DNA from: Haloterrigena gelatinilytica | GTDB taxonomy: Archaea; Halobacteriota; Halobacteria; Halobacteriales; Natrialbaceae | Length of the DNA: 64,000 nucleotides | NCBI RefSeq assembly: GCF_013342145.1 | Contig: NZ_JABUQZ010000001.1 | Span: forward strand, 62,001-126,000 | Reading direction: 5' to 3' | Part shown: one piece after another, positions 1 to 64,000 of the stretch | Layout: every line of letters begins with the position of its first letter | Position numbering within the stretch: the first letter of the stretch is position 1 | Translations under genes and position numbers: made by a program | Notes under the pieces: generated by a model | Database searches by the model: none | Told to the model about the DNA's origin: nothing | The model's input: only the letters and a program-made list of their open reading frames with translations

Positions 1-1
1 C

Positions 2-391
2 GACGAGTTGACCGCCGAACGCGTTCGCGACGTCGGGCGACACCTCGCGCGGCTACACCGGGCCGGGTTCGTCCACGGCGATCCGACGACGCGGAACGTC
101 CGCGTCGGGTCCGCGGACCCCGATGCCTCCGGAACCGAGCGGGCGGCCGAGGCCCGCGAGCGGACCGTCCTCATCGATTTCGGGCTCGGCTACCACACCG
201 ACCACGTCGAGGACTACGCGATGGACATCCACGTCTTCGACCAGAGCCTCGTCGGCACCGCCGACGACCCCGACCCGCTCCGCGAGGCGCTGCGGGAGGG
301 CTACCGCGAGGTCGGCGAGGAGCGAGTGCTCGAGCGCCTGCGGGACGTCGAGGGGCGCGGCCGGTACGTCAGCGACGACGGCCAGGAGTAA
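2..391 (+). CDS. Kae1-Bud32 fusion protein, C-terminal kinase end (partial)
   Basis: Only the last ~130 codons are in the window; the frame is already open at the left edge. It carries the Bud32/RIO-like catalytic stretch (L-H-R-A-G-F-V-H-G-D-P-T-T-R-N, normally HGDLTTSN) and the metal-binding IDFGLG motif, followed by the typical Bud32 C-terminal tail. Bud32 belongs to the KEOPS complex that makes t6A37 in tRNA; in haloarchaea it is usually fused behind Kae1. A short acidic Ala/Glu-rich insert separates the two motifs. The fusion itself is inferred, because the Kae1 half lies outside the window. Confidence 0.9.
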   Translation, partial: DELTAERVRDVGRHLARLHRAGFVHGDPTTRNVRVGSADPDASGTERAAEARERTVLIDFGLGYHTDHVEDYAMDIHVFDQSLVGTADDPDPLREALREGYREVGEERVLERLRDVEGRGRYVSDDGQE

Positions 392-451
392 GGCGTCTCG
401 AGGCCGTCGGTCGCTGATTCTTTGTTCGCCGATTCGATACTCGAGGTCTCG

Positions 452-670
452 TTACTCCACGCTATAGGAGTCCGTCGTATCGACCCCGAGCAGGTAGTTC
501 CCGCCGCAAAAGCCCATCCAGACGTTCTGGAGGAGCCCGAGCCCGGCGATGCCCGCTATCGCGGCGCGCTCGCGTTTGTCGTCCTGGTAGGCCGCCGCGG
601 CCATCACGACCAGCCAGATGCCGAGCACGCCGCGTGCGATGCGATCGAGTCCGCCGACGTTTCGCTGCAT
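452..670 (-). CDS. Small DUF2892 (YgaP-like) membrane protein
   Basis: A 72-residue protein beginning MQRNVGGLDRIARG, the usual opening of DUF2892 proteins. It then has a hydrophobic segment (GIWLVVMAAAAY), a basic loop (DDKRER) and a second segment with GLLQ..W.GFCGGNYLLG, which is the family pattern of two membrane helices and a CP/CG-type turn. I chose the Met at 670 because the family starts there, although the frame stays open upstream to 865. Function is unknown; some relatives are fused to rhodanese domains. It stands alone, divergent from the HTH gene at 767. Confidence 0.75.
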   Translation of the reverse strand: MQRNVGGLDRIARGVLGIWLVVMAAAAYQDDKRERAAIAGIAGLGLLQNVWMGFCGGNYLLGVDTTDSYSVE

Positions 671-766
671 ACGCGGTCCTACGGGCGGCCGAGTGGAATC
701 CGTGTGGCCGAATATCTCGCACGCATTTATTACGCCGCCTGTTGACTGTCCGACAGCAACCGATCG

Positions 767-1481
767 ATGAAACGCATTCGCATCACCCTGGACCCCGCCG
801 GCGACTACGCGCCGCCGCTGTACCGGCGGTTCGCGGGCGGCGCGTCGTACCTCGAGCGGGTCCACATCATCAACTGGAACGTCGCGTCGCCGCCGACGGC
901 GTTCCTACTGTGGCTTCGCGGCGATTACCGACGGCTCGAGGCGGAACTCGAAGCCAGCGAGAACGCCGACGAGTACGAACTCCTCCCGCTCGCGGATCGG
1001 GAGTGTCACTGCTTTCTCGAGGGAGCGGTCGCCGACGCCGCACGGCTCCTGTTCGAGAACTTCACGCGGGGGAGCCTGATCACCGTCCCGCCGATCGTCT
1101 GCAACGACGACGGGACCAACACGTTCTCGATCATCGGGACGGACGCCGACATCCAGAACGCGGTCGAAGGCGTTCCCGACGGCGTCGGTGTCACCGTCGA
1201 GGCGGTCGGCGGGGAGACCGTCGCCCCGAAGAGCGCCGTCGGACGCCTCTCCGAGCGCCAGCGCGAGGCCGTCGAGGCCGCCCTCGAGATCGGCTACTAC
1301 GACGTTCCCCGCGAGGCGACGACGACCGATAGCGCGGGACCGGAGGTCCCGCGGACCATGCGAACGGCGCTTCGCGCCGTGAGCAGACGTCGCCGACGAA
1401 CTCGATTGTGCGACCGCGACCGCCGCGGAGCACCTCCAGAAGGCCGAGTCAAAGCTGATCGGGGCGTTGCTCGAGCGGTAG
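767..1481 (+). pseudogene. HTH-10 (bacterio-opsin-activator-like) regulator, frameshifted by a hairpin insertion
   Basis: Residues 1-185 resemble haloarchaeal HTH-10 regulators: an N-terminal sensor-like domain, then LSERQREAVEAALEIGYYDVPRE, which opens the helix-turn-helix. Right after T-T-T-D the frame runs into foreign sequence and ends at 1558 with an Arg-rich tail. The missing HTH half lies one frame away at 1386-1481 (D-V-A-D-E-L-D-C-A-T, then AEHLQKAESKLIG and a TAG). Removing 58 bp at about 1330-1387 restores the family sequence. The DNA-binding domain is therefore split and the protein is probably non-functional, unless the element is read through. The sensor half is intact. Confidence 0.8.
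1330..1387. repeat. 58-bp double-hairpin element inserted in the HTH-10 gene
   Basis: Hairpin 1 has arms GCGGGAC/GTCCCGC (1334-1340, 1346-1352). Hairpin 2 has arms ACGGCGC/GCGCCGT (1364-1370, 1374-1380) with loop TTC. The element ends in GAGCAG. Excision rejoins ...ACCGA to CGTCGCC and restores the HTH reading frame, so the boundaries are defined by the host gene. At most a 2-bp (GA) duplication is visible. It encodes no protein. The architecture resembles the 63-bp insert at 4411-4473. Confidence 0.75.
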
Positions 1482-1607
1482 GACGGCGGCTCTCGTCCCC
1501 GCGGAACCGCGATACGGGCCGGCGCTCTCGAGGCCCCTCGGGCGTTCGATTCCGCTGACGGAGAGGATCACCAAATACTCTTATCAGGTGAGGTCGTATC
1601 TTCCCGT

Positions 1608-1901
1608 ATGGCAGACAAACCGACTTCCGGAGAGATTCTCGGCGTACCGTACAACTTCGATCGACCCAGCCTCGGACGGATGATCTCCTCGTACTGGCAG
1701 CCCGGCGAGGGGATGCTCGTCGAGAAGCCTTTCGGCGTCGGCTACACCCTGAACCTCGCCAACTGGCGGTCGTGGATCGTCGTCCTCGTCGCCGGCGCGC
1801 TCCTCTGGCAGCAAGAGCAGAGCGAGTCCGGCGCCGACGAGGACCGCCGGGACGAACCCGTCGAGGTCATCGTCGACGACCAGGACGAGTCGGCCAACTG
1901 A
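1608..1901 (+). CDS. DUF5808 family small membrane protein
   Basis: A 97-residue protein with the conserved DUF5808 opening (SGEILGVPYNFDRPS, then SSYWQPGEGMLVEKPFG.GYTLN), followed by a single membrane segment (SWIVVLVAGALLWQQ) and an acidic, disordered C-terminus (EDRRDEPVEVIVDDQDE). The N-terminal half is the conserved part, and family function is unknown. The TATA-like sequence CTCTTATCAGG about 30 bases upstream (from 1579) suggests a short-leader or leaderless transcript. It stands alone between a broken regulator and another small membrane protein. Confidence 0.85.
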   Translation: MADKPTSGEILGVPYNFDRPSLGRMISSYWQPGEGMLVEKPFGVGYTLNLANWRSWIVVLVAGALLWQQEQSESGADEDRRDEPVEVIVDDQDESAN

Positions 1902-2012
1902 TCGCGCGCTCGTTTCCGATTCCGTCGCCGTACGATCGCCTAGCCGTCCGTCCCTTTTCGTCGGGACTCGGTTCCGATAATCTATTATTCGTAGTAGTAT
2001 ATCGCGTACCAA

Positions 2013-2231
2013 ATGGAGCAGCTGTTACTATCGATTACGGTGCTGACGATTATCGCTCAATATCTCGGATATTTTCTTCTCCGCATCGATATTCGACGAA
2101 TAGAATACGCGGATTCGAGGATCAGACAGCTTCCGACACTAACTGCGAGACTTCCCCTTCTCGGTGTCGTGGTTCCGTTGTGGTACTTATACCATAGAAA
2201 TCGCCTGAAACGGGACACGGACAATCGCTGA
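2013..2231 (+). CDS. Small hypothetical membrane protein (two helices)
   Basis: 72 residues: MEQLLLSITVLTIIAQYLGYFLL forms one helix, a basic/Tyr-rich loop follows, then LPLLGVVVPLWYLYHR forms a second. The end is charged. The gene and its upstream region (from about 1975) are clearly AT-richer than the neighbours, which suggests a recent arrival or weak selection. I do not recognise the family. The hydrophobic pattern and positive-inside loop support it being real. Confidence 0.5.
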   Translation: MEQLLLSITVLTIIAQYLGYFLLRIDIRRIEYADSRIRQLPTLTARLPLLGVVVPLWYLYHRNRLKRDTDNR

Positions 2232-2489
2232 ACCAGAACCGCTGTGCTTCTGATTCTTCCCGTCTAATCCCTCCGCTCTGACGGAAATACGCCCTGGCTC
2301 TGCGTTACTGCCGTCGCAGATTCCGCGAACTCGCCCGTGCACACGAGGATGTGACGGGGCGGTGTCGTCACCTCGGGTTTCGCGTCGATCCGTCTCCGCG
2401 AGGGGTCTTTCGACTCGAGTAGCGAACGAAATCCCGAGACGTCGACGGACCGAACCGTTATACCGGACGGCGACACAACGTGGGGCAGT

Positions 2490-3437
2490 ATGCAGGTCGA
2501 GAGCCCCGACTTCGTCGTTGCTCGAGACGGGAGCGGCGATTTCGACTCCGTACAGGCCGCGATCGACGCCGTTCCGGACTTCCGGGACGCGGAGACGACG
2601 ATCCGCCTCGAGTCCGGGACCTACGAGGAGAAACTGGTGGTGCCGACCTCCAAGACCAACGTGACCCTCGTCGGCGAGGACCCCGAGGAGACGATCCTGA
2701 CCTACGACGACTACAACGGGAAGGAGAACCGCTTCGGCGAGGAGATGGGAACGACCGAGTCCTCGAGTTGCTTCCTGTTCGGCGACGACTTCACGGCGCG
2801 GGATCTCACGTTCCAGAACGCGGCGGGCGCCGTGGGGCAGGCCGTGGCCGTCCGGGTCGACGGCGACCGCGCCGTCTTCGAGAACTGCCGATTCCTGGGC
2901 TGGCAGGACACCCTCTACACTCACGGCGAGGACAGCCGCCAGTACTACCGCGACTGCTACGTCGAGGGCCGGGTCGACTTCATCTTCGGCTGGTCGACGG
3001 CCGTCTTCGAGGACTGCGAGATCTTCTGTACCGGCGACGAGGGGTACGTCACCGCCGCCTCGACGACCGAGGACACCGACTACGGCTACCTCTTCCGGAA
3101 CTGCGAGATCACGGGCGACGCACCCGACGGTTCCTTCTACTTGGGGCGCCCCTGGCGCCCCTACGCCCAGACGGTGTTCGTACACTGCTACCTCGGCGAG
3201 CACGTCCGGCCCGAGGGGTGGCACAACTGGCGGGACCCCGACAAGGAGGAGACCGCCTTCTACGCCGAGTACGAGAACGAGGGGTCCGGCTTTACGCCCG
3301 ACGAGCGCGTCGACTGGGCCCGCCAGTTGACCGACGAGGAGGCCGCCGAGTACACCCTCGAGACCGTCCTCGACGGCTGGGATCCGCTCGAGCGCCTCGC
3401 GGACGCCGACGCCCGATCGTCGACCGTCGATCGCTGA
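2490..3437 (+). CDS. Pectinesterase (pectin methylesterase, CE8 family)
   Basis: 315 residues covering the whole CE8 right-handed beta-helix domain. Visible family motifs are GTYEEK (43-48), GQAVA (116-120), QDTL with the catalytic acid Asp140, DFIFG with Asp163, and LGRPW with Arg220/Trp222. The reaction is de-methyl-esterification of galacturonan. No signal peptide or Tat motif is visible at the chosen start, so the enzyme looks cytoplasmic; it would then act on imported oligomers rather than on polymeric pectin. A KdgF-like cupin lies convergently downstream (3613-3972), consistent with a small pectin-use locus. Confidence 0.92.
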   Translation: MQVESPDFVVARDGSGDFDSVQAAIDAVPDFRDAETTIRLESGTYEEKLVVPTSKTNVTLVGEDPEETILTYDDYNGKENRFGEEMGTTESSSCFLFGDDFTARDLTFQNAAGAVGQAVAVRVDGDRAVFENCRFLGWQDTLYTHGEDSRQYYRDCYVEGRVDFIFGWSTAVFEDCEIFCTGDEGYVTAASTTEDTDYGYLFRNCEITGDAPDGSFYLGRPWRPYAQTVFVHCYLGEHVRPEGWHNWRDPDKEETAFYAEYENEGSGFTPDERVDWARQLTDEEAAEYTLETVLDGWDPLERLADADARSSTVDR

Positions 3438-3443
3438 CCGCCG

Positions 3444-3511
3444 TCAGCGGTCGCCCCCGCCCCTGATGCAGTCGAGGCTGCCGATCGCCGCGACGAGGTC
3501 GCGAGGTACTG
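3444..3511 (-). pseudogene. Possible remnant of the NuoD (complex I) C-terminus
   Basis: Read leftward, the sequence gives V-P-R-D-L-V-A-A-I-G-S-L-D-C-I-R-G-G-G-D-R followed by TGA. NADH dehydrogenase subunit D ends in almost the same way (about DLVAIIGSLDIVMGEVDR-stop). Nothing upstream in this frame continues the similarity and no start codon is near, so if real it is a ~22-codon tail left by recombination. It overlaps only the 3' flank of the pectinesterase. The match is short, hence the low confidence. Confidence 0.3.
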
Positions 3512-3612
3512 TGGTCACCCTCGAACTGGGCCACGTCGACGTCCCTCGGACCGTCATCGAGGCCCTCGAGTTGTAGCTGCCGTCGGCTCGAGCCGCGACC
3601 GATTTCGCGCGT

Positions 3613-3972
3613 TTAATCGGGCAAATACTCCGCGAGCGGCGGTGCGAACGCGTCGATCACGCGACACGGCTCGAGGGCGCGCACGCCGTGTTCCGTGCCG
3701 GGCGGGACGACGTAGGAGCCACCGGCCTCGACCGTCTCGGAGTAGGCGCCGCGGAGTTCGAGCGAACCCTCGATGACGAAACTGCCCTGAGTCGCCTCCT
3801 CGTGACTGTGGGGCTCGCCCTCCTCGCCGTCCGACAGCGAGTAGTGGACCAGCATCAGTTCGTCCGTACAGGCGAGGACGCGGCGCTCGCCGCCGCCCTC
3901 GAGGTCGTCGATCCGGGTCGGATCGTCCCAGTCGGTGACGTCCATACGATCGAATTCGTGTCGTTCGAACAT
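3613..3972 (-). CDS. Cupin-domain protein, KdgF-like
   Basis: 119 residues forming one cupin barrel. Metal ligands are visible in motif 1 (GEPHSHEEATQGSFVIEG) and motif 2 (YVVPPGTEHGVRA). The C-terminus, VIDAFAPPLAEYL, matches the DxFxPPRxDYL tail of KdgF/pectin-degradation cupins. KdgF linearises unsaturated galacturonate, so its position facing a pectinesterase supports that role; generic cupins share the fold, so the substrate is inferred. An alternative start lies nine codons in (MDVTDWDDP). Confidence 0.8.
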   Translation of the reverse strand: MFERHEFDRMDVTDWDDPTRIDDLEGGGERRVLACTDELMLVHYSLSDGEEGEPHSHEEATQGSFVIEGSLELRGAYSETVEAGGSYVVPPGTEHGVRALEPCRVIDAFAPPLAEYLPD

Positions 3973-4056
3973 AAGGATCCGCCGGGGTCCGGAACCGGCG
4001 CGCCGCGAAACCGCGCGATCGACGGCTATTTTCCGCCCGCGAACGCCGCATCGCGT

Positions 4057-4665
4057 ATGGCCATTCGATTCGTCACCGGCAACGAGGGGAAGGTTCGCGA
4101 GGCGCGGGACTACCTCGCGGACCTCGAGCCAGTCGAACAGATCGACTACGACTACACCGAGGTCCAGAGCGACTCGCTCGAGGCGATCGCGGCCCACGGC
4201 GCCCGCGAGGCCTTCGAGGAACTGGGCAGCGACGAACCGGTGCTCGTCGACGACGCGGGACTGTTCGTCGAGGCGCTCGAGGGGTTCCCGGGCCCGTACT
4301 CCGCGTACGTGGAGGACACCGTCGGCGTCGAACGACTCTGGCGACTCGCGAGCGAGGAGGAGAACCGACGCGCTCGGTTCAAGACGGTGCTCGCGTACGC
4401 GGACGGCGAGGTGCCACGCACCTCGGACGAGACGGCGAGCGAAGCGGATAGCGGTTCGCGAGCCGTCAGAGTCGAGACGTTCGAGGGCTCGGTCGCCGGC
4501 ACGCTCGTCGCGCCGCGCGGCGAGGGCGGCTTCGGCTACGATCCGATCTTCGAGTACAACGGGCAGACGATGGCCGAGATGAGCACCGAGGAGAAAAACG
4601 CCATCTCCCACCGCGGCCGCGCGCTGGCCGAGTTCGCGGAGTGGTACGCCGGGCGCGACCAATGA
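4057..4665 (+). CDS. Non-canonical purine NTP pyrophosphatase (ITPase/RdgB/Ham1 family) with an in-frame insert
   Basis: 202 residues. FVTGNEGKVREA at the N-terminus and VLVDDAGLFVEALEGFPGPYSAY, GEGGFGYDPIF, EEKNAISHRGRAL further on are the standard signature blocks. The enzyme hydrolyses ITP, dITP and XTP to monophosphates to clean the nucleotide pool. Between AYADGE and ETFEGSVAG there are 21 extra residues, encoded by a hairpin-rich 63-bp segment (4411-4473). That spot is a surface loop near the dimer/lobe region in the family, so the enzyme could tolerate it. All catalytic blocks remain intact and in frame. Confidence 0.93.
   Translation: MAIRFVTGNEGKVREARDYLADLEPVEQIDYDYTEVQSDSLEAIAAHGAREAFEELGSDEPVLVDDAGLFVEALEGFPGPYSAYVEDTVGVERLWRLASEEENRRARFKTVLAYADGEVPRTSDETASEADSGSRAVRVETFEGSVAGTLVAPRGEGGFGYDPIFEYNGQTMAEMSTEEKNAISHRGRALAEFAEWYAGRDQ
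4411..4473. repeat. 63-bp double-hairpin insert inside the ITPase gene
   Basis: Hairpin 1 has arms GAGGTGC/GCACCTC (4408-4414, 4418-4424) with loop CAC. Hairpin 2 has an outer stem GACGGC/GCCGTC (4431-4436, 4462-4467) and an inner stem GCGAA/TTCGC. The segment is 63 bp, divisible by three, and encodes 21 residues absent from the normal family alignment. As in the 1330-1387 element, hairpin 1 is followed by CGGAC, a few bases, then an ACGGC...GCCGT stem and a short purine-rich end (CAGAG here, GAGCAG there). Confidence 0.6.
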
Positions 4666-4862
4666 GTCGATAGATCGGTCTTTTCCGATTCAACTCCATC
4701 AATCCGAATCGTTCTGCCGATTTTCCGAAGCCGTCTAATTCTCGACATTCGGCGCTAGACCTTTACATGGGCGCGGAACGTGAGGTCTCGTAGGCGAGGG
4801 AGCGCTCGAGACTCTGTTCTCGAGAGCGAGCCCTCGCCCACAACAGATCGAGAAAATACAAT

Positions 4863-5252
4863 ATGAGTTCTGACGATGACGCGCTCGAGGCGGCCTGCCG
4901 GAGCCTCGAGGGCGTGTGCGACGACGTCGAGGAGACGGTCGACGCCCTGACGGAGCAGCGGCCGGCCGAGGACAGGGTCACAACGCAGGCGGCGGTGTTC
5001 GGCGCGCTGGCGAACGAACACCGGGTGCGAATCCTCGAGGCGCTCCGGGACGGCGAGCTGTGCGCCTGCGAACTGCAGGTCGCTCTCGAGGCGCCCCAGT
5101 CGACGGTCGCGACCCACCTCCGGCGGCTCCGGGAGACGGGCCTGATCAAGGGCCGCAAGAAGGGGAAGTGGACCTACTACCGGATCGCCGATACGGCGGC
5201 GCTCGAGTTGCTCGATATCGGAGCCGCCGTCGACGTTCCGGAATCCGACTGA
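4863..5252 (+). CDS. arsR: ArsR-family metalloregulatory repressor
   Basis: 129 residues. The winged helix at about 42-108 contains FGALANEHRVRILEALRDGELCACEL, with the classic As(III)-sensing cysteine pair (ELCAC, Cys67 and Cys69), and QSTVATHLRRLRETGLI as recognition helix, followed by the wing (GRKKGKWTYYR). The N-terminal 40 residues form an extra helical segment with Cys12 and Cys19, possible additional metal ligands. It lies 28 bp upstream of arsM in the same direction and probably represses that two-gene unit when arsenite is absent. Confidence 0.9.
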   Translation: MSSDDDALEAACRSLEGVCDDVEETVDALTEQRPAEDRVTTQAAVFGALANEHRVRILEALRDGELCACELQVALEAPQSTVATHLRRLRETGLIKGRKKGKWTYYRIADTAALELLDIGAAVDVPESD

Positions 5253-5280
5253 CTGCCGACCGATACGAACCGAGACCACC

Positions 5281-6168
5281 ATGACAGGAAACGACACCAT
5301 CACCGACGACGCGACCGACGTACCGCGCGACCGGCGAACGCACGTCCGCGAGCGGTACGCCGAGGTCGCGTCCGCCGCCGACGACTGCTGCGACGCATCG
5401 ACGACCGACGCCGATTGCTGTGACGACTCCGCGGCCGACGACGACACCGAAACGGAGTGCTGCGCCCCCTCGGAAACCGAGACCGGTTGCTGCGACGCTT
5501 CGAACGGCGAGTTCGAACTCGAGGACGATCCGTCCCGGGCGCTGTCGCTCGGCTACGAACCGGACGACCTCGAGACCGCCCCCGAGGAGTCGAACCTCGG
5601 GCTCGGCTGTGGCAACCCGGTCTCGATCTCGAACCTCGAGGCCGGTGAGACGGTCCTCGACCTCGGCTCCGGCGGCGGGTTCGACTGCTTCCTCGCGGCC
5701 CGCGAGGTCGGCTCCGGGGGACGGGTCATCGGCGTCGACATGACCCCTGAGATGCTCGAGCGCGCTCGCGAAAACGCTTCGGACAGCGAACTCGAGAACG
5801 TCGAGTTCCGACTGGGCGAGATCGAACACCTCCCGGTCGCCGACGCGACCGTCGATACGATCGTCTCGAACTGCGTCGTCAACCTCTCGCCGGACAAGGT
5901 GCAGGTGTTCGCGGAGGTGTACAGAGCCCTTCGGCCCGGCGGCACGCTCGCGATTTCGGACCTCGTCGCGACCGAGCCGCTCCCGCGGGAGATCCGCGAG
6001 AACCCCGACGCCGTCGACGCCTGCGTCGGCGGGGCCGCGACGGTCGACGAACTGGAGACGCTGCTCGACGACGCCGGCTTCGTCGACGGCTCGATCACCC
6101 TCGAGGGCGAGTGGACCGCGGACCTGCCGGTCGCGTCCGCGCGGATCGAAGCGAGAAAACCCGTCTGA
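5281..6168 (+). CDS. arsM: Arsenite S-adenosylmethionine methyltransferase with four Cys-Cys repeats
   Basis: 295 residues. The SAM-binding motif LDLGSGGGFD is at 126-135. The three conserved As(III)-binding cysteines are Cys110 (GLGCGNP), Cys198 (SNCVVNLSPDK) and Cys248 (ACVGGA). ArsM methylates trivalent arsenic to volatile or less toxic species. The N-terminal 75 residues are acidic and carry Cys-Cys pairs at 36-37, 46-47, 60-61 and 70-71, spaced 10-14 residues apart; ordinary ArsM has at most one such pair. These could pre-bind arsenite or another soft metal. It is co-directional with the ArsR gene. Confidence 0.93.
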   Translation: MTGNDTITDDATDVPRDRRTHVRERYAEVASAADDCCDASTTDADCCDDSAADDDTETECCAPSETETGCCDASNGEFELEDDPSRALSLGYEPDDLETAPEESNLGLGCGNPVSISNLEAGETVLDLGSGGGFDCFLAAREVGSGGRVIGVDMTPEMLERARENASDSELENVEFRLGEIEHLPVADATVDTIVSNCVVNLSPDKVQVFAEVYRALRPGGTLAISDLVATEPLPREIRENPDAVDACVGGAATVDELETLLDDAGFVDGSITLEGEWTADLPVASARIEARKPV

Positions 6169-6234
6169 GTCGCGGCCGACCGTCTCCGCTCGAGTCCGAA
6201 CGCGAGCGCCGAAGCGACCGGCGATCGACGGCCG

Positions 6235-7359
6235 TCAGTCGTCGCCTTCCGCGGCCGCGTTCGCGCTCCCGTCCTCGGACCCCGAACCGCCGCCGGCCTT
6301 CGCCGTGCTGTCGACGTCGACGCCTTCCCAGTCGTGGTCGGCGTGGTAGCCCTCGCGTTCCTTCGCGCTGGCCGCGACGCGGATGAACTCCGCCTTCTCG
6401 CGGGCCGCGGGGATCGTGTGGCCGCCGCAGTAGGAGAGCCCCGACTGGATGCCCGCGCAGAACTCCTCGACGACGTCGGCGACCGGCCCCTTGTAGGGAG
6501 TCAGCGCCTCGACGCCCTCGTCGGCGCGGACGTTCTCCTCCTTGTCGTCGCGCTTCTCCGCGGCGGTCGTCGTCGCCATGCCGCGCGAGCGCTTGTACCG
6601 CGTGCCGTCGACCTCGACGACCGCGCCGGGGGCTTCCTCGGTACCCGCGAAGAGGCTGCCCATCATCACGGTGTCGGCGCCCGCCATCAGCGCCTTCACC
6701 GCGTCGCCGGAGGTTCGGATGCCGCCGTCGGCGCAGACGGTGACCTCGAGGGCCTCGGCCGCCTCCGCGCAGTCGTCGACGGCGGTCAGCTGCGGGACGC
6801 CCGCCCCGGCGACCTTCCGCGTGGTGCAGTGGGAGCCGGGTCCGATGCCGACCTTCACGCAGTCGGCGCCGGCGGCCGCCAGATCCTCGACGCCCGCGGG
6901 CGTCGCGACGTTGCCGGCGACGAGATCCGTCTCGGGGAACTCCTCGCGGAGCCGTTCGACGGCGTCGATGGTTCGCTCCATGTGGCCGTGGGCGACGTCG
7001 ACGACGAGCGCGTCGACGCCGGCCTCGACCAGCGCGGCGCTGCGCCCGACGTAGTCCTCGTCGATCCCGATCGCGGCGCCGACCTGCTCGCCGGCGTCTT
7101 TCACGCGCGCGACCTGTTCGGACTGCTCCGTCGGCGTGAGGAAGCGGTGGAGGACGCCGAAGCCGCCGGCGCGCGAGAGCGCGATCGCCAGTTCGGCCTC
7201 GGTGACGGTGTCCATGGCGGCCGAGACCAGCGGCGTCTCGAGCTCGACCGAGGGCGTGAGATGCGTCGAGAGATCCACGTCGCTGCGGCTATCGACTGGC
7301 GAGCGGTTCGGCACGAGGAGGACGTCCCCGTAACTCAATCCGGTGCGGAGATCGTTCAT
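6235..7359 (-). CDS. IMP dehydrogenase/GMP reductase family protein lacking CBS domains
   Basis: 374 residues from [21 protein letters not shown]. The start at 7359 is favoured by GGAGGGG placed four bases before it, although the frame is open to 7377. It is a TIM barrel with the catalytic loop [10 protein letters not shown] (Cys178) and [10 protein letters not shown] phosphate-binding loop. There is no CBS pair between the barrel halves, and TTRK after the Cys resembles GMP reductase more than IMPDH. GMP to IMP conversion is therefore likely, but the family is mixed. The C-terminal 25 residues are Gly/Ser/Glu-rich and disordered. Confidence 0.85.
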
Positions 7360-7437
7360 TGACCCCTCCATACTCACGGCTGGGTCGGGATAAACATCTC
7401 GGCTCGAGCAGCCGCGCCGCGATACTCTTCTCGCGTG

Positions 7438-7917
7438 TTATTCCGCCGCTCGCGGGTCCCGATCCGGTCCGGGGTAGTCGCCGCCCTCGACGGCCTCGTA
7501 GAGGCTCTCGGGGTCGAACAGCCGCGCGAACGCGTCCGGTGGGCGGACGCTGACCGAGACGCGAGGCTGCAGGGAGAGGCCCGCCTGCGCCGATCCCAGC
7601 CCCTCGTCGTACGAGAGCAGGTGTGCGGCCCCGCCTCGGTAGGCCGAGGCGAGCGCCGGGTGGTCGTCCGCCGGCTGATCGACGGCGACTCGTTCGGCCT
7701 CGAGTCGCTCTCGATGGTCGGCCGCGAGGGCCGCGTCGGCGAGGTCGGTCACGAGCCGTTCGGTCTCCTCGAGCAACCGGTCGCTCGCGACGAGCTCGAC
7801 CCAGGAGTGACGACGGACGTGATCGAGGGCGTCTCGGGCGTCGCCGCCGACGAGCAGGTCGGCCGCGAGCACTTCGGGAGCCGCGACGACGCGGGTCGGG
7901 TTCGGTCGCTCAGGCAT
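7438..7917 (-). CDS. PIN-like haloarchaeal protein (possible toxin-type nuclease)
   Basis: 159 residues. The order of conserved acidic residues fits a PIN-type fold: an N-terminal VVAAPEVLAADLLVGGDARDAL, central VDQPADDHPALASAYRGGAAHLLSYDEGL, and a C-terminal tail (RPPDAFARLFDPESLYEAV) typical of haloarchaeal PIN-like families. The start ATGCCTGA overlaps the stop of the 45-aa gene at 7910-8047, so the two are translationally coupled. Pairing with a tiny upstream partner resembles a toxin-antitoxin module, but this is inference, and RNase activity is unproven. Confidence 0.7.
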   Translation of the reverse strand: MPERPNPTRVVAAPEVLAADLLVGGDARDALDHVRRHSWVELVASDRLLEETERLVTDLADAALAADHRERLEAERVAVDQPADDHPALASAYRGGAAHLLSYDEGLGSAQAGLSLQPRVSVSVRPPDAFARLFDPESLYEAVEGGDYPGPDRDPRAAE

Positions 7918-8047
7918 CCTCGCCGGCCTCCGTCCCCGAGTCGGTCTCCGTCTCGGCCGACAGTTCGTCGGCCGCCGTTCGCACGGCCTCGAGATCCACG
8001 TCGTAATCCGCGCCTCGATCGAAGAGTTCGGCCCAGCTCGCTGGCAT
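7910..8047 (-). CDS. 45-residue acidic partner of the PIN-like protein
   Basis: A very short gene starting M-P-A-S-W-A-E-L-F-D-R-G, followed by DVDLEAVRTAADELSAE and an acidic end (TETDSGTEAGEDA). Its TGA overlaps the ATG of the downstream PIN-like gene by eight bases (ATGCCTGA). Conserved Trp and Phe near the N-terminus and an amphipathic helix suggest a binding peptide. An antitoxin-like or chaperone role is a guess from position and size. Confidence 0.6.
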   Translation of the reverse strand: MPASWAELFDRGADYDVDLEAVRTAADELSAETETDSGTEAGEDA

Positions 8048-8277
8048 CGGCGAACCTTCGCGGCCCGAAGAGAAAAGCCCCGCGTCTCTCGAGTTCGACG
8101 GATTTGATATCGCAGTATGTGATTTACCTCGTTGAAACCGGGGAAGTGACGAACCCAGCCGACAGCCGCCGCTACACCGCTCGAGCGTCGTTCTCGCTGC
8201 GATTTTGCGGAGATTCGGTTCACTACCGTCGAAAACAGGAGAGACAGTGCGGAGAGGCGCCAGCTTCGAGCGACCGG

Positions 8278-9381
8278 TCACTCCGCTCGAGCCAGTACCC
8301 AGGAGAGGACGGCGCCGAGGACGAACGCGACGCCGACGTTGACGAACAGGCCGACGGCGCCGACGCCCAGCACGAACGCCAGCGATCGCCCACCCGAAAC
8401 CGGTTCGAACGCCGCTCGAGCCAACTCGAGCGAAACGACGACGAGCAGGACGCCGAGGACGGCGAGCGGAAACGCGGCCAGCAAGGCTCCCGTGGCCACG
8501 AGCGCCAGCGCGAGGTAGCCGACCCCGAGCAGCACGTTCGCACCGCCGGTGCGAGCGCCGAAGGCGTACTTTCCCGCGAGTCCGCCGCTGCCGTGGCACA
8601 TCGGCACGCCGCCGAGGGGAATCGCCGCCAGACAGGTCACGCCCATGCTCGTCGAGAGCGCGTCCGGCGAGATATCTCGGTCGTAGAGGTCGCCGCAGAG
8701 CAAGGCGGTCGCGATCGCCGCGTTCCCGACCGTCATCCCCAACTGCGCGACGGTCCCCTCGAGCGCGGCGCTCGACAGCGTCGGCCCGCCCGCCGGAAAG
8801 ACGGCGAGGGCGGGCATCCGCGGCGTCGGGAGCCCCGTCGTCGCGACGGCCGCGAGAGCGCCGAGTCCGAGCACGACCAGCACGCTGGCCTGCCGGTAGC
8901 CGACCAGCGCGAACAGGCCGACGACGGCCAGTCCGCCGATCGCGACCGGGAGGTTCCCCGCGGAGAGATCGACGGCCGCCTCGAGGAGGAGCAGGGCGAC
9001 GGCGAACTGGACGCCGCGAATCACGGGTTCGCCGACGACTCGCTGGAGCCGGCCGACGAGCCCCAGTTTCCCCACCGCGAGCAGTATCCCTCCCGCCACC
9101 AGGCCGGCGGCGGCGAGTTCCGCGTAGGTGAGCGTCCCGACGATCGCCAGCCCGATCAGGGCCTTCATCGGCTCGACGGACAGCGGCAGCCCGTAGTAGA
9201 GCCCCCAGACGATCTGGAAGACGCCGAAGCCGACCAGCACGTGGGGCAGCGAGACGCTCGTCGTCGCCGCGAGGGCGACCAACAGCGGCAACACCGTAAC
9301 CGAATCACCTAGCGCGCCCGTCAGCTCGCTCGTCGAGAACTCGAGCGCGGAACCGGTCCCAGACCGGAACGAATACGCCAT
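8278..9381 (-). CDS. Putative sulfate/molybdate permease of the MOT1 type
   Basis: 367 residues, almost all hydrophobic with about 10-11 predicted helices. MOT1 hallmarks are present: LPLSVEPMKALIGLAIV (consensus PVQPMKAIAA) in the N-terminal half and GGVPMCHGSGGLAGKYAFGARTGGANV in the second. MOT1-type transporters import molybdate, needed for molybdopterin enzymes, although some relatives act on sulfate. It stands alone; its promoter lies in the AT-richer region just above 9381. No ModABC genes are seen nearby. Confidence 0.85.
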   Translation of the reverse strand: MAYSFRSGTGSALEFSTSELTGALGDSVTVLPLLVALAATTSVSLPHVLVGFGVFQIVWGLYYGLPLSVEPMKALIGLAIVGTLTYAELAAAGLVAGGILLAVGKLGLVGRLQRVVGEPVIRGVQFAVALLLLEAAVDLSAGNLPVAIGGLAVVGLFALVGYRQASVLVVLGLGALAAVATTGLPTPRMPALAVFPAGGPTLSSAALEGTVAQLGMTVGNAAIATALLCGDLYDRDISPDALSTSMGVTCLAAIPLGGVPMCHGSGGLAGKYAFGARTGGANVLLGVGYLALALVATGALLAAFPLAVLGVLLVVVSLELARAAFEPVSGGRSLAFVLGVGAVGLFVNVGVAFVLGAVLSWVLARAE

Positions 9382-9466
9382 CTATACCCGGTACAGTCGG
9401 AACCCTTTTGAGACTTACCAGTAACCGACTTCCGTTTCTCTTCGAGGCTGAAGAAACGGAATCCCG

Positions 9467-9870
9467 TTACTGCTGAACGCTCGCGAGCGGTCGATTACGC
9501 GACGGAGACTGTGCGTCCCGAGGGGCACCGTGTTCTAGCCCGTTCCACTCGTCGTCGATGTCGCCCGTCGATCTCGAGCAGCGCCGTACCGACGTGCCGT
9601 ACTGCGTCAGGGTCGTCCGAAGACCCTGATCGATGAGTTCGCCCGCGGTTCGCGCGGTCTCGTCGACGTCGCCGTCGAGAGAGACGGTGACCAGTGCGTA
9701 GTCCTCCTCCTCGATGTCGCCCTCCCGCTGGATGGAAGCCGGGCGTCTTCCCCGTACGTGTCCGCGACGAACGCTGCAGCGTCTCGAGCGGGTAGTTCGT
9801 TTCTACGAGACCTGCTTCCTGATCCTCCCGTCACTGTCGGGTGCGTAACGCCGAACGACGGGACCGACAT
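9467..9870 (-). pseudogene. Frameshifted relic of an unidentified gene
   Basis: Starting at 9870 the frame reads MSVPSFGVTHPTVTGG... to FVADTYGEDARLP. Near 9735 the coding-like character moves to another frame: IQREGDIEEEDYALVTVSLDG, DVDETARTAGELIDQGLRTTL, ending at TAA 9467-9469. The second part has convincing haloarchaeal protein composition (acidic, alternating beta-like), whereas the original frame becomes Arg/Ser-rich after the shift. No in-frame start is available for the second part. I do not recognise the family. Confidence 0.5.
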
Positions 9871-9915
9871 AAATCAAATATAGCTATACCAAACTAGTTG
9901 CTTCGCGTCCGGTGC

Positions 9916-10680
9916 CTAGTTATCGACGGACTCGAGCGAGTCCGCCTCGAAGGCGTCGCTGTACCGCGCTAGCGTGGATTCGTAGCCGGCCATCGCGAGG
10001 TCGTAGGTCTCGCGCAGGTCGGCGATCGGGGTCTCGCTGGCGTCGATCCGCAGGTCGTTGTACGCCGGCTCCCAGTCGTGGCGCTCGGTCGTCTCGACGA
10101 CGACCGCCGCGCTCTGGACCGACAGCTCCTCGCGCTTGTCGCCGCCCTCGAGATCGCCCGCCGCGAGGGCGTCGATCAACCGCTTCGCGAGCGGATCGGT
10201 CTCGGCGTCGTCCCGAACCGCCTCCGGCCCCGTCGCGGGGTCGGTCGTCTCGTGGACGGCGTTGGCCGCGTAGTTGGCCGCGGCCGCTTCGAGGACGTCC
10301 TCGCCGGTCAGCATGTTGCCGGCGACGGTGAAATTGTCGCGCTCGAGGTGCCCGGAGCGCTCGACGCACTCCGCGCCGGTGAAGGCGAACGTCCCCTCGC
10401 GATCGACGCCGTGGAGCTGTCGCTGCGGGGCGCCCTCGTCGGCGTTGAGCAGCGCCTCGAGGGCATCATCGACCGCGAGCCCGTCCTCGACGTACGCGAG
10501 TCCGCGGTCGCCGAGTTCGACGTTGACCAGGCTCTGGGTCGCGACGGCGCCGCGGTCGCTGACGAACGGACAGAGCGCGCCGACGCCGGGTAGACGTGTC
10601 GTCACGGCGACGCCGAATCGGTGGTGGCTGTCGCCGTCCGGCGTCTCGTAGGCCTCGTGGGCGCAGATGCTGAAGGTCAT
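9916..10680 (-). CDS. DUF1028 family (Ntn-hydrolase-like) protein
   Basis: 254 residues from MTFSICAHEAYE, the usual DUF1028 opening; nine earlier codons are open but outside family homology. Characteristic blocks are FGVAVTTRLPGVGALCPF, GAVATQSLVNVELGDRGL, RQLHGVDREGTFAFTG and FTVAGNMLTGEDV, plus a C-terminal section ending in a predicted helix. The domain folds like Ntn hydrolases and is often linked to amidase-type or peptidoglycan-like functions in bacteria. The physiological substrate in archaea is unknown. Confidence 0.85.
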   Translation of the reverse strand: MTFSICAHEAYETPDGDSHHRFGVAVTTRLPGVGALCPFVSDRGAVATQSLVNVELGDRGLAYVEDGLAVDDALEALLNADEGAPQRQLHGVDREGTFAFTGAECVERSGHLERDNFTVAGNMLTGEDVLEAAAANYAANAVHETTDPATGPEAVRDDAETDPLAKRLIDALAAGDLEGGDKREELSVQSAAVVVETTERHDWEPAYNDLRIDASETPIADLRETYDLAMAGYESTLARYSDAFEADSLESVDN

Positions 10681-10891
10681 CGTTCGTGGATCATCGCTCG
10701 CGGACAAAAATCACGCGCCGGTCTCGTCGGGCGGTGGTCGATCCCGGTTCGTCCGCGGATTCGCCGGGTTTTCTGACGGAACCCTCGGTAGCGCCTCGAG
10801 ACTCGGTTGCTCATTTTCGGGCCCGACTCATTCGAAGTCGTGACTGTGTCTGACGTAAGAACTATACTGGCGGCCGCGGTGGGTTACGCCA

Positions 10892-11254
10892 ATGGGACTT
10901 ATGAGCAAAATCCTCGGCGGCGGTCAGTCTCGGACGGCCGAGGACTACGTCGAACTGGATCTCGACGACGCGTCGGCGAGTTCGGCCGAGGCGGCCATGC
11001 AGGTACACATCGCCGAAGTCAACGACCAGGCCGACGCCATCGATATCAAAGACGCCGTCTACGACGGCGACATCGTCATCGCGGACATCACGCGTCTGCG
11101 AACCTCGGACAGCACCGTCGAACACATCGTCGACGAACTCCGGCAGGTCGCCCAGGAGGTCGACGGCGACATCGTCCGGAAGGGCGACGATCAGATCATC
11201 ATCACGCCGACCGGCGTCCACATCAGCCGCGAGAAACTGGGCCAGCGGGTCTGA
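10892..11254 (+). CDS. sepF: Archaeal SepF cell-division protein
   Basis: 120 residues. The N-terminal amphipathic, membrane-targeting helix MGLMSKILGGGQSRTAEDYVELD is followed by the SepF core (VHIAEVNDQADAIDIKDAVYDGD, TRLRTSDSTVEHIVDELRQ, VRKGDDQIIITPTGVHI). In archaea SepF anchors FtsZ1/FtsZ2 to the membrane at the division site. A TATA-like AACTATACT lies about 30 bases upstream (from 10860). A start at 10901 (MSKILGGG) is also possible. Monocistronic. Confidence 0.93.
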   Translation: MGLMSKILGGGQSRTAEDYVELDLDDASASSAEAAMQVHIAEVNDQADAIDIKDAVYDGDIVIADITRLRTSDSTVEHIVDELRQVAQEVDGDIVRKGDDQIIITPTGVHISREKLGQRV

Positions 11255-11775
11255 ATCGGCGATTCGACTGTTCTGCGGTCCATCTCGTTCGTACTCGAGG
11301 GCGGGCGTTCCTTCCGTCGAACCGGCGTCGGGAGAACCGTATCGGTTCGAACAGGCCGACCAGTGTTCCGTGATCTCACACGACACGGTACGACTCCGCG
11401 AGCCGGCGCTATTTTCCGGATTTTGTTGCCGTACCCAGTGACGAAAGCGGCGAGCGACGACCGCCGGTCTCGAGTCCCCTGCCATCGATCCCGTCGCTGC
11501 GGTCGAATAAAGGCCGGACGTACGATGGGTAACGGAGCTGTCACGAGTGGCGACGCGTCGCTGCCGTGGTTCCGGAGCCGCGGTACGGCTTACCCTGAGA
11601 CGTAGTTGAAAGGGGGTCTCGAGCCAATTCCCGGCCACAGCATGAGTACGCGACTACCGACCCCACCCGGTCCGGGACGGTGCCCGGACTCGAGGCGGGG
11701 CGATCGAAGACGTCGCCCGCCAGCCGCGTCGTCCGGACGACCGAAGCGACGAGCGGACGCCGGAGGTGTGCGACC
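11255..11775. other. Non-coding stretch upstream of the rhodanese-siroheme gene
   Basis: About 520 bases with no gene I can support. Several frames are open, but their translations are Arg/Ser/Pro-rich shadows. The only notable features are AT-richer patches near 11410-11430 and 11505-11512 (GAATAAAG), possible promoter sites for the unit beginning at 11776. Confidence 0.4.
11762..11768 (+). promoter_or_regulatory. Strong Shine-Dalgarno site GGAGGTG deciding the start at 11776
   Basis: GGAGGTG, seven bases before the GTG at 11776. Many haloarchaeal genes here have no such site. It selects the GTG start over upstream in-frame Met codons, whose translation (MPGLEAGRSKTSPAS...) looks non-coding. 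Confidence 0.8.
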
Positions 11776-14202
11776 GTGAGCGACGCGCCGCGCGTCGTCT
11801 CTCCGTCGTGGCTCGCAGACCGCCGCGACTCGGTGACGGTCGTCGACGTCCGCGAGGAGCGCGAGTACGAGGAATTGGGCCACGTACCGGGCGCGGTCAA
11901 CGTCCCGACCGAGACCTTCCGCGATCCGAGCAGCGTCGCCGAGGGGAAACTGCCCGGCGCACAGGCTTTCGCCGACCGCATGAGCGAGGCGGGAATCGAG
12001 CGCGACGACGCTATCGTCGCCGTCGACGACGAACGCGGCGTCAACGCGGCCCGATTCCTGCTCACCGCGACCGTCTACGGCCACGAGGGCGACCTCTACC
12101 TGTTCGACGGCGGTCTCGAGGCGTGGCTCGCTGAGACGGACGCCGACCTCGAGACGACCGAGCTTGAGTCGGAATCGAACTCGGATTCGCAACTGGAGAC
12201 GACGTACGAGGCCGTCAGGCGCGACGACGCCCCGATCGTCGACCGCGAGGACGTCGAGGCGGCCGTCGAGGGCGACGCCGTCGTCGTCGACACCCGGACC
12301 ACCGCCGAGTACGACCAGTCGCACATCCCCGGCGCGGTGCAACTCGGCTGGGAGGCCCTGCTCGAGGACGACACCGACCGACTGAAGCCCGAGGACGAAC
12401 TCGAGGCGCTGCTCGCCGACCGGGGCATCGAGCCGGATGATCGGATCGTCCTCTACTGTAACACCGCGCGGCGGTTGAGCCACACCTACGTCGTCCTCCG
12501 ACACCTCGGCTACGAGAACGTCGCGTTCTACGAGGGGAGCCTGACCGACTGGGTGCGCGCGGAGGCACCCGAGTGGGACCCCGTCGATCTCAAGCGGCAG
12601 GTCCGCGCGTACGCCGACGCCGGCGGATTCGACGCGATGGTCGCGGAACTCGGCGAAGACGTCCTCAATCGGCTGAAGCTGATCGGCCTCTACCACCAGA
12701 AACAGCGGGGCTACTTCATGCTCCGCACGCGGGCGCCCGGCGGGATCCTCACCGCGGAACAGGCCCGCGTCATCGGCGAGGTCGCCGACGAGTTCGCCCG
12801 GGCGCCCGAGGCGTACGGCGGGCCCGACCAGAATCCCGTCTTCGGCGACGGTTACCTCGACGTGACGACCCGGCAGGACGTCCAGATGCACTGGATCCGG
12901 ATATCGGATATCGACGAAATCTGGGATCGGTACGAGGCGGTCGGCCTCGAGACGATGCAGGCCTGCGGCAACTCGGTGCGCAACGTCGTCGGCTGTCCCG
13001 CCGCGGGGATCGACGCCGACGAGACGATCGACGTCCGGCCGACGGTCGAACGCGTCAGCGAGCGGTTCCTCGGCGACCACCACTACGCCAACCTGCCGCG
13101 GAAGTTCAAGGTCAGCGTCACCGGCTGCCACGAGGACTGCGCCCGGTCGGGGATCCAGGACCTCGGACTGACGCCGGCGGTGAAGGACGATCGCGACGGG
13201 TTCGTCGCCCGGGTGGGCGGCGGCCTCTCGGACGGCCCGCGGATCGCCAGCGACGTCGATCTCTTCGTCGAACCCGATCAGGTCGACGACCTCGTGGCCG
13301 CGATGGCCGACCTGTTCATGGACCGGGGCAGCTACCTCGACACCGCCGTCAACCGCCTGCGCTTTCTCGTCGAGGAACTCGGCCCCGAGCGGTTCAGGGA
13401 GGAACTCGAGTCCTCCGCCGACTTCGAGTTCGTCTCCCCCGACGAGACGCTGACGACCGACTACCGCGGCGACCACGTCGGCGTCCACGAGCAGGACGAC
13501 GGTCGCTCCTACGTGGGGTTGAACGTCCCGACGGGGCGGATGGGCGGCGACGAGTTCGCGGAACTGGCGCGACTCGCCGAAGCCCTCGGCGACGGCGAAC
13601 TCCGCCTGACGCCGAACCAGAACGTGCTCGTCCCCCACCTCGCGGACGACGCCCTCGAGACGTTCCTCGAGGAACCGGTCGTCGAACGCTACGGCCCCGA
13701 TCCAGGTCCCTTCGCGCGCGGGATCGTCACCTGCACCGGACGGGAGTTCTGCAACTACGGGATCATCGAGACGAAGAACCGCGCGATCAGGTGGGCCCGC
13801 GAACTCGACGACTGGGCCGAGGAAGTCGGTATCGCGGACGACCACGACGCGATCCGCGTTCACATGTCGGGCTGCTCGGCCTCCTGTGCGCAGCCCCAGG
13901 TCGGCGATTTCGGCCTTCGCGGCGAGGTCTACCGCGACGACTACGAGTCCGGTCGCGCGGCCGACCTCGGGCTGGGCGGGGACCTCGGCGACGACGAGTT
14001 CATCGACTGGCTCGTCGGGAAGATCCCGATCGACGACGTGCCGGACGTGATTCGAGAGATGATGCTGGCCTACGAGGGCGACCGCGAGGCGGGCGAATCG
14101 TTCGCCGACTGGACCGACCGGAAATCCGACGCGGAACTGCGCGAGATCGTCGCGGAGCGTCCGCCGGCCGAGCCGCCCGTCGTCGGCACGGAGGTGAGCT
14201 GA
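11776..14202 (+). CDS. Double rhodanese / siroheme [4Fe-4S] sulfite-or-nitrite reductase fusion
   Basis: 808 residues from GTG. Rhodanese 1 (~10-120) lacks its catalytic Cys (VDDERG in the loop). Rhodanese 2 (~155-262) keeps it (LYCNTARR, Cys228). Residues ~275-800 are a two-lobed siroheme reductase. The C-terminal lobe has TCTGREFC (Cys653, Cys659) and SGCSASC (Cys700, Cys704), the C-x5-C...C-x3-C cluster/siroheme motif. The N-terminal lobe also has a GCHEDC signature (Cys451, Cys455) plus Cys397/Cys407. The sulfurtransferase fusion points to sulfite or a sulfur oxyanion as substrate, but nitrite is not excluded. The FrhB-like gene follows with no gap and is the likely electron donor. Confidence 0.88.
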   Translation: MSDAPRVVSPSWLADRRDSVTVVDVREEREYEELGHVPGAVNVPTETFRDPSSVAEGKLPGAQAFADRMSEAGIERDDAIVAVDDERGVNAARFLLTATVYGHEGDLYLFDGGLEAWLAETDADLETTELESESNSDSQLETTYEAVRRDDAPIVDREDVEAAVEGDAVVVDTRTTAEYDQSHIPGAVQLGWEALLEDDTDRLKPEDELEALLADRGIEPDDRIVLYCNTARRLSHTYVVLRHLGYENVAFYEGSLTDWVRAEAPEWDPVDLKRQVRAYADAGGFDAMVAELGEDVLNRLKLIGLYHQKQRGYFMLRTRAPGGILTAEQARVIGEVADEFARAPEAYGGPDQNPVFGDGYLDVTTRQDVQMHWIRISDIDEIWDRYEAVGLETMQACGNSVRNVVGCPAAGIDADETIDVRPTVERVSERFLGDHHYANLPRKFKVSVTGCHEDCARSGIQDLGLTPAVKDDRDGFVARVGGGLSDGPRIASDVDLFVEPDQVDDLVAAMADLFMDRGSYLDTAVNRLRFLVEELGPERFREELESSADFEFVSPDETLTTDYRGDHVGVHEQDDGRSYVGLNVPTGRMGGDEFAELARLAEALGDGELRLTPNQNVLVPHLADDALETFLEEPVVERYGPDPGPFARGIVTCTGREFCNYGIIETKNRAIRWARELDDWAEEVGIADDHDAIRVHMSGCSASCAQPQVGDFGLRGEVYRDDYESGRAADLGLGGDLGDDEFIDWLVGKIPIDDVPDVIREMMLAYEGDREAGESFADWTDRKSDAELREIVAERPPAEPPVVGTEVS

Positions 14203-15462
14203 ATGGTCGCGGACAACCGTCCGTCGATTCCGGAACCCGACTCGACCGGCCCCGAACCCAAGGGCGCCGGCGGCGACCCGCGAGAGCTGAACGACGACGT
14301 GACCGAACCGCCGGGGAAGATCTGGTTCCGCGATCTGGACGAAGCCGTCATCGAGGCCGACCGCTGTATCCAGTGTGCCTCCTGCGTCGCGGCCTGTCCG
14401 TCCGACTCGATCGGCATCGACGAGGCGGAGCACCGCCCCACGCTGGTCAAGATGTGCACCGGCTGCTCGCGCTGCTGGGATTTCTGTCCCCGCAGCGGCC
14501 TGCGGTACGAACGCCACCTCGAGTTGGCCGTCGAGGAGCGCGCCCTCGAGGAGCCCGCGACCTACGCCGCGCGAGCGGACGGCGACGCGGCGGCGGCCGG
14601 ACAGGACGGCGGCGCCGTGACCGCCCTACTGGCCGAACTGATCGAATCCGGCGACCTCGACGGCGCGGTCGTCGCCCGCGAGAGCGATTCGGGTCCGCTG
14701 CGCGGGGAGCCGTTCCTCGCGACCTCCCGCGAGGACCTCCTCGAGGCCGGCGGCAGCATCTACAACCAGACGATGGGGCTGGGACGAATCGACGATCTGC
14801 TGGCCGAGGAGGGACTCGATCCCGCCGAGACGGACCTCGCGCTCGTCGGGACGCCCTGCGTGATCCAGGGCGCGACCGCGCTCGACCGCTACGACCACGA
14901 GCCGGCCGATCCGATCGCGCTGACGGTCGCGCTGATGTGTACCCGGAGCTTCGAGCACGGGCGGCTGGTCTCGCGCCTCGAGCGCTTCGACGTCGATCCG
15001 GAACGAGTCGACAAGCTCGACATCACCGCCGGCGTGCTTTACGCCTTCGACGAGTCCGGCGACGTGTTGCTCGAGGCGGACGTCGACGAGTTCGACGCCG
15101 CGGGCCTGCGGGGCTGTTCGGAGTGTGCGGACTTCGTCGGCGCCGGGGCCGATATCAGCGCCGGCAACGTCGGCACCGAAGACGGTGAGACGACGGTCGT
15201 CGTTCGTACTGAGACCGGCCGCAACGCGTGGGAGAGCGCCGCTGACGGCCTCGAGACGACGGCGATCGACCGACCGGACACGCTCGAGCGACTCGCCGAC
15301 TGGAACCGGCGCCGCGCGGAGTCGACCCTCCCGCGGGCGTACGATCCCGAGGGCTCGGTCGGCATCAGCTACGAAGCGCACCGCGAGGCCTACGACGGCA
15401 CCGATCGGGAACCGCAGCCGCTGAACCCGGCGCGGGTTCACCAGTACGAGGAGTGGTGTTGA
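14203..15462 (+). CDS. FrhB-like F420-dependent oxidoreductase with bis-[4Fe-4S] ferredoxin domain
   Basis: 419 residues. A disordered N-terminus (1-40) is followed by two ferredoxin motifs, CIQCASCVAAC (Cys55/58/61/65) and CTGCSRCWDFC (Cys85/88/91/95). The FrhB/FdhB N-terminal domain follows (GGAVTALLAELIESGDLDGA), then the C-terminal domain with GTPCVIQGA and GCSECADFVGAGADISAGNVG. FrhB subunits bind FAD and F420. ATG directly abuts the TGA of the siroheme gene, so they are one operon. Methanogen Fsr joins the same two modules in one chain, so this protein probably passes F420H2 electrons to the reductase; that link is inference. Confidence 0.87.
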   Translation: MVADNRPSIPEPDSTGPEPKGAGGDPRELNDDVTEPPGKIWFRDLDEAVIEADRCIQCASCVAACPSDSIGIDEAEHRPTLVKMCTGCSRCWDFCPRSGLRYERHLELAVEERALEEPATYAARADGDAAAAGQDGGAVTALLAELIESGDLDGAVVARESDSGPLRGEPFLATSREDLLEAGGSIYNQTMGLGRIDDLLAEEGLDPAETDLALVGTPCVIQGATALDRYDHEPADPIALTVALMCTRSFEHGRLVSRLERFDVDPERVDKLDITAGVLYAFDESGDVLLEADVDEFDAAGLRGCSECADFVGAGADISAGNVGTEDGETTVVVRTETGRNAWESAADGLETTAIDRPDTLERLADWNRRRAESTLPRAYDPEGSVGISYEAHREAYDGTDREPQPLNPARVHQYEEWC

Positions 15463-15694
15463 GTCGCTCGCTCCCTTCGTTCGGGGAGCGGATCGCGCTC
15501 GACCGACGAACGCTCGTCTCGCGACGTGCTCGCTTCTGCTGCCGCCGATTTCGCTCGAGTCGATTTCCCGTTCGGCTCCGTCCGAATCGGTCGGCGAATC
15601 GACTCTCCGTCCCGGCCGGCCGGTCCAGATCACTCTGACGGCCGACCGGTCTGTTTCCCCGTTTCGGCCGGCCGAGCGGCCACCGCGGCCGGGC

Positions 15695-15808
15695 GGGACT
15701 GAAAGGGGCGACCCGCTGGCGCCTGCGCCAGCGGGTCGGGGCTTTCGGATGGGACTGAAAGGGGCTGCGCCGCTCGACCCACTGGACGAGCGGCGCAGGG
15801 GCTTTCGG
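15695..15808. repeat. Two tandem palindromic repeat units with conserved borders and unrelated stems
   Basis: Each unit reads GGGACTGAAAGGGGC, palindrome, GGGGCTTTCGG. Unit 1 (15695-15748) has stem GACCCGCTGGCGC/GCGCCAGCGGGTC with a 2-base centre. Unit 2 (15751-15808) has TGCGCCGCTCG/CGAGCGGCGCA with a 10-base loop. The 15- and 11-base borders are identical while the stems differ completely but stay perfectly paired. It lies in the 407-bp non-coding gap (15463-15869). The rest of that gap has a GCTCCC/GGGAGC hairpin just after the FrhB-like gene and no supportable gene. Confidence 0.85.
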
Positions 15809-15869
15809 TGTTTTCATCCGGCGGGAATTCCGGTGACGGGTTATTACCCGCAGTGTGTAATCCGTTTCC

Positions 15870-16523
15870 ATGACCGGGTTTCGAGCCACAGTCGTCGTCA
15901 AAGACCCCGGGGAGTGCCCGATCGCGGACGTGTCGGCGTCCACCGACGAGCCGATCACCTCCGTGACGCGATCGCGGGCGTCGACCGACGGCACGGTCGT
16001 CGAAGAGTTCGGTATCGCCGCCGACGCCGGGACGGAGTCGATCGACGACGGTACCGCGACCGACCTGACGCCGATTCAGGCGAACGACCGCGAGGAGATC
16101 TACCGGTTCGAACGCGAGAGCGAGGCCGGCTGCGCGTGCGAAATCGTCGAGGGAACCGGGACGCCCGTCTCCTCGGTCCGCGCACAGGACGGCGCGCTCG
16201 AGTTGACGTTTCGAACCCTCGAGCTGACGGAGATCGCCGACATCGTCGACGATCTTCGGGACCGGTTCGAGAGCGTCCTGGTCGAGGAACTCACGCAGGA
16301 CCACGACGACGAGTCGTCGGATCCGGTGCTCGTCGACCGCGACCTCCTGACGACGCGCCAGCGCGAGATCATCGAGACGGCCCACGAAATGGGCTACTTC
16401 GACTACCCGAAAGGCGCGAACGCGACGGACGTCGCAGAGGAACTGGGGATCGCTCGATCGACGTTCACCGAGCATCTGGCCGCCGCCCAGACGAAGCTGC
16501 TCGACGCACTGCTCGAAAAATAA
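15870..16523 (+). CDS. HTH-10 (bacterio-opsin-activator-like) transcription regulator
   Basis: 217 residues. An N-terminal sensor-like domain (1-155) includes FRATVVVKDPGECPIADVS and the cysteine pair CAC at about 88-90. The complete C-terminal HTH follows: LTTRQREIIETAHEMGYFDYPKG, then TDVAEELGIARSTFTEHLAAAQTKLL. This is the intact counterpart of the broken HTH at 767. It follows the palindromic repeats and is monocistronic. The effector is unknown. The conserved cysteines and the upstream siroheme/FrhB unit make a redox or sulfur signal possible, but this is a guess. Confidence 0.9.
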   Translation: MTGFRATVVVKDPGECPIADVSASTDEPITSVTRSRASTDGTVVEEFGIAADAGTESIDDGTATDLTPIQANDREEIYRFERESEAGCACEIVEGTGTPVSSVRAQDGALELTFRTLELTEIADIVDDLRDRFESVLVEELTQDHDDESSDPVLVDRDLLTTRQREIIETAHEMGYFDYPKGANATDVAEELGIARSTFTEHLAAAQTKLLDALLEK

Positions 16524-16693
16524 TGTAAAATAATTCGTCCCATATAGTGGTTGGTGACCGAACGTCGAATTAGCGCTTCTTATAACGGGTTCGATTGACC
16601 ACACGCACGGAACGAAACGGAGACATCACACGCATTTGGCTGTGACGGCGAACAAACGACAATACTTTTCCAATGGGGTGCGGAATATCGACT

Positions 16694-17842
16694 ATGGCTG
16701 ACGATCTCAAAAAAGGACTGGAGGGAGTCCTTGTCGCAGAGTCAGGGCTCAGCTCGATCGATGGTGACGCCGGTCGACTGATCTATCGAGGGTACTCGAT
16801 CGAGGATCTCGCTCGCGGCGCGAGCTACGAGGAAGTCCTCTATCTCCTCTGGCACGGCGAACTCCCGACCGCGGACGAACTCGAGTCGTTCGCCGCGGCG
16901 CTCTCCGAGGAACGCGAGGTCCACGACGACGTTCTCGACGCCATGGAGCGGCTCGCGACGGCCGACGAACGGCCGATGGCCGCGCTCCGAACCGCGGTTT
17001 CGATGTTCTCGGCCTACGAGCCCGAGACCGACGCCGACCCCGAGGATCTCGAGGCGACGATGCGCAAGGGGCGGCGCATCACCGCCAAGATCCCGACCGC
17101 GCTGGCGGCCTTCGAGCGTTACCGGCTCGGCGAGGAGCCGGTCGATCCCCACCCTGACCTGGGGCTGGCCGCGAACTTCCTGTACATGCTGACCGGCGAG
17201 GAGCCGAGCGACGTCCACGCCGAAACCTTCGACCAGGCGCTGATCCTGCACGCGGACCACGGCCTGAACGCCTCGACGTTTACGTCGATGGTGATCGGCT
17301 CGACGATGGCCGACATCTACAGTGCCGTGACCGGCGGTGTCAGTGCCCTTTCCGGACCGCTTCACGGCGGCGCGAATCAGGACGTCATGGAGGTTCTGAT
17401 GGAGATCGACGAGAGCAACCTCGACCCCCTCGACTGGGTCGAGCAGGCGACCGACGAAGGCCGGCGCATTCCCGGCTTCGGACACCGCGTCTACAACGTC
17501 AAGGACCCCCGCGCGAAGATCCTGCAAGAGCGCAGCAAGGAACTCGCCGAGAGCGGCGACTCGAAGTGGTACGACATCACCACCACGATCGAGGAGTACC
17601 TCTCCCAGGAGAAGGGGCTGGCCGAGAAGGGGATCGCCCCGAACGTCGACTTCTACTCCGGCTCGGTCTACTACCAGCTCGGCATCCCGATCGACATGTA
17701 CACGCCCATCTTCGCGATGAGCCGCGCCGGCGGTTGGGTCGGTCACGTCCTCGAGTACCAGGAGGACAACCGCCTCATCCGTCCGCTCTCGCGATACACC
17801 GGCCCGACGGATCAGGAGTTCGTCCCGGTCGACGAGCGGTAA
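16694..17842 (+). CDS. citZ: Citrate synthase
   Basis: 382 residues, the usual archaeal type II-like size. Catalytic residues are His224 (SGPLHGGAN), His264 (GFGHRVYN) and Asp319 (PNVDFYSG); His189 in LHADHG is also conserved. It condenses acetyl-CoA with oxaloacetate at TCA-cycle entry. I start at MADDLKKGLEGVLVAESGLS as in haloarchaeal homologues; the seven extra codons from 16673 (MGCGIST) lie outside homology. A TATA-like CAATACTTTT at 16659-16668 gives a very short leader. Confidence 0.96.
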   Translation: MADDLKKGLEGVLVAESGLSSIDGDAGRLIYRGYSIEDLARGASYEEVLYLLWHGELPTADELESFAAALSEEREVHDDVLDAMERLATADERPMAALRTAVSMFSAYEPETDADPEDLEATMRKGRRITAKIPTALAAFERYRLGEEPVDPHPDLGLAANFLYMLTGEEPSDVHAETFDQALILHADHGLNASTFTSMVIGSTMADIYSAVTGGVSALSGPLHGGANQDVMEVLMEIDESNLDPLDWVEQATDEGRRIPGFGHRVYNVKDPRAKILQERSKELAESGDSKWYDITTTIEEYLSQEKGLAEKGIAPNVDFYSGSVYYQLGIPIDMYTPIFAMSRAGGWVGHVLEYQEDNRLIRPLSRYTGPTDQEFVPVDER

Positions 17843-17965
17843 CGCGGCCGCTCGAGCGAGTCAGTTTTTTCGGCGTCGCGAGTTCGTTTCGACGACACCG
17901 ATACCGGTCCCAGCAGCACGAGACCAACCAGTACGGGCAAGACCGTCGGGCGCGTACGCCGACGC

Positions 17966-18373
17966 GTGCTGGTCTTCGTTTACGGGACGCTGACCGATCC
18001 CGAACGGGTCGCGTCGCTGCTCGAGGACGGTCCCGGCGAGTACGAGTTCGTCGGACCGGCGACGCTCGAGGGGCTCCACCGCGTCGACGGACGGTACCCG
18101 ACGCTCGTTCCGGGCGGCAGCGCCGATGGCCGACTCCTCTCGGTCGACGAGCCCGCGCTCGAGCGGCTCGATCGCTACGAGGGCGTCGATCGCGGGCTGT
18201 ACGTTCGGGTTGCGGTTTCGGGACCGGACGACCGCCGCGTCTGGATCTACGTCGGGCAACCGGATCGACTCGGCGTCGACACCGCCGACGGCTGGCCGGA
18301 CGACCGTCCGTTTCGCGACGCGGTTCGCTCCGCCGTCGTGCCGGATACTACCGTGGTAAGAAGACGCGAATGA
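17966..18373 (+). CDS. Gamma-glutamylcyclotransferase-like (AIG2 family) protein
   Basis: 135 residues starting at GTG: MLVFVYGTLTDPERV, with YGTL substrate-loop motif at 6-9. LERLDRYEGVDRGLYVR contains the conserved Tyr-Glu (Glu72 as general base), and VWIYVG follows. Family members release 5-oxoproline from gamma-glutamyl amines. In haloarchaea, where gamma-glutamylcysteine replaces glutathione, it could act on that thiol pool (inference). No partner gene is visible. Confidence 0.85.
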   Translation: MLVFVYGTLTDPERVASLLEDGPGEYEFVGPATLEGLHRVDGRYPTLVPGGSADGRLLSVDEPALERLDRYEGVDRGLYVRVAVSGPDDRRVWIYVGQPDRLGVDTADGWPDDRPFRDAVRSAVVPDTTVVRRRE

Positions 18374-18449
18374 CGGTCGTCTGCCAACCGTCAGACACGG
18401 GCGTCTCCCCGCTTCTGTGTGGCGATTTCACTTTTACCCCGGAGCCATG

Positions 18450-18562
18450 AGCTTTATATGCACCGCGTCCCGTTCTACACTCGCACGTCACACGCCGTGC
18501 ATTCCCTGTATTCCCTGTCGTGTTGCCGATCCGGCAACACTGTCCTGTTGGGGTCGCCGTGA
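18450..18562 (+). promoter_or_regulatory. Promoter and unusual structured leader of the threonine deaminase gene
   Basis: TATA-like CTTTATATGC at 18450-18459 predicts transcription from about 18480, leaving a ~145-base leader before 18626. The leader holds ATTCCCTGT twice in tandem (18501-18518), a 9-bp hairpin GTGTTGCCG/CGGCAACAC (18520-18540), and a 21-codon reading frame from GTG 18497 to TGA 18562 with five Leu codons. Either attenuation or protein binding is possible. Confidence 0.45.
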
Positions 18563-18625
18563 GCGCCGGGCCGTCCGGCGAGTCGTCCCCGACAGTCTTA
18601 CAGTACCCGCCCCATAGTCGGGCGT

Positions 18626-19837
18626 ATGCTCGAACTCGACGATATTCTCGAGGCTCGCGAACGGGTGCGGGAAACGTCCAGACACACGCCGCTCGAGCGG
18701 TCCCACACCTATTCGTCGATGACCGGCGCCGAGGTACACCTGAAACTGGAGAACTTCCAGCGGACGGGCGCGTTCAAGATCCGCGGGGCGACCAACCGAA
18801 TCGCGACGCTCTCGGACGCCCAGAAGGACGCGGGCGTCGTCACCGCCAGCGCGGGCAACCACGCCCAGGGGGTCGCGCTCGCGGCCACGCGGTCGGGCGT
18901 CGACTCGAAGATCGTCATGCCCGAACACGCCCCGATCTCGAAGGTCAAGGCGACCAGAAACTACGGCGCCGAGGTCGTGCTGTCGGGTCGCGACTACAAC
19001 GAAGCCGCCGAGCGCGCCCACGAGATCGAACGCGAGGAGGGCCGAACCTACGTCCACGCGTTCGACGACGAGTACGTCATGGCGGGGCAGGGGACGATCG
19101 GCCTCGAGATCGTCGAGGACTGCCCCGACGTCGAGACCGTCGTCGTCCCCATCGGCGGCGGCGGCCTCATCAGCGGCATCGCGACCGCGATCAAGGAACA
19201 GAACCCGGACGTCCGGGTCATCGGCGTCCAGGCCGCGGGCGCCTCGAGCGCCGCCACCTCGCTCGAGAAGGGCGAGCGGGTCTCGATCGACGAGGTCGAC
19301 ACCATCGCCGACGGCATCGCGACCCGCAGCGTCGGCGAGCAGACCTTTCCCTACATCCAGGAGTACGTCGACGAGGTCGTCACCGTCTCCGACCCCGAGA
19401 TCGCCGTCGCCCTGGTCTACCTCCTCGAGCGCTCGAAGACGGTCGTCGAGGGCGCGGGCGCGGTGCCCCTCGCCGCGGTCCTCTTCGAGAAGTTCGACTA
19501 CGACGAGGGCGAAGTCATCGTCCCCGCGCTCTGTGGCGGCAACATCGACCTCAACACGCTGACCAACGTCATCGTCCGCGGCCTCGTCGAGACCGGGCGC
19601 TACCTGAAGATCCGCACCGTTCTGAAGGACCGCCCGGGCGCGCTCGAGGATCTCCTCGATATCTTCACCGCCCACCAGGCGAACATCTACGCCATCCACC
19701 ACGATCGGACCTCCCGCGACGTCGAGATGAGCGATACGGAAGTCGAGATCGAACTCGAGATGCGCGGCCCCGACCACGTCGACGCGTTCCTCTCCGACCT
19801 GCGCGGGGCCGGCTACGAGGTCGACGTGCTCGCCTGA
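18626..19837 (+). CDS. ilvA: Threonine ammonia-lyase (threonine deaminase) with ACT domain
   Basis: 403 residues. The PLP-binding lysine is Lys51 in RTGAFKIRGATN. ASAGNHAQGVALAA and the glycine loop IGGGGLISG complete the fold-type II active site. An ACT domain occupies about 325-403 (YLKIRTVLKDRPGALEDLLDIF). It converts threonine to 2-oxobutyrate for isoleucine synthesis, probably with feedback control by isoleucine through the ACT domain. It is preceded by a long structured leader. Confidence 0.95.
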   Translation: MLELDDILEARERVRETSRHTPLERSHTYSSMTGAEVHLKLENFQRTGAFKIRGATNRIATLSDAQKDAGVVTASAGNHAQGVALAATRSGVDSKIVMPEHAPISKVKATRNYGAEVVLSGRDYNEAAERAHEIEREEGRTYVHAFDDEYVMAGQGTIGLEIVEDCPDVETVVVPIGGGGLISGIATAIKEQNPDVRVIGVQAAGASSAATSLEKGERVSIDEVDTIADGIATRSVGEQTFPYIQEYVDEVVTVSDPEIAVALVYLLERSKTVVEGAGAVPLAAVLFEKFDYDEGEVIVPALCGGNIDLNTLTNVIVRGLVETGRYLKIRTVLKDRPGALEDLLDIFTAHQANIYAIHHDRTSRDVEMSDTEVEIELEMRGPDHVDAFLSDLRGAGYEVDVLA

Positions 19838-19927
19838 TCGGCTCGGCGCGGTCGCTCGTTCGCTCGAACTACGAATCGCGTCCGGTCAGTTCACTACGCT
19901 TTTCCCACCAGTCGGCAATAACGCGAT

Positions 19928-20143
19928 ATGGGTATTCAGGAATACTTCGAATCCGATCTCCGGTTCTACTACGCGATCGGCGTCTTCGTTATGCTAGTCT
20001 ACGTGCTCGGGATCGCGCTCTCGGCGCTCCTGGACCTCGCCGTTATCGATCACCGGCTCGTTCCGCTCACCGTCGGCTTCTTCCTGTTCATGTTCGTCTA
20101 CTTCATCTCGGTGAGCGTCCAGGCTCTCGAGCCGGATTCCTGA
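19928..20143 (+). CDS. Small hypothetical membrane protein
   Basis: 71 residues with an acidic amphipathic start (MGIQEYFESDLRFYY) and two membrane helices (AIGVFVMLVYVLGIALSALL; VPLTVGFFLFMFVYFISV). A TATA-like CAATAACG lies close upstream (19916-19923). No domain recognised, but the composition and compact hydrophobic pattern are those of conserved haloarchaeal small membrane proteins. Confidence 0.65.
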   Translation: MGIQEYFESDLRFYYAIGVFVMLVYVLGIALSALLDLAVIDHRLVPLTVGFFLFMFVYFISVSVQALEPDS

Positions 20144-20256
20144 CCGCGATTCGACGCGCTCGACGCTCGTACTGCGCTCGTGTCGGTCACTGCGGCCGCC
20201 GAGCGCTCGACCGCACTTCGGCCGCTTTTAAGCCGCCTCGGCTCGAGTCGTCGACC

Positions 20257-20637
20257 ATGAAACGGATCATCGAAACCGACGACGCGCCCGCCGCGGTCGG
20301 CGCCTACAGCCAGGCGACCAGCAACGATTCGCTGCTCTTTACCGCCGGCCAGATCCCGCTGACGGCCGACGGCGAACTGCTCGACGACGAACCCATCGCG
20401 GCCCAGACCGAACAGGCCCTCTACAACCTCGACGCCGTCCTCGACGAAGCGGGCGCGTCCGCCGCCGACGTCCTCAAGGTCACCGTCTACCTCGACGACA
20501 TCGACGACTTCGACGCGATGAACGAGACCTACGCTAACTACTTCGACGACCAGCCGCCCGCCCGCAGCGCGGTCGAGGTCGCCGCCCTCCCCAAGGGCGT
20601 CGGCGTCGAAATCGAAGCCGTCGCCTCCCTCGAGTAA
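20257..20637 (+). CDS. ridA: RidA family enamine/imine deaminase
   Basis: 126 residues. GAYSQATSNDSLLFTAGQIPLT and the C-terminal block PPARSAVEVAALPKGVGVEIEAVA carry the conserved active-site Arg (PARS) and Glu of the RidA/YjgF trimer. RidA hydrolyses reactive 2-aminoacrylate/2-iminobutyrate made by PLP enzymes such as threonine deaminase, whose gene lies 420 bases upstream. The stop TAA shares its last base with the next ATG (TAATG), so the next gene is translationally coupled. Confidence 0.94.
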   Translation: MKRIIETDDAPAAVGAYSQATSNDSLLFTAGQIPLTADGELLDDEPIAAQTEQALYNLDAVLDEAGASAADVLKVTVYLDDIDDFDAMNETYANYFDDQPPARSAVEVAALPKGVGVEIEAVASLE

Positions 20638-20921
20638 TGGCTCCGGCGCTGCCCTCGATCGTCCGGTCCCGTCCCCGGATCGTCTCGGCGCTCCTGTGGG
20701 GCGCCGTCGGCTGGATGGCGTTCCTGGCGCTCGTGCAGGGCTACGCGCTGGTCGTCGACCCGCTCGTGACGTTCGGTCGGGCGGTCGTCATCGCCGTCCT
20801 CGTCGGCGCGGTCACCGCGGGAACGGCCTACTGCCTCGAGCACCGCGTGGCCGTCTGGGCGGCGCGCCGTGCGGGGAGTGAAACCGAGGCACACGGCGGC
20901 GACGGCAAAAGTAAGAGTTAA
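20637..20921 (+). CDS. Small hypothetical membrane protein coupled to ridA
   Basis: 94 residues: basic N-terminus (SIVRSRPR), helix IVSALLWGAVGWMAFLALVQGYALVV, second helix AVVIAVLVGAVTAGTAYCLEH, and a charged, Gly/Lys-rich tail. The start overlaps the ridA stop by one base. No known family is recognised, and ridA linkage does not reveal a role. Confidence 0.7.
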   Translation: MAPALPSIVRSRPRIVSALLWGAVGWMAFLALVQGYALVVDPLVTFGRAVVIAVLVGAVTAGTAYCLEHRVAVWAARRAGSETEAHGGDGKSKS

Positions 20922-20948
20922 ACGACGGACGCGGTTAGGTGGAGACGA

Positions 20949-21029
20949 GCCAGGATGGCCGAACGGTAAGGCGCACGCCTGGAAAGCGTGTTCCCTTTGG
21001 GATTCAGGGTTCAAATCCCTGTCCTGGCG
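20949..21029 (+). tRNA. tRNA-Ser (anticodon GGA)
   Basis: Acceptor arms GCCAGGA (20949-20955) and TCCTGGC (21022-21028) pair perfectly, with discriminator G21029. The D arm, an anticodon loop C-T-G-G-A-A-A reading UCC/UCU, a long class II variable arm (TTCCC...GGGAT) and the T loop GGTTCAAATCC are all present. There is no intron and CCA is not encoded. Its 3' end borders the TnpB element. Confidence 0.95.
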
Positions 21030-21175
21030 CTTCTTGACATTCCGACAATTGCACTAGACAATTATGCCCAAGTGGTGACTATTTTCTCTATTACCATTGG
21101 AACCATTCAATAACTCTCTTCGAGTCAACTATGGAAATAACAAATTTAATACCTGTATGGAGGTGATTATGATAT

Positions 21176-22402
21176 GTGGCAGGCGAAGGCTACCTGAGAC
21201 GGACCGCAATCACCCGGCCGATCCTTTCCGACGAGCAACAGGAGATGCTCGAGCAGACACTCAGTGAGTGGAAGACCGCTTGTAACATCGCGAGTTACAT
21301 CGGATGGAACGTCGGTGAGACGCGGAAAACGCGTCTCCAGAGTCTTGCATACGACGACGTACGGGACCGAACCCGTCTCGGGAGTCAACACGCAATTCTC
21401 GCGATCCACCAGGCCGCGGCCGCACTCGCGGGCGTCGAAGAGATTGAGGGCCTCGACGAGGACTACGATACGTCTCGGCCGATGTTCACCAGCGATACGC
21501 TGACCTACGACGCGCGGACGATGACGTTGTTCGACGACGATTCCGTGTCGTTGGCGACGGCAGGTACCGGTGCTCGAATCCGGTGTGATCTCGCGCTTCC
21601 TGACGACGAAACCGGTTATCAGCGCCAGTATCTGGATGACGAAAGGTGGGAGTTGACCGAGTCGACGCTCTCGAAACGCAATGGCGACTGGTATCTCCAT
21701 CTCGGCTTTCGCAAACCGAAACCCGAGTCGCGCGATGAAACGAAACCCGGCGACGAGGACAGGACAGTTCTCGGCGTTGATCTCGGAATCGTCAACATCG
21801 CGACTACCAGCACCGCGTACTTCGCCTCGGGACGGGAACTGCGACATCGTCATCGCGAGTTCGACCGTATCCGAAGCGGGCTCCAACGAACCGGGACGCG
21901 GTCAGCACATCAAACCATTCAGCGACTAAGCGGACGGGAACACCGGTGCGTTCGACAGACGCTCCACGAGATTGTCAACAATATCCTTAGGGAGGCGATC
22001 GATTACGACTGTACCGTTATCGCCGTCGAGAACCTGACGCATATCCGTGAACGGGCACCACCTGCCAAAGAATTTCACCAGTGGGCCCACCGGAAACTCG
22101 TCGATCTGCTCGAGTACAAGGCCGAATCCGAAGGGATTCAGGTTGCATTCGTCTCCCCGGAGTACACGAGTCAGCGGTGTCCGGAATGCGGACATACCAG
22201 TGCGGAAAACCGCGTACGACAGGCTACGTTCGAATGCGAGAATTGCGGCGCAACGGCGAATGCCGATTACGTCGGTGCGAAAAACATCGGATGGCGATAC
22301 GTCCGTCGGGGCCAACAGTCGTCTCGGCGGACGGGCGACAGTCGACTCGCCCTAAAGTCAGGAACCGTCCAGCCGAATCGCGGGTTTATCCCGGCCGACT
22401 GA
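21176..22402 (+). CDS. tnpB: IS200/IS605-type TnpB RNA-guided nuclease (solitary)
   Basis: 408 residues from GTG; an in-frame stop at 21170 prevents an earlier start. RuvC catalytic residues are Asp202 (LGVDLGIVN), Glu285 (IAVENLTH) and Asp364 (NADYVGA). The zinc ribbon is CPECGH...CENCG (335/338/354/357). The N-terminal HTH/WED region is complete, so the nuclease looks intact. TnpB cuts DNA using a right-end-derived omega-RNA and keeps the element at its site. No TnpA transposase is present. GGAGGTGAT sits at 21158-21166. The upstream 150 bases are strikingly AT-rich. Confidence 0.94.
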   Translation: MAGEGYLRRTAITRPILSDEQQEMLEQTLSEWKTACNIASYIGWNVGETRKTRLQSLAYDDVRDRTRLGSQHAILAIHQAAAALAGVEEIEGLDEDYDTSRPMFTSDTLTYDARTMTLFDDDSVSLATAGTGARIRCDLALPDDETGYQRQYLDDERWELTESTLSKRNGDWYLHLGFRKPKPESRDETKPGDEDRTVLGVDLGIVNIATTSTAYFASGRELRHRHREFDRIRSGLQRTGTRSAHQTIQRLSGREHRCVRQTLHEIVNNILREAIDYDCTVIAVENLTHIRERAPPAKEFHQWAHRKLVDLLEYKAESEGIQVAFVSPEYTSQRCPECGHTSAENRVRQATFECENCGATANADYVGAKNIGWRYVRRGQQSSRRTGDSRLALKSGTVQPNRGFIPAD

Positions 22403-22455
22403 CGTTGGTCTCGGTCCGGTCGCGTTCACTGACAAGCCCCGAACGGGGCAGTCGG

Positions 22456-22471
22456 CATCCCAGTCTTGGCG
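22456..22471 (+). repeat. Imperfect copy of the tRNA-Ser 3' end (att-like)
   Basis: CATCCCAGTCTTGGCG matches 13 of 16 bases of AATCCCTGTCCTGGCG at the end of the tRNA (21014-21029); the next bases (TTCTGTGA versus CTTCTTGA) are also similar. Integrases commonly leave such partial tRNA copies, though the length is short enough for chance. Confidence 0.4.
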
Positions 22472-22557
22472 TTCTGTGAAGTATACTACCAGGTGGTCAG
22501 TACAATTGCATCGTCGAAAAATGATGAGCGGTACCGGTATCGTGGAGGCGAAACGGG

Positions 22558-22671
22558 TTACCGCGTCACTGTCGCCGGCGAGTCGGTCGCAATCCAGCAG
22601 TCGGGGTCGTCCGGATCGCGGAGTTCGAGATTGCCGCTTTGACACACCACCATTTCGTATGGATCCGTCAT
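22558..22671 (-). CDS. 37-residue conserved-type small haloarchaeal protein
   Basis: Translation: M-T-D-P-Y-E-M-V-V-C, then QSGNLELRDPDDPDCWIAT, then D-S-P-A-T-V-T-R and TAA. The block L-R-D-P-D-D-P-D-x-W-I-x-x-D-S is a pattern I associate with tiny conserved haloarchaeal proteins. It carries two Cys and one Trp in 37 residues. Start ATG is at 22671. It is not operonic; SRAP is divergent 245 bases away. Function unknown, but the codon composition contrasts with random frames around it. Confidence 0.6.
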   Translation of the reverse strand: MTDPYEMVVCQSGNLELRDPDDPDCWIATDSPATVTR

Positions 22672-22916
22672 CGTGACCCCGTCGTGACCTGCGCCGGGAT
22701 CGGATATCGTAACGGGGCCCTTACCGGCCGGTTCGTCGATAGTATGAGGCCCATACCGCCCCGCGAGCGGTCCGGTACTCCTCGCGGGTCGCGACTCGAG
22801 CGGCCGTCTCGAGCCCCGAAAACTGGCCCGGGACCCGTCTACAGTCCAGTATTCGGGATCGACATTCTCGACCGGCGACGAACAACGATTTATCCCGACG
22901 GTCCGACGGTCGAGGT

Positions 22917-23639
22917 ATGTGCGGTCGCTACACGCTGATGGTCGAGCGGGGGGTACTCGAGGAGCGGTTCGACGCCCGGTTCGCGGACGGCGGTGACGGG
23001 TTCGAACCGCGGTACAACATGGCGCCGGGCCAGCGCCTGCCGGTGATCGCGAACGACGACCCGGAGACGTTCCGGCGACTCGAGTGGGGACTGGTGCCGT
23101 CGTGGGCCGAAGACGACAGCGGCGGGCTCATCAACGCGCGGGCGGAGACGATCGACGAGAAGCCGGCGTTCCGCGAGGCCTACGAGCGCCGTCGCTGCAT
23201 CGTCCCGGCCGACGGCTTCTACGAGTGGGTCGAGACCGAGGAGGGAAAACGGCCCTACAGAGTCAGCTTCGAGGACGACCGCGTGTTCGCGCTGGCGGGG
23301 CTGTGGGAACGCTGGGAGCCCGAGGCGGAGACGACCCAGGCCGGCCTCGAGGCGTTCGGCGGCGGGCTCGAGGAGAGCGAAGACGACGGTTCCGACGGCC
23401 CGCTCGAGACCTTCACCATCGTGACGACCGAGCCCAACGACCTCGTCGCGGATCTCCACCACCGGATGGCGGTGATCCTCGAGCCGGGAGCCGAACGGGA
23501 GTGGCTGACGGCCGACGACCCCGGCGACCTCCTCGAGCCACACCCGTCCGACGAAATGCGCGCGTACCCGGTCTCGCGGGCGGTCAACGATCCGTCGGTC
23601 GACGAGCCGTCGCTGGTCGAACCGCTCGAGACCGGTTGA
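22917..23639 (+). CDS. SRAP-domain protein (HMCES/YedK family)
   Basis: 240 residues starting MCGRYTL, with catalytic Cys2 that becomes N-terminal after Met removal and forms a thiazolidine link to abasic sites in single-stranded DNA. Also seen are Asn34 (PRYNMAP), the Glu103 region (ADGFYEW), the WGLVPSWA strand, and LHHRMAVIL carrying the active-site His. An acidic insert (about 140-160) is lineage typical. It shields abasic sites during replication. A TATA-like GATTTATCC about 30 bases upstream supports a leaderless start. Confidence 0.94.
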   Translation: MCGRYTLMVERGVLEERFDARFADGGDGFEPRYNMAPGQRLPVIANDDPETFRRLEWGLVPSWAEDDSGGLINARAETIDEKPAFREAYERRRCIVPADGFYEWVETEEGKRPYRVSFEDDRVFALAGLWERWEPEAETTQAGLEAFGGGLEESEDDGSDGPLETFTIVTTEPNDLVADLHHRMAVILEPGAEREWLTADDPGDLLEPHPSDEMRAYPVSRAVNDPSVDEPSLVEPLETG

Positions 23640-23683
23640 CCCTCCGAACCGCTGGCGTTCTCCCGCTCGTTCTCCCTGCGCGT

Positions 23684-24724
23684 TCAGTAGTGGACGCTCC
23701 GCGTGAGGACGAAGACCAACAGCGCCATCAGCAGCGATCCGAGCAGGGTCTCGATGCTGGCGACGGCACGGGCCCATCCGCCGACCGGCTGGATGTCGCC
23801 GTAGCCGAGCGTGGCGAAGGTGATGACGCTGAAGTAGAGGCTCTTGAGAAACGTTCGAACGAGGACGGGACCGGGGGTGTCCGCCGGATCGTCGATCTCG
23901 TAGGTGATCGCCGTGTCGGTTCCGACCTCGCGGATGCCGCCGGTCAGTGGGAACAGCCCCGCACAGACGACGATCAGGAGCAGCGAGGTCGCGACGACGC
24001 GCCACGGACTCGTCCCGTAGCGCATGACCCACCGCGACCCCGCGAGCGTGATCGCCTGCAAGTAGTTTCGGCCCCGCCAGGCCAGGCGGCGCCGGAGATC
24101 CATCTCGCGAAGGTAGTAGGTCTGTGCCTGCTCCGAAAGCGCGTTTTCCCCGTAGAGGCGTTGTAGCTCGCGGTAGAGCCACTGTGCGGATTCGGACAGT
24201 TCCAGGAGGTCTTCGTTCGACGCCCGTCCCAGTTCGTCCTCGTACACCGACCGCTCGCCGAACGCCGTCTCGAGGTTGAGTCGGACGTCGGTCAGCCCCG
24301 CGCGGTACAGTCTCGCCTCTCGAAAGTCCGCGCCCCGGAGGTCGGCGAAGGTGAACACGGCGTCGTGGAGGTTCGCGCCTCGGAACGACGCGCCGTGTGC
24401 GTCGACGTCTTGAAACCTGGCGCGGCGGAGATCCGCCTCCGAGAGGTCGGCGCCGTCGAGGACCGCGTCGGTGAAGTCCGCGGCGACGAGCGACCGTCCC
24501 GCGAGGAACGACGTCCCGCTCAACATCGTCCCCTCGAGATTCGCCCCGTCGAGCCGTTCCCCCGGCTCCGGCGGGTTTCGCTCGTATTCCTCCGCCGGAA
24601 CGGTACGTTCGGTGTGCCAGAGACACCGATCGGTATCGTCCCACGTGGGCCGCCAGCAACAGACCGCGCCGGCCTCGTCGACCCCGCTACTACTCGTGAC
24701 GTGTCCGCACCGCTGGGCAGTCAT
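23684..24724 (-). CDS. Pentapeptide-repeat protein fused to a K+-channel pore
   Basis: 346 residues in four parts. N-terminal Cys/His cluster (Cys6, His8, Cys22, Cys23, Cys34, His37), possibly zinc binding. Pentapeptide repeats at about 57-145 (GANLEG, AADFTDAVLDGADLSEADL, GADFREARL). A linker helix region. A two-helix pore domain with TM1 at 242-262, selectivity filter TLGYGD (305-310) and TM2 at about 316-340. It should be a 2TM K+ channel whose cytoplasmic part is a right-handed beta-helix instead of an RCK domain. Confidence 0.87.
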   Translation of the reverse strand: MTAQRCGHVTSSSGVDEAGAVCCWRPTWDDTDRCLWHTERTVPAEEYERNPPEPGERLDGANLEGTMLSGTSFLAGRSLVAADFTDAVLDGADLSEADLRRARFQDVDAHGASFRGANLHDAVFTFADLRGADFREARLYRAGLTDVRLNLETAFGERSVYEDELGRASNEDLLELSESAQWLYRELQRLYGENALSEQAQTYYLREMDLRRRLAWRGRNYLQAITLAGSRWVMRYGTSPWRVVATSLLLIVVCAGLFPLTGGIREVGTDTAITYEIDDPADTPGPVLVRTFLKSLYFSVITFATLGYGDIQPVGGWARAVASIETLLGSLLMALLVFVLTRSVHY

Positions 24725-24799
24725 AGCCGTCTTAGCAGCTAGCTGCCCCCTAATAGTGGTGCCTGAATACGTACCGACGCGAGCCGCGCGGTGCGGCGT

Positions 24800-25729
24800 T
24801 CAGTTCAGTTCCGCGAGAATCTCCCGGGTCGCCCGCCGGACGGCCTCGTCGCTCGAGCGCGTCGGCTCCCAGCCCAGCGCCGAGAGCTTCTCGATCGAGA
24901 GGCGCATCTTCGGTACGTCGCCGGTCCAGCCGCGCTCGCCGCCGGTGTACTCGAACTCGGGCTCGAGGTCCATCTCGTCGGCGACGATGGCGGCGATCCG
25001 GTCGACCGAGGTCGTCGTCCGCGTCCCGAGGTTGTAGGTGTTCATCGCGTCGTCGGCGTGTTCGACGACGTGGAGCATCGCGTCGAGGCAGTCCTCGACG
25101 TCGAGGTAGGACTTCTCCTGTCGCCCGTCGCCCAGGATCGTCAGCGTCTCGGGATCGTCCTGCAGCTTTTCGATGAAATCGGGGATGACGGCCCCGCGCA
25201 GGCGCGGCCCGACGACGTTCGCGAAGCGGAAGTTCCAGACGGTCAGGTCGTGGCTGTGGGCCCGCGCGGAGAGCAGTCCTTCGTCCGCGAGTTTGCTCGC
25301 CCCGTAGGCGCTGATCGGCTCGAGGGGAGCGTAGTCCTCGGGCGTCGGCCGCGGTGCCTCGCCGTAGACCGTCGAGGAGGAGGTGTAGGCGATCTCCGCG
25401 ACGCCGGCGTCGGCCATCGACTCGAGGATGTTGCGGGTCATCCGCGTGTTGTCGTCGAACTGGCCGTGCGGGCGGTCGGTGTCGACGTGCTTCGACGCCG
25501 CGAGGTGGAAGACGAGATCGACGTCGTCGAGGCGACCGTCGAGAACGCCGGGCTCCGTCAGGTCCGCGTCGACGAACGTCGCGTCCTCGGGAACGCGAGC
25601 GGCGTCGCCGTTCGACAGATCGTCGACGATCGTGACGTCGACGCCGTCGGCCAGCAGTCGTTCGGTCAGATGCGATCCGATGAATCCGGCGCCGCCCGTG
25701 ACGAGAACCCGTCCGTTCGAGAGCTCCAT
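24800..25729 (-). CDS. NAD-dependent sugar epimerase/dehydratase (UDP-glucose 4-epimerase-like)
   Basis: 309 residues of an extended SDR. Rossmann motif GGAGFIGSH near the N-terminus; SSSTVYGEA followed by SAYGASKLADE gives the Ser/Tyr/Lys catalytic triad (YxxxK). FRFANVVGPR and the C-terminal substrate domain follow. Sequence features suit UDP-sugar epimerases feeding glycan synthesis, but substrate cannot be set. The frame is open upstream to 25972, yet the Rossmann start at Met 25729 is clear. It stands alone. Confidence 0.9.
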   Translation of the reverse strand: MELSNGRVLVTGGAGFIGSHLTERLLADGVDVTIVDDLSNGDAARVPEDATFVDADLTEPGVLDGRLDDVDLVFHLAASKHVDTDRPHGQFDDNTRMTRNILESMADAGVAEIAYTSSSTVYGEAPRPTPEDYAPLEPISAYGASKLADEGLLSARAHSHDLTVWNFRFANVVGPRLRGAVIPDFIEKLQDDPETLTILGDGRQEKSYLDVEDCLDAMLHVVEHADDAMNTYNLGTRTTTSVDRIAAIVADEMDLEPEFEYTGGERGWTGDVPKMRLSIEKLSALGWEPTRSSDEAVRRATREILAELN

Positions 25730-25952
25730 ACTGGACGATTCACTGACATCGGGATAACTGTTATCCTCGCCGTCGATGACTCGAGTCCTTCCGCCATCGA
25801 TCCCTCGAGTCCCCCGTGGTCGGATTCGAGCCGTGTCGTATCGGTGATGGTTCGTCCGGCGTCGAGTCGCCAGTGCGTCGCCGCTCGCTCGATACGTTGG
25901 CGCCCCATCGGCCCTTCCGGAACGGACCACCCCGTCGCGCAAATCGAATTTA

Positions 25953-25960
25953 CTTAAATA
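25953..25960 (+). promoter_or_regulatory. TATA box CTTAAATA far upstream of the thermosome gene
   Basis: CTTAAATA in an AT-rich context (AATTTACTTAAATATGG) is the best archaeal TATA box in this gap. Transcription would begin about 25984, giving a leader or separate RNA of ~155 bases before 26138. The near-palindromic core could also fire leftward toward the epimerase gene. Confidence 0.5.
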
Positions 25961-25975
25961 TGGCGGATGCACCCA

Positions 25976-26015
25976 CCTCGTGAGTCGCCTCTTGGAATGT
26001 TAACTCCTCACGAGG
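25976..26015. repeat. 9-bp inverted repeat at the predicted transcript start
   Basis: CCTCGTGAG (25976-25984) pairs with CTCACGAGG (26007-26015) around a 22-base loop. It sits immediately downstream of the TATA box, so it is either an operator or the 5' hairpin of an RNA. The remaining part of the 408-bp gap (25730-26137) has no supportable gene. A second TATA-like CGTTTATGT at 26100-26108 is close to the thermosome start. Confidence 0.6.
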
Positions 26016-26137
26016 ATAGCCGCCGAACACCGCGCACTACGGTGGTTTTGCCCCGCTCAATTCGTTTGCTGACGATCGTCACGAGCGTTGAATAGCGTAA
26101 CGTTTATGTAGAATCACAATCAATGATTCGGCTGACT

Positions 26138-27808
26138 ATGAGCCAGCGAATGCAGCAGGGTCAGCCGATGATCGTAATGAGCGAGGATTCCCAGCGCGTC
26201 AAGGACAAGGACGCGCAGGATTACAACATCAGCGCGGCCCGTGCGGTCGCCGAGGCCGTCCGTTCCACACTCGGTCCGAAAGGGATGGACAAGATGCTCG
26301 TCGACTCGATGGGCTCGGTCACCATCACGAACGACGGCGTCACCATCCTCCAGGAGATGGACATCGACAACCCGACGGCCGAGATGATCATCGAAGTCGC
26401 CGAGACCCAGGAGGACGAGGCTGGCGACGGCACCACGACGGCCGTCGCGATCGCCGGCGAACTCCTCAAGAACGCCGAGGACCTCCTCGAGCAGGAGATC
26501 CACCCGACGGCGATCATCAAGGGCTTCCACATGGCCTCCGAGCAGGCCCGCGAGGAGATCGACGACATCGCTCAGGACGTCGACACCGACGACGAGGAGC
26601 TCCTGCGCTCGGTCGCCGAAACCTCGATGACCGGCAAGGGCACCGAGGTCAACAAGGAGCACCTCTCGCAGCTCATCATCGACGCGGTCAAGCAGGTCAC
26701 CGTCGAGGACGACGAGGGCAACAACGTCGTCGACCTCGAGTTCCTCAACATCGAGACCCAGACCGGCCGTAGCGCCGGCGAGTCCGACCTGCTCGAGGGC
26801 GGCATCGTGGACAAGGACCCCGTCCACGACAACATGCCCACCGAGGCCACCGACGCCGACATCCTGCTGCTCAACGAGGCTATCGAGGTCGAAGAGACCG
26901 ACGTCGACACCGAGGTCTCCGTCACCGACCCCGACCAGCTCCAGAAGTTCCTCGACCGCGAGGAGAAACAGCTCCGCGAGAAGGTCGACACGATCGCCGA
27001 CCTCGGCGCCGACGTCGTCTTCTGCCAGAAGGGCATCGACGACCTCGCCCAGCACTACCTCGCTAAGGAGGGCATCCTCGCCGTCCGCCGCGCCAAGAAG
27101 TCCGACCTCGAGTTCCTCTCGGAAGTCGTCGGCGCGAACGTCGTCTCCGACCTCGAGAGCGCGACCGAGGACGACCTCGGCTTCGGCGACGTCACCCGCG
27201 ACGACGCCGACGAGCTGTTCTACGTCGAGGGCGAGGACGCCCACGGCGTCACGCTCCTGCTGCGCGGCTCGACCGACCACGTCGTCGACGAACTCGAGCG
27301 CGGCGTCAACGACGCGCTCGACGTCGTCGCCCAGACCGTCTCCGACGGCCGCGTCCTCGCCGGCGGCGGCGCCATCGAGGTCGAACTCGCCTCGCGCCTG
27401 CGCGACTACGCCGACTCCGTCTCCGGCCGCGAACAGCTGGCCGTCGAGGCCTTCGCCGACTCGCTCGAGCTCGTCCCGCGCGTGCTCGCCGAGAACGCCG
27501 GCCTCGACTCCATCGACACGCTCGTCGACCTGCGTGCGGCCCACGACGACGGCGACGTCGAAGCCGGTCTGAACGTCTTCACCGGCGACGTCGAGGACAC
27601 CTTCGAGGCCGGCGTCGTCGAACCGGCCCACGCCAAGGAGCAGGCCGTCACCTCCGCTGCCGAGGCCGCGAACCTGGTCCTCAAAATCGACGACATCATC
27701 TCCGCCGGCGACCTGTCGACCGACAAGGGCGGCGACGAAGAGGGCGGCGCGCCCGGCGGTGCCGGCGGCATGGGCGGCATGGGCGGCGGCATGGGCGGCA
27801 TGATGTAA
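26138..27808 (+). CDS. Thermosome (group II chaperonin) subunit
   Basis: 556 residues. ATP-binding blocks [35 protein letters not shown] and [16 protein letters not shown] lie in the equatorial domain. An apical domain follows, then [16 protein letters not shown] and the C-terminal Gly-Gly-Met repeats. I start at [14 protein letters not shown] as in haloarchaeal homologues; a Met five codons earlier is less likely. It forms double-ring ATP-dependent folding chambers, usually heat induced. CGTTTATGT about 30 bases upstream is the probable main TATA element. Confidence 0.97.
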
Positions 27809-27810
27809 AC

Positions 27811-28095
27811 CGACCTTTTACGCTGTCGTTCGAGAGAGCTTCGCTCTCTCGTGATGACGAAAGCGCTTCGCGCCTTTCGAACCACACTCTGGCGATCCGG
27901 CGCCAGCATAGCTGGCGCACGTCTCGCCGACGTTCGGTAAAAGGTCGATCAAAAGCACTCCTCGCTCCCGTTGGTCGCTCGTCGGCCCGAGCGCGGCACC
28001 ACGTGCCGCGCTCGGTGAACGGCATCGTTCGGGTTCTCCGAACCGCTCACGGACGCAAAGCGCCCGTTCGCCTTTCCGCGGCGCGTGGCGCCGCG
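27811..28095. repeat. Array of hairpins downstream of the thermosome gene, partly bracketed by an 11-bp inverted repeat
   Basis: CGACCTTTTAC (27811-27821) and GTAAAAGGTCG (27937-27947) bracket three hairpins: CGAGAGAG/CTCTCTCG (27831-27851), CGAAA-GCGC/GCGC-C-TTTCG (27858-27879) and GCGCCAGC/GCTGGCGC (27900-27918). Three more follow: a 13-bp stem CCGAGCGCGGCAC/GTGCCGCGCTCGG (27987-28015), GTTCGG/CCGAAC (28027-28043) and CGCGGCGC/GCGCCGCG (28077-28095). The whole 456-bp gap to 28265 has no gene. Confidence 0.85.
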
Positions 28096-28264
28096 CTCCG
28101 CTCACTCGCCGATGCTCGGCTAGGGGTGGATCAACGGGCCGCAATCCGCTCGCGGTGAGCGGTTTTTTCTCTCGAGTTCGAGCGCTCTCGACCGGCAGGA
28201 CTGCTTTCCGATCCCGTTTCGTGGCAAGCCGGCGACCTTTTGTCATGGGGCTTGTACGGCGACT

Positions 28265-28405
28265 ATGTCGTCGCAAACGACCTTCGGCTGGTCGCTGTTT
28301 ACCTCCGGTATCGTCACGCTCGTCCTGAAGGCGCTCCCCGGCGACTCGCTGTGGTGGGGGCTCATGCTCCTCGCCGTCGGACTGGTGTTGCTGTACTACC
28401 GGTAG
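28265..28405 (+). CDS. 46-residue single/double-helix membrane protein
   Basis: ATG at 28265; the translation starts MSSQTTFGWSLFTSGIVTLV and continues LKALPGDSLWWGLMLLAVGLVLLYYR before TAG. It is two hydrophobic stretches separated by KALPGDS. The length, lack of stops, and hydrophobic periodicity suggest a real small membrane protein. No family recognised. A TATA-like CTTTTTGTC lies about 25 bases upstream. Confidence 0.55.
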   Translation: MSSQTTFGWSLFTSGIVTLVLKALPGDSLWWGLMLLAVGLVLLYYR

Positions 28406-28496
28406 CCGCGACGCAACCGGTACCGATCCGGCGGTCGATGCCATCCGTTGCCGAAATAATGGCCGCTTTCCGTTTCGAACCGAAATCTCCTCGCCA

Positions 28497-28940
28497 GTGA
28501 GTACCACCGAGGACGAGACGCCGTTCGACGCCTACCGCGAGCACGTCGAGCGACCGCTGTGGCGACTCTCTCAGGAATACGCGCCCGATCGGTTGGGCTG
28601 GTTCACCGCGGGGATGCTCGCCAACTTCGTCGCCCGGATGGCGAGTCTCGTCCCGCCGCTGTTGCTGGGTACTGCTATCGACGCGATCTTCACCGGCGAC
28701 GGTGCGTTCGAGTTGTCGATCGTGCCCAACGCCTGGCTGCCGACCACGCAGATGGCCCAGTTCTGGTTCTCGATCGCCGCCATCGCGGGCTCGTTCCTCG
28801 TCGTCGAGGACGGCGAAATCGTCGAACGCGGTGATCACGAGGAGCTCCTGGCGGCGAACGGTCGGTACGCGATGCTGTGGGCGGCCCAGGCCGGGGATCG
28901 CGAAACGGCCGCCGAAGCACTGATTGACGGGGACGACTGA
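28497..28940 (+). pseudogene. ABC exporter gene with the central ~500 codons deleted
   Basis: From GTG the protein has the N-terminus of an ABC-type exporter (HVERPLWRLSQEYAPDRLG, first membrane helix MASLVPPLLLGTAIDAIF, second helix start FWFSIAAIAGSF). It then jumps straight to the last segment of the ATPase domain (VVEDGEIVERGDHEELLAANG, YAMLWAAQAG). Walker A, signature, Walker B and four helices are missing. The two ends remain in one frame, so a 147-residue product can be made but cannot be a transporter. An intact exporter is about 640 residues. The junction is near 28797. Confidence 0.85.
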
Positions 28941-29049
28941 CCGGGTCGGCTCGGTCGCAAACGCTGCGAGTGCGGCGCCGACGGCAGGACCTTCGGGTAC
29001 GGGCTGCTGACCGACGGAGAATTGTCCGAGTCGCTCGCTTCCGTTCGAA

Positions 29050-29511
29050 TTAGCTCTCGTCGATTTCGAGTTCGAACTGCTCGTTCTCGCTGACCGCGTT
29101 GAGAACGACGCTCGTGTTTGAGGCCTTGATATCCGGGTTGGACAGCAGTTCCTTGATCTCGTCGTTCATGCCGTCGGTGTCGGTGAACTTGCCGACGGCG
29201 ATAACGTCGTAGTCGCCGGTCACCTCGTAGACCGAGGTCATCTGCGGGTGATCCCGGAGCGCGTCGGTGACGTCGGGAAGCGCGTTCCCCTCGACCTGCA
29301 GCTGAACGACGGCCGTGACGTCGTACCCGACCGCGTCGTAATCGACCCGCGGCGTGTAGCCTTCGATCACGCCCTCGTCCTCGAGATCGGAGAGATGGTT
29401 CGAAACTGTCGTCACCGAAACGTCGAGTTCCTCGCCGAGGCTGCGGAGGCTCGCCCGCCCGTTACCCAGAAGTTCATTCACTAGTTTTGCATCGAGATTT
29501 TCGTACGTCAT
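29050..29511 (-). CDS. Lrp/AsnC-family regulator divergent from glnA
   Basis: 153 residues from [19 protein letters not shown]. AsnC-type HTH at about 5-55 ([29 protein letters not shown]), then the RAM/ligand-binding domain ([37 protein letters not shown]). It is divergent from the glutamine synthetase gene with a 126-base shared intergenic region. This Lrp-glnA arrangement is recurrent in haloarchaea, so control of glnA in response to nitrogen or amino acids is likely but inferred. Confidence 0.92.
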
Positions 29512-29637
29512 CACGCACACCCACTCGCTAGTCCCATTAGAACTTTACGAACAGTCAGTTCCGTCGGTGGGAGAGAAGATTTGCTTAGAGCAGTAGGGTT
29601 TTAGTAGCAGAGTTACTTGGGTAGGACGACGAGAAAT

Positions 29638-30990
29638 ATGACAAGCGGAAACATCACCGAGGCCGAACAGGCGGTATTAGACGAGATCGAGGAGAAAGAC
29701 GTCGATTTCCTCCGTCTTCAGTTTACTGACATTCTCGGGACGGTAAAGAACGTCTCCGTTCCCGCTCGCCAGGCCGAGAAGGCCTTCAGCGAGGGTATCT
29801 ACTTCGACGGCTCCTCGATCGAAGGCTTCGTCCGCATTCAGGAGTCGGACATGCGCCTGGTCCCCGACCCCGACACCTTCGCGATCCTCCCGTGGCGCCA
29901 GAAGGAGGGCAGTGCCGCGGCCCGGATGATCTGTGACGTCTACAACACCTCGACGGGCGAGCCCTTCGAGGGCGACCCGCGCCGCGTCCTCAAGAACGCG
30001 CTCGAGCGCGCCGAGGACCTCGGCTACGAGGTCAACGCCGCGCCCGAACCGGAGTTCTTCCTGTTCGAGGAAGACGAGGAGGGCCGCGCGACGACCAAGA
30101 CTAACGACGCCGGCGGCTACTTCGATCTCGCGCCGAAAGACCTCGCGAGCGACGTTCGCCGAGACATCATCTACGGTCTCGAGGACATGGGCTTCGAGAT
30201 CGAGGCCAGCCACCACGAGGTCGCCGAAGGGCAACACGAGATCAACTTCGAGTACGACGACGCGCTCGCGACCGCGGACAACGTCGCCACGTTCCGCACC
30301 GTCGTCCGCGCCATCGCGGCCCAGCACGACCTCCACGCGACGTTCATGCCCAAGCCGATCCCGAAGATCAACGGCTCGGGGATGCACACGCACTTCTCGC
30401 TGTTCGAGGACGGCGAGAACGCGTTCCACGACGAGGACGACGAGTTCAACCTCAGCGACGAGGCCCACTCGTTCCTCGCGGGTATCTTAGAGCACGCGCC
30501 GGCGATCACGGCGGTCGCGAACCCGACGGTCAACAGCTACAAGCGCCTGGTGCCGGGCTACGAGGCGCCGGTCTACGTCGCCTGGTCGGACCGCAACCGC
30601 TCGGCGCTGATCCGCAAGCCCGCGGCCCGCACGCCGGCGGCCTCGCGCGTCGAACTGCGCTCGCCGGACCCCTCGTGTAATCCGTACCTCGCCTTCGCCG
30701 TCATGATCCACGCGGGTCTCGACGGCATCGAGAAGGATCTCGAGTGTCCCGACCCGGTCCGGGAGAACATCTACGAGTTCGACGAACAGAAGCGCGAGGA
30801 GTACGGCATCGAGACGCTCCCGTCGAACCTCGGCGAGGCCGTCCAGGCCCTCGAGGAGGACGAGGCCATCTACAGCGCGCTGGGCGAGCACGTCGCGCCG
30901 AAGTTCGTCGAAGCCAAGAGCCAGGAGTTCGAGGAGTACCTCGTCGACGTCTCCCAGTGGGAACTCGACCGCTACCTCGAGACGTTCTGA
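29638..30990 (+). CDS. glnA: Glutamine synthetase, type I
   Basis: 450 residues. Beta-grasp domain 1-100, with [17 protein letters not shown] and [17 protein letters not shown]. Catalytic domain blocks: [61 protein letters not shown], and [17 protein letters not shown]. It makes glutamine from glutamate, ammonia and ATP. No adenylylation tyrosine motif is evident near the C-terminus, as expected for GSI-alpha types. A TATA-like GTTTTAGTA at 29598-29606 gives a leader of about 10 bases. Confidence 0.97.
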
Positions 30991-31123
30991 GGTCGCTCGA
31001 GCGGTCGGCGCAGACTCGCTACCGTTCTCTCTCTCGCTCTCGTCGTTTTGTTTCGGTCCGTAACTTGCTCCCGCGCTCGAGCCGCGGGCTCGCGGAGCGG
31101 GTCGTATCGCGACCGCGCCGCGG

Positions 31124-31786
31124 TCAGTCGGACGCGTCGGGGCCGAACGCGTGATCGTGGCCCTCGAGTCGGAGTCCACCTTCGTCGACATCGCCCTCGA
31201 GCGTGTAGTATCGCTCCCAGGCGGGGGCGAGGCTCACCACGTCGACGCCGGCGATTTCGGCCTCGCGGTGGCGCTCGTGGTGGCCGACCAGACAGAGCGA
31301 CGGCGAGAGGGCCTCGAGCAGGGCGTCGACGTGTTCGCAGCCGGGATCGTAGCCGTAGGAGAGGAGTCCGGTCGGTGCCTCGTGGGTGAGCAGGACGTCG
31401 ACGTCGTCCAGTTCGGCCGCTCGCTCGACGTCGTCGCGGGTGAAGTGCCGGCGGCGGTCTCCCTCGAGTTCGTCGCGGGGACGGTCGTACTTCGTCGGCG
31501 CGTAGTTCCCCGAGAGGCCGGCCACGCGGAGCCCGTCGACGTCCGCGACGGTACTCGCGAGCAGGTGGACGCCGTCGGCCTCGGACGGTTCCTCGCCGGC
31601 GCGCAGCGCCTCGATAACGTCGAGGTCCTCGTTGTTGCCCGCGACGAACCACGTCGGCGCCGGGAGGTCGTAGTACTCGAGGTCGCCGAGCTGTAACACG
31701 GCGGCGGGATCGACGGCTCGGTACAGTTCCAGAAGCGTCTCGCGGCGGTCCGGCTCGGACGCGTGGGCGTCGCCGAGAACGAGCAT
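31124..31786 (-). CDS. Metallophosphoesterase (YfcE-like phosphodiesterase)
   Basis: 220 residues from MLVLGDAHASEPDRRE. Calcineurin-like metal motifs appear in order: GDAH (D-x-H), QLGDLEY (GD), VAGNNEDLDV (GNxE/D in place of GNHD), LLTHEAPTG, and LVGHHERH (GHxH-like). It should hydrolyse phosphodiester or phosphomonoester bonds with a dinuclear metal. Upstream in-frame codons to 31846 show no homology. It is convergent with glnA; the gap holds a GAGCC/GGCTC hairpin near 31079 that could end both transcripts. Confidence 0.85.
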   Translation of the reverse strand: MLVLGDAHASEPDRRETLLELYRAVDPAAVLQLGDLEYYDLPAPTWFVAGNNEDLDVIEALRAGEEPSEADGVHLLASTVADVDGLRVAGLSGNYAPTKYDRPRDELEGDRRRHFTRDDVERAAELDDVDVLLTHEAPTGLLSYGYDPGCEHVDALLEALSPSLCLVGHHERHREAEIAGVDVVSLAPAWERYYTLEGDVDEGGLRLEGHDHAFGPDASD

Positions 31787-31821
31787 GCGTGGACGAACGG
31801 TCCCGTCGCGGAAAACGTTGC

Positions 31822-32664
31822 TCAGGCTTCGGCCTGGTCGATCCACTCCTCGGCGTCGCTTTCCGAGACGTCGGCGGCCTCGGCGACGGTCTCGGCGTCG
31901 GCGCGAACGAGGTCGTCGACCGTCGCGATGCCGGCGTCGGCGAGTCGCTCGCGGACGTCGGCGTCGATTCCCGCGACGGATTCGAGCGTGTGCTCCGGGT
32001 CGGTCTCGATCTTCGTCTCCGCCGTGGCCTGCCGATCCCGAAGCTGCTGGGTCACTTCTTCGGCCTGCTCCTCGAGTTGCTGCTGGACCTGCTCGATCTG
32101 TTCGGCCTGCCGGTCGAGCAGGTCCGCGACGTCGTCGCTCTGGCGCTCGAGTTGCTCCTCGAGCTGATCCTGCAGCTCTCGGGTCCGCTCGAGTTGCTCG
32201 CTGAGCTGGCTCGAGAGCTCGTCGACGTTCTGGACCGTCTGCTCCTCGACCGAGCGGGAGAGCTCGAGGAACTGTTCGGTGCCGTCCTCGAGCGCGTCGA
32301 CGAACTCCTCGGAGAACTCGTCCGCGACGTCGGCGTCCCGCTCGAGTTCGCGCTCGAGGGCGTCGTAGAACTCAGCGTGGGTCGTTTTCAGCTGTGCGAA
32401 CGCCTCGTCGACGCTCCGGTGGGCGTCCGCGGACCCCTCGCCGGGGAGCATCGCGGTCGTCGCGTCGACGTAGCTGTGGGTCGCCGCCTGCGCGAGCTCG
32501 AGTTGCTGGCGCTGGAGCGACGCCTGGCCGTTCAGTCCGGTCAACGCCATCTTATCGACGGCGGACTGGGCGGACAGCCCCTGCGTGAACAGCTGCTGGC
32601 TTCCTTTGATCGCGGTTCGCTGGGCGTCGAACATCGCTCGAATGGGGGATTCCGATTGACTCAT
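31822..32664 (-). CDS. Coiled-coil protein with C-terminal helix-hairpin-helix domain (phasin-like N-terminus)
   Basis: 280 residues. Residues 1-90 (IRAMFDAQRTAIKGSQQLF, QASLQRQQLELAQAATHSYVD) look like an amphipathic phasin-type helical bundle. A long Gln/Glu-rich coiled coil follows at about 110-220 (QLSEQLERTRELQDQLEEQLE, QIEQVQQQLEEQAEEVTQQLR). It ends with a helix-hairpin-helix pair (LESVAGIDADVRERLADAGIATVDDLV, then AADVSESDAEEWI). The HhH suggests nucleic-acid or protein contact. It may coat polyhydroxyalkanoate granules, but no PHA genes are here. Confidence 0.7.
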   Translation of the reverse strand: MSQSESPIRAMFDAQRTAIKGSQQLFTQGLSAQSAVDKMALTGLNGQASLQRQQLELAQAATHSYVDATTAMLPGEGSADAHRSVDEAFAQLKTTHAEFYDALERELERDADVADEFSEEFVDALEDGTEQFLELSRSVEEQTVQNVDELSSQLSEQLERTRELQDQLEEQLERQSDDVADLLDRQAEQIEQVQQQLEEQAEEVTQQLRDRQATAETKIETDPEHTLESVAGIDADVRERLADAGIATVDDLVRADAETVAEAADVSESDAEEWIDQAEA

Positions 32665-32855
32665 TGGTCACTCGGTAGTCAGTACCGTTCGGGGATAAGT
32701 GACGGGCTTGCAAGCCACTGAATGGGTTCTGATGGTGAATAATACCACAAACGGCTCGTCAATGAGTGGCTCTGCGTTCCGGCAACCATCACGCGAAACT
32801 GAGTGTCACGGTGGGAGCCATTGAGAATTATGAGGGCCTTCGTGGTCCGTTCACC

Positions 32856-33374
32856 ATGGTTGACAGTCGAACCTACGCGTTCGAGGGGACGCAACCGACG
32901 GTCGACGACGCGGCGGCGGTGAGTCGGGAGGCGACGCTGGTCGGCGACGTCCGGATCGACGCCGAGGCGAGCGTCTGGCCGGGCGTCGTTCTCAGGGGCG
33001 ACATCGGACCCGTTCGCGTCGGCGAACAGGCCCACATCGGCGACAACGCGACGATTCACGCTTCGAGGCTCGCGGACCGCGTCATGATCGGTCACGGCGC
33101 GGTGCTCAACGAGGCGACCGTCGAGGAGGGGACGCTGATCGGATTCAACGCGACGGTCAACACGGAGTCGACCGTCGGCGCGGGGAGCGTCGTCGCCGCC
33201 GGGACGGTGATCCCCGACGAGTACGACATCCCGCCCGAGTCGTTCGCCCGCGGCGTTCCCGCCGAGATCACGCCGCTCGAGGAGACGGGCGTCGACGCCG
33301 AGGCGATCTTCGAGGAGTTCTCGTCGGGCGAGTACACGAACCTGGCCGGTCGTCACGAGGAACTGTTCGACTGA
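32856..33374 (+). CDS. Gamma-class carbonic anhydrase / hexapeptide-repeat protein
   Basis: 172 residues of left-handed beta-helix repeats: ATLVGDVRIDAEASVWPGVVLRGD, then IGPVRVGEQAHIGDNATIHAS, MIGHGAVLNEATVEEGTLIG, and a C-terminal helix. Three metal-ligand histidines are visible (AHIGDN, ATIHAS, MIGHGA), as in gamma-carbonic anhydrases and YrdA-type proteins. Start MVDSRTYAFEG is chosen by homology; the 30 upstream in-frame codons are not family-like. CO2 hydration is plausible but many homologues lack activity. Confidence 0.9.
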   Translation: MVDSRTYAFEGTQPTVDDAAAVSREATLVGDVRIDAEASVWPGVVLRGDIGPVRVGEQAHIGDNATIHASRLADRVMIGHGAVLNEATVEEGTLIGFNATVNTESTVGAGSVVAAGTVIPDEYDIPPESFARGVPAEITPLEETGVDAEAIFEEFSSGEYTNLAGRHEELFD

Positions 33375-33419
33375 GCGCCGGCCGCACGACGGTCCGGACG
33401 AGCCGGCGGCGAGGGCCCG

Positions 33420-33869
33420 TTACTCGCCGGCCGGGATTTCCCGTCCGTCCTCGGCGTCGATGCGAATCGGGTCGTCCTCCCGGTCGATCTCGAGTCGGCG
33501 CCGCGAGAGGTACGGCGCGAGCGTCGACGCGGAGACGAGGCCGCAGTAGGCGCCGTCGCTGACGACCGGGAGGTGTTTCACGCCGTCGGCGCGCATCGTT
33601 TCCGCGGCGGCGACCAGCGATTCGCGTCGCGAAATCGTGGTGACCGGCGACGACATGACCGCCCCGACAGAGCGCGGTTCGAGCGTCTCGGCGACGAAGG
33701 CGACGACGTCCGATTCGGTGACGATTCCGACGACGGTCTCGTCCTCGAGGACGACGAGCGCCGGTACGTCCGGATCGCGGAGTCGCTTCGCGGCCTCGGT
33801 GACGGGCGCTTCGGGCCGGATCGTTCGACCGGACCGAGTCAGTACGCGTTCGAGTGGAACGTCGATCAT
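33420..33869 (-). CDS. Twin-CBS-domain protein
   Basis: 149 residues. CBS1 at about 5-65 (VLTRSGRTIRPEAPVTEAAKRL, VLEDETVVGIVTESDVVAFV) and CBS2 at about 68-125 (VMSSPVTTISRRESLVAAAETM, KHLPVVSDGAYCGLVSASTL). The acidic tail contains RIDAEDGREI. Such stand-alone pairs bind adenine nucleotides and act as energy sensors on partner proteins. No partner is evident; it is convergent with the carbonic anhydrase gene. Confidence 0.9.
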   Translation of the reverse strand: MIDVPLERVLTRSGRTIRPEAPVTEAAKRLRDPDVPALVVLEDETVVGIVTESDVVAFVAETLEPRSVGAVMSSPVTTISRRESLVAAAETMRADGVKHLPVVSDGAYCGLVSASTLAPYLSRRRLEIDREDDPIRIDAEDGREIPAGE

Positions 33870-34085
33870 CGCTTACACGTCGCTACCACGACCCGCCACA
33901 TAATCACTTCGCATATATGCACTCTATCCCCTAGTATTGTGCTGTTTTGTGTTCTAAATTGCCAAAGTATTGGACAATACAAACCTATGATGGACTATAT
34001 TGCTACATAGCTCTCCCGTTACGATGCCCGGCCGAGAGCGGGATTCGTCCCGCCGTCCGGTCCGATTCCGCCCGTCGGTCCCGGT

Positions 34086-35279
34086 TCACCGGACGGCGCC
34101 GGCATCATAGAGCGCATCGATCTCCGCGTCGCTATAGCCCGCCTCGGCGAGATACCGGCGCGTGTGTTCGCCCTGCGTCGGGACGCGCTCGTCGAGGTCC
34201 GCACGCTCCGTTGTCGCTGCGGTTTCGTCGTCGAACCGGGCCGGAAACCCGATCCGCGGCGGGGCGCTATCCGGACGCTCGACGAGATCTCGCGCACGGA
34301 ACTGGGGGTGCTCGAGCATCTCGGCGGGCGAGTAGACGCCGGCGACCGCCGCGTCGACGCCCTCGAGGGCCGCCTCCCACTCGTCGCGGGTTCGCTCGCG
34401 GAAGAGATCGCGGAGTTCGGCCTCGAGGGCGGTGCGCACGGCCGGATCATCCGTCCCGTGCTCGTCGGCGAGGTCGTCTCGGTCGACGGCCTCGCAGAAC
34501 GCCCGCCAGAACCCCGGTTCGAGGGCCGCGAGCGTCACCCAGTCCCCGTCGGCGGTCTCGTAGCAGTCGTACCACGGATAGGCGCCCGTCAACGGCGTCT
34601 CGCCGGGTCGCGGCTCGTCGGGATCGCCGGTCGCGGCCTGGTAGGCGATCGGCTGGGCGAACGAGGCGACGACGTCGGCCATCGCGACGTCGACGTACTC
34701 GCCGCCAGAGCTTCCCAGTTCCCTCGAGAGCAACGCCCCGACGATAGCGAACGCGGCGAACAGTCCCCCGGCCATGTCGCCGATCGGGTAGCCGGGCACC
34801 TGCGGCTTCTCCTCGGGCGACTCCCGCGTCAGATCGAGCAGGCCGGCCAGCGCGACGTAGTTTAAGTCGTGGCCGACCCGATCCGCCCACGGGCCGTCCT
34901 GGCCGTAGCCGGTGAGCGAGCAGTAGATCAGTTCGTCGTTGTGCTCGGCCAGCGTCTCGTAGTCGATCCCCAGTCGGTCGACGACGCCCGGCCGGAACCC
35001 CTCGAGGACGACGTCGGCGTCCTCGACGAGTCGGTAGAACGCCGTCCGCCCGCCGTCGGTTTTCAGGTCGATCGCGACGCTGCGCTTGCCGCGGTTGACC
35101 GTCTCGAAAATCGCGCCGACGCCGTCGGCCGTGACGGGCTCCATCGCTCGAGCGTAGTCGCCGGCGTCGGTGTCCTCCACCTTCACCACCTCGGCGCCGC
35201 AGTCGGCCAGCAGCTGCGTCGCGTAGGGGCCGGGCAGCAGCCGCGAGCAGTCGAGCACGCGAACGCCATCGAGTCGCAT
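34086..35279 (-). CDS. CaiB/BaiF family (class III) CoA-transferase
   Basis: 397 residues from MRLDGVRVLDCSRLLPGPY. Family features include LLADCGAEVVKVEDTDAGDYAR, with the Asp expected to form the acyl-anhydride (PIGDMAGGLFAA), NRGKRSVAIDLK for CoA binding and YCSLTGYGQDGPWADRVGHDLNYVALAG. It moves CoA between carboxylic acids, e.g. in alpha-methylacyl-CoA or carnitine-like pathways. Substrate not predictable. The upstream promoter region is shared with the epimer-free gap; the 216-bp gap at 33870-34085 is AT-rich and empty. Confidence 0.9.
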   Translation of the reverse strand: MRLDGVRVLDCSRLLPGPYATQLLADCGAEVVKVEDTDAGDYARAMEPVTADGVGAIFETVNRGKRSVAIDLKTDGGRTAFYRLVEDADVVLEGFRPGVVDRLGIDYETLAEHNDELIYCSLTGYGQDGPWADRVGHDLNYVALAGLLDLTRESPEEKPQVPGYPIGDMAGGLFAAFAIVGALLSRELGSSGGEYVDVAMADVVASFAQPIAYQAATGDPDEPRPGETPLTGAYPWYDCYETADGDWVTLAALEPGFWRAFCEAVDRDDLADEHGTDDPAVRTALEAELRDLFRERTRDEWEAALEGVDAAVAGVYSPAEMLEHPQFRARDLVERPDSAPPRIGFPARFDDETAATTERADLDERVPTQGEHTRRYLAEAGYSDAEIDALYDAGAVR

Positions 35280-35370
35280 ACGGTGTCCTCGTCGCCCCGA
35301 TAGTTTACCGTATGGGTCGTCGCGCACGAGAGCCGAGAACGAGGTCGCGAGCCGCGAGCCGCGAGCCGAA

Positions 35371-35886
35371 CTACGAGCGTTGGGTCGCCGAACCGATGTC
35401 GAAGAACTCGGCGTAGAGCCCCTTCGCGAGGGCGTCGAGGTTCTCCTCCGCTTCGCTCGCGTCCATGGTGTCGCCGACGCCCTGCCACTCGACCGAGAAG
35501 CGGCTGATCGGGACCAGCGCGAGGCCGCCGATACGGATCTCGCCGTCGGGGGTGTGGACCGTCCACTCGGTTCGCATGCCGTCGGACGACCGGGTGACGT
35601 CCTCGATGTGGGCGCCGGCGTCGACCCACCGCTCGACGAGGCCGTCGGTGATCCGGCGGAGTCGTCGCTCGCCGAGCACGTGGGCGCCGACGCCGCCGCC
35701 GACCAGCACGGCGAACGCGGCGAGGGCCGTCGGCACGCCGCCGTAGGGGATGTTCACTGACGCGGCCAGTCCGCCCACGACGACGACGAGGCCGAGGATC
35801 CGGGCGTCGACCGCGCTGGGAACCGTCCCGCTCCAGCCCGACTCCTGCGTCGACTGCTCGACCTGCGTCGGCTGCTCGAGTTGCAT
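35371..35886 (-). CDS. Hypothetical membrane protein
   Basis: 171 residues. A Gln/Thr-rich N-terminus (QLEQPTQVEQSTQESG) is followed by two helices (ARILGLVVVVGGLAASVNI; PTALAAFAVLVGGGVGAHVLG). A soluble domain (VERWVDAGAHIEDVTRSSDGMRTEW, then ISRFSVEWQGVG) ends in a helix. It resembles conserved haloarchaeal proteins with an unnamed domain. Just upstream of the CoA-transferase gene but separated by 91 bases. Function unknown. Confidence 0.7.
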   Translation of the reverse strand: MQLEQPTQVEQSTQESGWSGTVPSAVDARILGLVVVVGGLAASVNIPYGGVPTALAAFAVLVGGGVGAHVLGERRLRRITDGLVERWVDAGAHIEDVTRSSDGMRTEWTVHTPDGEIRIGGLALVPISRFSVEWQGVGDTMDASEAEENLDALAKGLYAEFFDIGSATQRS

Positions 35887-35957
35887 GGTACTCGCGGATG
35901 GGGACGACGTCCCGGTAGCCGTTGTCCTGTCCCAGTTCCGGCTTTATGGTGCGATCG

Positions 35958-37094
35958 TTACTCGTAATCGAGTAATTCACCGTCGCCGTGTCGTTCGCGG
36001 AGGGCCTCGAGCTCCTCGCGCTGGGCCTCGAGTCGCGGCGTCGGGTCGGCGTACGTGTGCTCGAACAGGTCGCGCGGATCGGCCTCGGCGGATTCGGCGC
36101 GATCGACCAGTTCCTCGAGGGTGGCCTCGATCTCGGCGTCGATCGTCTCGATCCCGTCGTCGTCGAGGACGCCGCGGTTCCGGAGGTAGGTCTCGAACCG
36201 GTCGATGGGGTCTCGCTCGCGCCAGCGCTCGACTTCGGCCTCGTCGCGGTAGGCCGAGGGATCGTCGGCGGTCGTGTGCGCGCCGTAGCGGTACTGGACG
36301 GCCTCGATCAGCGTCGGCCGCGGCCGGCCGTCGTCGCCGGAACGAGCCGCGATCGCCTTCTCTCGCGCGGCCCGCGTGACGACGTAGCTCGCCAGCGGAT
36401 CCATCCCGTCGACCTGCACGCCCTCGAACCCGTAGGCGGCGGCCTTCTGGGCGATGGTAGCGCTCGCGGTCTGGTTCTCCCGCGCGATCGAGATGGCCCA
36501 CTGGTTGTTGTTACAGAAGAATACCGTGGGGGTGTCGAAGACGCCCGCGAAGTTCATCGCCTCGTGGAAATCGCCCTCCGAGGTGGCCCCGTCGCCGAAG
36601 TGGACGACGCTCGCGCGCTCGTCGCCGTTCAGCTTCGCGGCCCACGACCAGCCGACCGCGTGGGGGAGGTGGCCGCCGATCGAGATGTTCAGCGGGAAGA
36701 CGTCGATCTCGGCCAGCGCCGCGTTGCCGTCCTCGTGGCCCATCCAGTACAGCAGGTATTCCCACGGGAGGTCCCGCGAGACGACGGCCCCGTGTTCCCG
36801 GTACTGGAAGGAGAGCATGTCGTCGTCCGCGAGCGCGTACGTCGAGCCGATCTGCGAGCCCTCCTGGCCCGCGAGCGAGGCGTAAGTTCCCAGCCGACCC
36901 TGCCGCTGGAGGCTGATCATCCGCTCGTCGAACCGCCGGGAGAAGCGCATATCCCGGTATATCGACCGCAGCGTCTCGTCGGCGAGGTCGGGTTCCAGTT
37001 CCGGCGCGACGATCGTCCCGTCGGCGTCGAGCACTCGGATCCGATCGTCGGGCGCTCGCTCGAGAACGGCGCGCTCTACGGCGTCTCCTGCCAT
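35958..37094 (-). CDS. Thiamine-dependent 2-oxoacid dehydrogenase E1 component, alpha subunit
   Basis: 378 residues. The TPP motif starts VHFGDGATSEGDFHEAMNFA and ends CNNNQWAIS. Other blocks are MRFSRRFDERMISLQRQGRLGTY, GQEGSQIGS and YRYGAHTTADDPSAYR (phosphorylation-loop region, HTTADDPSxYR). It decarboxylates pyruvate or branched 2-oxoacids together with an E1-beta subunit. No E1-beta, E2 or E3 gene lies next to it, so it is an orphan here; haloarchaea carry several such paralogues. Start Met 37094 fits homologues. Confidence 0.93.
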   Translation of the reverse strand: MAGDAVERAVLERAPDDRIRVLDADGTIVAPELEPDLADETLRSIYRDMRFSRRFDERMISLQRQGRLGTYASLAGQEGSQIGSTYALADDDMLSFQYREHGAVVSRDLPWEYLLYWMGHEDGNAALAEIDVFPLNISIGGHLPHAVGWSWAAKLNGDERASVVHFGDGATSEGDFHEAMNFAGVFDTPTVFFCNNNQWAISIARENQTASATIAQKAAAYGFEGVQVDGMDPLASYVVTRAAREKAIAARSGDDGRPRPTLIEAVQYRYGAHTTADDPSAYRDEAEVERWRERDPIDRFETYLRNRGVLDDDGIETIDAEIEATLEELVDRAESAEADPRDLFEHTYADPTPRLEAQREELEALRERHGDGELLDYE

Positions 37095-37222
37095 ACCTCG
37101 AGCCTCTGTCTCCGGCCACATAACGATATCCCGCGGCGCGGCCGCGCCGCCGCCGACCTCGACGATTTCTGGCGGCGAAAATCCGCGACACCACTTTAGG
37201 TGTCTCGAACGAAGGGTCGCGT

Positions 37223-37447
37223 ATGGACGATTCCGACGTCACCGTCGATGTCGAGGTAGAGGTCGAAGTCGACAGCGAGGAACTCGAACTCGAGGCCGAG
37301 GACCGCCGCGAGTTCGAGGGCGAGTTCGAGACGGACGGACTGACGATCGAGGTCGAGGCGGAGATCGAGGTCGAAGGCGAGGAGGAGGCCGACGAAGACG
37401 AGGAAAGCGAGGCGGAAGCCGACGACGGCGAAGACGAGGAGGAGTAG
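37223..37447 (+). CDS. Extremely acidic 74-residue protein
   Basis: Repeated (V/I)-E-V-E and E-A-E runs: D-V-T-V-D-V-E-V-E-V-E-V-D, later TIEVEAEIEVEGEEEADED, then a C-terminal Asp/Glu run. There is no basic residue outside a single DRRE, so the pI must be very low. Alternating Val/Glu suggests amphipathic beta strands or amyloid-like stacking at high salt. No domain. Promoter-like CCACTTTAGG lies ~30 bases upstream. Function unknown. Confidence 0.6.
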   Translation: MDDSDVTVDVEVEVEVDSEELELEAEDRREFEGEFETDGLTIEVEAEIEVEGEEEADEDEESEAEADDGEDEEE

Positions 37448-37592
37448 GCCGCGATCGGTTCGCAGTGGACGCTCAGTGACCATCGTTTTTAGCGGTCGAT
37501 TCGCTCACGGAGCGGTCGCTCGGCGCCGGAACGCTTCCGGACCCGCGACGGGTGAAGTCGGTTTTATCACTCAGTCGAGTGAATAATCGGCC

Positions 37593-38021
37593 ATGTACCG
37601 CGTTCTGATGCCCGTCGACACGAACGAGAGCCGAGCGATCGCGCAGGCCGAGTACGTCGCGTCGCTCCCCGACGCCGCCGAGTCCGTCGCGGCCTCGATC
37701 CTGTTCGTCTTCACGGACGAGAGCGAGGACCTCCCGGAGGAGATCGAACGCTACAAGTCCGCTTCGCGGGTCGCGTCCGTCCGGCGCGCGCGAGAGCGTC
37801 TCGAGGCGGCCGGCGTCGACGTCACCGTCCTCGAGGGCAGCGGCGAGATCGAAGCGGACGACGTCCTCGAGGCGGCCGACGAGCGCGACGCCGACGCCAT
37901 CGTCCTCGGCGGCCGGAAGCGATCGCCCGTTGGAAAGGCCGTATTCGGGAGCCTCACCCAGTCGGTGATCCTGACCAGCGACCGCCCGGTCGTCGTCACC
38001 GGCGGCCAGCGGGAGGAGTGA
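37593..38021 (+). CDS. Universal stress protein (UspA family)
   Basis: 142 residues. [14 protein letters not shown] opens the Rossmann-like fold. [48 protein letters not shown] includes the ATP-binding G-x2-G-x9-G(S/T) pattern ([15 protein letters not shown]). Probably a dimeric nucleotide-binding stress protein. TATA-like GTTTTATCA at 37560-37568 gives a leader of a few bases. Confidence 0.93.
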
Positions 38022-38092
38022 GAGACCGTCCGAACCGACCCGGACTCCGGGCCGTCGCCGGGATTTATCACGCGCTCGAGCAACGGTAGCAC

Positions 38093-38956
38093 ATGGCTCT
38101 CGATCGACCCGATCTCTCCGGCAAGACGGCGTTCATCACGGGCACGACCCGCGGTATCGGCAAGGCGATCGCGCTCGCGCTGGCCGAGCGCGGCTGCAAT
38201 ATCGTCTCGACCGGCAAAACGAGCGAGGCGGACGACGACTACGCGGAGAGCGACCTCGAGGGGACGATCGAACGGACGGCCCGCGAGGTCCGGGAGCGCG
38301 GCGTCGAGGCGCTGCCGATCCAGTTGGACGTCCGCGACGAGGCGGCCGTCGAGGCGGCCGCGGAGCGGGCCATCGACGAGTTCGGAACCGTCGAGATCGT
38401 CGTCAACAACGCGAGCGCGATTCAGTTCGCGGCCGTCGCGGAACTCCCGGCGAAGCGGTTCGACCTCCTGACCGACGTCAACGTGCGCGGGACGTACCTC
38501 GTCTCGCGGGCGTTCGCGGACCACCTCCGCGAGGCCGACGACTCGTGGCTGCTCGCGAACGCGCCGCCGGTGACGATCGATCGCGCGCCGGAGCTGGCGC
38601 CCTACGCGTGGTCGAAGCTCGGCATGACCTTCCTCACGCTCTCGATGGCGAGCGAACTCGCGGCCGACGACGTCGGCTGTAACGCCTTCTGGCCCGTCAC
38701 GGCGATCGATACGCGCGCGACCCGACACTTCGGGATGGGGACCGAAGACGACTGGCGCAGTCCGGATATCGTCGCCGATGCGGTCCTCGAGATCCTCTCC
38801 CGGGATCCCGCGTCGTTCACCGGGAACGCGGTCTACGACGAGGAACTATTGCGCGAGGCAGGGCTCGAGGACTTCTCGCGGTACAACCTCACCGAGGGCG
38901 ACCCGGAGCCCGGTTCGGTGCAGTTGTTCGATCCGGACTATCAGCGACCGGCGTGA
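38093..38956 (+). CDS. Short-chain dehydrogenase/reductase (HSDL2-like)
   Basis: 287 residues. Cofactor motif TGTTRGIGKA (N-terminal), NNAS at the beta4 position, and Y-x3-K as YAWSKLGM. The catalytic-Ser position reads LLANAPPV, where the Ser seems replaced, as in the HSDL2/peroxisomal subgroup. Oxidoreductase acting on an unknown alcohol or enoyl substrate. Classical SDRs stop near 250 residues; the extra ~30 include NYLTEGDPEPGS-like acidic tail. The gene is convergent with the spermidine-synthase-like gene, 11 bases apart. Confidence 0.9.
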   Translation: MALDRPDLSGKTAFITGTTRGIGKAIALALAERGCNIVSTGKTSEADDDYAESDLEGTIERTAREVRERGVEALPIQLDVRDEAAVEAAAERAIDEFGTVEIVVNNASAIQFAAVAELPAKRFDLLTDVNVRGTYLVSRAFADHLREADDSWLLANAPPVTIDRAPELAPYAWSKLGMTFLTLSMASELAADDVGCNAFWPVTAIDTRATRHFGMGTEDDWRSPDIVADAVLEILSRDPASFTGNAVYDEELLREAGLEDFSRYNLTEGDPEPGSVQLFDPDYQRPA

Positions 38957-38967
38957 GGAACGGGTAG

Positions 38968-40623
38968 CTACCGTTCGACCGGCGTTCGCTTCTTCGGCGC
39001 GGCCGCGACCACGAGCGGGGCCGTGCCGAGCGCGACTGCGGGTGCGGCCGGTTCGCCGCCATCGCCGCCGGCGCTCGAGTCGTCCTCGGTCTCCTCGATG
39101 ACGTAGCGCTGGCCGAGCATCGGATCGAGCAGGCTGTCGACCTCGCCGCGGTCGTCCCGGAGGACGGGCGCGTCCGAGGTGTCCGGCTCGTCCATGTAGT
39201 GGTCGACCTCGTCGGCGAGGTCGATCCCGAGGTCGCGCTCGTCGTTTCGCTCGGCGAGGTCCGACTCGGAGAAGTCGGTCTCGGCGTTGGTCGCCGCGAT
39301 TTCGATGTTCTGGATCTCGTCCGTGTTCGAGGTCCGGAACGCGTACGTGTCGGCGAAGGCCTCGTCCATCGTCTTCCACTGAGCGCGGTAGAACTCGCCG
39401 GCGGCGCCGCTCGGCGCGGCGATGACGTTGGCGTGGAAGACCCCGTCGTCGGCCAGCCGATCGGAGGCGAGTTCCATGAACTCGACGGTGGTCAGGTGGA
39501 AGGGGACCTGATCCTTCTTGTAGGCGTCGAGGACGATCACGTCGTAGGTCTCGTTGGTGTTCTGGAGGTACTGTCGGCCGTCGATGGTGTGGGTCGTCAT
39601 GTTCTCGCCGTGCTCGAGGCCGAAGTGCTCCTCGGCGGTCTCGGTCACTTCGGGATCGATCTCGACGACGTCCACGTCGACGTCGTAGCGCCGCTCGAAG
39701 TCCTTCGGTCCGGTGTACCCGCCCCCGCCGATGAACAACACGTTATCGACGTCTTCGACGTCGTCGGTCAGCAGCATCGGCAGGTGGAAGTACTTCGTGT
39801 ACTCGAAGACGTGGCGCTCGGGCTCCTCCAGGTCCATCGCGCTGTGGCGGGCGCCGTCTAAGTACATCGTCCGAACGTCGCCGTCGTCGACGACCTCGAG
39901 TTCCTGGTAGGCGGTCTGAGTGTGGTAGACGACGTCGCCGCGGTGGTCGAGCGCGACCGGCCCGGCGCCGGTCGCGACGACGAGCAGGACCGCGATGCCG
40001 ACGCTCGCGAAGGTCGGCTTCCGGGGCAGCGACGGCGCCTCGATGGCCACCGCCGTCGCGACGAGGGTGATGCCGAAGACGAGACCGATGGTGTCGACGG
40101 TCAGCGCGGGGATGAGGACGAACGTCGTCGCGGCCGAGCCGAGGATGCTGCCGATCGTCCCCAGCGCGTAGACGTGCCCCGACGCCTCGCCGGTGCCCTC
40201 CTTTCTGGAGAGTTCGGCCGCGTAGGGGCTGATGAAGCCGAGCAGGTAGGTCGGCGGCCCGAACAGGATGATCGAGGACGGGAGAGCCGCGTACCGCGCC
40301 GGTAACGCCAGCGCGGCGGTCTGGCTCAACAGCATGTCGCTGGCGTAGATGACGACCGCCATGTAGACCGCCGTTCCGAGTAACAGCCAGGTCATCTCCC
40401 GGTTGGTCGCGTCGGACGCCCGCTTGCCGCCCTGCCAGTAACCCAGGCTCAGGGCCGCGAGACAGACCGTCATGATGCCGCCGACGGTGTAGATGTGGCT
40501 CCCGAACTGCGGCGCGACGATCCGGAGGGCGAGGATTTCGATCCCCATGCTCGTGATCCCCGAGACGAAGACGGCGAGTTCGGGTTTCGCGGGTCGATAG
40601 GAGAGCGCGGTCCGCGCAGTCAT
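38968..40623 (-). CDS. Membrane-fused spermidine synthase-like protein
   Basis: 551 residues. The N-terminal half has about seven helices (LAVFVSGITSMGIEILALRIVAPQFG...). The C-terminal half is a Rossmann methyltransferase-like SpeE domain: YQELEVVDDGDVRTMYLDG, VLFIGGGGYTGPKDFER, VVEIDPEVTETAEEHFG and IVLDAYKKDQVPFHLTT. The GGGxG and EIDP motifs bind decarboxylated-SAM or SAM. Polyamine transfer is the classical role; haloarchaea mostly lack polyamines, so the true substrate is uncertain. The last 40 residues are Gly/Ala/Pro-rich with a hydrophobic end (APAVALGTAPLVVAAAPKK). Confidence 0.85.
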   Translation of the reverse strand: MTARTALSYRPAKPELAVFVSGITSMGIEILALRIVAPQFGSHIYTVGGIMTVCLAALSLGYWQGGKRASDATNREMTWLLLGTAVYMAVVIYASDMLLSQTAALALPARYAALPSSIILFGPPTYLLGFISPYAAELSRKEGTGEASGHVYALGTIGSILGSAATTFVLIPALTVDTIGLVFGITLVATAVAIEAPSLPRKPTFASVGIAVLLVVATGAGPVALDHRGDVVYHTQTAYQELEVVDDGDVRTMYLDGARHSAMDLEEPERHVFEYTKYFHLPMLLTDDVEDVDNVLFIGGGGYTGPKDFERRYDVDVDVVEIDPEVTETAEEHFGLEHGENMTTHTIDGRQYLQNTNETYDVIVLDAYKKDQVPFHLTTVEFMELASDRLADDGVFHANVIAAPSGAAGEFYRAQWKTMDEAFADTYAFRTSNTDEIQNIEIAATNAETDFSESDLAERNDERDLGIDLADEVDHYMDEPDTSDAPVLRDDRGEVDSLLDPMLGQRYVIEETEDDSSAGGDGGEPAAPAVALGTAPLVVAAAPKKRTPVER

Positions 40624-40692
40624 TCGTTTCGAGATTGGGGCCCGACGACGAGAACTTGTCGCCTCGACGACGACCCGCGGGAGTCGTCGCGC

Positions 40693-40920
40693 TCAGGGCC
40701 GCGTCATCACGAGGGCGAGCACGAACAGCCCGATCGCGGCGGGGACGACCGTCGCGGGGCCGAACTCGAGGGTTCCCACGATCGACGCCCCCCAGACGAT
40801 CAGCACGGCGAACAGCGTCGACAGCACGGCGTTCAACGCGAGCAGCACGCGCGGATCGCCGCGGGAGGACTCGAGACCTTCCTCGAACCCGTCCCGTTCG
40901 TCGTCGGAGCCGGCGGACAT
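40693..40920 (-). CDS. Small hypothetical membrane protein
   Basis: 75 residues. A charged N-terminus (SAGSDDERDGFEEGLESSRGD) is followed by two helices (LLALNAVLSTLFAVLIVWGAS; ATVVPAAIGLFVLALVM) and ends TRP. It lies upstream of the spermidine-synthase-like gene on the same strand, 69 bases apart. Function unknown, hydrophobic pattern supports it being real. Confidence 0.7.
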   Translation of the reverse strand: MSAGSDDERDGFEEGLESSRGDPRVLLALNAVLSTLFAVLIVWGASIVGTLEFGPATVVPAAIGLFVLALVMTRP

Positions 40921-41067
40921 GCCCGAACACGGGGGCGACGCTCACTTAGTCGTTTCCTCCGGCGAGGCCCGTCGTCGCGACGGCGCCTGCGCGGCAGGAC
41001 GGCCACCGCGGCGCCGCCTCGGCCGCCGTCACCAGTATTTATCCCAGTCGGCGCGAACGTGGCTGGT

Positions 41068-41475
41068 ATGCGCGAGGTGACGGTCTCTCGAGTCGTCGAC
41101 GCGACGCCCGCGGAGCTCTCGGAGTGGCTCGATCCGCCGACGATCGTCCGCGCGGAGGGGAGTTTCGACGTCGAGGCGGTCGAGGACCGGGACGACGCGG
41201 TAGTCGTCCTCGCCAGCGGCCCCGGAATGGCCCTCCCGCTGCGGTTCGAGGACCGCGACGGCGCGATCTACTACACCCAGGAGGGCGAGCAGGGCCCGTT
41301 CTCCCACATGGAAACGTGGATCGAACTCGAGGACGCCGCTGACGGCACTCGAGTCGCGGTCCGCTCGTCGGTCTCGCTGTCGGCCCCGCTGCCCTTCGGC
41401 GACCGGATCGCCGCCTGGAAGCGGAAGGGCGAGTGTTCGCGGCTGCTCGAGGCGCTCGCGGACGCGTTCGACTGA
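41068..41475 (+). CDS. SRPBCC (polyketide cyclase/START-like) family protein
   Basis: 135 residues: MREVTVSRVVDATPAELSEWL at the start is the SRPBCC beta1-alpha1-alpha2 opening; then alternating strands and a long C-terminal helix (GDRIAAWKRKGECSRLLEALADAF). These domains hold hydrophobic ligands in a helix-grip cavity. No catalytic claim can be made. It sits between a membrane protein and the CobW GTPase gene, convergent with the latter. Confidence 0.8.
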   Translation: MREVTVSRVVDATPAELSEWLDPPTIVRAEGSFDVEAVEDRDDAVVVLASGPGMALPLRFEDRDGAIYYTQEGEQGPFSHMETWIELEDAADGTRVAVRSSVSLSAPLPFGDRIAAWKRKGECSRLLEALADAFD

Positions 41476-41512
41476 CTCAGGCGTTCCGCACCCAGCGGCC
41501 GCGGCCGACTGC

Positions 41513-42784
41513 TCAGGGCTCGCGCAGCGCGACCGCTTCCTCCTCCTCGTCCGGGAACGGGTTCTCGAGGGCGTCCGCTCGCTCCCACTCCGCGTCGGTG
41601 ACCAGACAGTCCTCGAGGGCCGACCGGAGCCTCGCTTCCCGCGTGTCGGTGCCGATGAAGACCAGTTCCGTCCGGCGGTCGCCGTGCTCGTCGTGCCACT
41701 CCAGATCGGGCCGGTTCGAGCGGTACAGGTCGCGGCGAACCTCCGGGAGCGCGGCGATCCAGGGCCCGCGGACGCTCGCGCGGACGGACGGGCCCGCCTG
41801 CGCGACGTCGACTTTGACGTCCCGGCCGGCGATCCACGCGACGCCCTTCGAGCGCACGATGCCGTCGGGGAGGTCGCGTAACACCGCGGCGAACCGCTCG
41901 GGGTGGAAGGGACGGCGCGCTCGGTAGACGAACGAGTCGACGCCGTAGACCTCGTCGGGATGGCGGTGGCGGTGGTGGTCGTCGTGCCCGCCGTGTCCGC
42001 GGTCGCCGCCGTGACCGTGCACGGGATCGGATTCGGCCCCGTCGTCGGCCAGCGCGCGCTGCCAGCCCGCCGCCTCCGCCATGCGGCCGGGATCGAACAG
42101 CCCGACGCCGAGGAGGCGGTCGGGATCAACCGCGCTGAATTCCGTCCGGATCGTCTCGGCCTCGGGTCGGAGCGCCCGGACGAGCGCCTCGGCCTCCTCG
42201 AGTTCCGCGGGCTCGCAGAGATCGGTCTTGTTGAGCACGACGAGGTTCGCGACCTCGAGTTGCTCGATCAGTAGATCCGAGAGGGGACGCGTGTCGTCGG
42301 CGTCGTCGTCCGCCGAGTCGCGTCGACCGCGGCGCTCCGGCACGTCCTCGCCGGCGAAGGTATCGAGGAAGAGCCGGGTGTCGAGGACGGTCACGAGCGC
42401 GTCGAGGTCGTAGCTGGCGGCGACCCGCGAACTGGTCGTAAAGAGCCGCGCGACCGGTTCCGGCTCGGAGATCCCCGAAGCCTCGACGAGCAGGTGGTCG
42501 AACTCGCGCTCGCGGGCCAGTCGGACGACCGCCGTCTCGAGGTCGTCCCGCAGCTCACAGCAGATACAGCCGTTCGAGAGCTCGGCGACGCCGCCCTCGA
42601 CGTCGAGGTCCGATCCCTCGGCGACGAGTTCGGCGTCGACGTTCACGTCGCCCATGTCGTTGACGAGCACGGCCAGGTCGCGGTCGTCTACCGTTCGCAG
42701 GAGGTGGTTCAGCAGCGTCGTCTTCCCCGCGCCGAGTCCCCCCGAGAGCACGGTGACGGGAACGCCGTTCGAATCCGAGTGCAT
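41513..42784 (-). CDS. CobW/COG0523 GTPase with His-rich metal loop
   Basis: 423 residues. Walker A SGGLGAGKTT (14-23); the metal motif GCICC (72-76, CxCC type); VEASGISEP switch; NKTD guanine specificity (VVLNKTDL). A loop near 240-265 (HGHGGDRGHGGHDDHHRHRH) is loaded with His. The CobW_C domain ends the protein (RARRPFHPERFAAVL, then YRSNRPDLEW). It belongs to the ZNG1/YeiR-like metal-transfer GTPases, probably delivering Zn(II). The client protein is unknown. Confidence 0.93.
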   Translation of the reverse strand: MHSDSNGVPVTVLSGGLGAGKTTLLNHLLRTVDDRDLAVLVNDMGDVNVDAELVAEGSDLDVEGGVAELSNGCICCELRDDLETAVVRLAREREFDHLLVEASGISEPEPVARLFTTSSRVAASYDLDALVTVLDTRLFLDTFAGEDVPERRGRRDSADDDADDTRPLSDLLIEQLEVANLVVLNKTDLCEPAELEEAEALVRALRPEAETIRTEFSAVDPDRLLGVGLFDPGRMAEAAGWQRALADDGAESDPVHGHGGDRGHGGHDDHHRHRHPDEVYGVDSFVYRARRPFHPERFAAVLRDLPDGIVRSKGVAWIAGRDVKVDVAQAGPSVRASVRGPWIAALPEVRRDLYRSNRPDLEWHDEHGDRRTELVFIGTDTREARLRSALEDCLVTDAEWERADALENPFPDEEEEAVALREP

Positions 42785-43153
42785 AGGGTGTTATTGTGAC
42801 TCGAGGGCCAAGAACCGTCGTATCGGCGCCGTTCGATCCCGGCGATTCATCTCGATTCGATGCCATTATTAGCGTCCAGTTTCGACTGTTTATTACGGGA
42901 GCTGCGTCGCAGTAAGACACACCACCCGCTCCCGTTTTCACGGCGCAAGTGACCGGAGAGCCGTGACTCCGTCGGAGCGGGCAACGGGCGATCTGTCGTT
43001 TCACGCCGATCTATGTAATTGTTTGGCAGACATTCACCTAACGAAATACATCGCTGTCGCGGGCCCGGCGGTCGGGATGCGTTCGCCGGTCTCGTTCGCG
43101 CGCAATCGCCCGCCGCGACAGCTTTTTGTCTCCGGGCCCGAGCATGACCGACG
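42785..43153. other. Non-coding gap between CobW and ArsA-pair genes
   Basis: About 370 bases with no gene. It has an AT-richer centre (42845-42895) and a small CTGCG-TCGCAG type hairpin at about 42900-42912. CAGCTTTTTGTC near 43117 is the likely promoter of the gene at 43154. No zinc-responsive operator could be recognised. Confidence 0.4.
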
Positions 43154-43450
43154 ATGACACTCGCCGAGCGGATCGCCGCGTTCCGGGCCACCGTCGAAGA
43201 GTGGCTCCGCGGGCTCTACCACGGGATGTTCACCCACCCCGCCTACGAGAAGATCGAGGCCGAAGCCGAGGACACGGAGGACGCGTTCATGCTCGCCTGC
43301 TTCCCCGACGCATTCGGGATCCCCAGTCCCGTCTCCTACTACACGGCCGAACTGCTTCCCTACCTCGAGGACGAGTACGAGGCCTGGGAGCGCCGCATGT
43401 GGGACCGCCAGTCCGTCATCGAACGCAAGGGCCACCAGTATCACTTCTGA
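43154..43450 (+). CDS. Conserved hypothetical protein paired with an ArsA-type ATPase
   Basis: 98 residues: MTLAERIAAFRATVEEWLRGLY, HPAYEKIEAEAEDTEDAFMLACFPDAFGIPSP, YYTAELLPYLEDEYEAWERRMWDR. Rich in Tyr/Trp/Phe and predicted all-alpha, without membrane segments. Its stop is 4 bases before the ATG of the ArsA-type gene, so the two form an operon. The repeated pairing suggests a partner or adaptor of the ATPase, but this is inference from position only. Confidence 0.75.
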   Translation: MTLAERIAAFRATVEEWLRGLYHGMFTHPAYEKIEAEAEDTEDAFMLACFPDAFGIPSPVSYYTAELLPYLEDEYEAWERRMWDRQSVIERKGHQYHF

Positions 43451-43454
43451 GCCA

Positions 43455-44414
43455 ATGACGACCTTCACGTTCTTCGGCGGCAAGGGCGGCGTCGGCAAGA
43501 CGACCGTCTCGAGCGCCTACGCGCTCGAGTGTATCGACGCGGGGCTGGAGACGCTCGTGGTCTCGACGGACCCGGCCCACAGCACGGCCGACGTCTTCGA
43601 CCAGGAGTTCGGCGACGACCCGCGTCCCGTCGAGGGGTACGACGGGCTCTCGGCGATGGAGATCGATCCCGAACGGGAGGTCCAGGATCACCTCCAGGAG
43701 CTGCGCCGGCAACTGAACGCCCAGCTCTCGGCGGCGATGGTCAACGAGGTCGAACTGCAACTCGAGATGGCCCACCAGACGCCGGGGGCCTACGAGGCCG
43801 CGCTGTTCGACCGCTTCGTCGAGGTGATGCGCACGGCAGACGACTACGATCGAGTCGTCTTCGACACCTCGCCGACCGGCTCGACGCTGCGGCTGCTCGC
43901 CTTGCCGGACCTGCTCGAGCGCTGGATCGATCGCTTGATGGACAAACGCGAGCGCAGCATCGACCTCTACGAGAAGGCCGCGATCGGGAACCAGGAACCC
44001 CGCCGCGTGATGGAGGGCGATCCGATCCTCGCGCGCCTGCAGGGACGCAAGGAGCGCTTCGAGTTCGCCGGCGAGGTGTTACGCGAGGACGCCGCCTTCT
44101 ACCTGGTGATGAACCCGGACGAACTCTCGATCCGGGAGACGGCCCGCTCGCTCGAGACGTTAGCCGAGGCCGACCTGCCGGTGCGCGGACTGGTCGTCAA
44201 CCGGCTGACGCCCGAGCCGGAACCCCACGAGGAGGGCCGCGGCGCCCGGTATCTCCGTGAACGCGTCGAGACCGAGCGCGACCGCCTCGAGCGCATCGAA
44301 CGGGAGTTCGAACCGCCCGTCGTGGCGACGATCGAGACGCGCGTCGAGGAAGTGCGCGGGAGCCTGCTCGAGGACGTCGCGAGCGACCTCGAGATCGCCG
44401 TCGAAACCGAGTGA
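43455..44414 (+). CDS. ArsA/Get3-family ATPase
   Basis: 319 residues: one ATPase domain with deviant Walker A GGKGGVGKTT (N-terminal), switch I STDPAHSTADVFDQEF, switch II VFDTSPTGSTLRLLALPD, and VVNRL near the base-binding region. Bacterial ArsA has two such domains; a single domain matches Get3-like dimers that target tail-anchored proteins. The Get3 CxxC dimer motif is absent, as are cysteines in the arsenite sites. A protein-targeting role therefore seems likelier than arsenite export, despite the name. Confidence 0.88.
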   Translation: MTTFTFFGGKGGVGKTTVSSAYALECIDAGLETLVVSTDPAHSTADVFDQEFGDDPRPVEGYDGLSAMEIDPEREVQDHLQELRRQLNAQLSAAMVNEVELQLEMAHQTPGAYEAALFDRFVEVMRTADDYDRVVFDTSPTGSTLRLLALPDLLERWIDRLMDKRERSIDLYEKAAIGNQEPRRVMEGDPILARLQGRKERFEFAGEVLREDAAFYLVMNPDELSIRETARSLETLAEADLPVRGLVVNRLTPEPEPHEEGRGARYLRERVETERDRLERIEREFEPPVVATIETRVEEVRGSLLEDVASDLEIAVETE

Positions 44415-44556
44415 CGGCGCCCGGTCGTATTCGGCCGCTGCGCTTACCGTTTCGTTATCGACGCTGACAGAACGCCTCCCGAACCGGAACTTTCCGTTAT
44501 CCCGTCGTTACGGGATCGATCTGTCATAATACACAGACCTACCGCGATCCACAATG

Positions 44557-44568
44557 AATTATATTTAT
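44557..44568 (+). promoter_or_regulatory. TATA-type promoter of cstA
   Basis: ATTATATTTATG lies ~40 bases ahead of ATG 44606 in an AT-rich dip (44520-44575). It is among the best TATA boxes in the window and fits strong, regulated transcription. Confidence 0.6.
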
Positions 44569-44605
44569 GTTCTTCCCGTCCCTCCCGGGCTAGAGAGAGG
44601 GTACC

Positions 44606-46474
44606 ATGGCAGGTGTAATATGGATCGTGGCACTGGTGCTGGTGACGTTTTCCGTCTCGTACGTCGCGTACGGACGGTATCTCTCGCAGTTCGTGGGGTT
44701 AGACGACAGTCGAGAGACGCCGGCACACAAGTACCAAGACGGTCAGGAGTACGTCCCGGCGAAGAAGCCGGTACTACTGGGGCATCACTACTCGAGTATC
44801 GCGGGCGGCGCACCCGTCGTCGGCCCGATCACGGCCGCGCTGGTCTGGGGTTGGGTCCCGGCCGTGCTGTGGGTCGCGATCGGTAATCCGCTGTTGGGTG
44901 CGGTACACGACTTCGTCTCGCTGTCGAGCAGCCTCCGACACGAGGGGAAGTCGATCGGTTACATCATCGGCGAGTACGTCGGGGAGCGCGGCAAGGACAT
45001 GCTGCTGTGGTTCGCGTTCCTGCTGACGATTCTCGTCGTCGCGGTGTTCGCGCTGGTCATCGGCGTCGTGCTGAACGCCTACCCGTCGGCGGCGACCGCG
45101 AGCCTCCTCTACGTCACGCTCGCGTTCGTCTTCGGGGTCTGGCTCTACCAGCTGAACCTCCCGTTCTCGGTCGGGACGGTCGTCTTCGTCGGTGGCGTCT
45201 TCGCGTCGGTCTGGGTCGGTATCCAGTACCCGCTCGCGATCGTCCCCGGCGACTACCCAGCCGGGACGACCGTGCTGTTCGAGTCGACGCCGTTTTTCGT
45301 CCCGTCGCTGCTCGGGAGCGCGAACATCGGTGCGTGGGTACTGGTGATGCTCGTCTACGGCGCGGCGGCGAGCATCCTGCCGGTGTGGATGCTGTTGCAG
45401 CCTCGAGACTACCTCTCGTCGTTCCTCCTGTACGCGGGGGTCGGCGGGAGCCTGCTCGCGGTCATCGTCGGCACGCTCATCACCGGGATGGGTACCGACG
45501 CCGTCCACCCCGAGACCGGCGCGCAACTGACGCTCGACATCACGACGGGAGCCTGGTACGGCTTCCTCGGACAGGGCGGTCCGCTCGCCGAGATGCTTCC
45601 GCTCATGCCGCTGTTCCCGCTGTTGTTCCTGACCATCGCGTGCGGGACGATCAGCGGCTTCCACTCGCTGGTGTCCTCGGGGACGACGGCCAAGCAGTTG
45701 AACAAGGAGACCGACGCCAGACTGATCGGCTACGGCGGCATGCTCGCGGAGGGGCTCCTGGCGGCGGTCGCGCTGTGTGCAGTGACGGTCGTCGCGATCC
45801 CGGCCAGTAGCGGCGGGATCGGACTCGCACTGCCGAACTTCGCGACCGGCGGCGGCGCCATCCTCACCGCCCTCGGCATTCCGTTCGAGTTCGCCGCACC
45901 GTTCATGGCGCTCGTGCTCGCGAGCTTCCTGCTGACGAGCATGGACACGGCCGTTCGACTGGGCCGGTACATGTTAGAGGAGATCGTCGGCACGCCGGAG
46001 ACGCCGGTCGAGGAGTACGCGGCCAACCGCTACGTCAACACGTCGATCATCGCGGTCGTCGCGTTCTTCCTGCTCGGCAGCGGCCGCTGGGAGGACCTCT
46101 GGACGCTGTTCGGCGGCGCGAACCAGCTGCTGGCGTCGCTGGCGCTGCTGACCGGCACCGTCTGGCTGGCCAACTGGAGCGAGTCCAAGCAGCTGATCTC
46201 CACGGGCGGCCCGATGGCGCTGATGGGCTTTATCACCGTCATCGGCCTCACCTGGACCGGCCTCTACCAGATCCTCGGCGGTCGGCTGCTCGGCATCACC
46301 GCCGACGCCGAGACGACGCTGCTCGGCCAGGCGTCGGCCGTCGTGCAGATCGCCATCATCGCGGTCCTCATCGGGCTGGCGCTGTCGCTGTTCAAGATCG
46401 GCTACGATAACATGCGGACGGCCCGTCGCACGGGCGACGGGGTCGCAGCCGACGCCATCTCGGACGACGACTGA
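44606..46474 (+). CDS. cstA: CstA family (carbon starvation / pyruvate-type) transporter
   Basis: 622 residues with about 16 helices. CstA signatures include SYVAYGRYLSQFVGLDDSRETPA, HHYSSIAGGAPVVGPI, GNPLLGAVHDFVSLSSSLRHEGKSIG, GTISGFHSLVSSGTTAKQL and FGGANQLLASLALL. The E. coli members take up peptides and pyruvate on starvation. A short cytoplasmic acidic tail ends the protein. Start supported by the promoter at 44557. Confidence 0.94.
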   Translation: MAGVIWIVALVLVTFSVSYVAYGRYLSQFVGLDDSRETPAHKYQDGQEYVPAKKPVLLGHHYSSIAGGAPVVGPITAALVWGWVPAVLWVAIGNPLLGAVHDFVSLSSSLRHEGKSIGYIIGEYVGERGKDMLLWFAFLLTILVVAVFALVIGVVLNAYPSAATASLLYVTLAFVFGVWLYQLNLPFSVGTVVFVGGVFASVWVGIQYPLAIVPGDYPAGTTVLFESTPFFVPSLLGSANIGAWVLVMLVYGAAASILPVWMLLQPRDYLSSFLLYAGVGGSLLAVIVGTLITGMGTDAVHPETGAQLTLDITTGAWYGFLGQGGPLAEMLPLMPLFPLLFLTIACGTISGFHSLVSSGTTAKQLNKETDARLIGYGGMLAEGLLAAVALCAVTVVAIPASSGGIGLALPNFATGGGAILTALGIPFEFAAPFMALVLASFLLTSMDTAVRLGRYMLEEIVGTPETPVEEYAANRYVNTSIIAVVAFFLLGSGRWEDLWTLFGGANQLLASLALLTGTVWLANWSESKQLISTGGPMALMGFITVIGLTWTGLYQILGGRLLGITADAETTLLGQASAVVQIAIIAVLIGLALSLFKIGYDNMRTARRTGDGVAADAISDDD

Positions 46475-46622
46475 GTCCGACCGCGACCGCGGTCGGCGAT
46501 TTCGCGGCGGACGCTCCTTTTCCGGCGACTCGAGACCAGGAGAAGTGTACTCGATCAGCGGCCGTTTCGCCCGTCTCGCTTCACCTCGCCGCGCGCTCGA
46601 GTACCGAAGCCGACGATCGGGG

Positions 46623-47264
46623 CTACAGCTGCAGCCGCCGAGAAAGCAGTCCGAGGAGCCCCCTCTCGTCGGTCTCGATCGGATCCCAGAGTCGGAAGGC
46701 GGTCGCGACGTCGGCGTTCTCGCTCGCGACCAGTTCCTCGGCGTCGGGCGCGACGACGGCCAGGTTGATCTCGTAGTGGCCGTGATACCCCCACTTCAGC
46801 AGGGTTCGACCGTCGTATCCGGCGACGCGGTCGCGGATTTCGTCGGGGATCGACGGAGCGACCGCGACGAAGGTGAACTCCGTCGAGAAGTGCTCCTCGT
46901 CGGGCTCGATCCAGTCGTCGGCCAGCCGCTCGCCGAGGTCGACGAACCGATCGAGCGCCCGATCGTCGACCGCGTCGACGCGCCTGACGAACAGGTGTTC
47001 GGTCGACTCGTGTTCGGCCAGCGAGAGCGCGGGGTGGAGGAAGTGCTTCCTGTTCACCAGTTCCATCCGTCCGTACAGCGCGAACCGCTCGCCCTCGACG
47101 GCGTAGTCCTTCTCGAGGTCGTAGTTGTGAAACAGCCGGTCGCTGACCCGGTCGACGTACTCGTCGTCCCAGTCGGGGACCGCCTCGAGAGCGGCGTCAC
47201 CGGTCGACTCGGCCGCGGGCTCGAGCGACTCGGCCTCGTCGGGGTCGCGCGTGCTGTCACTCAT
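46623..47264 (-). CDS. Conserved-type hypothetical haloarchaeal protein
   Basis: 213 residues from MSDSTRDPDEAES. The first 40 residues are acidic and disordered; the rest is a compact alpha/beta domain (DRLFHNYDLEKDYAVEGERFALYGRMEL, KWGYHGHYEINLAVVAPD) rich in aromatics. No recognised motif; KHFLHPALSLAEHEST contains several His that could bind metal. It is convergent with cstA. The frame stays open to 47363, but the added part is non-family-like. Confidence 0.6.
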   Translation of the reverse strand: MSDSTRDPDEAESLEPAAESTGDAALEAVPDWDDEYVDRVSDRLFHNYDLEKDYAVEGERFALYGRMELVNRKHFLHPALSLAEHESTEHLFVRRVDAVDDRALDRFVDLGERLADDWIEPDEEHFSTEFTFVAVAPSIPDEIRDRVAGYDGRTLLKWGYHGHYEINLAVVAPDAEELVASENADVATAFRLWDPIETDERGLLGLLSRRLQL

Positions 47265-47446
47265 GCGAGTCACCGGATCGGGCGTCGCGTGTCGGCTGCC
47301 GGTCGGGACCGGCCGTCGCGACTCGAGGGCTGTCCATGCGTCCTGATGGCACGACACGTCCAAAAGTCCGTCGGCACCGCCGTCCGCGCGAACCGCCGCT
47401 CCAACAGGACTTAAGAGTCGAGCGGCCCTATTACGGGTGATCGATA

Positions 47447-47671
47447 ATGACTAACGACCGCGAAGCGTGCGGCCGCTGCTCGGTGTCTGTCGCAGTCGAC
47501 GTCGCGAACGAGGACCGGGACGACGACGAACGGACCGCTCGCAATCCGCACGAGGAGGGCCGCATCGAGGTCGACGAGACCGAACTGAAAACGCTGTCGC
47601 CGGACGGCTGGATCGCCGACCTCTCGAGTCGGTTGAACGACGCGGCCCAGCGCGTGATCTGGCGGCGGTAA
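47447..47671 (+). CDS. Small hypothetical protein (74 aa)
   Basis: Starts MTNDREACGRCSVSVAVDVANE (a C-x2-C pair at positions 8 and 11), has an acidic middle (EDRDDDERTARNPHEEGRIEVDE) and ends with an amphipathic helix (LSSRLNDAAQRVIWRR). A TATA-like ACTTAAGAG lies ~35 bases upstream (47409-47417). Not recognised, but composition is haloarchaeal and the frame has a clean start and stop. Confidence 0.5.
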   Translation: MTNDREACGRCSVSVAVDVANEDRDDDERTARNPHEEGRIEVDETELKTLSPDGWIADLSSRLNDAAQRVIWRR

Positions 47672-47695
47672 GCGGGTCCCGGCGTCGCGTCCGGC

Positions 47696-48277
47696 TCAGA
47701 ATACTGCCACCGCGACGAGGACGAGCGCGGCGATCACCGCTCCGAGGACCACTCCGGAGGCCTGCAGCGCTTCCGCCGCGATCGCGAGCAGAAGGGCGAC
47801 GATCGCTCCGAGCCCTGCGACCGACCGGCGCTGCCCGTTCGGGGACGCCTCGCGGTCCGCTCGATCGGGCTCCGCGTCCGTCGGGGCCGTCGTCGCCTCG
47901 AGATACGGCCGAAACGACTCGAGTCGCTCGGTCGGCCGCACGATGCCGCGCGGCTTGTCGTACTCGATGACGCCGGCCGTGTCGAGTTTCGGCAGGTGTG
48001 ACTGGTAGAGCGGGATGTAGACGCGCTGGCGCTGCGCGGAGGTGAGTTCGGCCACGGTCGTCTTGTGTTCCCGCGCGGCGACGTGTTCGGCGACGTCGCG
48101 CATCTTGACGGGACCGTCTCTTTCCAGCAGGTATCGGATCGACTCCCGCCGTCGGAAGGTCTGGAGGATGTGGAACGTTTCGTCGGGGGAGAGGGCTGCG
48201 GACGCTTCGGCTTCCGATTCACCGGTCTCGCTGTCGGAAGCGTTCGGCGGATGCACGGGGCGGTCTGTAACTGACAT
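47696..48277 (-). CDS. DUF7344-type winged-helix regulator with membrane tail
   Basis: 193 residues from MSVTDRPVHPPN. An acidic, disordered N-terminus leads into a wHTH (LSPDETFHILQTFRRRESIRYLLERDG, then MRDVAEHVAAREHKTTVAELTSAQRQRVYIPLYQSHLPKLDTAGVI). Two C-terminal membrane helices follow (SVAGLGAIVALLLAIAAEALQASG; VVLGAVIAALVLVAVAVF). This family is haloarchaea-specific and poorly characterised; a membrane-tethered transcription regulator is the likely role. TATACAATAAAG just upstream on the minus strand is its promoter. Confidence 0.85.
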   Translation of the reverse strand: MSVTDRPVHPPNASDSETGESEAEASAALSPDETFHILQTFRRRESIRYLLERDGPVKMRDVAEHVAAREHKTTVAELTSAQRQRVYIPLYQSHLPKLDTAGVIEYDKPRGIVRPTERLESFRPYLEATTAPTDAEPDRADREASPNGQRRSVAGLGAIVALLLAIAAEALQASGVVLGAVIAALVLVAVAVF

Positions 48278-48566
48278 ACTGCTCACTCGAGTAGGCGAAT
48301 CGGACCGACCTAAACTTTATTGTATAGCGTTAATGTTGGGACAATAAAGATATCTCTCGGAGTTCTCCCGTCGGGGTGGTCGAATCGATCGTCCGACGGA
48401 ACGAAACGACTCACGAACCCGCGCCGTCCGGCCTCGATCCGCTACGAGATTCCGCTACGCCACGCGCCGTCTCTCGGGCGGTCGGGGCGTCCGCTCCACT
48501 GGCGTCGGCACCCGACTCGAACGGAGTGCGTCGTCGCTGATCGACGTCGCATCCACCGGTCGGTGG

Positions 48567-48902
48567 TCATTCGGATCCCTCCGCGCCGTCCCCGTCGCGG
48601 TCCGATCGCACCTCGAGGTACCCGCGACTGGAAACGGTGATTCGAAACCCGCGAGCGGCGAACGAGATCGAGCGCCGATCCGCGGTCTCGGCGGGCTCGG
48701 ACGGCGACAGGAGCCGGTCGAGCGCATCGGGGTCGATCACGTCGTACAGCGGCGCGTCGAATCCGCCGTCGGAGAGGGAGTCGAGCGCCGAGACGACGGC
48801 GAGGCTCGGCGGCGTCGTCCCCGCGTCGTAGGCGATCCGATAGGTGTCCGTTTTCGGCTCGTACTCGAGCGTCTCGATGGCGTCGGGCGTTCCCCCCGTC
48901 AT
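48567..48902 (-). CDS. HalOD1 output-domain protein
   Basis: 111 residues matching the halobacterial output domain 1: TYRIAYDAGTTPPSLAVVSALDSLSD, APLYDVIDPDALDRLLS, ISFAARGFRITVSSRGYLEV. HalOD1 often ends sensor or receiver proteins, but here it stands alone. Its ATG overlaps the TGA of the upstream Lrp gene (ATGA), so the two are translationally coupled and probably functionally linked. Confidence 0.87.
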   Translation of the reverse strand: MTGGTPDAIETLEYEPKTDTYRIAYDAGTTPPSLAVVSALDSLSDGGFDAPLYDVIDPDALDRLLSPSEPAETADRRSISFAARGFRITVSSRGYLEVRSDRDGDGAEGSE

Positions 48903-49372
48903 TCCGGCTCGTCGACGAGTTGTTCGCCGAAGTGATCGAACGGCTGTCTGTGCGAACTCTTGAACACCTTCGAGTCGGCGATCGAGAGACCGATCGCGCT
49001 CAACTCGTCGCTGACGCGAGCGATGTCGTCGGTATCCGTCCCGACGGCTTCGATCCGAACGTTCTCCGTCCCGTCGAGAACTTCCTGAACGCTCACGACG
49101 CCGCTTACGTTTCTGGCCGCTTCGGCGAGCGCGTTCCGTTCGACGCCGGGAGCGCCGCAGACGAAGAGCACGTGTAACTGGAGCCCCGCGTTATCGTAGT
49201 CGATTTCCGGATAGTAGCCCCTGATGACGCCCTCGTCTTCCAGCCGCTCGATGCGATTCCGAACCGTGCTGGCCGACACGCCGATTCGATCCGCCATCTC
49301 GCGCGTCGTGATCTGCCGAGAGTTATGTTGCAGTACGTACAGAACCCCCTTGCTAACGTCATCTAACTCCAT
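48899..49372 (-). CDS. Lrp/AsnC-family regulator coupled to a HalOD1 protein
   Basis: 157 residues. HTH (GVLYVLQHNSRQITTREMADRIGVSASTVRNRIERLEDEGVI), then a RAM-like domain with DYDNAGLQLHVLFVCGAP and ENVRIEAVGTDTDDIARVSDEL. It is predicted to bind its own promoter and sense an amino acid or other small ligand. It overlaps the HalOD1 gene by 4 bases. The promoter lies in the AT-rich stretch 49380-49440. Confidence 0.9.
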   Translation of the reverse strand: MELDDVSKGVLYVLQHNSRQITTREMADRIGVSASTVRNRIERLEDEGVIRGYYPEIDYDNAGLQLHVLFVCGAPGVERNALAEAARNVSGVVSVQEVLDGTENVRIEAVGTDTDDIARVSDELSAIGLSIADSKVFKSSHRQPFDHFGEQLVDEPE

Positions 49373-49694
49373 GAATCACGATTTTGCAGTACTCGCACCC
49401 TGGGATCATATTTTCCCCAAAATACGACGGTATGATTTACAATCAGCAATCGACGGATGAAAATAGACGGCGCACGACTGACGGAACTGTATTCTTCGCA
49501 ACCATATAGTACCGTAAAAACGAATGTACAGATAGATATCGTGTCGAAGCCCCGTCCTGCCGGCCGCTGGCGACGGACGCGAACTGATCGCAGCGAGTCG
49601 CCGAACGGAGACGGTGCTCGTCACGAATCGTCGACGTACCGTTCGTCTCGCAGCGAAACGCGGACCGCACCGTCTCGAGGCGCCGACCGGGCGC
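49373..49694. other. AT-rich non-coding gap with the Lrp promoter
   Basis: About 320 bases between ychF (end) and the Lrp gene (start), both on the minus strand. The stretch 49380-49545 is AT-rich; a minus-strand GAAAATATGATC (complement of 49410-49421) is the best TATA box for the Lrp-HalOD1 operon. No gene is supportable. Confidence 0.5.
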
Positions 49695-50894
49695 TCAGTT
49701 CGTCGTGATGATCTCGATCACGTCGCGGGACTCGACCTCGTAGTCCTTGCCGAGCTGGCGGTTCGTCCGGCAGTCGATGGCGTGCAGGAAGCCGTCGCCG
49801 ATGTCGGAGTGGAGGCTGTACGCGAAGTCCTCGGCCGTCGAGTTCGGCGGAATCAGGTAGCAGTCGGGCAGCACCTCGCCGCGTTCGTTTCCGAGTCCGT
49901 TCGCGCCGCCGGGGAACACCGGCACGACGCCGAGCACGTCGAACAGCGCGGTCTCGAGGGCCGCCTGGACGCCCGTCGCGCCGTACTCGGAGAGGAACTC
50001 GCGGATCTGTTCTAAGCCCTGCTCCTGGTCGCCCGAAATATCGCCCGTGATCTCGAAGTCGGCGTCGCCGGGGCGGTAGTCGACGACGTCGGCCTTGTCG
50101 GCCGATTTCAGGGCCTTCTCGGCGTGGGCGCTGCAGGGGACGATCGTCAGGTGGTCGTACTCGGGATCGTTCGCGATCTCCTCGTAGTTTTCCTGTGCCT
50201 CGGGGGTGTCCATCTTGTTCGCCGCGATGACCATCGGCTTGGTCTCCGTGCGGATCTCGCGCGCGAGCGCGAGTTTGTCCTCGTCGTCCCAAACCGCGGG
50301 GTCGAAGCCGACGTCCGTCCGCCGAATCAGGCGCTTGATCTCGTCCTCGTTCGTCTTGAACGCGCTCATCTGCTCGGCGAGCTCTTCCTCGATGGCGTCG
50401 TCCTCGGTGGTATACCCGGACTCGTACCGGTTGATACCCTTCTCCAAGACGTCGAGATACCACTGATCGAGTTCCTCCTCGAGGAAGGCGATGTCCTTCC
50501 GGGGGTCGTGGTCCTCGGTGGGTTCGCCCTCGAGGTCGGTCTGTCCCGAGAAGTCGACGACGTGGACGAGCACGTCGGTCTCGTTCAGGTCACTGAGGAA
50601 CTGGTTGCCCAGCCCCGCGCCCTCGTGGGCGCCGGGGATGAGGCCGGCGACGTCGACGAGTTTCGTCGGGACGAACCGGGTCCCGTGGTCGCAGTAGCCG
50701 ACGTTGGGGGTACACTCCTCGTCGAACTCGGGGGCCGCACAGTCGACGCGGACGTAGGCTTCGCCCACGCTGGGGTCGATGGTCGTGAACGGGTACGCGC
50801 CCTCGGGCACGTCGTTCATCGTCGCGGCATTGAAGAAGGAGGACTTGCCGACAGACGGTTTGCCGACGAGTCCGATCCGGTAACTCGCACTCAT
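49695..50894 (-). CDS. ychF: YchF/OLA1-type redox-regulated ATPase (Obg family)
   Basis: 399 residues. G1 GLVGKPSVGKSSFFNA, G3 DVAGLIPGAHEGAGLGNQFL, and NKMD-like AANKMDTPE. OLA1/YchF members prefer ATP because of changes in G4. A coiled-coil insert (EEELDQWYLDVLEKGINRYE) is followed by a C-terminal TGS domain (VFPGGANGLGNERGEVLPDCYLIPPNSTAEDFA). It binds ribosomes and acts in translation and stress response. Confidence 0.95.
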   Translation of the reverse strand: MSASYRIGLVGKPSVGKSSFFNAATMNDVPEGAYPFTTIDPSVGEAYVRVDCAAPEFDEECTPNVGYCDHGTRFVPTKLVDVAGLIPGAHEGAGLGNQFLSDLNETDVLVHVVDFSGQTDLEGEPTEDHDPRKDIAFLEEELDQWYLDVLEKGINRYESGYTTEDDAIEEELAEQMSAFKTNEDEIKRLIRRTDVGFDPAVWDDEDKLALAREIRTETKPMVIAANKMDTPEAQENYEEIANDPEYDHLTIVPCSAHAEKALKSADKADVVDYRPGDADFEITGDISGDQEQGLEQIREFLSEYGATGVQAALETALFDVLGVVPVFPGGANGLGNERGEVLPDCYLIPPNSTAEDFAYSLHSDIGDGFLHAIDCRTNRQLGKDYEVESRDVIEIITTN

Positions 50895-51077
50895 TGTCCG
50901 TCCGAGGAGCGGGGTGACTAAACGGGTTTTCCTTCCGGCTCGGGTGTGTTATGCGGATCCCTGGCACGGCAGAGGGTCAGAATTCCGCTCGAGACGGGCG
51001 GCGACCCGTGGTGGGGGCGGACCCGCGTCGACTCGAGAATCAGTATACCTATCACCGACCGGTACTGACGGGCGTCC

Positions 51078-51944
51078 ATGAAGGTCGGCGCACACGTATC
51101 CATCTCCGGCTCGCGCGTCTCCTCCGACGACGAAACGCCGCCGTACGACGATCTCCGCAACGCGGTCCACCGCCAGCGCGCGTTCGGCGGGAACTGCGGG
51201 CAGATCTTCACTACCTCGCCGCAGGTCTGGGCCCAGCCCGAGATCAGCGACGAGGCCGCCGACGGCTTCCGCGAGGAATCGGACGAGCGACTCGAGGGGC
51301 CGTGGGTGATCCACTCGGCCTATCTGGTCAACCTCTGCACCCCGAAGGACGACCTCCGGCGCAAGTCCAAGGAGAGCATGCAGGCGGAACTCGACGCCGC
51401 CGCGAAACTGGGCATCCCGTACGTCAACGTCCACCTCGGCGCGCACACGGGCGCGGGCGTCGAGGGCGGCCTCGACAACGCGGCGAGTCTCATCGACGAA
51501 CTCGACGTGCCGGAAGGCGTCCAGATTCTCATCGAGTCAGACGCCGGCAGCGGGACGAAGCTCGGCGGCGAGTTCGAGCACCTCGCGGGGATCATCGACC
51601 GCACCGAGACCGACATCGGCATCTGCATCGACACCGCCCACACGCTGGTCGCCGGCAACGACCTCACGACGCCCGAAGCGGTCGACGAGACCGTCCAGCG
51701 GTTCGACGACGAGGTCGGGCTGGAGTACCTGAAGTACATCCACCTCAACGACTCGAAACACGACGTCGGTACCCACAAGGACGAACACGCGCTCATCGGC
51801 GAGGGCTACATCGGCGAGGACGGCATGCGGGCCATCGTGAACCACCCCGACTTGCGGGACCTGCCCTTCGCGCTCGAGACGCCGACGGAAGATGGGAAAG
51901 GCTTCGCGTGGAACATCGAGAAGGTCAAGGAACTGCGAGAATAG
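51078..51944 (+). CDS. nfo: Deoxyribonuclease IV (endonuclease IV)
   Basis: 288 residues, TIM barrel. Metal-ligand motifs: [30 protein letters not shown] (canonical E-N/T-x-A-G-Q-G), [37 protein letters not shown]. The trinuclear-zinc enzyme incises abasic sites in base-excision repair. Length matches the ~285-residue family. A hairpin follows the stop. Its neighbour YchF is divergent. Confidence 0.95.
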
Positions 51945-51946
51945 AA

Positions 51947-51973
51947 CGAGACCGGCGAGGCCGGTCGGTCTCG
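51947..51973 (+). terminator. Hairpin after nfo
   Basis: CGAGAC pairs with GTCTCG around a second stem ACCGG/CCGGT. It starts five bases after the nfo stop and is followed by TAGTTAGG, without a long T run, so a terminator role is only likely. It lies just before the promoter of the methyltransferase gene. Confidence 0.45.
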
Positions 51974-52024
51974 TAGTTAGGACGAACCGACCCGTTTTTA
52001 CTCGAGACCGCCGTACCGGGAGCC

Positions 52025-52837
52025 GTGCGCGAGTTCTCCGAGGACTACCTGCGCCGGACCCGCGAGGGGATGTGGGCCGACTCCCGCGAGGCCCTCGAGC
52101 CCCTCGCCCTCGGGTCCCGCGAGCGCGTCCTAGACGTCGGCTGCGGCACCGGCGAGCTGAGCCGCGTCTTGCGCGAGGAAGCCCCCGACGACGCCACCGT
52201 CGTCGGCTGCGACGCCGACCGCGAGCTGCTCGAGATCGCGGCCGACGGCGACGATCCCGTCCCCGCCGTCGCCGGCGACGCCCTGCGCCTCCCGTTCCCG
52301 GACGACAGCTTCGACCTCGTGGTCTGTCAGGCGCTGTTGATCAACCTGCCCGATCCCGCGGCCGCCGTCGCGGAGTTCGCCCGCGTCTCGACGGATCTCG
52401 TCGCGGCCGTCGAACCGAACAACGCCACCGTCGAGATCGACTCGAGCGTCGATCGCGAGGGCCGCCTCGAGCGGCGGGCCCGCAGCGCCTACCTCGACGG
52501 CGTCGCGACCGACGTCGCGCTCGGCGCCGACGCCCGCGCGGCGTTCGAGGACGCCGGCCTCGAGGTGCGCGAGACGCGCCGGTACGATCACGTCCGGACG
52601 GTCGAGCCGCCCTACAGCGAGATGGCGCTGGTCGCGGCCCGGCGGAAGGCGACCGGCGCGGGGCTGGCCGACGACCGCGAGACGATGCTCTCGGGGGCAC
52701 TCACCGAGGCGGAGTACGACGACCTCCGGGGCGCGTGGCGCGAGATGGGACGGGACGTAATCGAACAGATGGAAGCGCGGGAGTACCGCCGCGAGGAGGC
52801 GGTGCCGTTTTTCGTCACCGTCGGTCGAGTCCCTTGA
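52025..52837 (+). CDS. Class I SAM-dependent methyltransferase
   Basis: 270 residues from GTG. Motif I VLDVGCGTGELSRV, motif II region VGCDADRELLEIA, GDALRLPFPDDSFDLVVCQALLINLPDP (motifs III/IV). The C-terminal ~110 residues include RRYDHVRTVEPPYSEMALVAARR and a Glu/Arg-rich tail. The substrate is unknown; the architecture resembles Methyltransf_11 small-molecule enzymes. A TATA-like GTTTTTACT lies ~32 bases upstream (51993-52001). Confidence 0.88.
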   Translation: MREFSEDYLRRTREGMWADSREALEPLALGSRERVLDVGCGTGELSRVLREEAPDDATVVGCDADRELLEIAADGDDPVPAVAGDALRLPFPDDSFDLVVCQALLINLPDPAAAVAEFARVSTDLVAAVEPNNATVEIDSSVDREGRLERRARSAYLDGVATDVALGADARAAFEDAGLEVRETRRYDHVRTVEPPYSEMALVAARRKATGAGLADDRETMLSGALTEAEYDDLRGAWREMGRDVIEQMEAREYRREEAVPFFVTVGRVP

Positions 52838-52891
52838 AGTGTCTCGAGAACGGGTAGTACTTCTCGATCGTCCCGTCCGTACCGGCCGCCC

Positions 52892-53137
52892 TTAGCGGGA
52901 CGATCGAACGATGATCTGATCCTTCACCGTCTCGATGCGATCGACGGGCACCCACAGTCGGTCGTCGTCGGATCGCTCGGACGCCGTCCTCGGGGAGCCG
53001 TCGCCGGGTTCGACGACGAGGTCGAGCAGCGCGCCGGACTCGGGGTCCATGGTCACGGTGTGGAGTCGACCGAAGATTTTCCCGTCCGTTCCGACGACGC
53101 GTTTTCCGCCCAGATCTCGTGCGAATATCTCGCTCAT
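52892..53137 (-). CDS. PRC-barrel domain protein
   Basis: 81 residues: SEIFARDLGGKRVVGTDGKIFGRLHTVTMDPESGALLDLVVEPG, then LWVPVDRIETVKDQIIVRS. This is a complete stand-alone PRC barrel, as in RimM C-termini and photosynthetic reaction centre H subunits. Archaeal stand-alone forms include the CdpB1/CdpB2 partners of SepF, and sepF lies in this same window at 10.9 kb. A division role would therefore be worth testing; sequence alone does not establish it. Confidence 0.88.
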   Translation of the reverse strand: MSEIFARDLGGKRVVGTDGKIFGRLHTVTMDPESGALLDLVVEPGDGSPRTASERSDDDRLWVPVDRIETVKDQIIVRSSR

Positions 53138-53253
53138 ACGTGTCCGGCCCACGTCCCATCACAAATGAGTTCGGTTCCTCCTCACTCGAAGCGCCTCTGA
53201 TCGGATCGCGACCGGCGGCGGGTTACATGTGAACGCGTCGCTAACGGTTCGTC

Positions 53254-54234
53254 ATGGCTACGATCGAACTCGAGGGGCTCACCAAGGATTACGGCGAGGT
53301 GCTGGCCAACGACGGCGTCACGTTCTCCGTCGAGCGCGGCGAGATCTTCGGCTACCTCGGGCCCAACGGCGCCGGCAAGACCACGACGATCCGGACGCTG
53401 CTCGGTCTGCTCGCGCCGACGGCGGGGACGGCCCGCGTGCTCGGCCGCGACGTCACCGACGAGGACGCCCTGCTCGAGGCCAAACGGCAGTTGGGCTACC
53501 TGCCGGACGCCCCCGCGTTCGACGAGACCGCGACGGGTCGGGAGGTCCTCGAACTCCACGCCGCGATCAAGGGCGACGAGCGCAGCGAGGCGTTGCTCGA
53601 GTTGTTCGAACCGCCCCTCGACCGGCCGGTTCGGGACTACTCCCACGGCAACGTCCGCAAACTCGGCCTCGTGACGACGTTCATGCACGACCCGGAGCTG
53701 GTGATCTTGGACGAGCCGACGAGCGGTCTCGACCCGCTGATTCAGCACCGCTTCGCCGAGTTCCTTCGCGAGGAACGCGAGCGCGGCGTCACGGTGTTTT
53801 TCTCCTCGCACGTGTTGAGCGAGGTCCGGCGGCTCTGTGACCGCGTGGGGATCATCCGGAACGGACGCCTCGTGACGGTCGAACCCGTCGAATCGCTGCT
53901 CGACCGCAGCGGGAAGGTCGTTCGACTGCGCGCCGCGACTTCGATCCCCCGCGAGGCGCTCGCGATCGACGGCGTCCACGACCTCGAGACGAGCGTCGTT
54001 CGCACCGGCGACGCCGACGATACCGACGACGCGACGACGGCGGTCACCGAGTGCGCGTTCACCTTCACCGGCGACGTCAACGCCTTGCTCGCTCACCTGC
54101 GGGAGTACCGCTTACTCGACCTGTCGATCGAGGAGGCGCCCCTCGAGAACGTCTTCATGCGGTTTTACGGCGGCGAGGAGTCCGCCGACGCCGCGTCGAA
54201 ACCGGGACTGACCGAGCGGCCGGGGGGCGATTGA
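53254..54234 (+). CDS. ABC-2 type transporter ATP-binding protein
   Basis: 326 residues. Walker A GPNGAGKTTT; Q-loop; signature YSHGNVRKLGL (variant of LSGGQ); Walker B LVILDEPTSGLDP; H-loop FSSHVLSEV. A C-terminal ~100-residue extension (ATSIPREALAIDGVHDLE...) is the usual regulatory tail of ABC-2 ATPases. One base separates it from the permease gene. The variable signature (HGNVRK) suits lineage-specific ABC-2 exporters; substrate unknown. Confidence 0.93.
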   Translation: MATIELEGLTKDYGEVLANDGVTFSVERGEIFGYLGPNGAGKTTTIRTLLGLLAPTAGTARVLGRDVTDEDALLEAKRQLGYLPDAPAFDETATGREVLELHAAIKGDERSEALLELFEPPLDRPVRDYSHGNVRKLGLVTTFMHDPELVILDEPTSGLDPLIQHRFAEFLREERERGVTVFFSSHVLSEVRRLCDRVGIIRNGRLVTVEPVESLLDRSGKVVRLRAATSIPREALAIDGVHDLETSVVRTGDADDTDDATTAVTECAFTFTGDVNALLAHLREYRLLDLSIEEAPLENVFMRFYGGEESADAASKPGLTERPGGD

Positions 54235-54235
54235 G

Positions 54236-55033
54236 ATGCTCGAACTCGCCCGGTACGACGGCCGCCAGCGACTCAAGGGGAGCCTCTACCTCTCGGTCGC
54301 CATGTCGCTGCTGGCGGTCACCGTCGTCTGGATCTACCCCTCCTTCAGCGGTTCGTTCGACGACGTCGACGAGGAGTTCCTGCAGGCCTATCCCGAGGGC
54401 GTCATCCAGCTGTTCGACATCCGGACGATGGCCTCCCTCGAGGGGTTTCTCGCCTTCGAACTCTACGTCTTCGGCTGGACGATCCTGCTGGGGCTCTACC
54501 TGGCCTATCTGGGGGCCGGCACGATCGCCGACGACGTCAAGCGCGGGCGGATGGACGTCCTGCTGTCGATGCCGATCTCGCGGGCCCGGACCGTCGCGGA
54601 GAAGTTCGCCGCGCTGGCCGTCCCGATCGTCGTCGTCAACGTCGTCACCCCGGTCGTCGTCTTCGTCGCCGCGACGCTGGTCGGCGAGCCGATTTCGGCC
54701 GCGGACCTGGCGGCCCTCCACGCCCTCTCCGTTCCGTACCTCTTCGCCTGCGGGGCCATCGGACTGGTCGCCTCCGTCGCCGTCGACCGCGTCGGCATCG
54801 CTCAGCGGCTCGCCCTCGGGATCACCTTCGGGCTGTTCATGCTCGAGTCCCTCCTGACCGGCACCGACTACGAGGCGGTCGGCGCCGTCGCCCCCATGCG
54901 GTACTTCGATCCCAACGCCGTGTTGCTCGAGAGTTCGGTCGATCCCGTCCACGCCGGAATCCTGGTCGCGATGACCGCCGTCCTCGTCGTCGCCAGTCAG
55001 CGCTGGTTCGAACGAAGCGATATCGCCTCGTAG
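54236..55033 (+). CDS. ABC-2 type transporter permease
   Basis: 265 residues with six helices (LYLSVAMSLLAVTVVWIYPS, FELYVFGWTILLGLYLAYLGAG, VVNVVTPVVVFVAATLVG and three more). The cytoplasmic sequence ADDVKRGRMDVLLSMPISRARTVAEKF is the typical ABC-2 coupling region. It overlaps the ATPase operon and completes the exporter. The 55034-55229 gap behind it has no gene; one minus-strand frame (DGFAYLEGTLHVQFQRGNRI) looks like a short gene scrap. Confidence 0.9.
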   Translation: MLELARYDGRQRLKGSLYLSVAMSLLAVTVVWIYPSFSGSFDDVDEEFLQAYPEGVIQLFDIRTMASLEGFLAFELYVFGWTILLGLYLAYLGAGTIADDVKRGRMDVLLSMPISRARTVAEKFAALAVPIVVVNVVTPVVVFVAATLVGEPISAADLAALHALSVPYLFACGAIGLVASVAVDRVGIAQRLALGITFGLFMLESLLTGTDYEAVGAVAPMRYFDPNAVLLESSVDPVHAGILVAMTAVLVVASQRWFERSDIAS

Positions 55034-55229
55034 CGAACTCGAACTCCGAAACTCGATCGCCTCGCCTTCAAGCGATCCCGAGAACTGGGCGACGAACTGC
55101 GCCTGACCGGCCCCGTGAGCGACACGCCGACGAACTCCGTCGTCCCGGCGATCCGGTTGCCGCGCTGGAACTGAACGTGGAGAGTGCCCTCGAGGTAGGC
55201 GAAGCCGTCATCCGATGAGCGCCTCTAAT

Positions 55230-55880
55230 TCAGTCGGCGTTATCGCTCGCGAGCCCGGTGCTGACGCAGTCGTCGCCGAGCGGACAATCACCGCACTCGG
55301 GATTCCGTGAGGTACAGACGTCGGCCGCGAAGTCCAGCATGGCGTACAGGAAATCGCTGCTCCGATCGGACGGTGCTATTTCGTCCGCGAGAACGGCGAT
55401 CGCGTCCGAATCGCACTCGAGACCGAAGAACCGAGAGATCAACCGCCGAACGTTCGTGTCCACTGCCGAGACGTCCTCTCCGAACGCGTGAACCGCCACC
55501 GAGCGCGCGGTGTACGCTCCGACTCCGTGGAGCTCCGCGAGCTCGTACCGACAGCGGGGAATTTTTCCCGAATGGCGAGCGAGCAGCTGTCCCGAACACC
55601 GTTCGATGAACCCCGCGCGCTTCGAGAGACCGAGCGGTGCGATCCGATCCTCGATCTCGTCCGACGGAGCGGCGACGACGGCCTCGGGAGTCGGATACCG
55701 CGTCACGAAGGGAACGTACGCTCCGGATACGGCGGCCGCCGTCGTCCGCTGGAGCAGGACTTCCGCGATAAGCAGTTCGTAAGGCGATCGTTCGGTCGCG
55801 CGCCACGGGAGACCGTGTCGACCGTGTCTCTCGTACCAGCGGAGCAGCGGATCGGTAAACGGCCGGGAACTCGAGGGCAT
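55230..55880 (-). CDS. HhH-GPD DNA glycosylase, TDG/Mig-like (MutY/Nth superfamily)
   Basis: 216 residues. LPWRATERSPYELLIAEVLLQRTTAAAV matches MutY/Mig N-termini. The HhH is LHGVGAYTARSVAVHAFGEDV, and catalytic Asp is in VDTNVRRL. Cluster cysteines in C-x6-C-x2-C-x5-C: CTSRNPECGDCPLGDDC. The residue normally Lys (Nth) or Ser (MutY) after GVG is Tyr (GVGAYTA), as in Mig.MthI thymine-DNA mismatch glycosylase. The MutY C-terminal domain is missing. T:G repair is more likely than A:8-oxoG, by inference. Confidence 0.85.
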   Translation of the reverse strand: MPSSSRPFTDPLLRWYERHGRHGLPWRATERSPYELLIAEVLLQRTTAAAVSGAYVPFVTRYPTPEAVVAAPSDEIEDRIAPLGLSKRAGFIERCSGQLLARHSGKIPRCRYELAELHGVGAYTARSVAVHAFGEDVSAVDTNVRRLISRFFGLECDSDAIAVLADEIAPSDRSSDFLYAMLDFAADVCTSRNPECGDCPLGDDCVSTGLASDNAD

Positions 55881-55994
55881 GCGGTACCCTGTCGCGGTAT
55901 CGGTTAAATACGTGAGGACGGTGAGCGACGTTCGGGAAACGATCGATCCCCGATACCCAGGCGGACGAGTCCGTGTTCAGTCGTCGGTCGGCTC

Positions 55995-56725
55995 CTACCC
56001 CAGTCGCTCGAGGACCGCGCTGCCCTCGAGGTAGGCGAAGTCGTGTCGGTCGGCGTAGGCGCGGGCGTCGGCGGGCGAGAGCGCCGCGCCGGTCTCGTCG
56101 TCTAACATCTCGCAGACGACGACGGCCGACGGGAGGTCGGCGGCCTCGGCCAGCGCGAGGCCGAGTTCGGTGTGGCCCTCCCGCTGTGCGAGCAGGTCGG
56201 GCGCGGCCTTCAGCAGGTGGACGTGGCCGGGGACGCGGAACTCGGCGGCGAAATCGGTCTCCGCGGGCGCGGCGGCGGCCTCGCCCAGCGCGCGGATCGT
56301 CGTCGAGCGATCGTCGTCCGTGATCCCGGTGTAGGTGTCGCGGTGGTTGACCGTCAGCGAGAACGACGAGCGCTCGTCGTAGCCGAGTTCGTGGTCGCCC
56401 GTCGCGGGTGGTCGACTTCCTCGGCGTAGAAGGGCAGGTCGAACGCCTCGGCGACCTCGTGGCCCAGCGCGACGCAGACGAGGCCGCCCGCGTCGTTGCG
56501 CAGGCGGGCGACGGCCTCGGGCGTGACGTGATCGGCGTGGTAGATCAGGTCGGTCTCGCCCTCGCGATCGGCCGCGTCGTGGACCAACACCGGCTCGCCG
56601 GCCCGCAGCGACTCGAGGGCGTCGTCGACGGCGCCGGCCCGCGCGGCCCGGCCGGTGCCGCCGTCGGCGCTCGCGTTCGGCTCGCCGTCCGCGGTCGATC
56701 GCGGCCCGGCGTGGTGGCCGGTCAT
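55995..56725 (-). pseudogene. ribB: ribB (3,4-dihydroxy-2-butanone-4-phosphate synthase), one-base frameshift
   Basis: The N-terminal part (56725 down to ~56412) reads ALESLRAGEPVLVHDAADREGETDLIY and ends FDLPFYAEEVDHPRR. The rest, in another frame, starts with GDHELGYDERSSFSLTVNHRD and runs to VLERLG at 55995. Adding one G in CCGCGACGG near 56404 gives the expected EEVDHPATGDHELGYDE. So a single G is lost, either truly or by base-calling. RibB makes the four-carbon precursor of riboflavin. It overlaps rbkR by ATGA, so if true this strain may need exogenous riboflavin or another ribB. Confidence 0.85.
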
Positions 56726-57429
56726 TCGCGACCACCCACGTAGACGACGACGTGATCGTCGTCCTCGAGGTCGAGCTCCTCGCGGAGCTTGTCCGGGGCG
56801 ATGACCTCGAGCTGGTCCTCGTCGTGGTGGGTCCGCTCGGGCGCGATGATGTGTGCGGTCTCGTACCGGTCGCCGTCGGCCGTCTCGATCGTCGCGGGGT
56901 GGCAGACCGCGGGGCCGTAGGTGCGGTCGTCGTCCTCCCACCCGTCGATCGGCACGGGCTCGAGCGACGACATGGCGCCGCGCCGACGGACGCTGTCGTC
57001 GCGCAGGTCGACGTTCAGCGTGCCGGGGAACGGCTCGTAGCCGAGTCGGTCCTCGAACTGGCGCTGGTACCCCGGCAGGGAGATGTAGTGGCGGCCCTCG
57101 CCCATGCCGCTGGTGACGGTGCCGTCGAGTTCGATCTCCGAGTCCGTCTCGAAGATGCGACGGTAGTCCTCGTACTCGGCGTGGAGCGCGTGTTCGCCGT
57201 CGTCGGTGATCGCCACCCACTGGCCGTCGCTGACCGTATCGCGCTCGAGCAGCTCCGCGCTCTCGAGGCGCTGGAGCCGGCGCGAGGCGGTCTGGTTCGA
57301 CGCGTCCAGTCGATCCGCGAGGTGAGAACAGGAGATCTTCACGTCGCCCTCGAGACCGCCCTCGAGCGCGAGCAGTTTGAGCACGGCGAGTTCGTCGTGC
57401 CCGACGGCGGACTCAGCTGAGACTGACAT
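56722..57429 (-). CDS. rbkR: RbkR: CTP-dependent riboflavin kinase fused to HTH regulator
   Basis: 235 residues from [24 protein letters not shown]. wHTH at about 10-70 ([29 protein letters not shown]), then the RibK domain ([52 protein letters not shown]) ending [13 protein letters not shown]. Archaeal RbkR makes FMN with CTP and represses riboflavin genes. A palindromic operator lies 30 bases upstream. The ATG of ribB overlaps its TGA. An N-terminal frame to 57642 is open but not homologous. Confidence 0.93.
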
Positions 57430-57458
57430 ACCCGAGCCTATGGGCGGATTCCCTAAAA

Positions 57459-57478
57459 GCATACCGAATGTGGTATGC
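57459..57478 (-). promoter_or_regulatory. Palindromic operator, probably for RbkR
   Basis: GCATACC-6 bases-GGTATGC, perfect 7-bp arms, lying 30 bases upstream of the rbkR start at 57429. On the minus strand it overlaps the expected promoter. Perfect symmetry and its position in front of a regulator gene fit autoregulation. Binding by RbkR is inferred from the known family. Confidence 0.7.
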
Positions 57479-57695
57479 GTAACAAAACTGTGATGGCGTT
57501 GTCGAGCGTTTATCGCGTGTCCTGCAATTCCGCGCCCGGCGCAAAAAGCCACCGGTCCCCTCGAGGTTTCGGTCCGATGCCCCCGCTCGACTCGCACCGC
57601 CGAAATTCGCGGGGCTCGACATCGCGACGCCGTTCCTTGCACAATGCAAGCCGTCCGGTTTTACCGCGGTCTGTTGAGCGTTTAGGCGTACTTGC

Positions 57696-58859
57696 ATGAA
57701 GCGTCTCGTCGAGGCCCTGTTCGGACTGGTCGCACTGACGGGCCTCCCGTACCTGATCTACCTGGGAGCGTACTATCTCCGGCGGCCGTCGGGCACGCCG
57801 GCGAACACGCGGCCCCGCGAACCGTCGGTTAGCATCGTGCTGCCGACGTACAACGAGGCCGCCATCGTCGAATCGAAACTCGAGGAGCTGGTCGAGCTCG
57901 ACTACCCGACGGAGAAGATCGAAATCGTCGTCGTCGACTCGAGCGACGACGGAACGGCCGAATTAGTCGAGACCTTCTTCGCGGGCCGTCCGGAGCCGGA
58001 ACTGACGCTCATCCGCGAGGACGAGCGGCGCGGGCTCGCGACCGCGCTGAACGAAGCCTACGCCGCCGCGGAGAACGAAGTCGTCGTCAAGACCGACTGC
58101 GACTCCCGGCTGGCGCCCGACGCCGTCCGGAAAGCGGTCGCGAACCTCGCCGACCCCGACGTCGAGGCGGTGACCGGGCGCAACGCCGACGTCATCGGCG
58201 GCAGCGAGGTCGAACAGAGCTACCGGGACATCCAGACGATGATCCAGATCCTCGAGTCCCACATCGACTCGACGCTGATCTTCCACGGGCCGTTCTCGGC
58301 GTTCGAACGCGACGCCATCGTTCCGATCGACGAGGACTCGATCGCCGACGACAGCGAACTCGCCTTAAAGATCCGACGCAACGGCGGCCGCGCCGTCTTC
58401 GATCCGGAGATCCACTACAAGGAGGCCGCCCACTCCGAGTTCGGCAAGCGCCGCGAGCAGAAGGACCGCCGGGCGATGGGACTCCTGCGCCTGCTGTGGC
58501 GCCAGCGGGACGCGCTCGGCCGCCACGGTAACTACGGCCGCGTCGTCCTGCCCTTCAACTGGTGGTTCATGATCGTCTCGCCGTGGCTCGTCGGCGCCGG
58601 CCTCGCGCTGGCGACGCTCGGCTCGCTGGCGGTCCTCGGCCCCGCCGGGCTGCTCACGCCGGCCGGCGTCCTCGCCTTCACGGCGCTGGGCTCGCGGGAC
58701 GCGCTCGGGCCGCTCCAGCCGATCTACTCGCTGTTCGACACCCAGATCTCGCTGCTGCGCGCCAGCGTCTCCCTCGTCCGCGCCCGCGCCGACGGTGACG
58801 AGGAGACCCACGACGGCACCTGGTCGACCGACGACGAACTCCGGGAGGTGTTACAGTGA
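57696..58859 (+). CDS. Membrane glycosyltransferase, family 2
   Basis: 387 residues. An N-terminal membrane helix, then the GT-A domain: SVSIVLPTYNEAAIVESKLEEL, VVVDSSDDGTAEL, DxD-like KTDCDSRLAPDAV, acceptor motif RNGGRAV. Two C-terminal helices (PFNWWFMIVSPWLVGAGLALAT; LTPAGVLAFTALG) and an amphipathic helix. It probably elongates a lipid-linked glycan. First of a chain of overlapping genes; GTG of the next gene overlaps its stop (GTGA). Confidence 0.9.
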   Translation: MKRLVEALFGLVALTGLPYLIYLGAYYLRRPSGTPANTRPREPSVSIVLPTYNEAAIVESKLEELVELDYPTEKIEIVVVDSSDDGTAELVETFFAGRPEPELTLIREDERRGLATALNEAYAAAENEVVVKTDCDSRLAPDAVRKAVANLADPDVEAVTGRNADVIGGSEVEQSYRDIQTMIQILESHIDSTLIFHGPFSAFERDAIVPIDEDSIADDSELALKIRRNGGRAVFDPEIHYKEAAHSEFGKRREQKDRRAMGLLRLLWRQRDALGRHGNYGRVVLPFNWWFMIVSPWLVGAGLALATLGSLAVLGPAGLLTPAGVLAFTALGSRDALGPLQPIYSLFDTQISLLRASVSLVRARADGDEETHDGTWSTDDELREVLQ

Positions 58860-60109
58860 CCGACGCCGACGCAGACGCGAACGTCGCGATCCTCCACGAC
58901 CGGTTCCCCGGCATCGGCGGCGGCGAGGAGTTCGCCATCGAGGCCGCGCGCGTCCTCGAGGCGCCGATCTACACGACCTACGTCGCCGAGGGAACCGAGA
59001 TCCCCGACGACGTCGAGGTGATCCCGTTCCAGCAGGCGAAGTACACCTCGCTGCCGTGGCGTCCGTTCCTCGAGTGGAAGAACGAGGGAATGAACCCCCT
59101 CGAGACGCTCAACGTGGCGCTCGATATGACGGACGCCCACCCCGATCTCGCCGACTACGACGTGATCCTCGAGAGCGCGCCGCTCTCGAAGTACTACGTC
59201 CCCGAGGTGGGACAGCGAATCGTCCACTACCCCCACAGCCCGCCGCGGTGGCTGTACGACCTCTACCGGGACCGGCTCTCCGGATTCGACGCGCCGTTCG
59301 TCGAGACCGGGCTCAAGGCCTACGCCAAGGGCTGGCGGGCGCTGGACAAGGAGGCCAACGACTACGTCGATCGGTTCGTCGCGAACAGCGAACTCGTCCG
59401 CGACCGGATCCGGCGGTTCTATGACCGCGACGCGACGGTCGTCTACCCGCCGGTGACCGGCGACTGGCGCAACGAGGGCGACGAGGGCTACTTCGTCACC
59501 TGGTCCCGGCTCGCCCCCGAGAAGCGGATCGACACGATCGCGAAGGCCTTCGCGGGGCTGGACGAACGGCTCGTGATCGCCGGCGACGGCGAGCAACGCG
59601 AGCAACTCGAGTCCTTCGCGGCGAACTACGACAACATCGAGGTGCGGGGCTACGTCGCGGACATCGAGTCGCTGGTCGCCCGGGCTACCGCGGTCGTCTA
59701 CGCCCCTAAACAGGAGGACTTCGGCCTCGTCGGAGCCGAGGCCATGATGGCCGGCAAACCCCTCCTCGGCGTCAACGAGGGGTTCACGCGCTATCAGGTG
59801 CAGGGCGCCCGGACGGGGCTGCTCTTCGAGCCGACCGTCGAGTCGATCCGCGAGACGGTTCGTCGGTTCGATCCCGACGACTTCGACGCGACCGAGATCC
59901 GCGCGGAGGCGCGGCGCTACGAGTACGACCGCTTCGCGGCCGGGCTGCGCGAGGTCGTCGCGGAGACGGCGGCGACCGAGATCGACGTGCCGGAGCCGGC
60001 GTCGGAGTCCGTTCCCGGATCCGAATCTGAGCCCGAACGCGCGGACGACACTCGACGAGTCGAGCAGCGACGCGACGAGGAGCGCGCCGAGGGGGTGGCC
60101 GATCGGTGA
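58856..60109 (+). CDS. Glycosyltransferase, family 4
   Basis: 417 residues from GTG. ILHDRFPGIGGGEEFAIEAARVL is the acceptor-side GGxE loop; EDFGLVGAEAMMAGKPLLGVNEGF is the donor E-x7-E site of GT4 retaining enzymes. The C-terminal ~60 residues are an acidic/Arg-rich disordered tail. The start overlaps the previous stop and the stop overlaps the next start (GTGA), so expression is coupled. Confidence 0.92.
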   Translation: MTDADADANVAILHDRFPGIGGGEEFAIEAARVLEAPIYTTYVAEGTEIPDDVEVIPFQQAKYTSLPWRPFLEWKNEGMNPLETLNVALDMTDAHPDLADYDVILESAPLSKYYVPEVGQRIVHYPHSPPRWLYDLYRDRLSGFDAPFVETGLKAYAKGWRALDKEANDYVDRFVANSELVRDRIRRFYDRDATVVYPPVTGDWRNEGDEGYFVTWSRLAPEKRIDTIAKAFAGLDERLVIAGDGEQREQLESFAANYDNIEVRGYVADIESLVARATAVVYAPKQEDFGLVGAEAMMAGKPLLGVNEGFTRYQVQGARTGLLFEPTVESIRETVRRFDPDDFDATEIRAEARRYEYDRFAAGLREVVAETAATEIDVPEPASESVPGSESEPERADDTRRVEQRRDEERAEGVADR

Positions 60110-61200
60110 CGGCGAACGCGACCGCTCGCGATCGGGGCGGCGACTCGAGGGTGCGGACGGACACCGACTCCGCCCAGTCGCGGGGAGCGAAATCCGGCGA
60201 TCGCTGTCTCCTCTACCAGAACAGCGACGCCCACCCCGCACACCGCGTGTTCGCCGACGCCGTCGGCGCCGACCGTCGCCACTTCGAGACCGGCGTCCGT
60301 CCGTCCGAATCGAACGGCAACACCGAGCGGATCGTCGACCGGATTCGGACCGGCGGGACGCTCCCCGCGTACGACACCGTCATCGCGGAGGGGAGCGCGC
60401 CGCTCCAGACCGGGCTCGCGTACAAACTCCGCCGACCGGACGCGACCCTCGTCTACCTCGCCGCGGACGAGACCTTCTACACCCTCTCCGAGCGGCCGAC
60501 GCGCTACCTCTGGCGCGGGCTCGAGCCGATCTCGAGGCGGCTGCTGGACGGCGTGATCGCGGTCGGCAGGGACGTCTACGATTGGGCGCGACCGTACCTC
60601 GGCGATCACCCGGTCGCCTACGTCCGGCCGCCGATCAGCGACGCGAAGTACGGGCGGCTCGCGTCGCTCTCGCCGACCTCGCCACAGGAGCCGTTCACGA
60701 TCCTTTCCGCCGGCGAGGCCAAACCGGCCAACGGTTACGACCGACTGGCTCGAGCGGTCGGCAGGTTCGCCCGGACCGTCGACGCCGACGTGCGACTGGT
60801 CGTCCTCGGCGAGGGCCACGAGGCGGAAGGGTACGCGGACAGATCCCGCGTCCTCACGCCCGGCTTCGTCGATCTGGACACCTTCGCCGACTGGTTCGGC
60901 CGCGCGAGCGTCTACGTCCAGTCCTCTCGAGGCGACGCCTTCCCCGTCGCCGCGCTCGAGGGGATCCTCTCGGGCACGCCGACGGTGGTCACCGAGGCGA
61001 CCGGCGTCCGAGAGCTCTTACCGCCGCGACAGGTCGTCCCGCCGACCGAGACGGGCCTGCTCGAGGGCCTGCGGGACGTCTTCGAGCGAGCGCCGGACGA
61101 GCGACGGTCGGCCGCGAGCGAGCAGCGAGACCTCGTCGCCGATCTGACCGAATCGAATCAGGGTGACCGCTTCAGCGCCGCGCTGGAGGAGTTCGCATGA
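60106..61200 (+). CDS. Glycosyltransferase (family 4-like)
   Basis: 364 residues from GTG. CLLYQNSDAHPAHRVFADAVGADR at the N-terminus; GEAKPANGYDRLARAVGRFARTV begins the donor domain; SSRGDAFPVAALEGILSGTPTVVTEATGVRELL has the E-x7-E donor motif. The N-terminal 25 residues are disordered. Coupled on both sides. The sugar transferred is unknown. Confidence 0.88.
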   Translation: MTANATARDRGGDSRVRTDTDSAQSRGAKSGDRCLLYQNSDAHPAHRVFADAVGADRRHFETGVRPSESNGNTERIVDRIRTGGTLPAYDTVIAEGSAPLQTGLAYKLRRPDATLVYLAADETFYTLSERPTRYLWRGLEPISRRLLDGVIAVGRDVYDWARPYLGDHPVAYVRPPISDAKYGRLASLSPTSPQEPFTILSAGEAKPANGYDRLARAVGRFARTVDADVRLVVLGEGHEAEGYADRSRVLTPGFVDLDTFADWFGRASVYVQSSRGDAFPVAALEGILSGTPTVVTEATGVRELLPPRQVVPPTETGLLEGLRDVFERAPDERRSAASEQRDLVADLTESNQGDRFSAALEEFA

Positions 61201-62651
61201 CCGGCAATCGTCGACCGAATATCGTCGTCCTCTGTCTGGACACCGTCAGAAAGGACGTTTACGACCGATTCGCGACCCGCCTTCGGGAGCGGGCGGCCGT
61301 CCGCTTCGAGGGGATGCGCGCGCTCGGCGGCTGGAGCGTCCCGAGCCACGCCGGTCTCCTGACCGGCTCGGTCGCGTCGGAGACCGGCGTCCACGCTCAC
61401 CAACGTCGGTTCGACCCGATCGACGCCGAAGACACCTGGCTCACACCCCTCGAGCGGCAGGGGTACGAGTCGGTCTGCGTCACGTCGAACATCTACGCCA
61501 GCCCCGTCTTCGGCTTCGACCGCTTTTTCGACCGGACGATACCCATCTCGCCGAGCCGCAGACTCCCGGAGGGGATGGACGTCCAGGAACACATCTCCGA
61601 CCGATCGACCGACGGCGTGGCGGCCTACGCCGACTTCGTCCGCGAGGCCCTCGAACACGACCACCCGCTGCGCTCGCTGGCCAACGGCGTCCTGCTCAAA
61701 CTCGACGACGTGAGCCGGAAGCTGCCGATCGAGAAGCCGACCGACTTCGGCGGCCGGGCGATCGCCCGCACCCTCGAGCGGGAGGTCGCCGAGCCCGACG
61801 GGCCGGTCGTCGCCTTCGCCAACGTCATGGACGCCCACGGACCCCACACCGCCTTCCGCGGGCTCGACGACTCGATTCACGGCGTCTCGTCCGACTTCCA
61901 CTCGAGTTCGTTCCGGGACTCGGACGTCAACGTCGCGGACGGCCTCGGCGAGTACGAATCGGACGTCGAGCGCGTCCGTCGGCTCTACGCCGCGACGGTC
62001 GACTACCTCGACCGGGTCGTTACCGACCTCCTAGACGCCCTAGCGCGGGAGGACGACCGCGAGTCGATCCTGATCGTGACGGCCGACCACGGCGAGAACC
62101 TCGGCTACGAGTCCGACGGCTACCTCATGAACCACATGAGCAGCCTCTCCGAGGGGCTGTTACACGTTCCGTTCGACGTCGTGGCCACCGACGACGGCGC
62201 CCTCGAGCTCGCGGTCGACGATACGTCCCGTCCCGTCGACGTCGGCGGGCTCGCCTCCCACGCCGACCTCGGCGACGCGGTCCGGTCGCTCGCGGGCGAG
62301 GAGCCGTTCGATCCGTTCGCCCTCGAGCGCGAGCGCGCTCGCGCCGAAATCGTCGGCTCCGGCTCCGGCATCCCGGAGGGCGGCGACGAATCGTACTGGG
62401 ACCGCGGTCAGCGAGTCGTCTACGAGGGCGATCGGAAGTACTACCGCGATCAACTCGGCGCGGAGGCCGTCTACGACGTCTCCGGACCGCCGTCGGAGCA
62501 GGTCGAACGACCCGACGAGACGGTTCCGGACGGGCTCTTCGAGTCCGCCTTCGGCGACTGGGTTACCGACGAGGACGCTGACGGCCGGGACCACGCCGAG
62601 GGGGTCGACGCGGCGAGTCGCGCCCGGCTGGAGGATCTGGGATACCTATGA
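61197..62651 (+). CDS. Sulfatase-superfamily hydrolase/transferase without fGly motif
   Basis: 484 residues. IVVLCLDTVRKDVYDRF starts the metal site; the nucleophile loop is GGWSVPSHAGLLTGS, so Ser replaces Cys and His replaces Arg of the C/S-x-P-x-R formylglycine signature. NVMDAHGPHTAF and VTADHGENLGYES are the other metal motifs. It is probably a phospho- or sulfo-group hydrolase/transferase on the glycan rather than a true fGly sulfatase. ATG overlaps the previous TGA. Confidence 0.87.
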   Translation: MTGNRRPNIVVLCLDTVRKDVYDRFATRLRERAAVRFEGMRALGGWSVPSHAGLLTGSVASETGVHAHQRRFDPIDAEDTWLTPLERQGYESVCVTSNIYASPVFGFDRFFDRTIPISPSRRLPEGMDVQEHISDRSTDGVAAYADFVREALEHDHPLRSLANGVLLKLDDVSRKLPIEKPTDFGGRAIARTLEREVAEPDGPVVAFANVMDAHGPHTAFRGLDDSIHGVSSDFHSSSFRDSDVNVADGLGEYESDVERVRRLYAATVDYLDRVVTDLLDALAREDDRESILIVTADHGENLGYESDGYLMNHMSSLSEGLLHVPFDVVATDDGALELAVDDTSRPVDVGGLASHADLGDAVRSLAGEEPFDPFALERERARAEIVGSGSGIPEGGDESYWDRGQRVVYEGDRKYYRDQLGAEAVYDVSGPPSEQVERPDETVPDGLFESAFGDWVTDEDADGRDHAEGVDAASRARLEDLGYL

Positions 62652-62697
62652 GCGCGAGGTCGCGTCGCGCTTCGAACGGAGGTTACGAACCACGCAC

Positions 62698-63807
62698 ATG
62701 ACGGACACTACCCTGCTAGTCACGGTCGATTCGCTCAGAACCGATCACGTCCAGTACATGCCGGAGACCCTGGCGTTCCTGGACGACACCCACGACGCCG
62801 CGTTCGCCACGAGCACCGCGACGCCCGGCAGCTTCCCGGCGATCATCGGCGGGGAGTATCCGGCCGGCAACGGCCTCGAGTCCGAGGCCAGCGTCGCCCA
62901 CGAGTTCGACGCCCCGAGCGTCGGGATCACGACGAACCACCTGCTCTCTCAGGAGTACGGCTACGCGGCCGGGTTCGACTCGTTCACGTCGCCGAAGGGC
63001 GGCGGCGAGTCCCTGAAGGACAAGGGCGCGATCCTCCTCGAGCGCGGCTCGCTTCCCTACAAGGTCGCCAGCTGGGGCTACAACCGCTACCAGCAGCTCC
63101 GGAGCTACGTCGAGGAGACCGAGAAGTCGTTCCGCCCCGCTGCGGACGTCGTGGACCAGTTTCTGCGCGAGGTCGACGGCCGCGAGGAGTGGTTCGGCTG
63201 GCTGCACTTCATGGAGCCCCACCATCCCTACGACCCCGACGGCGCGAACGTCGATCGAGCGACGGCCCAGCGGGTCACCCGTCGCGTCCTCTCGGATCGG
63301 GGCTCCGCGGAGGACGAGGCCCTCGTTCGGGACCTCTACCGACAGGAGATCGCCGAACTCGACGCGGCTCTCGAGCCCCTCTGGAACGCGATCCCGGACG
63401 AGACGCGGGTCGTCTTCTGTGGCGACCACGGCGAGTTGCTCGGCGAGGACGGGCTGTGGGGCCACCCCGGCGAGATGCGCCCCGAACTGCTGAACGTCCC
63501 GTTCGGCACGCGGAACGCCCCCGACGCCGGCGAGGTCGTCTCCCTGATCGACGTGCCGACGGTCCTGACCGGCAGCGAACACCGCAAGGGCACGTTCGAC
63601 CGCGACACCGCCTTCGCCGCCTACGGGGATCGAAAGGCCGCGATGACCGCCGACCACATCGCGACGGCGGACGGCACGTATCGACTCGACGACGGCGAAC
63701 CGGTCGACGACCCCGGTCTCGAGCGGGAACTCGAGCGGTTCGATCCCGCCTACGTCGTCAAGGAAGAGGCGCTGCAGGAAGATCTGGAGGACCTCGGATA
63801 CGCATGA
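62698..63807 (+). CDS. Sulfatase-superfamily protein
   Basis: 369 residues. LLVTVDSLRTDHVQYMPETL opens the metal site; the nucleophile loop reads TSTATPGSFPAIIGGEY, with Thr/Pro-Gly-Ser instead of C-x-P-x-R. HFMEPHHPYDP and FCGDHGELLGEDGLWGHPGE match the remaining metal ligands. It is shorter than the previous gene and starts 46 bases after it. Likely acts on the same glycan; activity unknown. Confidence 0.86.
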   Translation: MTDTTLLVTVDSLRTDHVQYMPETLAFLDDTHDAAFATSTATPGSFPAIIGGEYPAGNGLESEASVAHEFDAPSVGITTNHLLSQEYGYAAGFDSFTSPKGGGESLKDKGAILLERGSLPYKVASWGYNRYQQLRSYVEETEKSFRPAADVVDQFLREVDGREEWFGWLHFMEPHHPYDPDGANVDRATAQRVTRRVLSDRGSAEDEALVRDLYRQEIAELDAALEPLWNAIPDETRVVFCGDHGELLGEDGLWGHPGEMRPELLNVPFGTRNAPDAGEVVSLIDVPTVLTGSEHRKGTFDRDTAFAAYGDRKAAMTADHIATADGTYRLDDGEPVDDPGLERELERFDPAYVVKEEALQEDLEDLGYA

Positions 63808-64000
63808 CCGTCGTCGTACTTGCCCTCGACGCGCTCGATGCCGGACTGATCGATCACTTCGACCTCGACTCGTTCCGCCTCGAGTCGAGCGGCGAGATCG
63901 AGACGTTCGCGAACACGCAAGACGTCCCGTACACGCCGGAGGTCTGGGCGACCGTCGCGACCGGGCTCGAGCCGTCCGAACACGGCATTACGGGCGGCGG
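63804..64000 (+). CDS. Alkaline-phosphatase/phosphodiesterase superfamily protein (partial)
   Basis: Only the first 65 residues are inside. VVVLALDALDAGLIDHFDLDSF is the usual metal-binding D-A-L/C start; PYTPEVWATVATGLEPSEHGITGG carries the Thr nucleophile (YTPEVW) and the A-T-G-x-x-P-S-x-H-G-I signature of the nucleotide pyrophosphatase/phosphodiesterase group. ATG overlaps the previous TGA. It runs off the right edge. Confidence 0.88.
   Translation, partial: MTVVVLALDALDAGLIDHFDLDSFRLESSGEIETFANTQDVPYTPEVWATVATGLEPSEHGITGG

Follow-up and report, generated by a model that had tools for sequence, protein, structure and literature searches.

Integron attC sites carry conserved end boxes around a variable palindrome, and haloarchaeal type I-B CRISPR repeats end in GTGGGATTGAAGC. 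The REP/BIME, ERIC and NEMIS/Correia elements of bacteria are dispersed intergenic palindromic repeats with highly variable copy number, often located beside promoters and presumably moved in trans (PMC10969869 and background), and the family described below resembles them in all these respects. For the haloarchaeon Haloquadratum walsbyi, the main text of PMC3119063 describes PATEs, which are derived from IS605 ends, and SMRs, which are inverted-repeat elements of about 110 bp. Full inversion of a hairpin loop has been proposed as a footprint of replication template switching (PMC8794818).

Here we analysed two adjacent palindromes in the window, i.e., the whole stretch of 64,000 nucleotides of Haloterrigena gelatinilytica DNA under study. 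The two palindromes are two copies of a haloarchaea-wide intergenic hairpin family, which is apparently undescribed.

Architecture of the window element

Positions 15695-15748 and 15751-15808 of the window hold two head-to-tail units, each composed of GGGACTGAAAGGGGC, a stem and GGGGCTTTCGG. An earlier sequence-only reading had described the borders as identical between the two units over 15 and 11 bases, and both the identity and the coordinates proved right. The features of the locus are as follows.

14203 to 15462, + strand: upstream flank gene, encoding an FrhB/FdhB-type F420 hydrogenase beta-like protein; outside the element
15614 to 15691, + strand: leader made of 26-bp iterons (GGCCGRCCGRKC + 14 nt), three in number, whose first bases are 15614, 15640 and 15666, with a period of exactly 26
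15695 to 15709, + strand: 5' border of unit 1, GGGACTGAAAGGGGC, invariant family-wide
15710 to 15737, + strand: payload hairpin of unit 1, GACCCGCTGGCGC-CT-GCGCCAGCGGGTC, first-position simple class
15738 to 15748, + strand: 3' border of unit 1, GGGGCTTTCGG
15751 to 15765, + strand: 5' border of unit 2, GGGACTGAAAGGGGC
15766 to 15797, + strand: payload hairpin of unit 2, TGCGCCGCTCG-ACCCACTGGA-CGAGCGGCGCA, second-position simple class, 32 nt
15798 to 15808, + strand: 3' border of unit 2, GGGGCTTTCGG
15809 to 15869, + strand: promoter region of the downstream gene, TGTTTTCATCCGGCGGGAATTCCGGTGACGGGTTATTAC..., conserved; outside the element
15870 to 16523, + strand: downstream flank gene, encoding a DmsR_N/HTH_10 regulator; outside the element

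The payload of unit 1 has 28 nt, with 13-bp arms, a closing C-G pair and a 2-nt loop. The units had both been called perfect palindromes, which is true of unit 1 but not of unit 2, whose 11-bp arm encloses an imperfect loop of 10 nt. The element ends 61 bases 5' of the start codon of the DmsR_N/HTH_10 regulator gene. Because the promoter region at 15809-15869 is also present in relatives without the element, it is not part of the element. In most of the Natrialbaceae orthologs that were read (L146-L175), this HTH_10 promoter (window 15809-15850) shows strong conservation of a TTTTCAYCCGGCGGGAATTCCGGTGNCGGGTTATTAC block, which includes a GGAATTCC palindrome and looks like a candidate operator, perhaps an autoregulatory one. 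The 26-bp iterons of the window are the counterpart of the 26-28 bp dyad iterons CGGTGACACANTCCACCG found upstream of Halorussus copies. Only one other perfect inverted repeat of at least 12 bp with a short loop occurs in the window (CCGAGCGCGGCACCACGTGCCGCGCTCGG, 27987-28015), and it lacks the borders of the hairpin family.

Distribution of the family

The 15-base motif GGGRNTGAAAGGGGC was found in 1,859 copies in 174 of the 293 Halobacteriales genomes, covering 59 of 87 genera, and its reversed pattern, used as the control, gave about 0 matches in nearly all 293 genomes. The genome of the window itself has 13 exact copies vs 1 for the reversed control. Copy counts, which are derived from motif searches, range from 0 to 79 per genome across Halobacteriales, and from 0 to 79 inside one genus as well. 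A GTDB-wide scan for border, gap and border yielded 20 stretches, 19 of them haloarchaeal and the twentieth, non-haloarchaeal one devoid of a stem. The same pattern had 0 matches in viral contigs, in which a single border matched in coding-like sequence without a stem. Relatives of the element are present on Haloarcula and Haladaptatus plasmids, and the best plasmid match to an element of Halorussus G131, the genome with the most copies, is the Halorussus salilacus plasmid NZ_CP099994.1. All copies that were placed are intergenic, with none inside a gene according to codon-usage gene prediction, and each locus has one to three units. Several element sites are kept genus-wide and one is kept across at least two genera, which is unlike what would be expected of a very active mobile repeat.

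The search for the borders across genomes, suggested by the sequence-only reading, thus recovered an order-wide family with recurrent stem classes. That reading would have been refuted if the borders were common without stems, but only 17 stemless borders were found vs 1,859 border copies (<1%). The same count led us to reject, as the main story, the insertion of payloads into a pre-existing GAAAGGGGCTTTC target with duplication of GGGGC as the target sequence. Rfam 15, also at lenient thresholds, gave no family at gathering score over any element of the window and its relatives; the sole true Rfam match is a strong one to the S15-Halobacteria ribosomal leader (L015, 659-729), adjoining an element. 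A literature search for the border motif led to papers on unrelated organisms only, and those listed contained no more than a short 10-mer of it.

Fold, payload classes and covariation

The family frame, GGGYGGGAHTGAAAGGGGC ... GGGGCTTTC, is nearly constant, and its hairpin is also represented by GAAAGGGG/GGGGCUUUC. RNA folding of both window units bore out the proposed pairing of GAAAG with CTTTC in the borders. In the unit fold, this helix is followed by an invariant GGG/GGG 3x3 internal loop, beyond which a pair between the final C of the 5' border and the initial G of the 3' border leads into the payload stem. Unit 1 folds at -38.5 kcal/mol (z -4.0) and unit 2 at -39.8 kcal/mol (z -6.1), and both units together have a z of -7.8. 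In some genera, another leader, GAATCGGCTGGGGAGGNGTGAGG..., precedes the identical frame (L024, L025, L082, L083, L126).

Payloads of the simple class, to which the window type belongs, have stems of 23-37 nt. Class A payloads, of about 88-105 nt, are conserved in an internal CTAT/ATAT region, class B payloads are about 78-97 nt long with conserved GACGCAAGCAC...GCGCAGCGAG internal loops, and longer derivatives exist beside these three. Many class B elements (L014, L015, L028, L049, L051, L064) occur as divergent pairs, with 5' borders almost exactly 50 bp apart and a GC-rich, roughly palindromic core common to both. A second frame-like motif, GGGTGGGACTTCCGAAAG-ACACGT-CTTTCGA or near, lies upstream of some elements of Halorussus G101 (L119, L123, L124) and forms a GAAAG/CTTTC hairpin without GGGG tracts. 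In Halorussus G131 (L106, L107, L114, L117), one to three repeats of the 3' arm GTAGCGAGCGGGCGGGGGCTTTCGAGG are found downstream of the hairpin, spaced by ~60 bp and with no 5' arms to match, so that a single 5' arm could have a choice of 3' partners.

In a set of 27 distinct simple units, pairing holds in 99% of stem cells. None of the five frame pairs varies, whereas changes on both sides are seen in nine of ten stem pairs, in support of the selection for pairing that the sequence-only reading had put forward. The covariation score was 0.66, vs 0.16 with shuffled partners and 0.05-0.14 with slid ones; covariation above such controls is what characterizes a structured RNA. Among non-Watson-Crick cells in the outer 12 payload-stem pairs, G.U was more frequent than A.C (33 vs 12 cluster-level events, p = 0.0025), counted after clustering of related stems, with two large stem clusters remaining in the count. 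This preference suggests that the sense strand folds, as RNA or as single-stranded DNA. Because single-stranded DNA likewise has G.T as the more stable mismatch compared with A.C, the wobble asymmetry does not separate the two.

These results bear on one alternative, namely that the elements belong to a host-beneficial family of structured non-coding RNAs, either small RNA genes or cis-acting leaders, whose frame and GGG/GGG loop would bind a protein while the payload varies by subtype, the copies being kept for the regulation of neighbouring genes. The conserved internal loops of classes A and B between covarying flanking helices, the excess of G.U over A.C, and the positions conserved genus-wide or beyond all agree with it. 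However, a copy number that varies from 0 to 79 within the order, and also within one genus, and the persistence of borders without payload argue against it.

Turnover of the stems

At tandem loci of the same genome and genus, the first position usually has a stem of the GAnnCGCTGGCGC type, and the second position mostly one of the TGnnnCGCTCGA (CGCTCGA) type. The two window stems do differ, as the sequence-only reading had said, but calling them completely different was an overstatement, given that both types recur at other tandem loci of its own genome. Simple tandem duplication followed by drift finds a precedent in G049, which has three units with an exact duplication of unit 1, the two copies being 56 bp apart (G062, by unit loss, has one unit). 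Yet the stems differ while their pairing is perfect and the borders are identical, and both stem classes are met again elsewhere, at further loci as well as in further species. The recurrence of the stem classes and the covariation refute duplication plus drift, which the sequence-only reading had already found hard to reconcile with the window and which we regard as extremely improbable.

Stems at fixed sites differ between congeners. One site is occupied in five of six congeners, whose payloads share a similar inner motif but show four different outer stems; G028, the sixth, shows the bare frame GAAAGGGGCTTTC. A second site is split evenly, with a payload in three congeners and the bare frame in the other three. 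The species relations implied by HTH_10 protein identities suggest several independent payload losses at this second site. The bare frame GAAAGGGGCTTTC corresponds to precise deletion of the payload between the GGGGC repeats, seen in some congeners where others retain full payloads. Loops are also found reverse-complemented between orthologs with the arms kept (ACCCACTGGA/TCCAGTGGGT, TGGG/CCCA, AGAAA/TTTCT, CGCTA/TAGCG), and the loop of window unit 2 is inverted in the ortholog of G028. Such inversions would represent template-switch footprints.

Two elements of Halorussus G131 (L259 and L262) are 98-99% identical from CGGGTGGGAC to GGGGCTTTCGAGG, i.e., from border to border, with leaders and tails at background. 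Such near-identical payloads between unrelated leaders and tails indicate that stems have really been swapped. The reciprocal case is provided by L123 and L281, with 92% identity in the leader and 43% in the inner payload, and pairs that share a leader have unrelated payloads. Of the 25 long near-identical segments between G131 elements, 17 cover the payload only, and several begin at the first bases of the frame. The stem swapping envisaged by the sequence-only reading is thus supported in Halorussus, where payload exchange was observed, and not directly at the window locus. As to its mechanism, payloads are exchanged, but much of the stem change resembles replication template switching and slippage more than the work of a dedicated swapping enzyme.

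Insertion sites and genomic context

Five of six congeners carry the window element upstream of the HTH_10 gene; the sixth lacks it, as do all other genera examined, and the promoter sequence of this gene is conserved in all orthologs examined, element present or absent. At the dodecin locus, one of 18 species has an element, and in most of the others an empty 53-158 bp separates the same two genes. The archease-rtcB gap of Halorussus is filled in G131, contains iterons and a decayed hairpin in G101, holds an oppositely oriented element in G156, and has no element in the other Halorussus stretches read. Such insertion polymorphism indicates that elements arise at new sites. No clear target-site duplication was found at the whole-element insertions (archease-rtcB and dodecin loci); GGGGC flanks every payload.

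Insertion polymorphism, both orientations at one locus and the absence of a visible target-site duplication would also be expected if the elements were single-stranded-DNA hairpin transposable elements or their remnants, like IS200/IS605 ends, PATEs and REP, with the 5' GAAAG as a guide pairing with CTTTC at the foot of the hairpin. The guide-hairpin-target layout and the strand-specific wobble bias are in agreement with this explanation, and PATEs are already known in Haloquadratum according to the main text of PMC3119063. However, Y1_Tnp was not detected in Halorussus G101 with its 77 copies, whereas G174, with 0 copies, has 5 Y1 matches. The associated transposase that the sequence-only reading had suggested looking for was found in none of the ten flanking proteins scanned. 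As the stems are free in sequence and length, the family lacks the conserved hairpin sequence that IS200/IS605-type transposases read and that marks IS200/IS605, PATE and REP elements. We consider this alternative quite unlikely, and a Y1 transposase as the present-day mover was rejected for want of a correlation with copy number.

The flanking genes encode unrelated housekeeping proteins (RtcB, archease, dodecin, CinA, iPGM and similar). In tandem gene contexts of Halorussus, the element is sense in 24 cases and antisense in 8 (p = 0.007); gene-context tallies rest on our own codon-usage gene prediction and include some related loci, the Halorussus counts being the cleaner ones. Convergent contexts are rare, and the number of upstream genes directed into the element is close to the chance expectation. 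The sense bias and the rarity of convergent sites speak against a terminator and point to a sense-direction effect. An intrinsic terminator was rejected, since no hairpin with a T run enriched 3' of genes was seen. No consistent TATA-like promoter was found ahead of the units, and numerous copies either precede a leaderless promoter or are antisense to their neighbours.

A regulatory site acting at the DNA level, such as a cruciform, operator, insulator or transcription terminator, would be consistent with the frequent position upstream of promoters, the leader of dyad iterons and the strong hairpins. However, the terminator is ruled out by the readthrough and convergent-site results, relatives without the element have a fully conserved HTH_10 promoter, the GGGG tracts on the same strand on both sides form no dyad, and the wobble bias is strand-specific, and we regard such a site as very unlikely. 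The sense bias in tandem contexts favours the non-coding RNA family introduced above, whereas the unrelated housekeeping neighbours, the lack of a consistent promoter, and the many copies antisense to neighbours or upstream of a leaderless promoter disfavour it. Taken together, that family is unlikely, though a real possibility.

Discussion

The explanation we favour, and believe to be probably correct, is that the leader and the two tandem units of the window make up a single copy of a dispersed haloarchaeal hairpin family in which the payload is constrained to pair and not in its sequence. Other copies would supply replacement payload hairpins, through gene conversion or cassette transfer acting at the constant borders, and template switching and slippage would remodel the hairpins further. 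Together with selection for intact borders and pairing, such replacement and remodelling could explain the two different stems of the window. The element may, with less certainty, act as a folded sense strand, most likely as a putative RNA that would start near GGGTGGGAC. Also less certainly, it may spread as a non-autonomous repeat depending on factors in trans, with copies tolerated or useful next to promoters. In short, the element is probably a dispersed, non-autonomous hairpin functioning as a folded single strand.

A different possibility is a haloarchaea-specific cassette system, in which a putative factor recognizing GGGYGGGAHTGAAAGGGGC/GGGGCTTTC would install, remove and exchange payloads among numerous genomic sites, each payload being transcribed as a structured RNA. 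We think this rather unlikely. Such a system, if real, would add a new class to the archaeal mobile RNA/DNA elements, and a dedicated factor exchanging payloads would imply a new mobile-element mechanism in archaea. The repeat family is order-wide, reaches ~80 border copies in some genomes, and is absent from the RNA families and papers searched. The combination of a fixed frame with a free stem makes it a natural experiment on the origin and upkeep of perfect hairpins, and dozens of orthologous and paralogous stems with compensatory change, inversion, loss and transfer make the shares of selection and template switching measurable.

With integron attC sites the family has in common the conserved ends around a variable palindrome, but no integrase or cassette array was seen, the elements are dispersed, and the frame itself is non-palindromic. 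The 3' end of the unit, GGGTGGGAYTGAAAG, resembles the GTGGGATTGAAGC end of type I-B CRISPR repeats. A CRISPR repeat was nevertheless rejected, since there is no repeat-spacer array, the interiors are palindromes and the units come in ones to threes; Rfam CRISPR matches were weak and sub-threshold. A MITE is not supported either, since the outer stem arms, which would be the terminal inverted repeats, are the most variable part. REP/BIME, ERIC and NEMIS/Correia elements keep the sequence of their palindrome, whereas the haloarchaeal family keeps the frame and leaves the palindrome free, and REP has a RAYT/Y1 partner, whereas no RAYT/Y1 correlation was found here. The cases of multi-base compensatory change and full loop inversion attributed to template switching in RNA hairpins (Monttinen and Loytynoja, PMC8794818) are similar to ours, but those are from rRNA, in which loop inversions are rare, whereas in the haloarchaeal family inversions are frequent within one genus. 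Like the PATEs and SMRs of H. walsbyi, as described in the main text of PMC3119063, the elements are haloarchaeal, transposase-free and intergenic, with palindromes near the ends, no target duplication and repeat-mediated deletion of the core; the frame motif does not appear in that main text, and the comparison is one of descriptions. The family is therefore best placed among dispersed hairpin repeats and kept apart from REP, PATE, MITE and CRISPR, provisionally so for PATEs and SMRs, from which it is separated by description.
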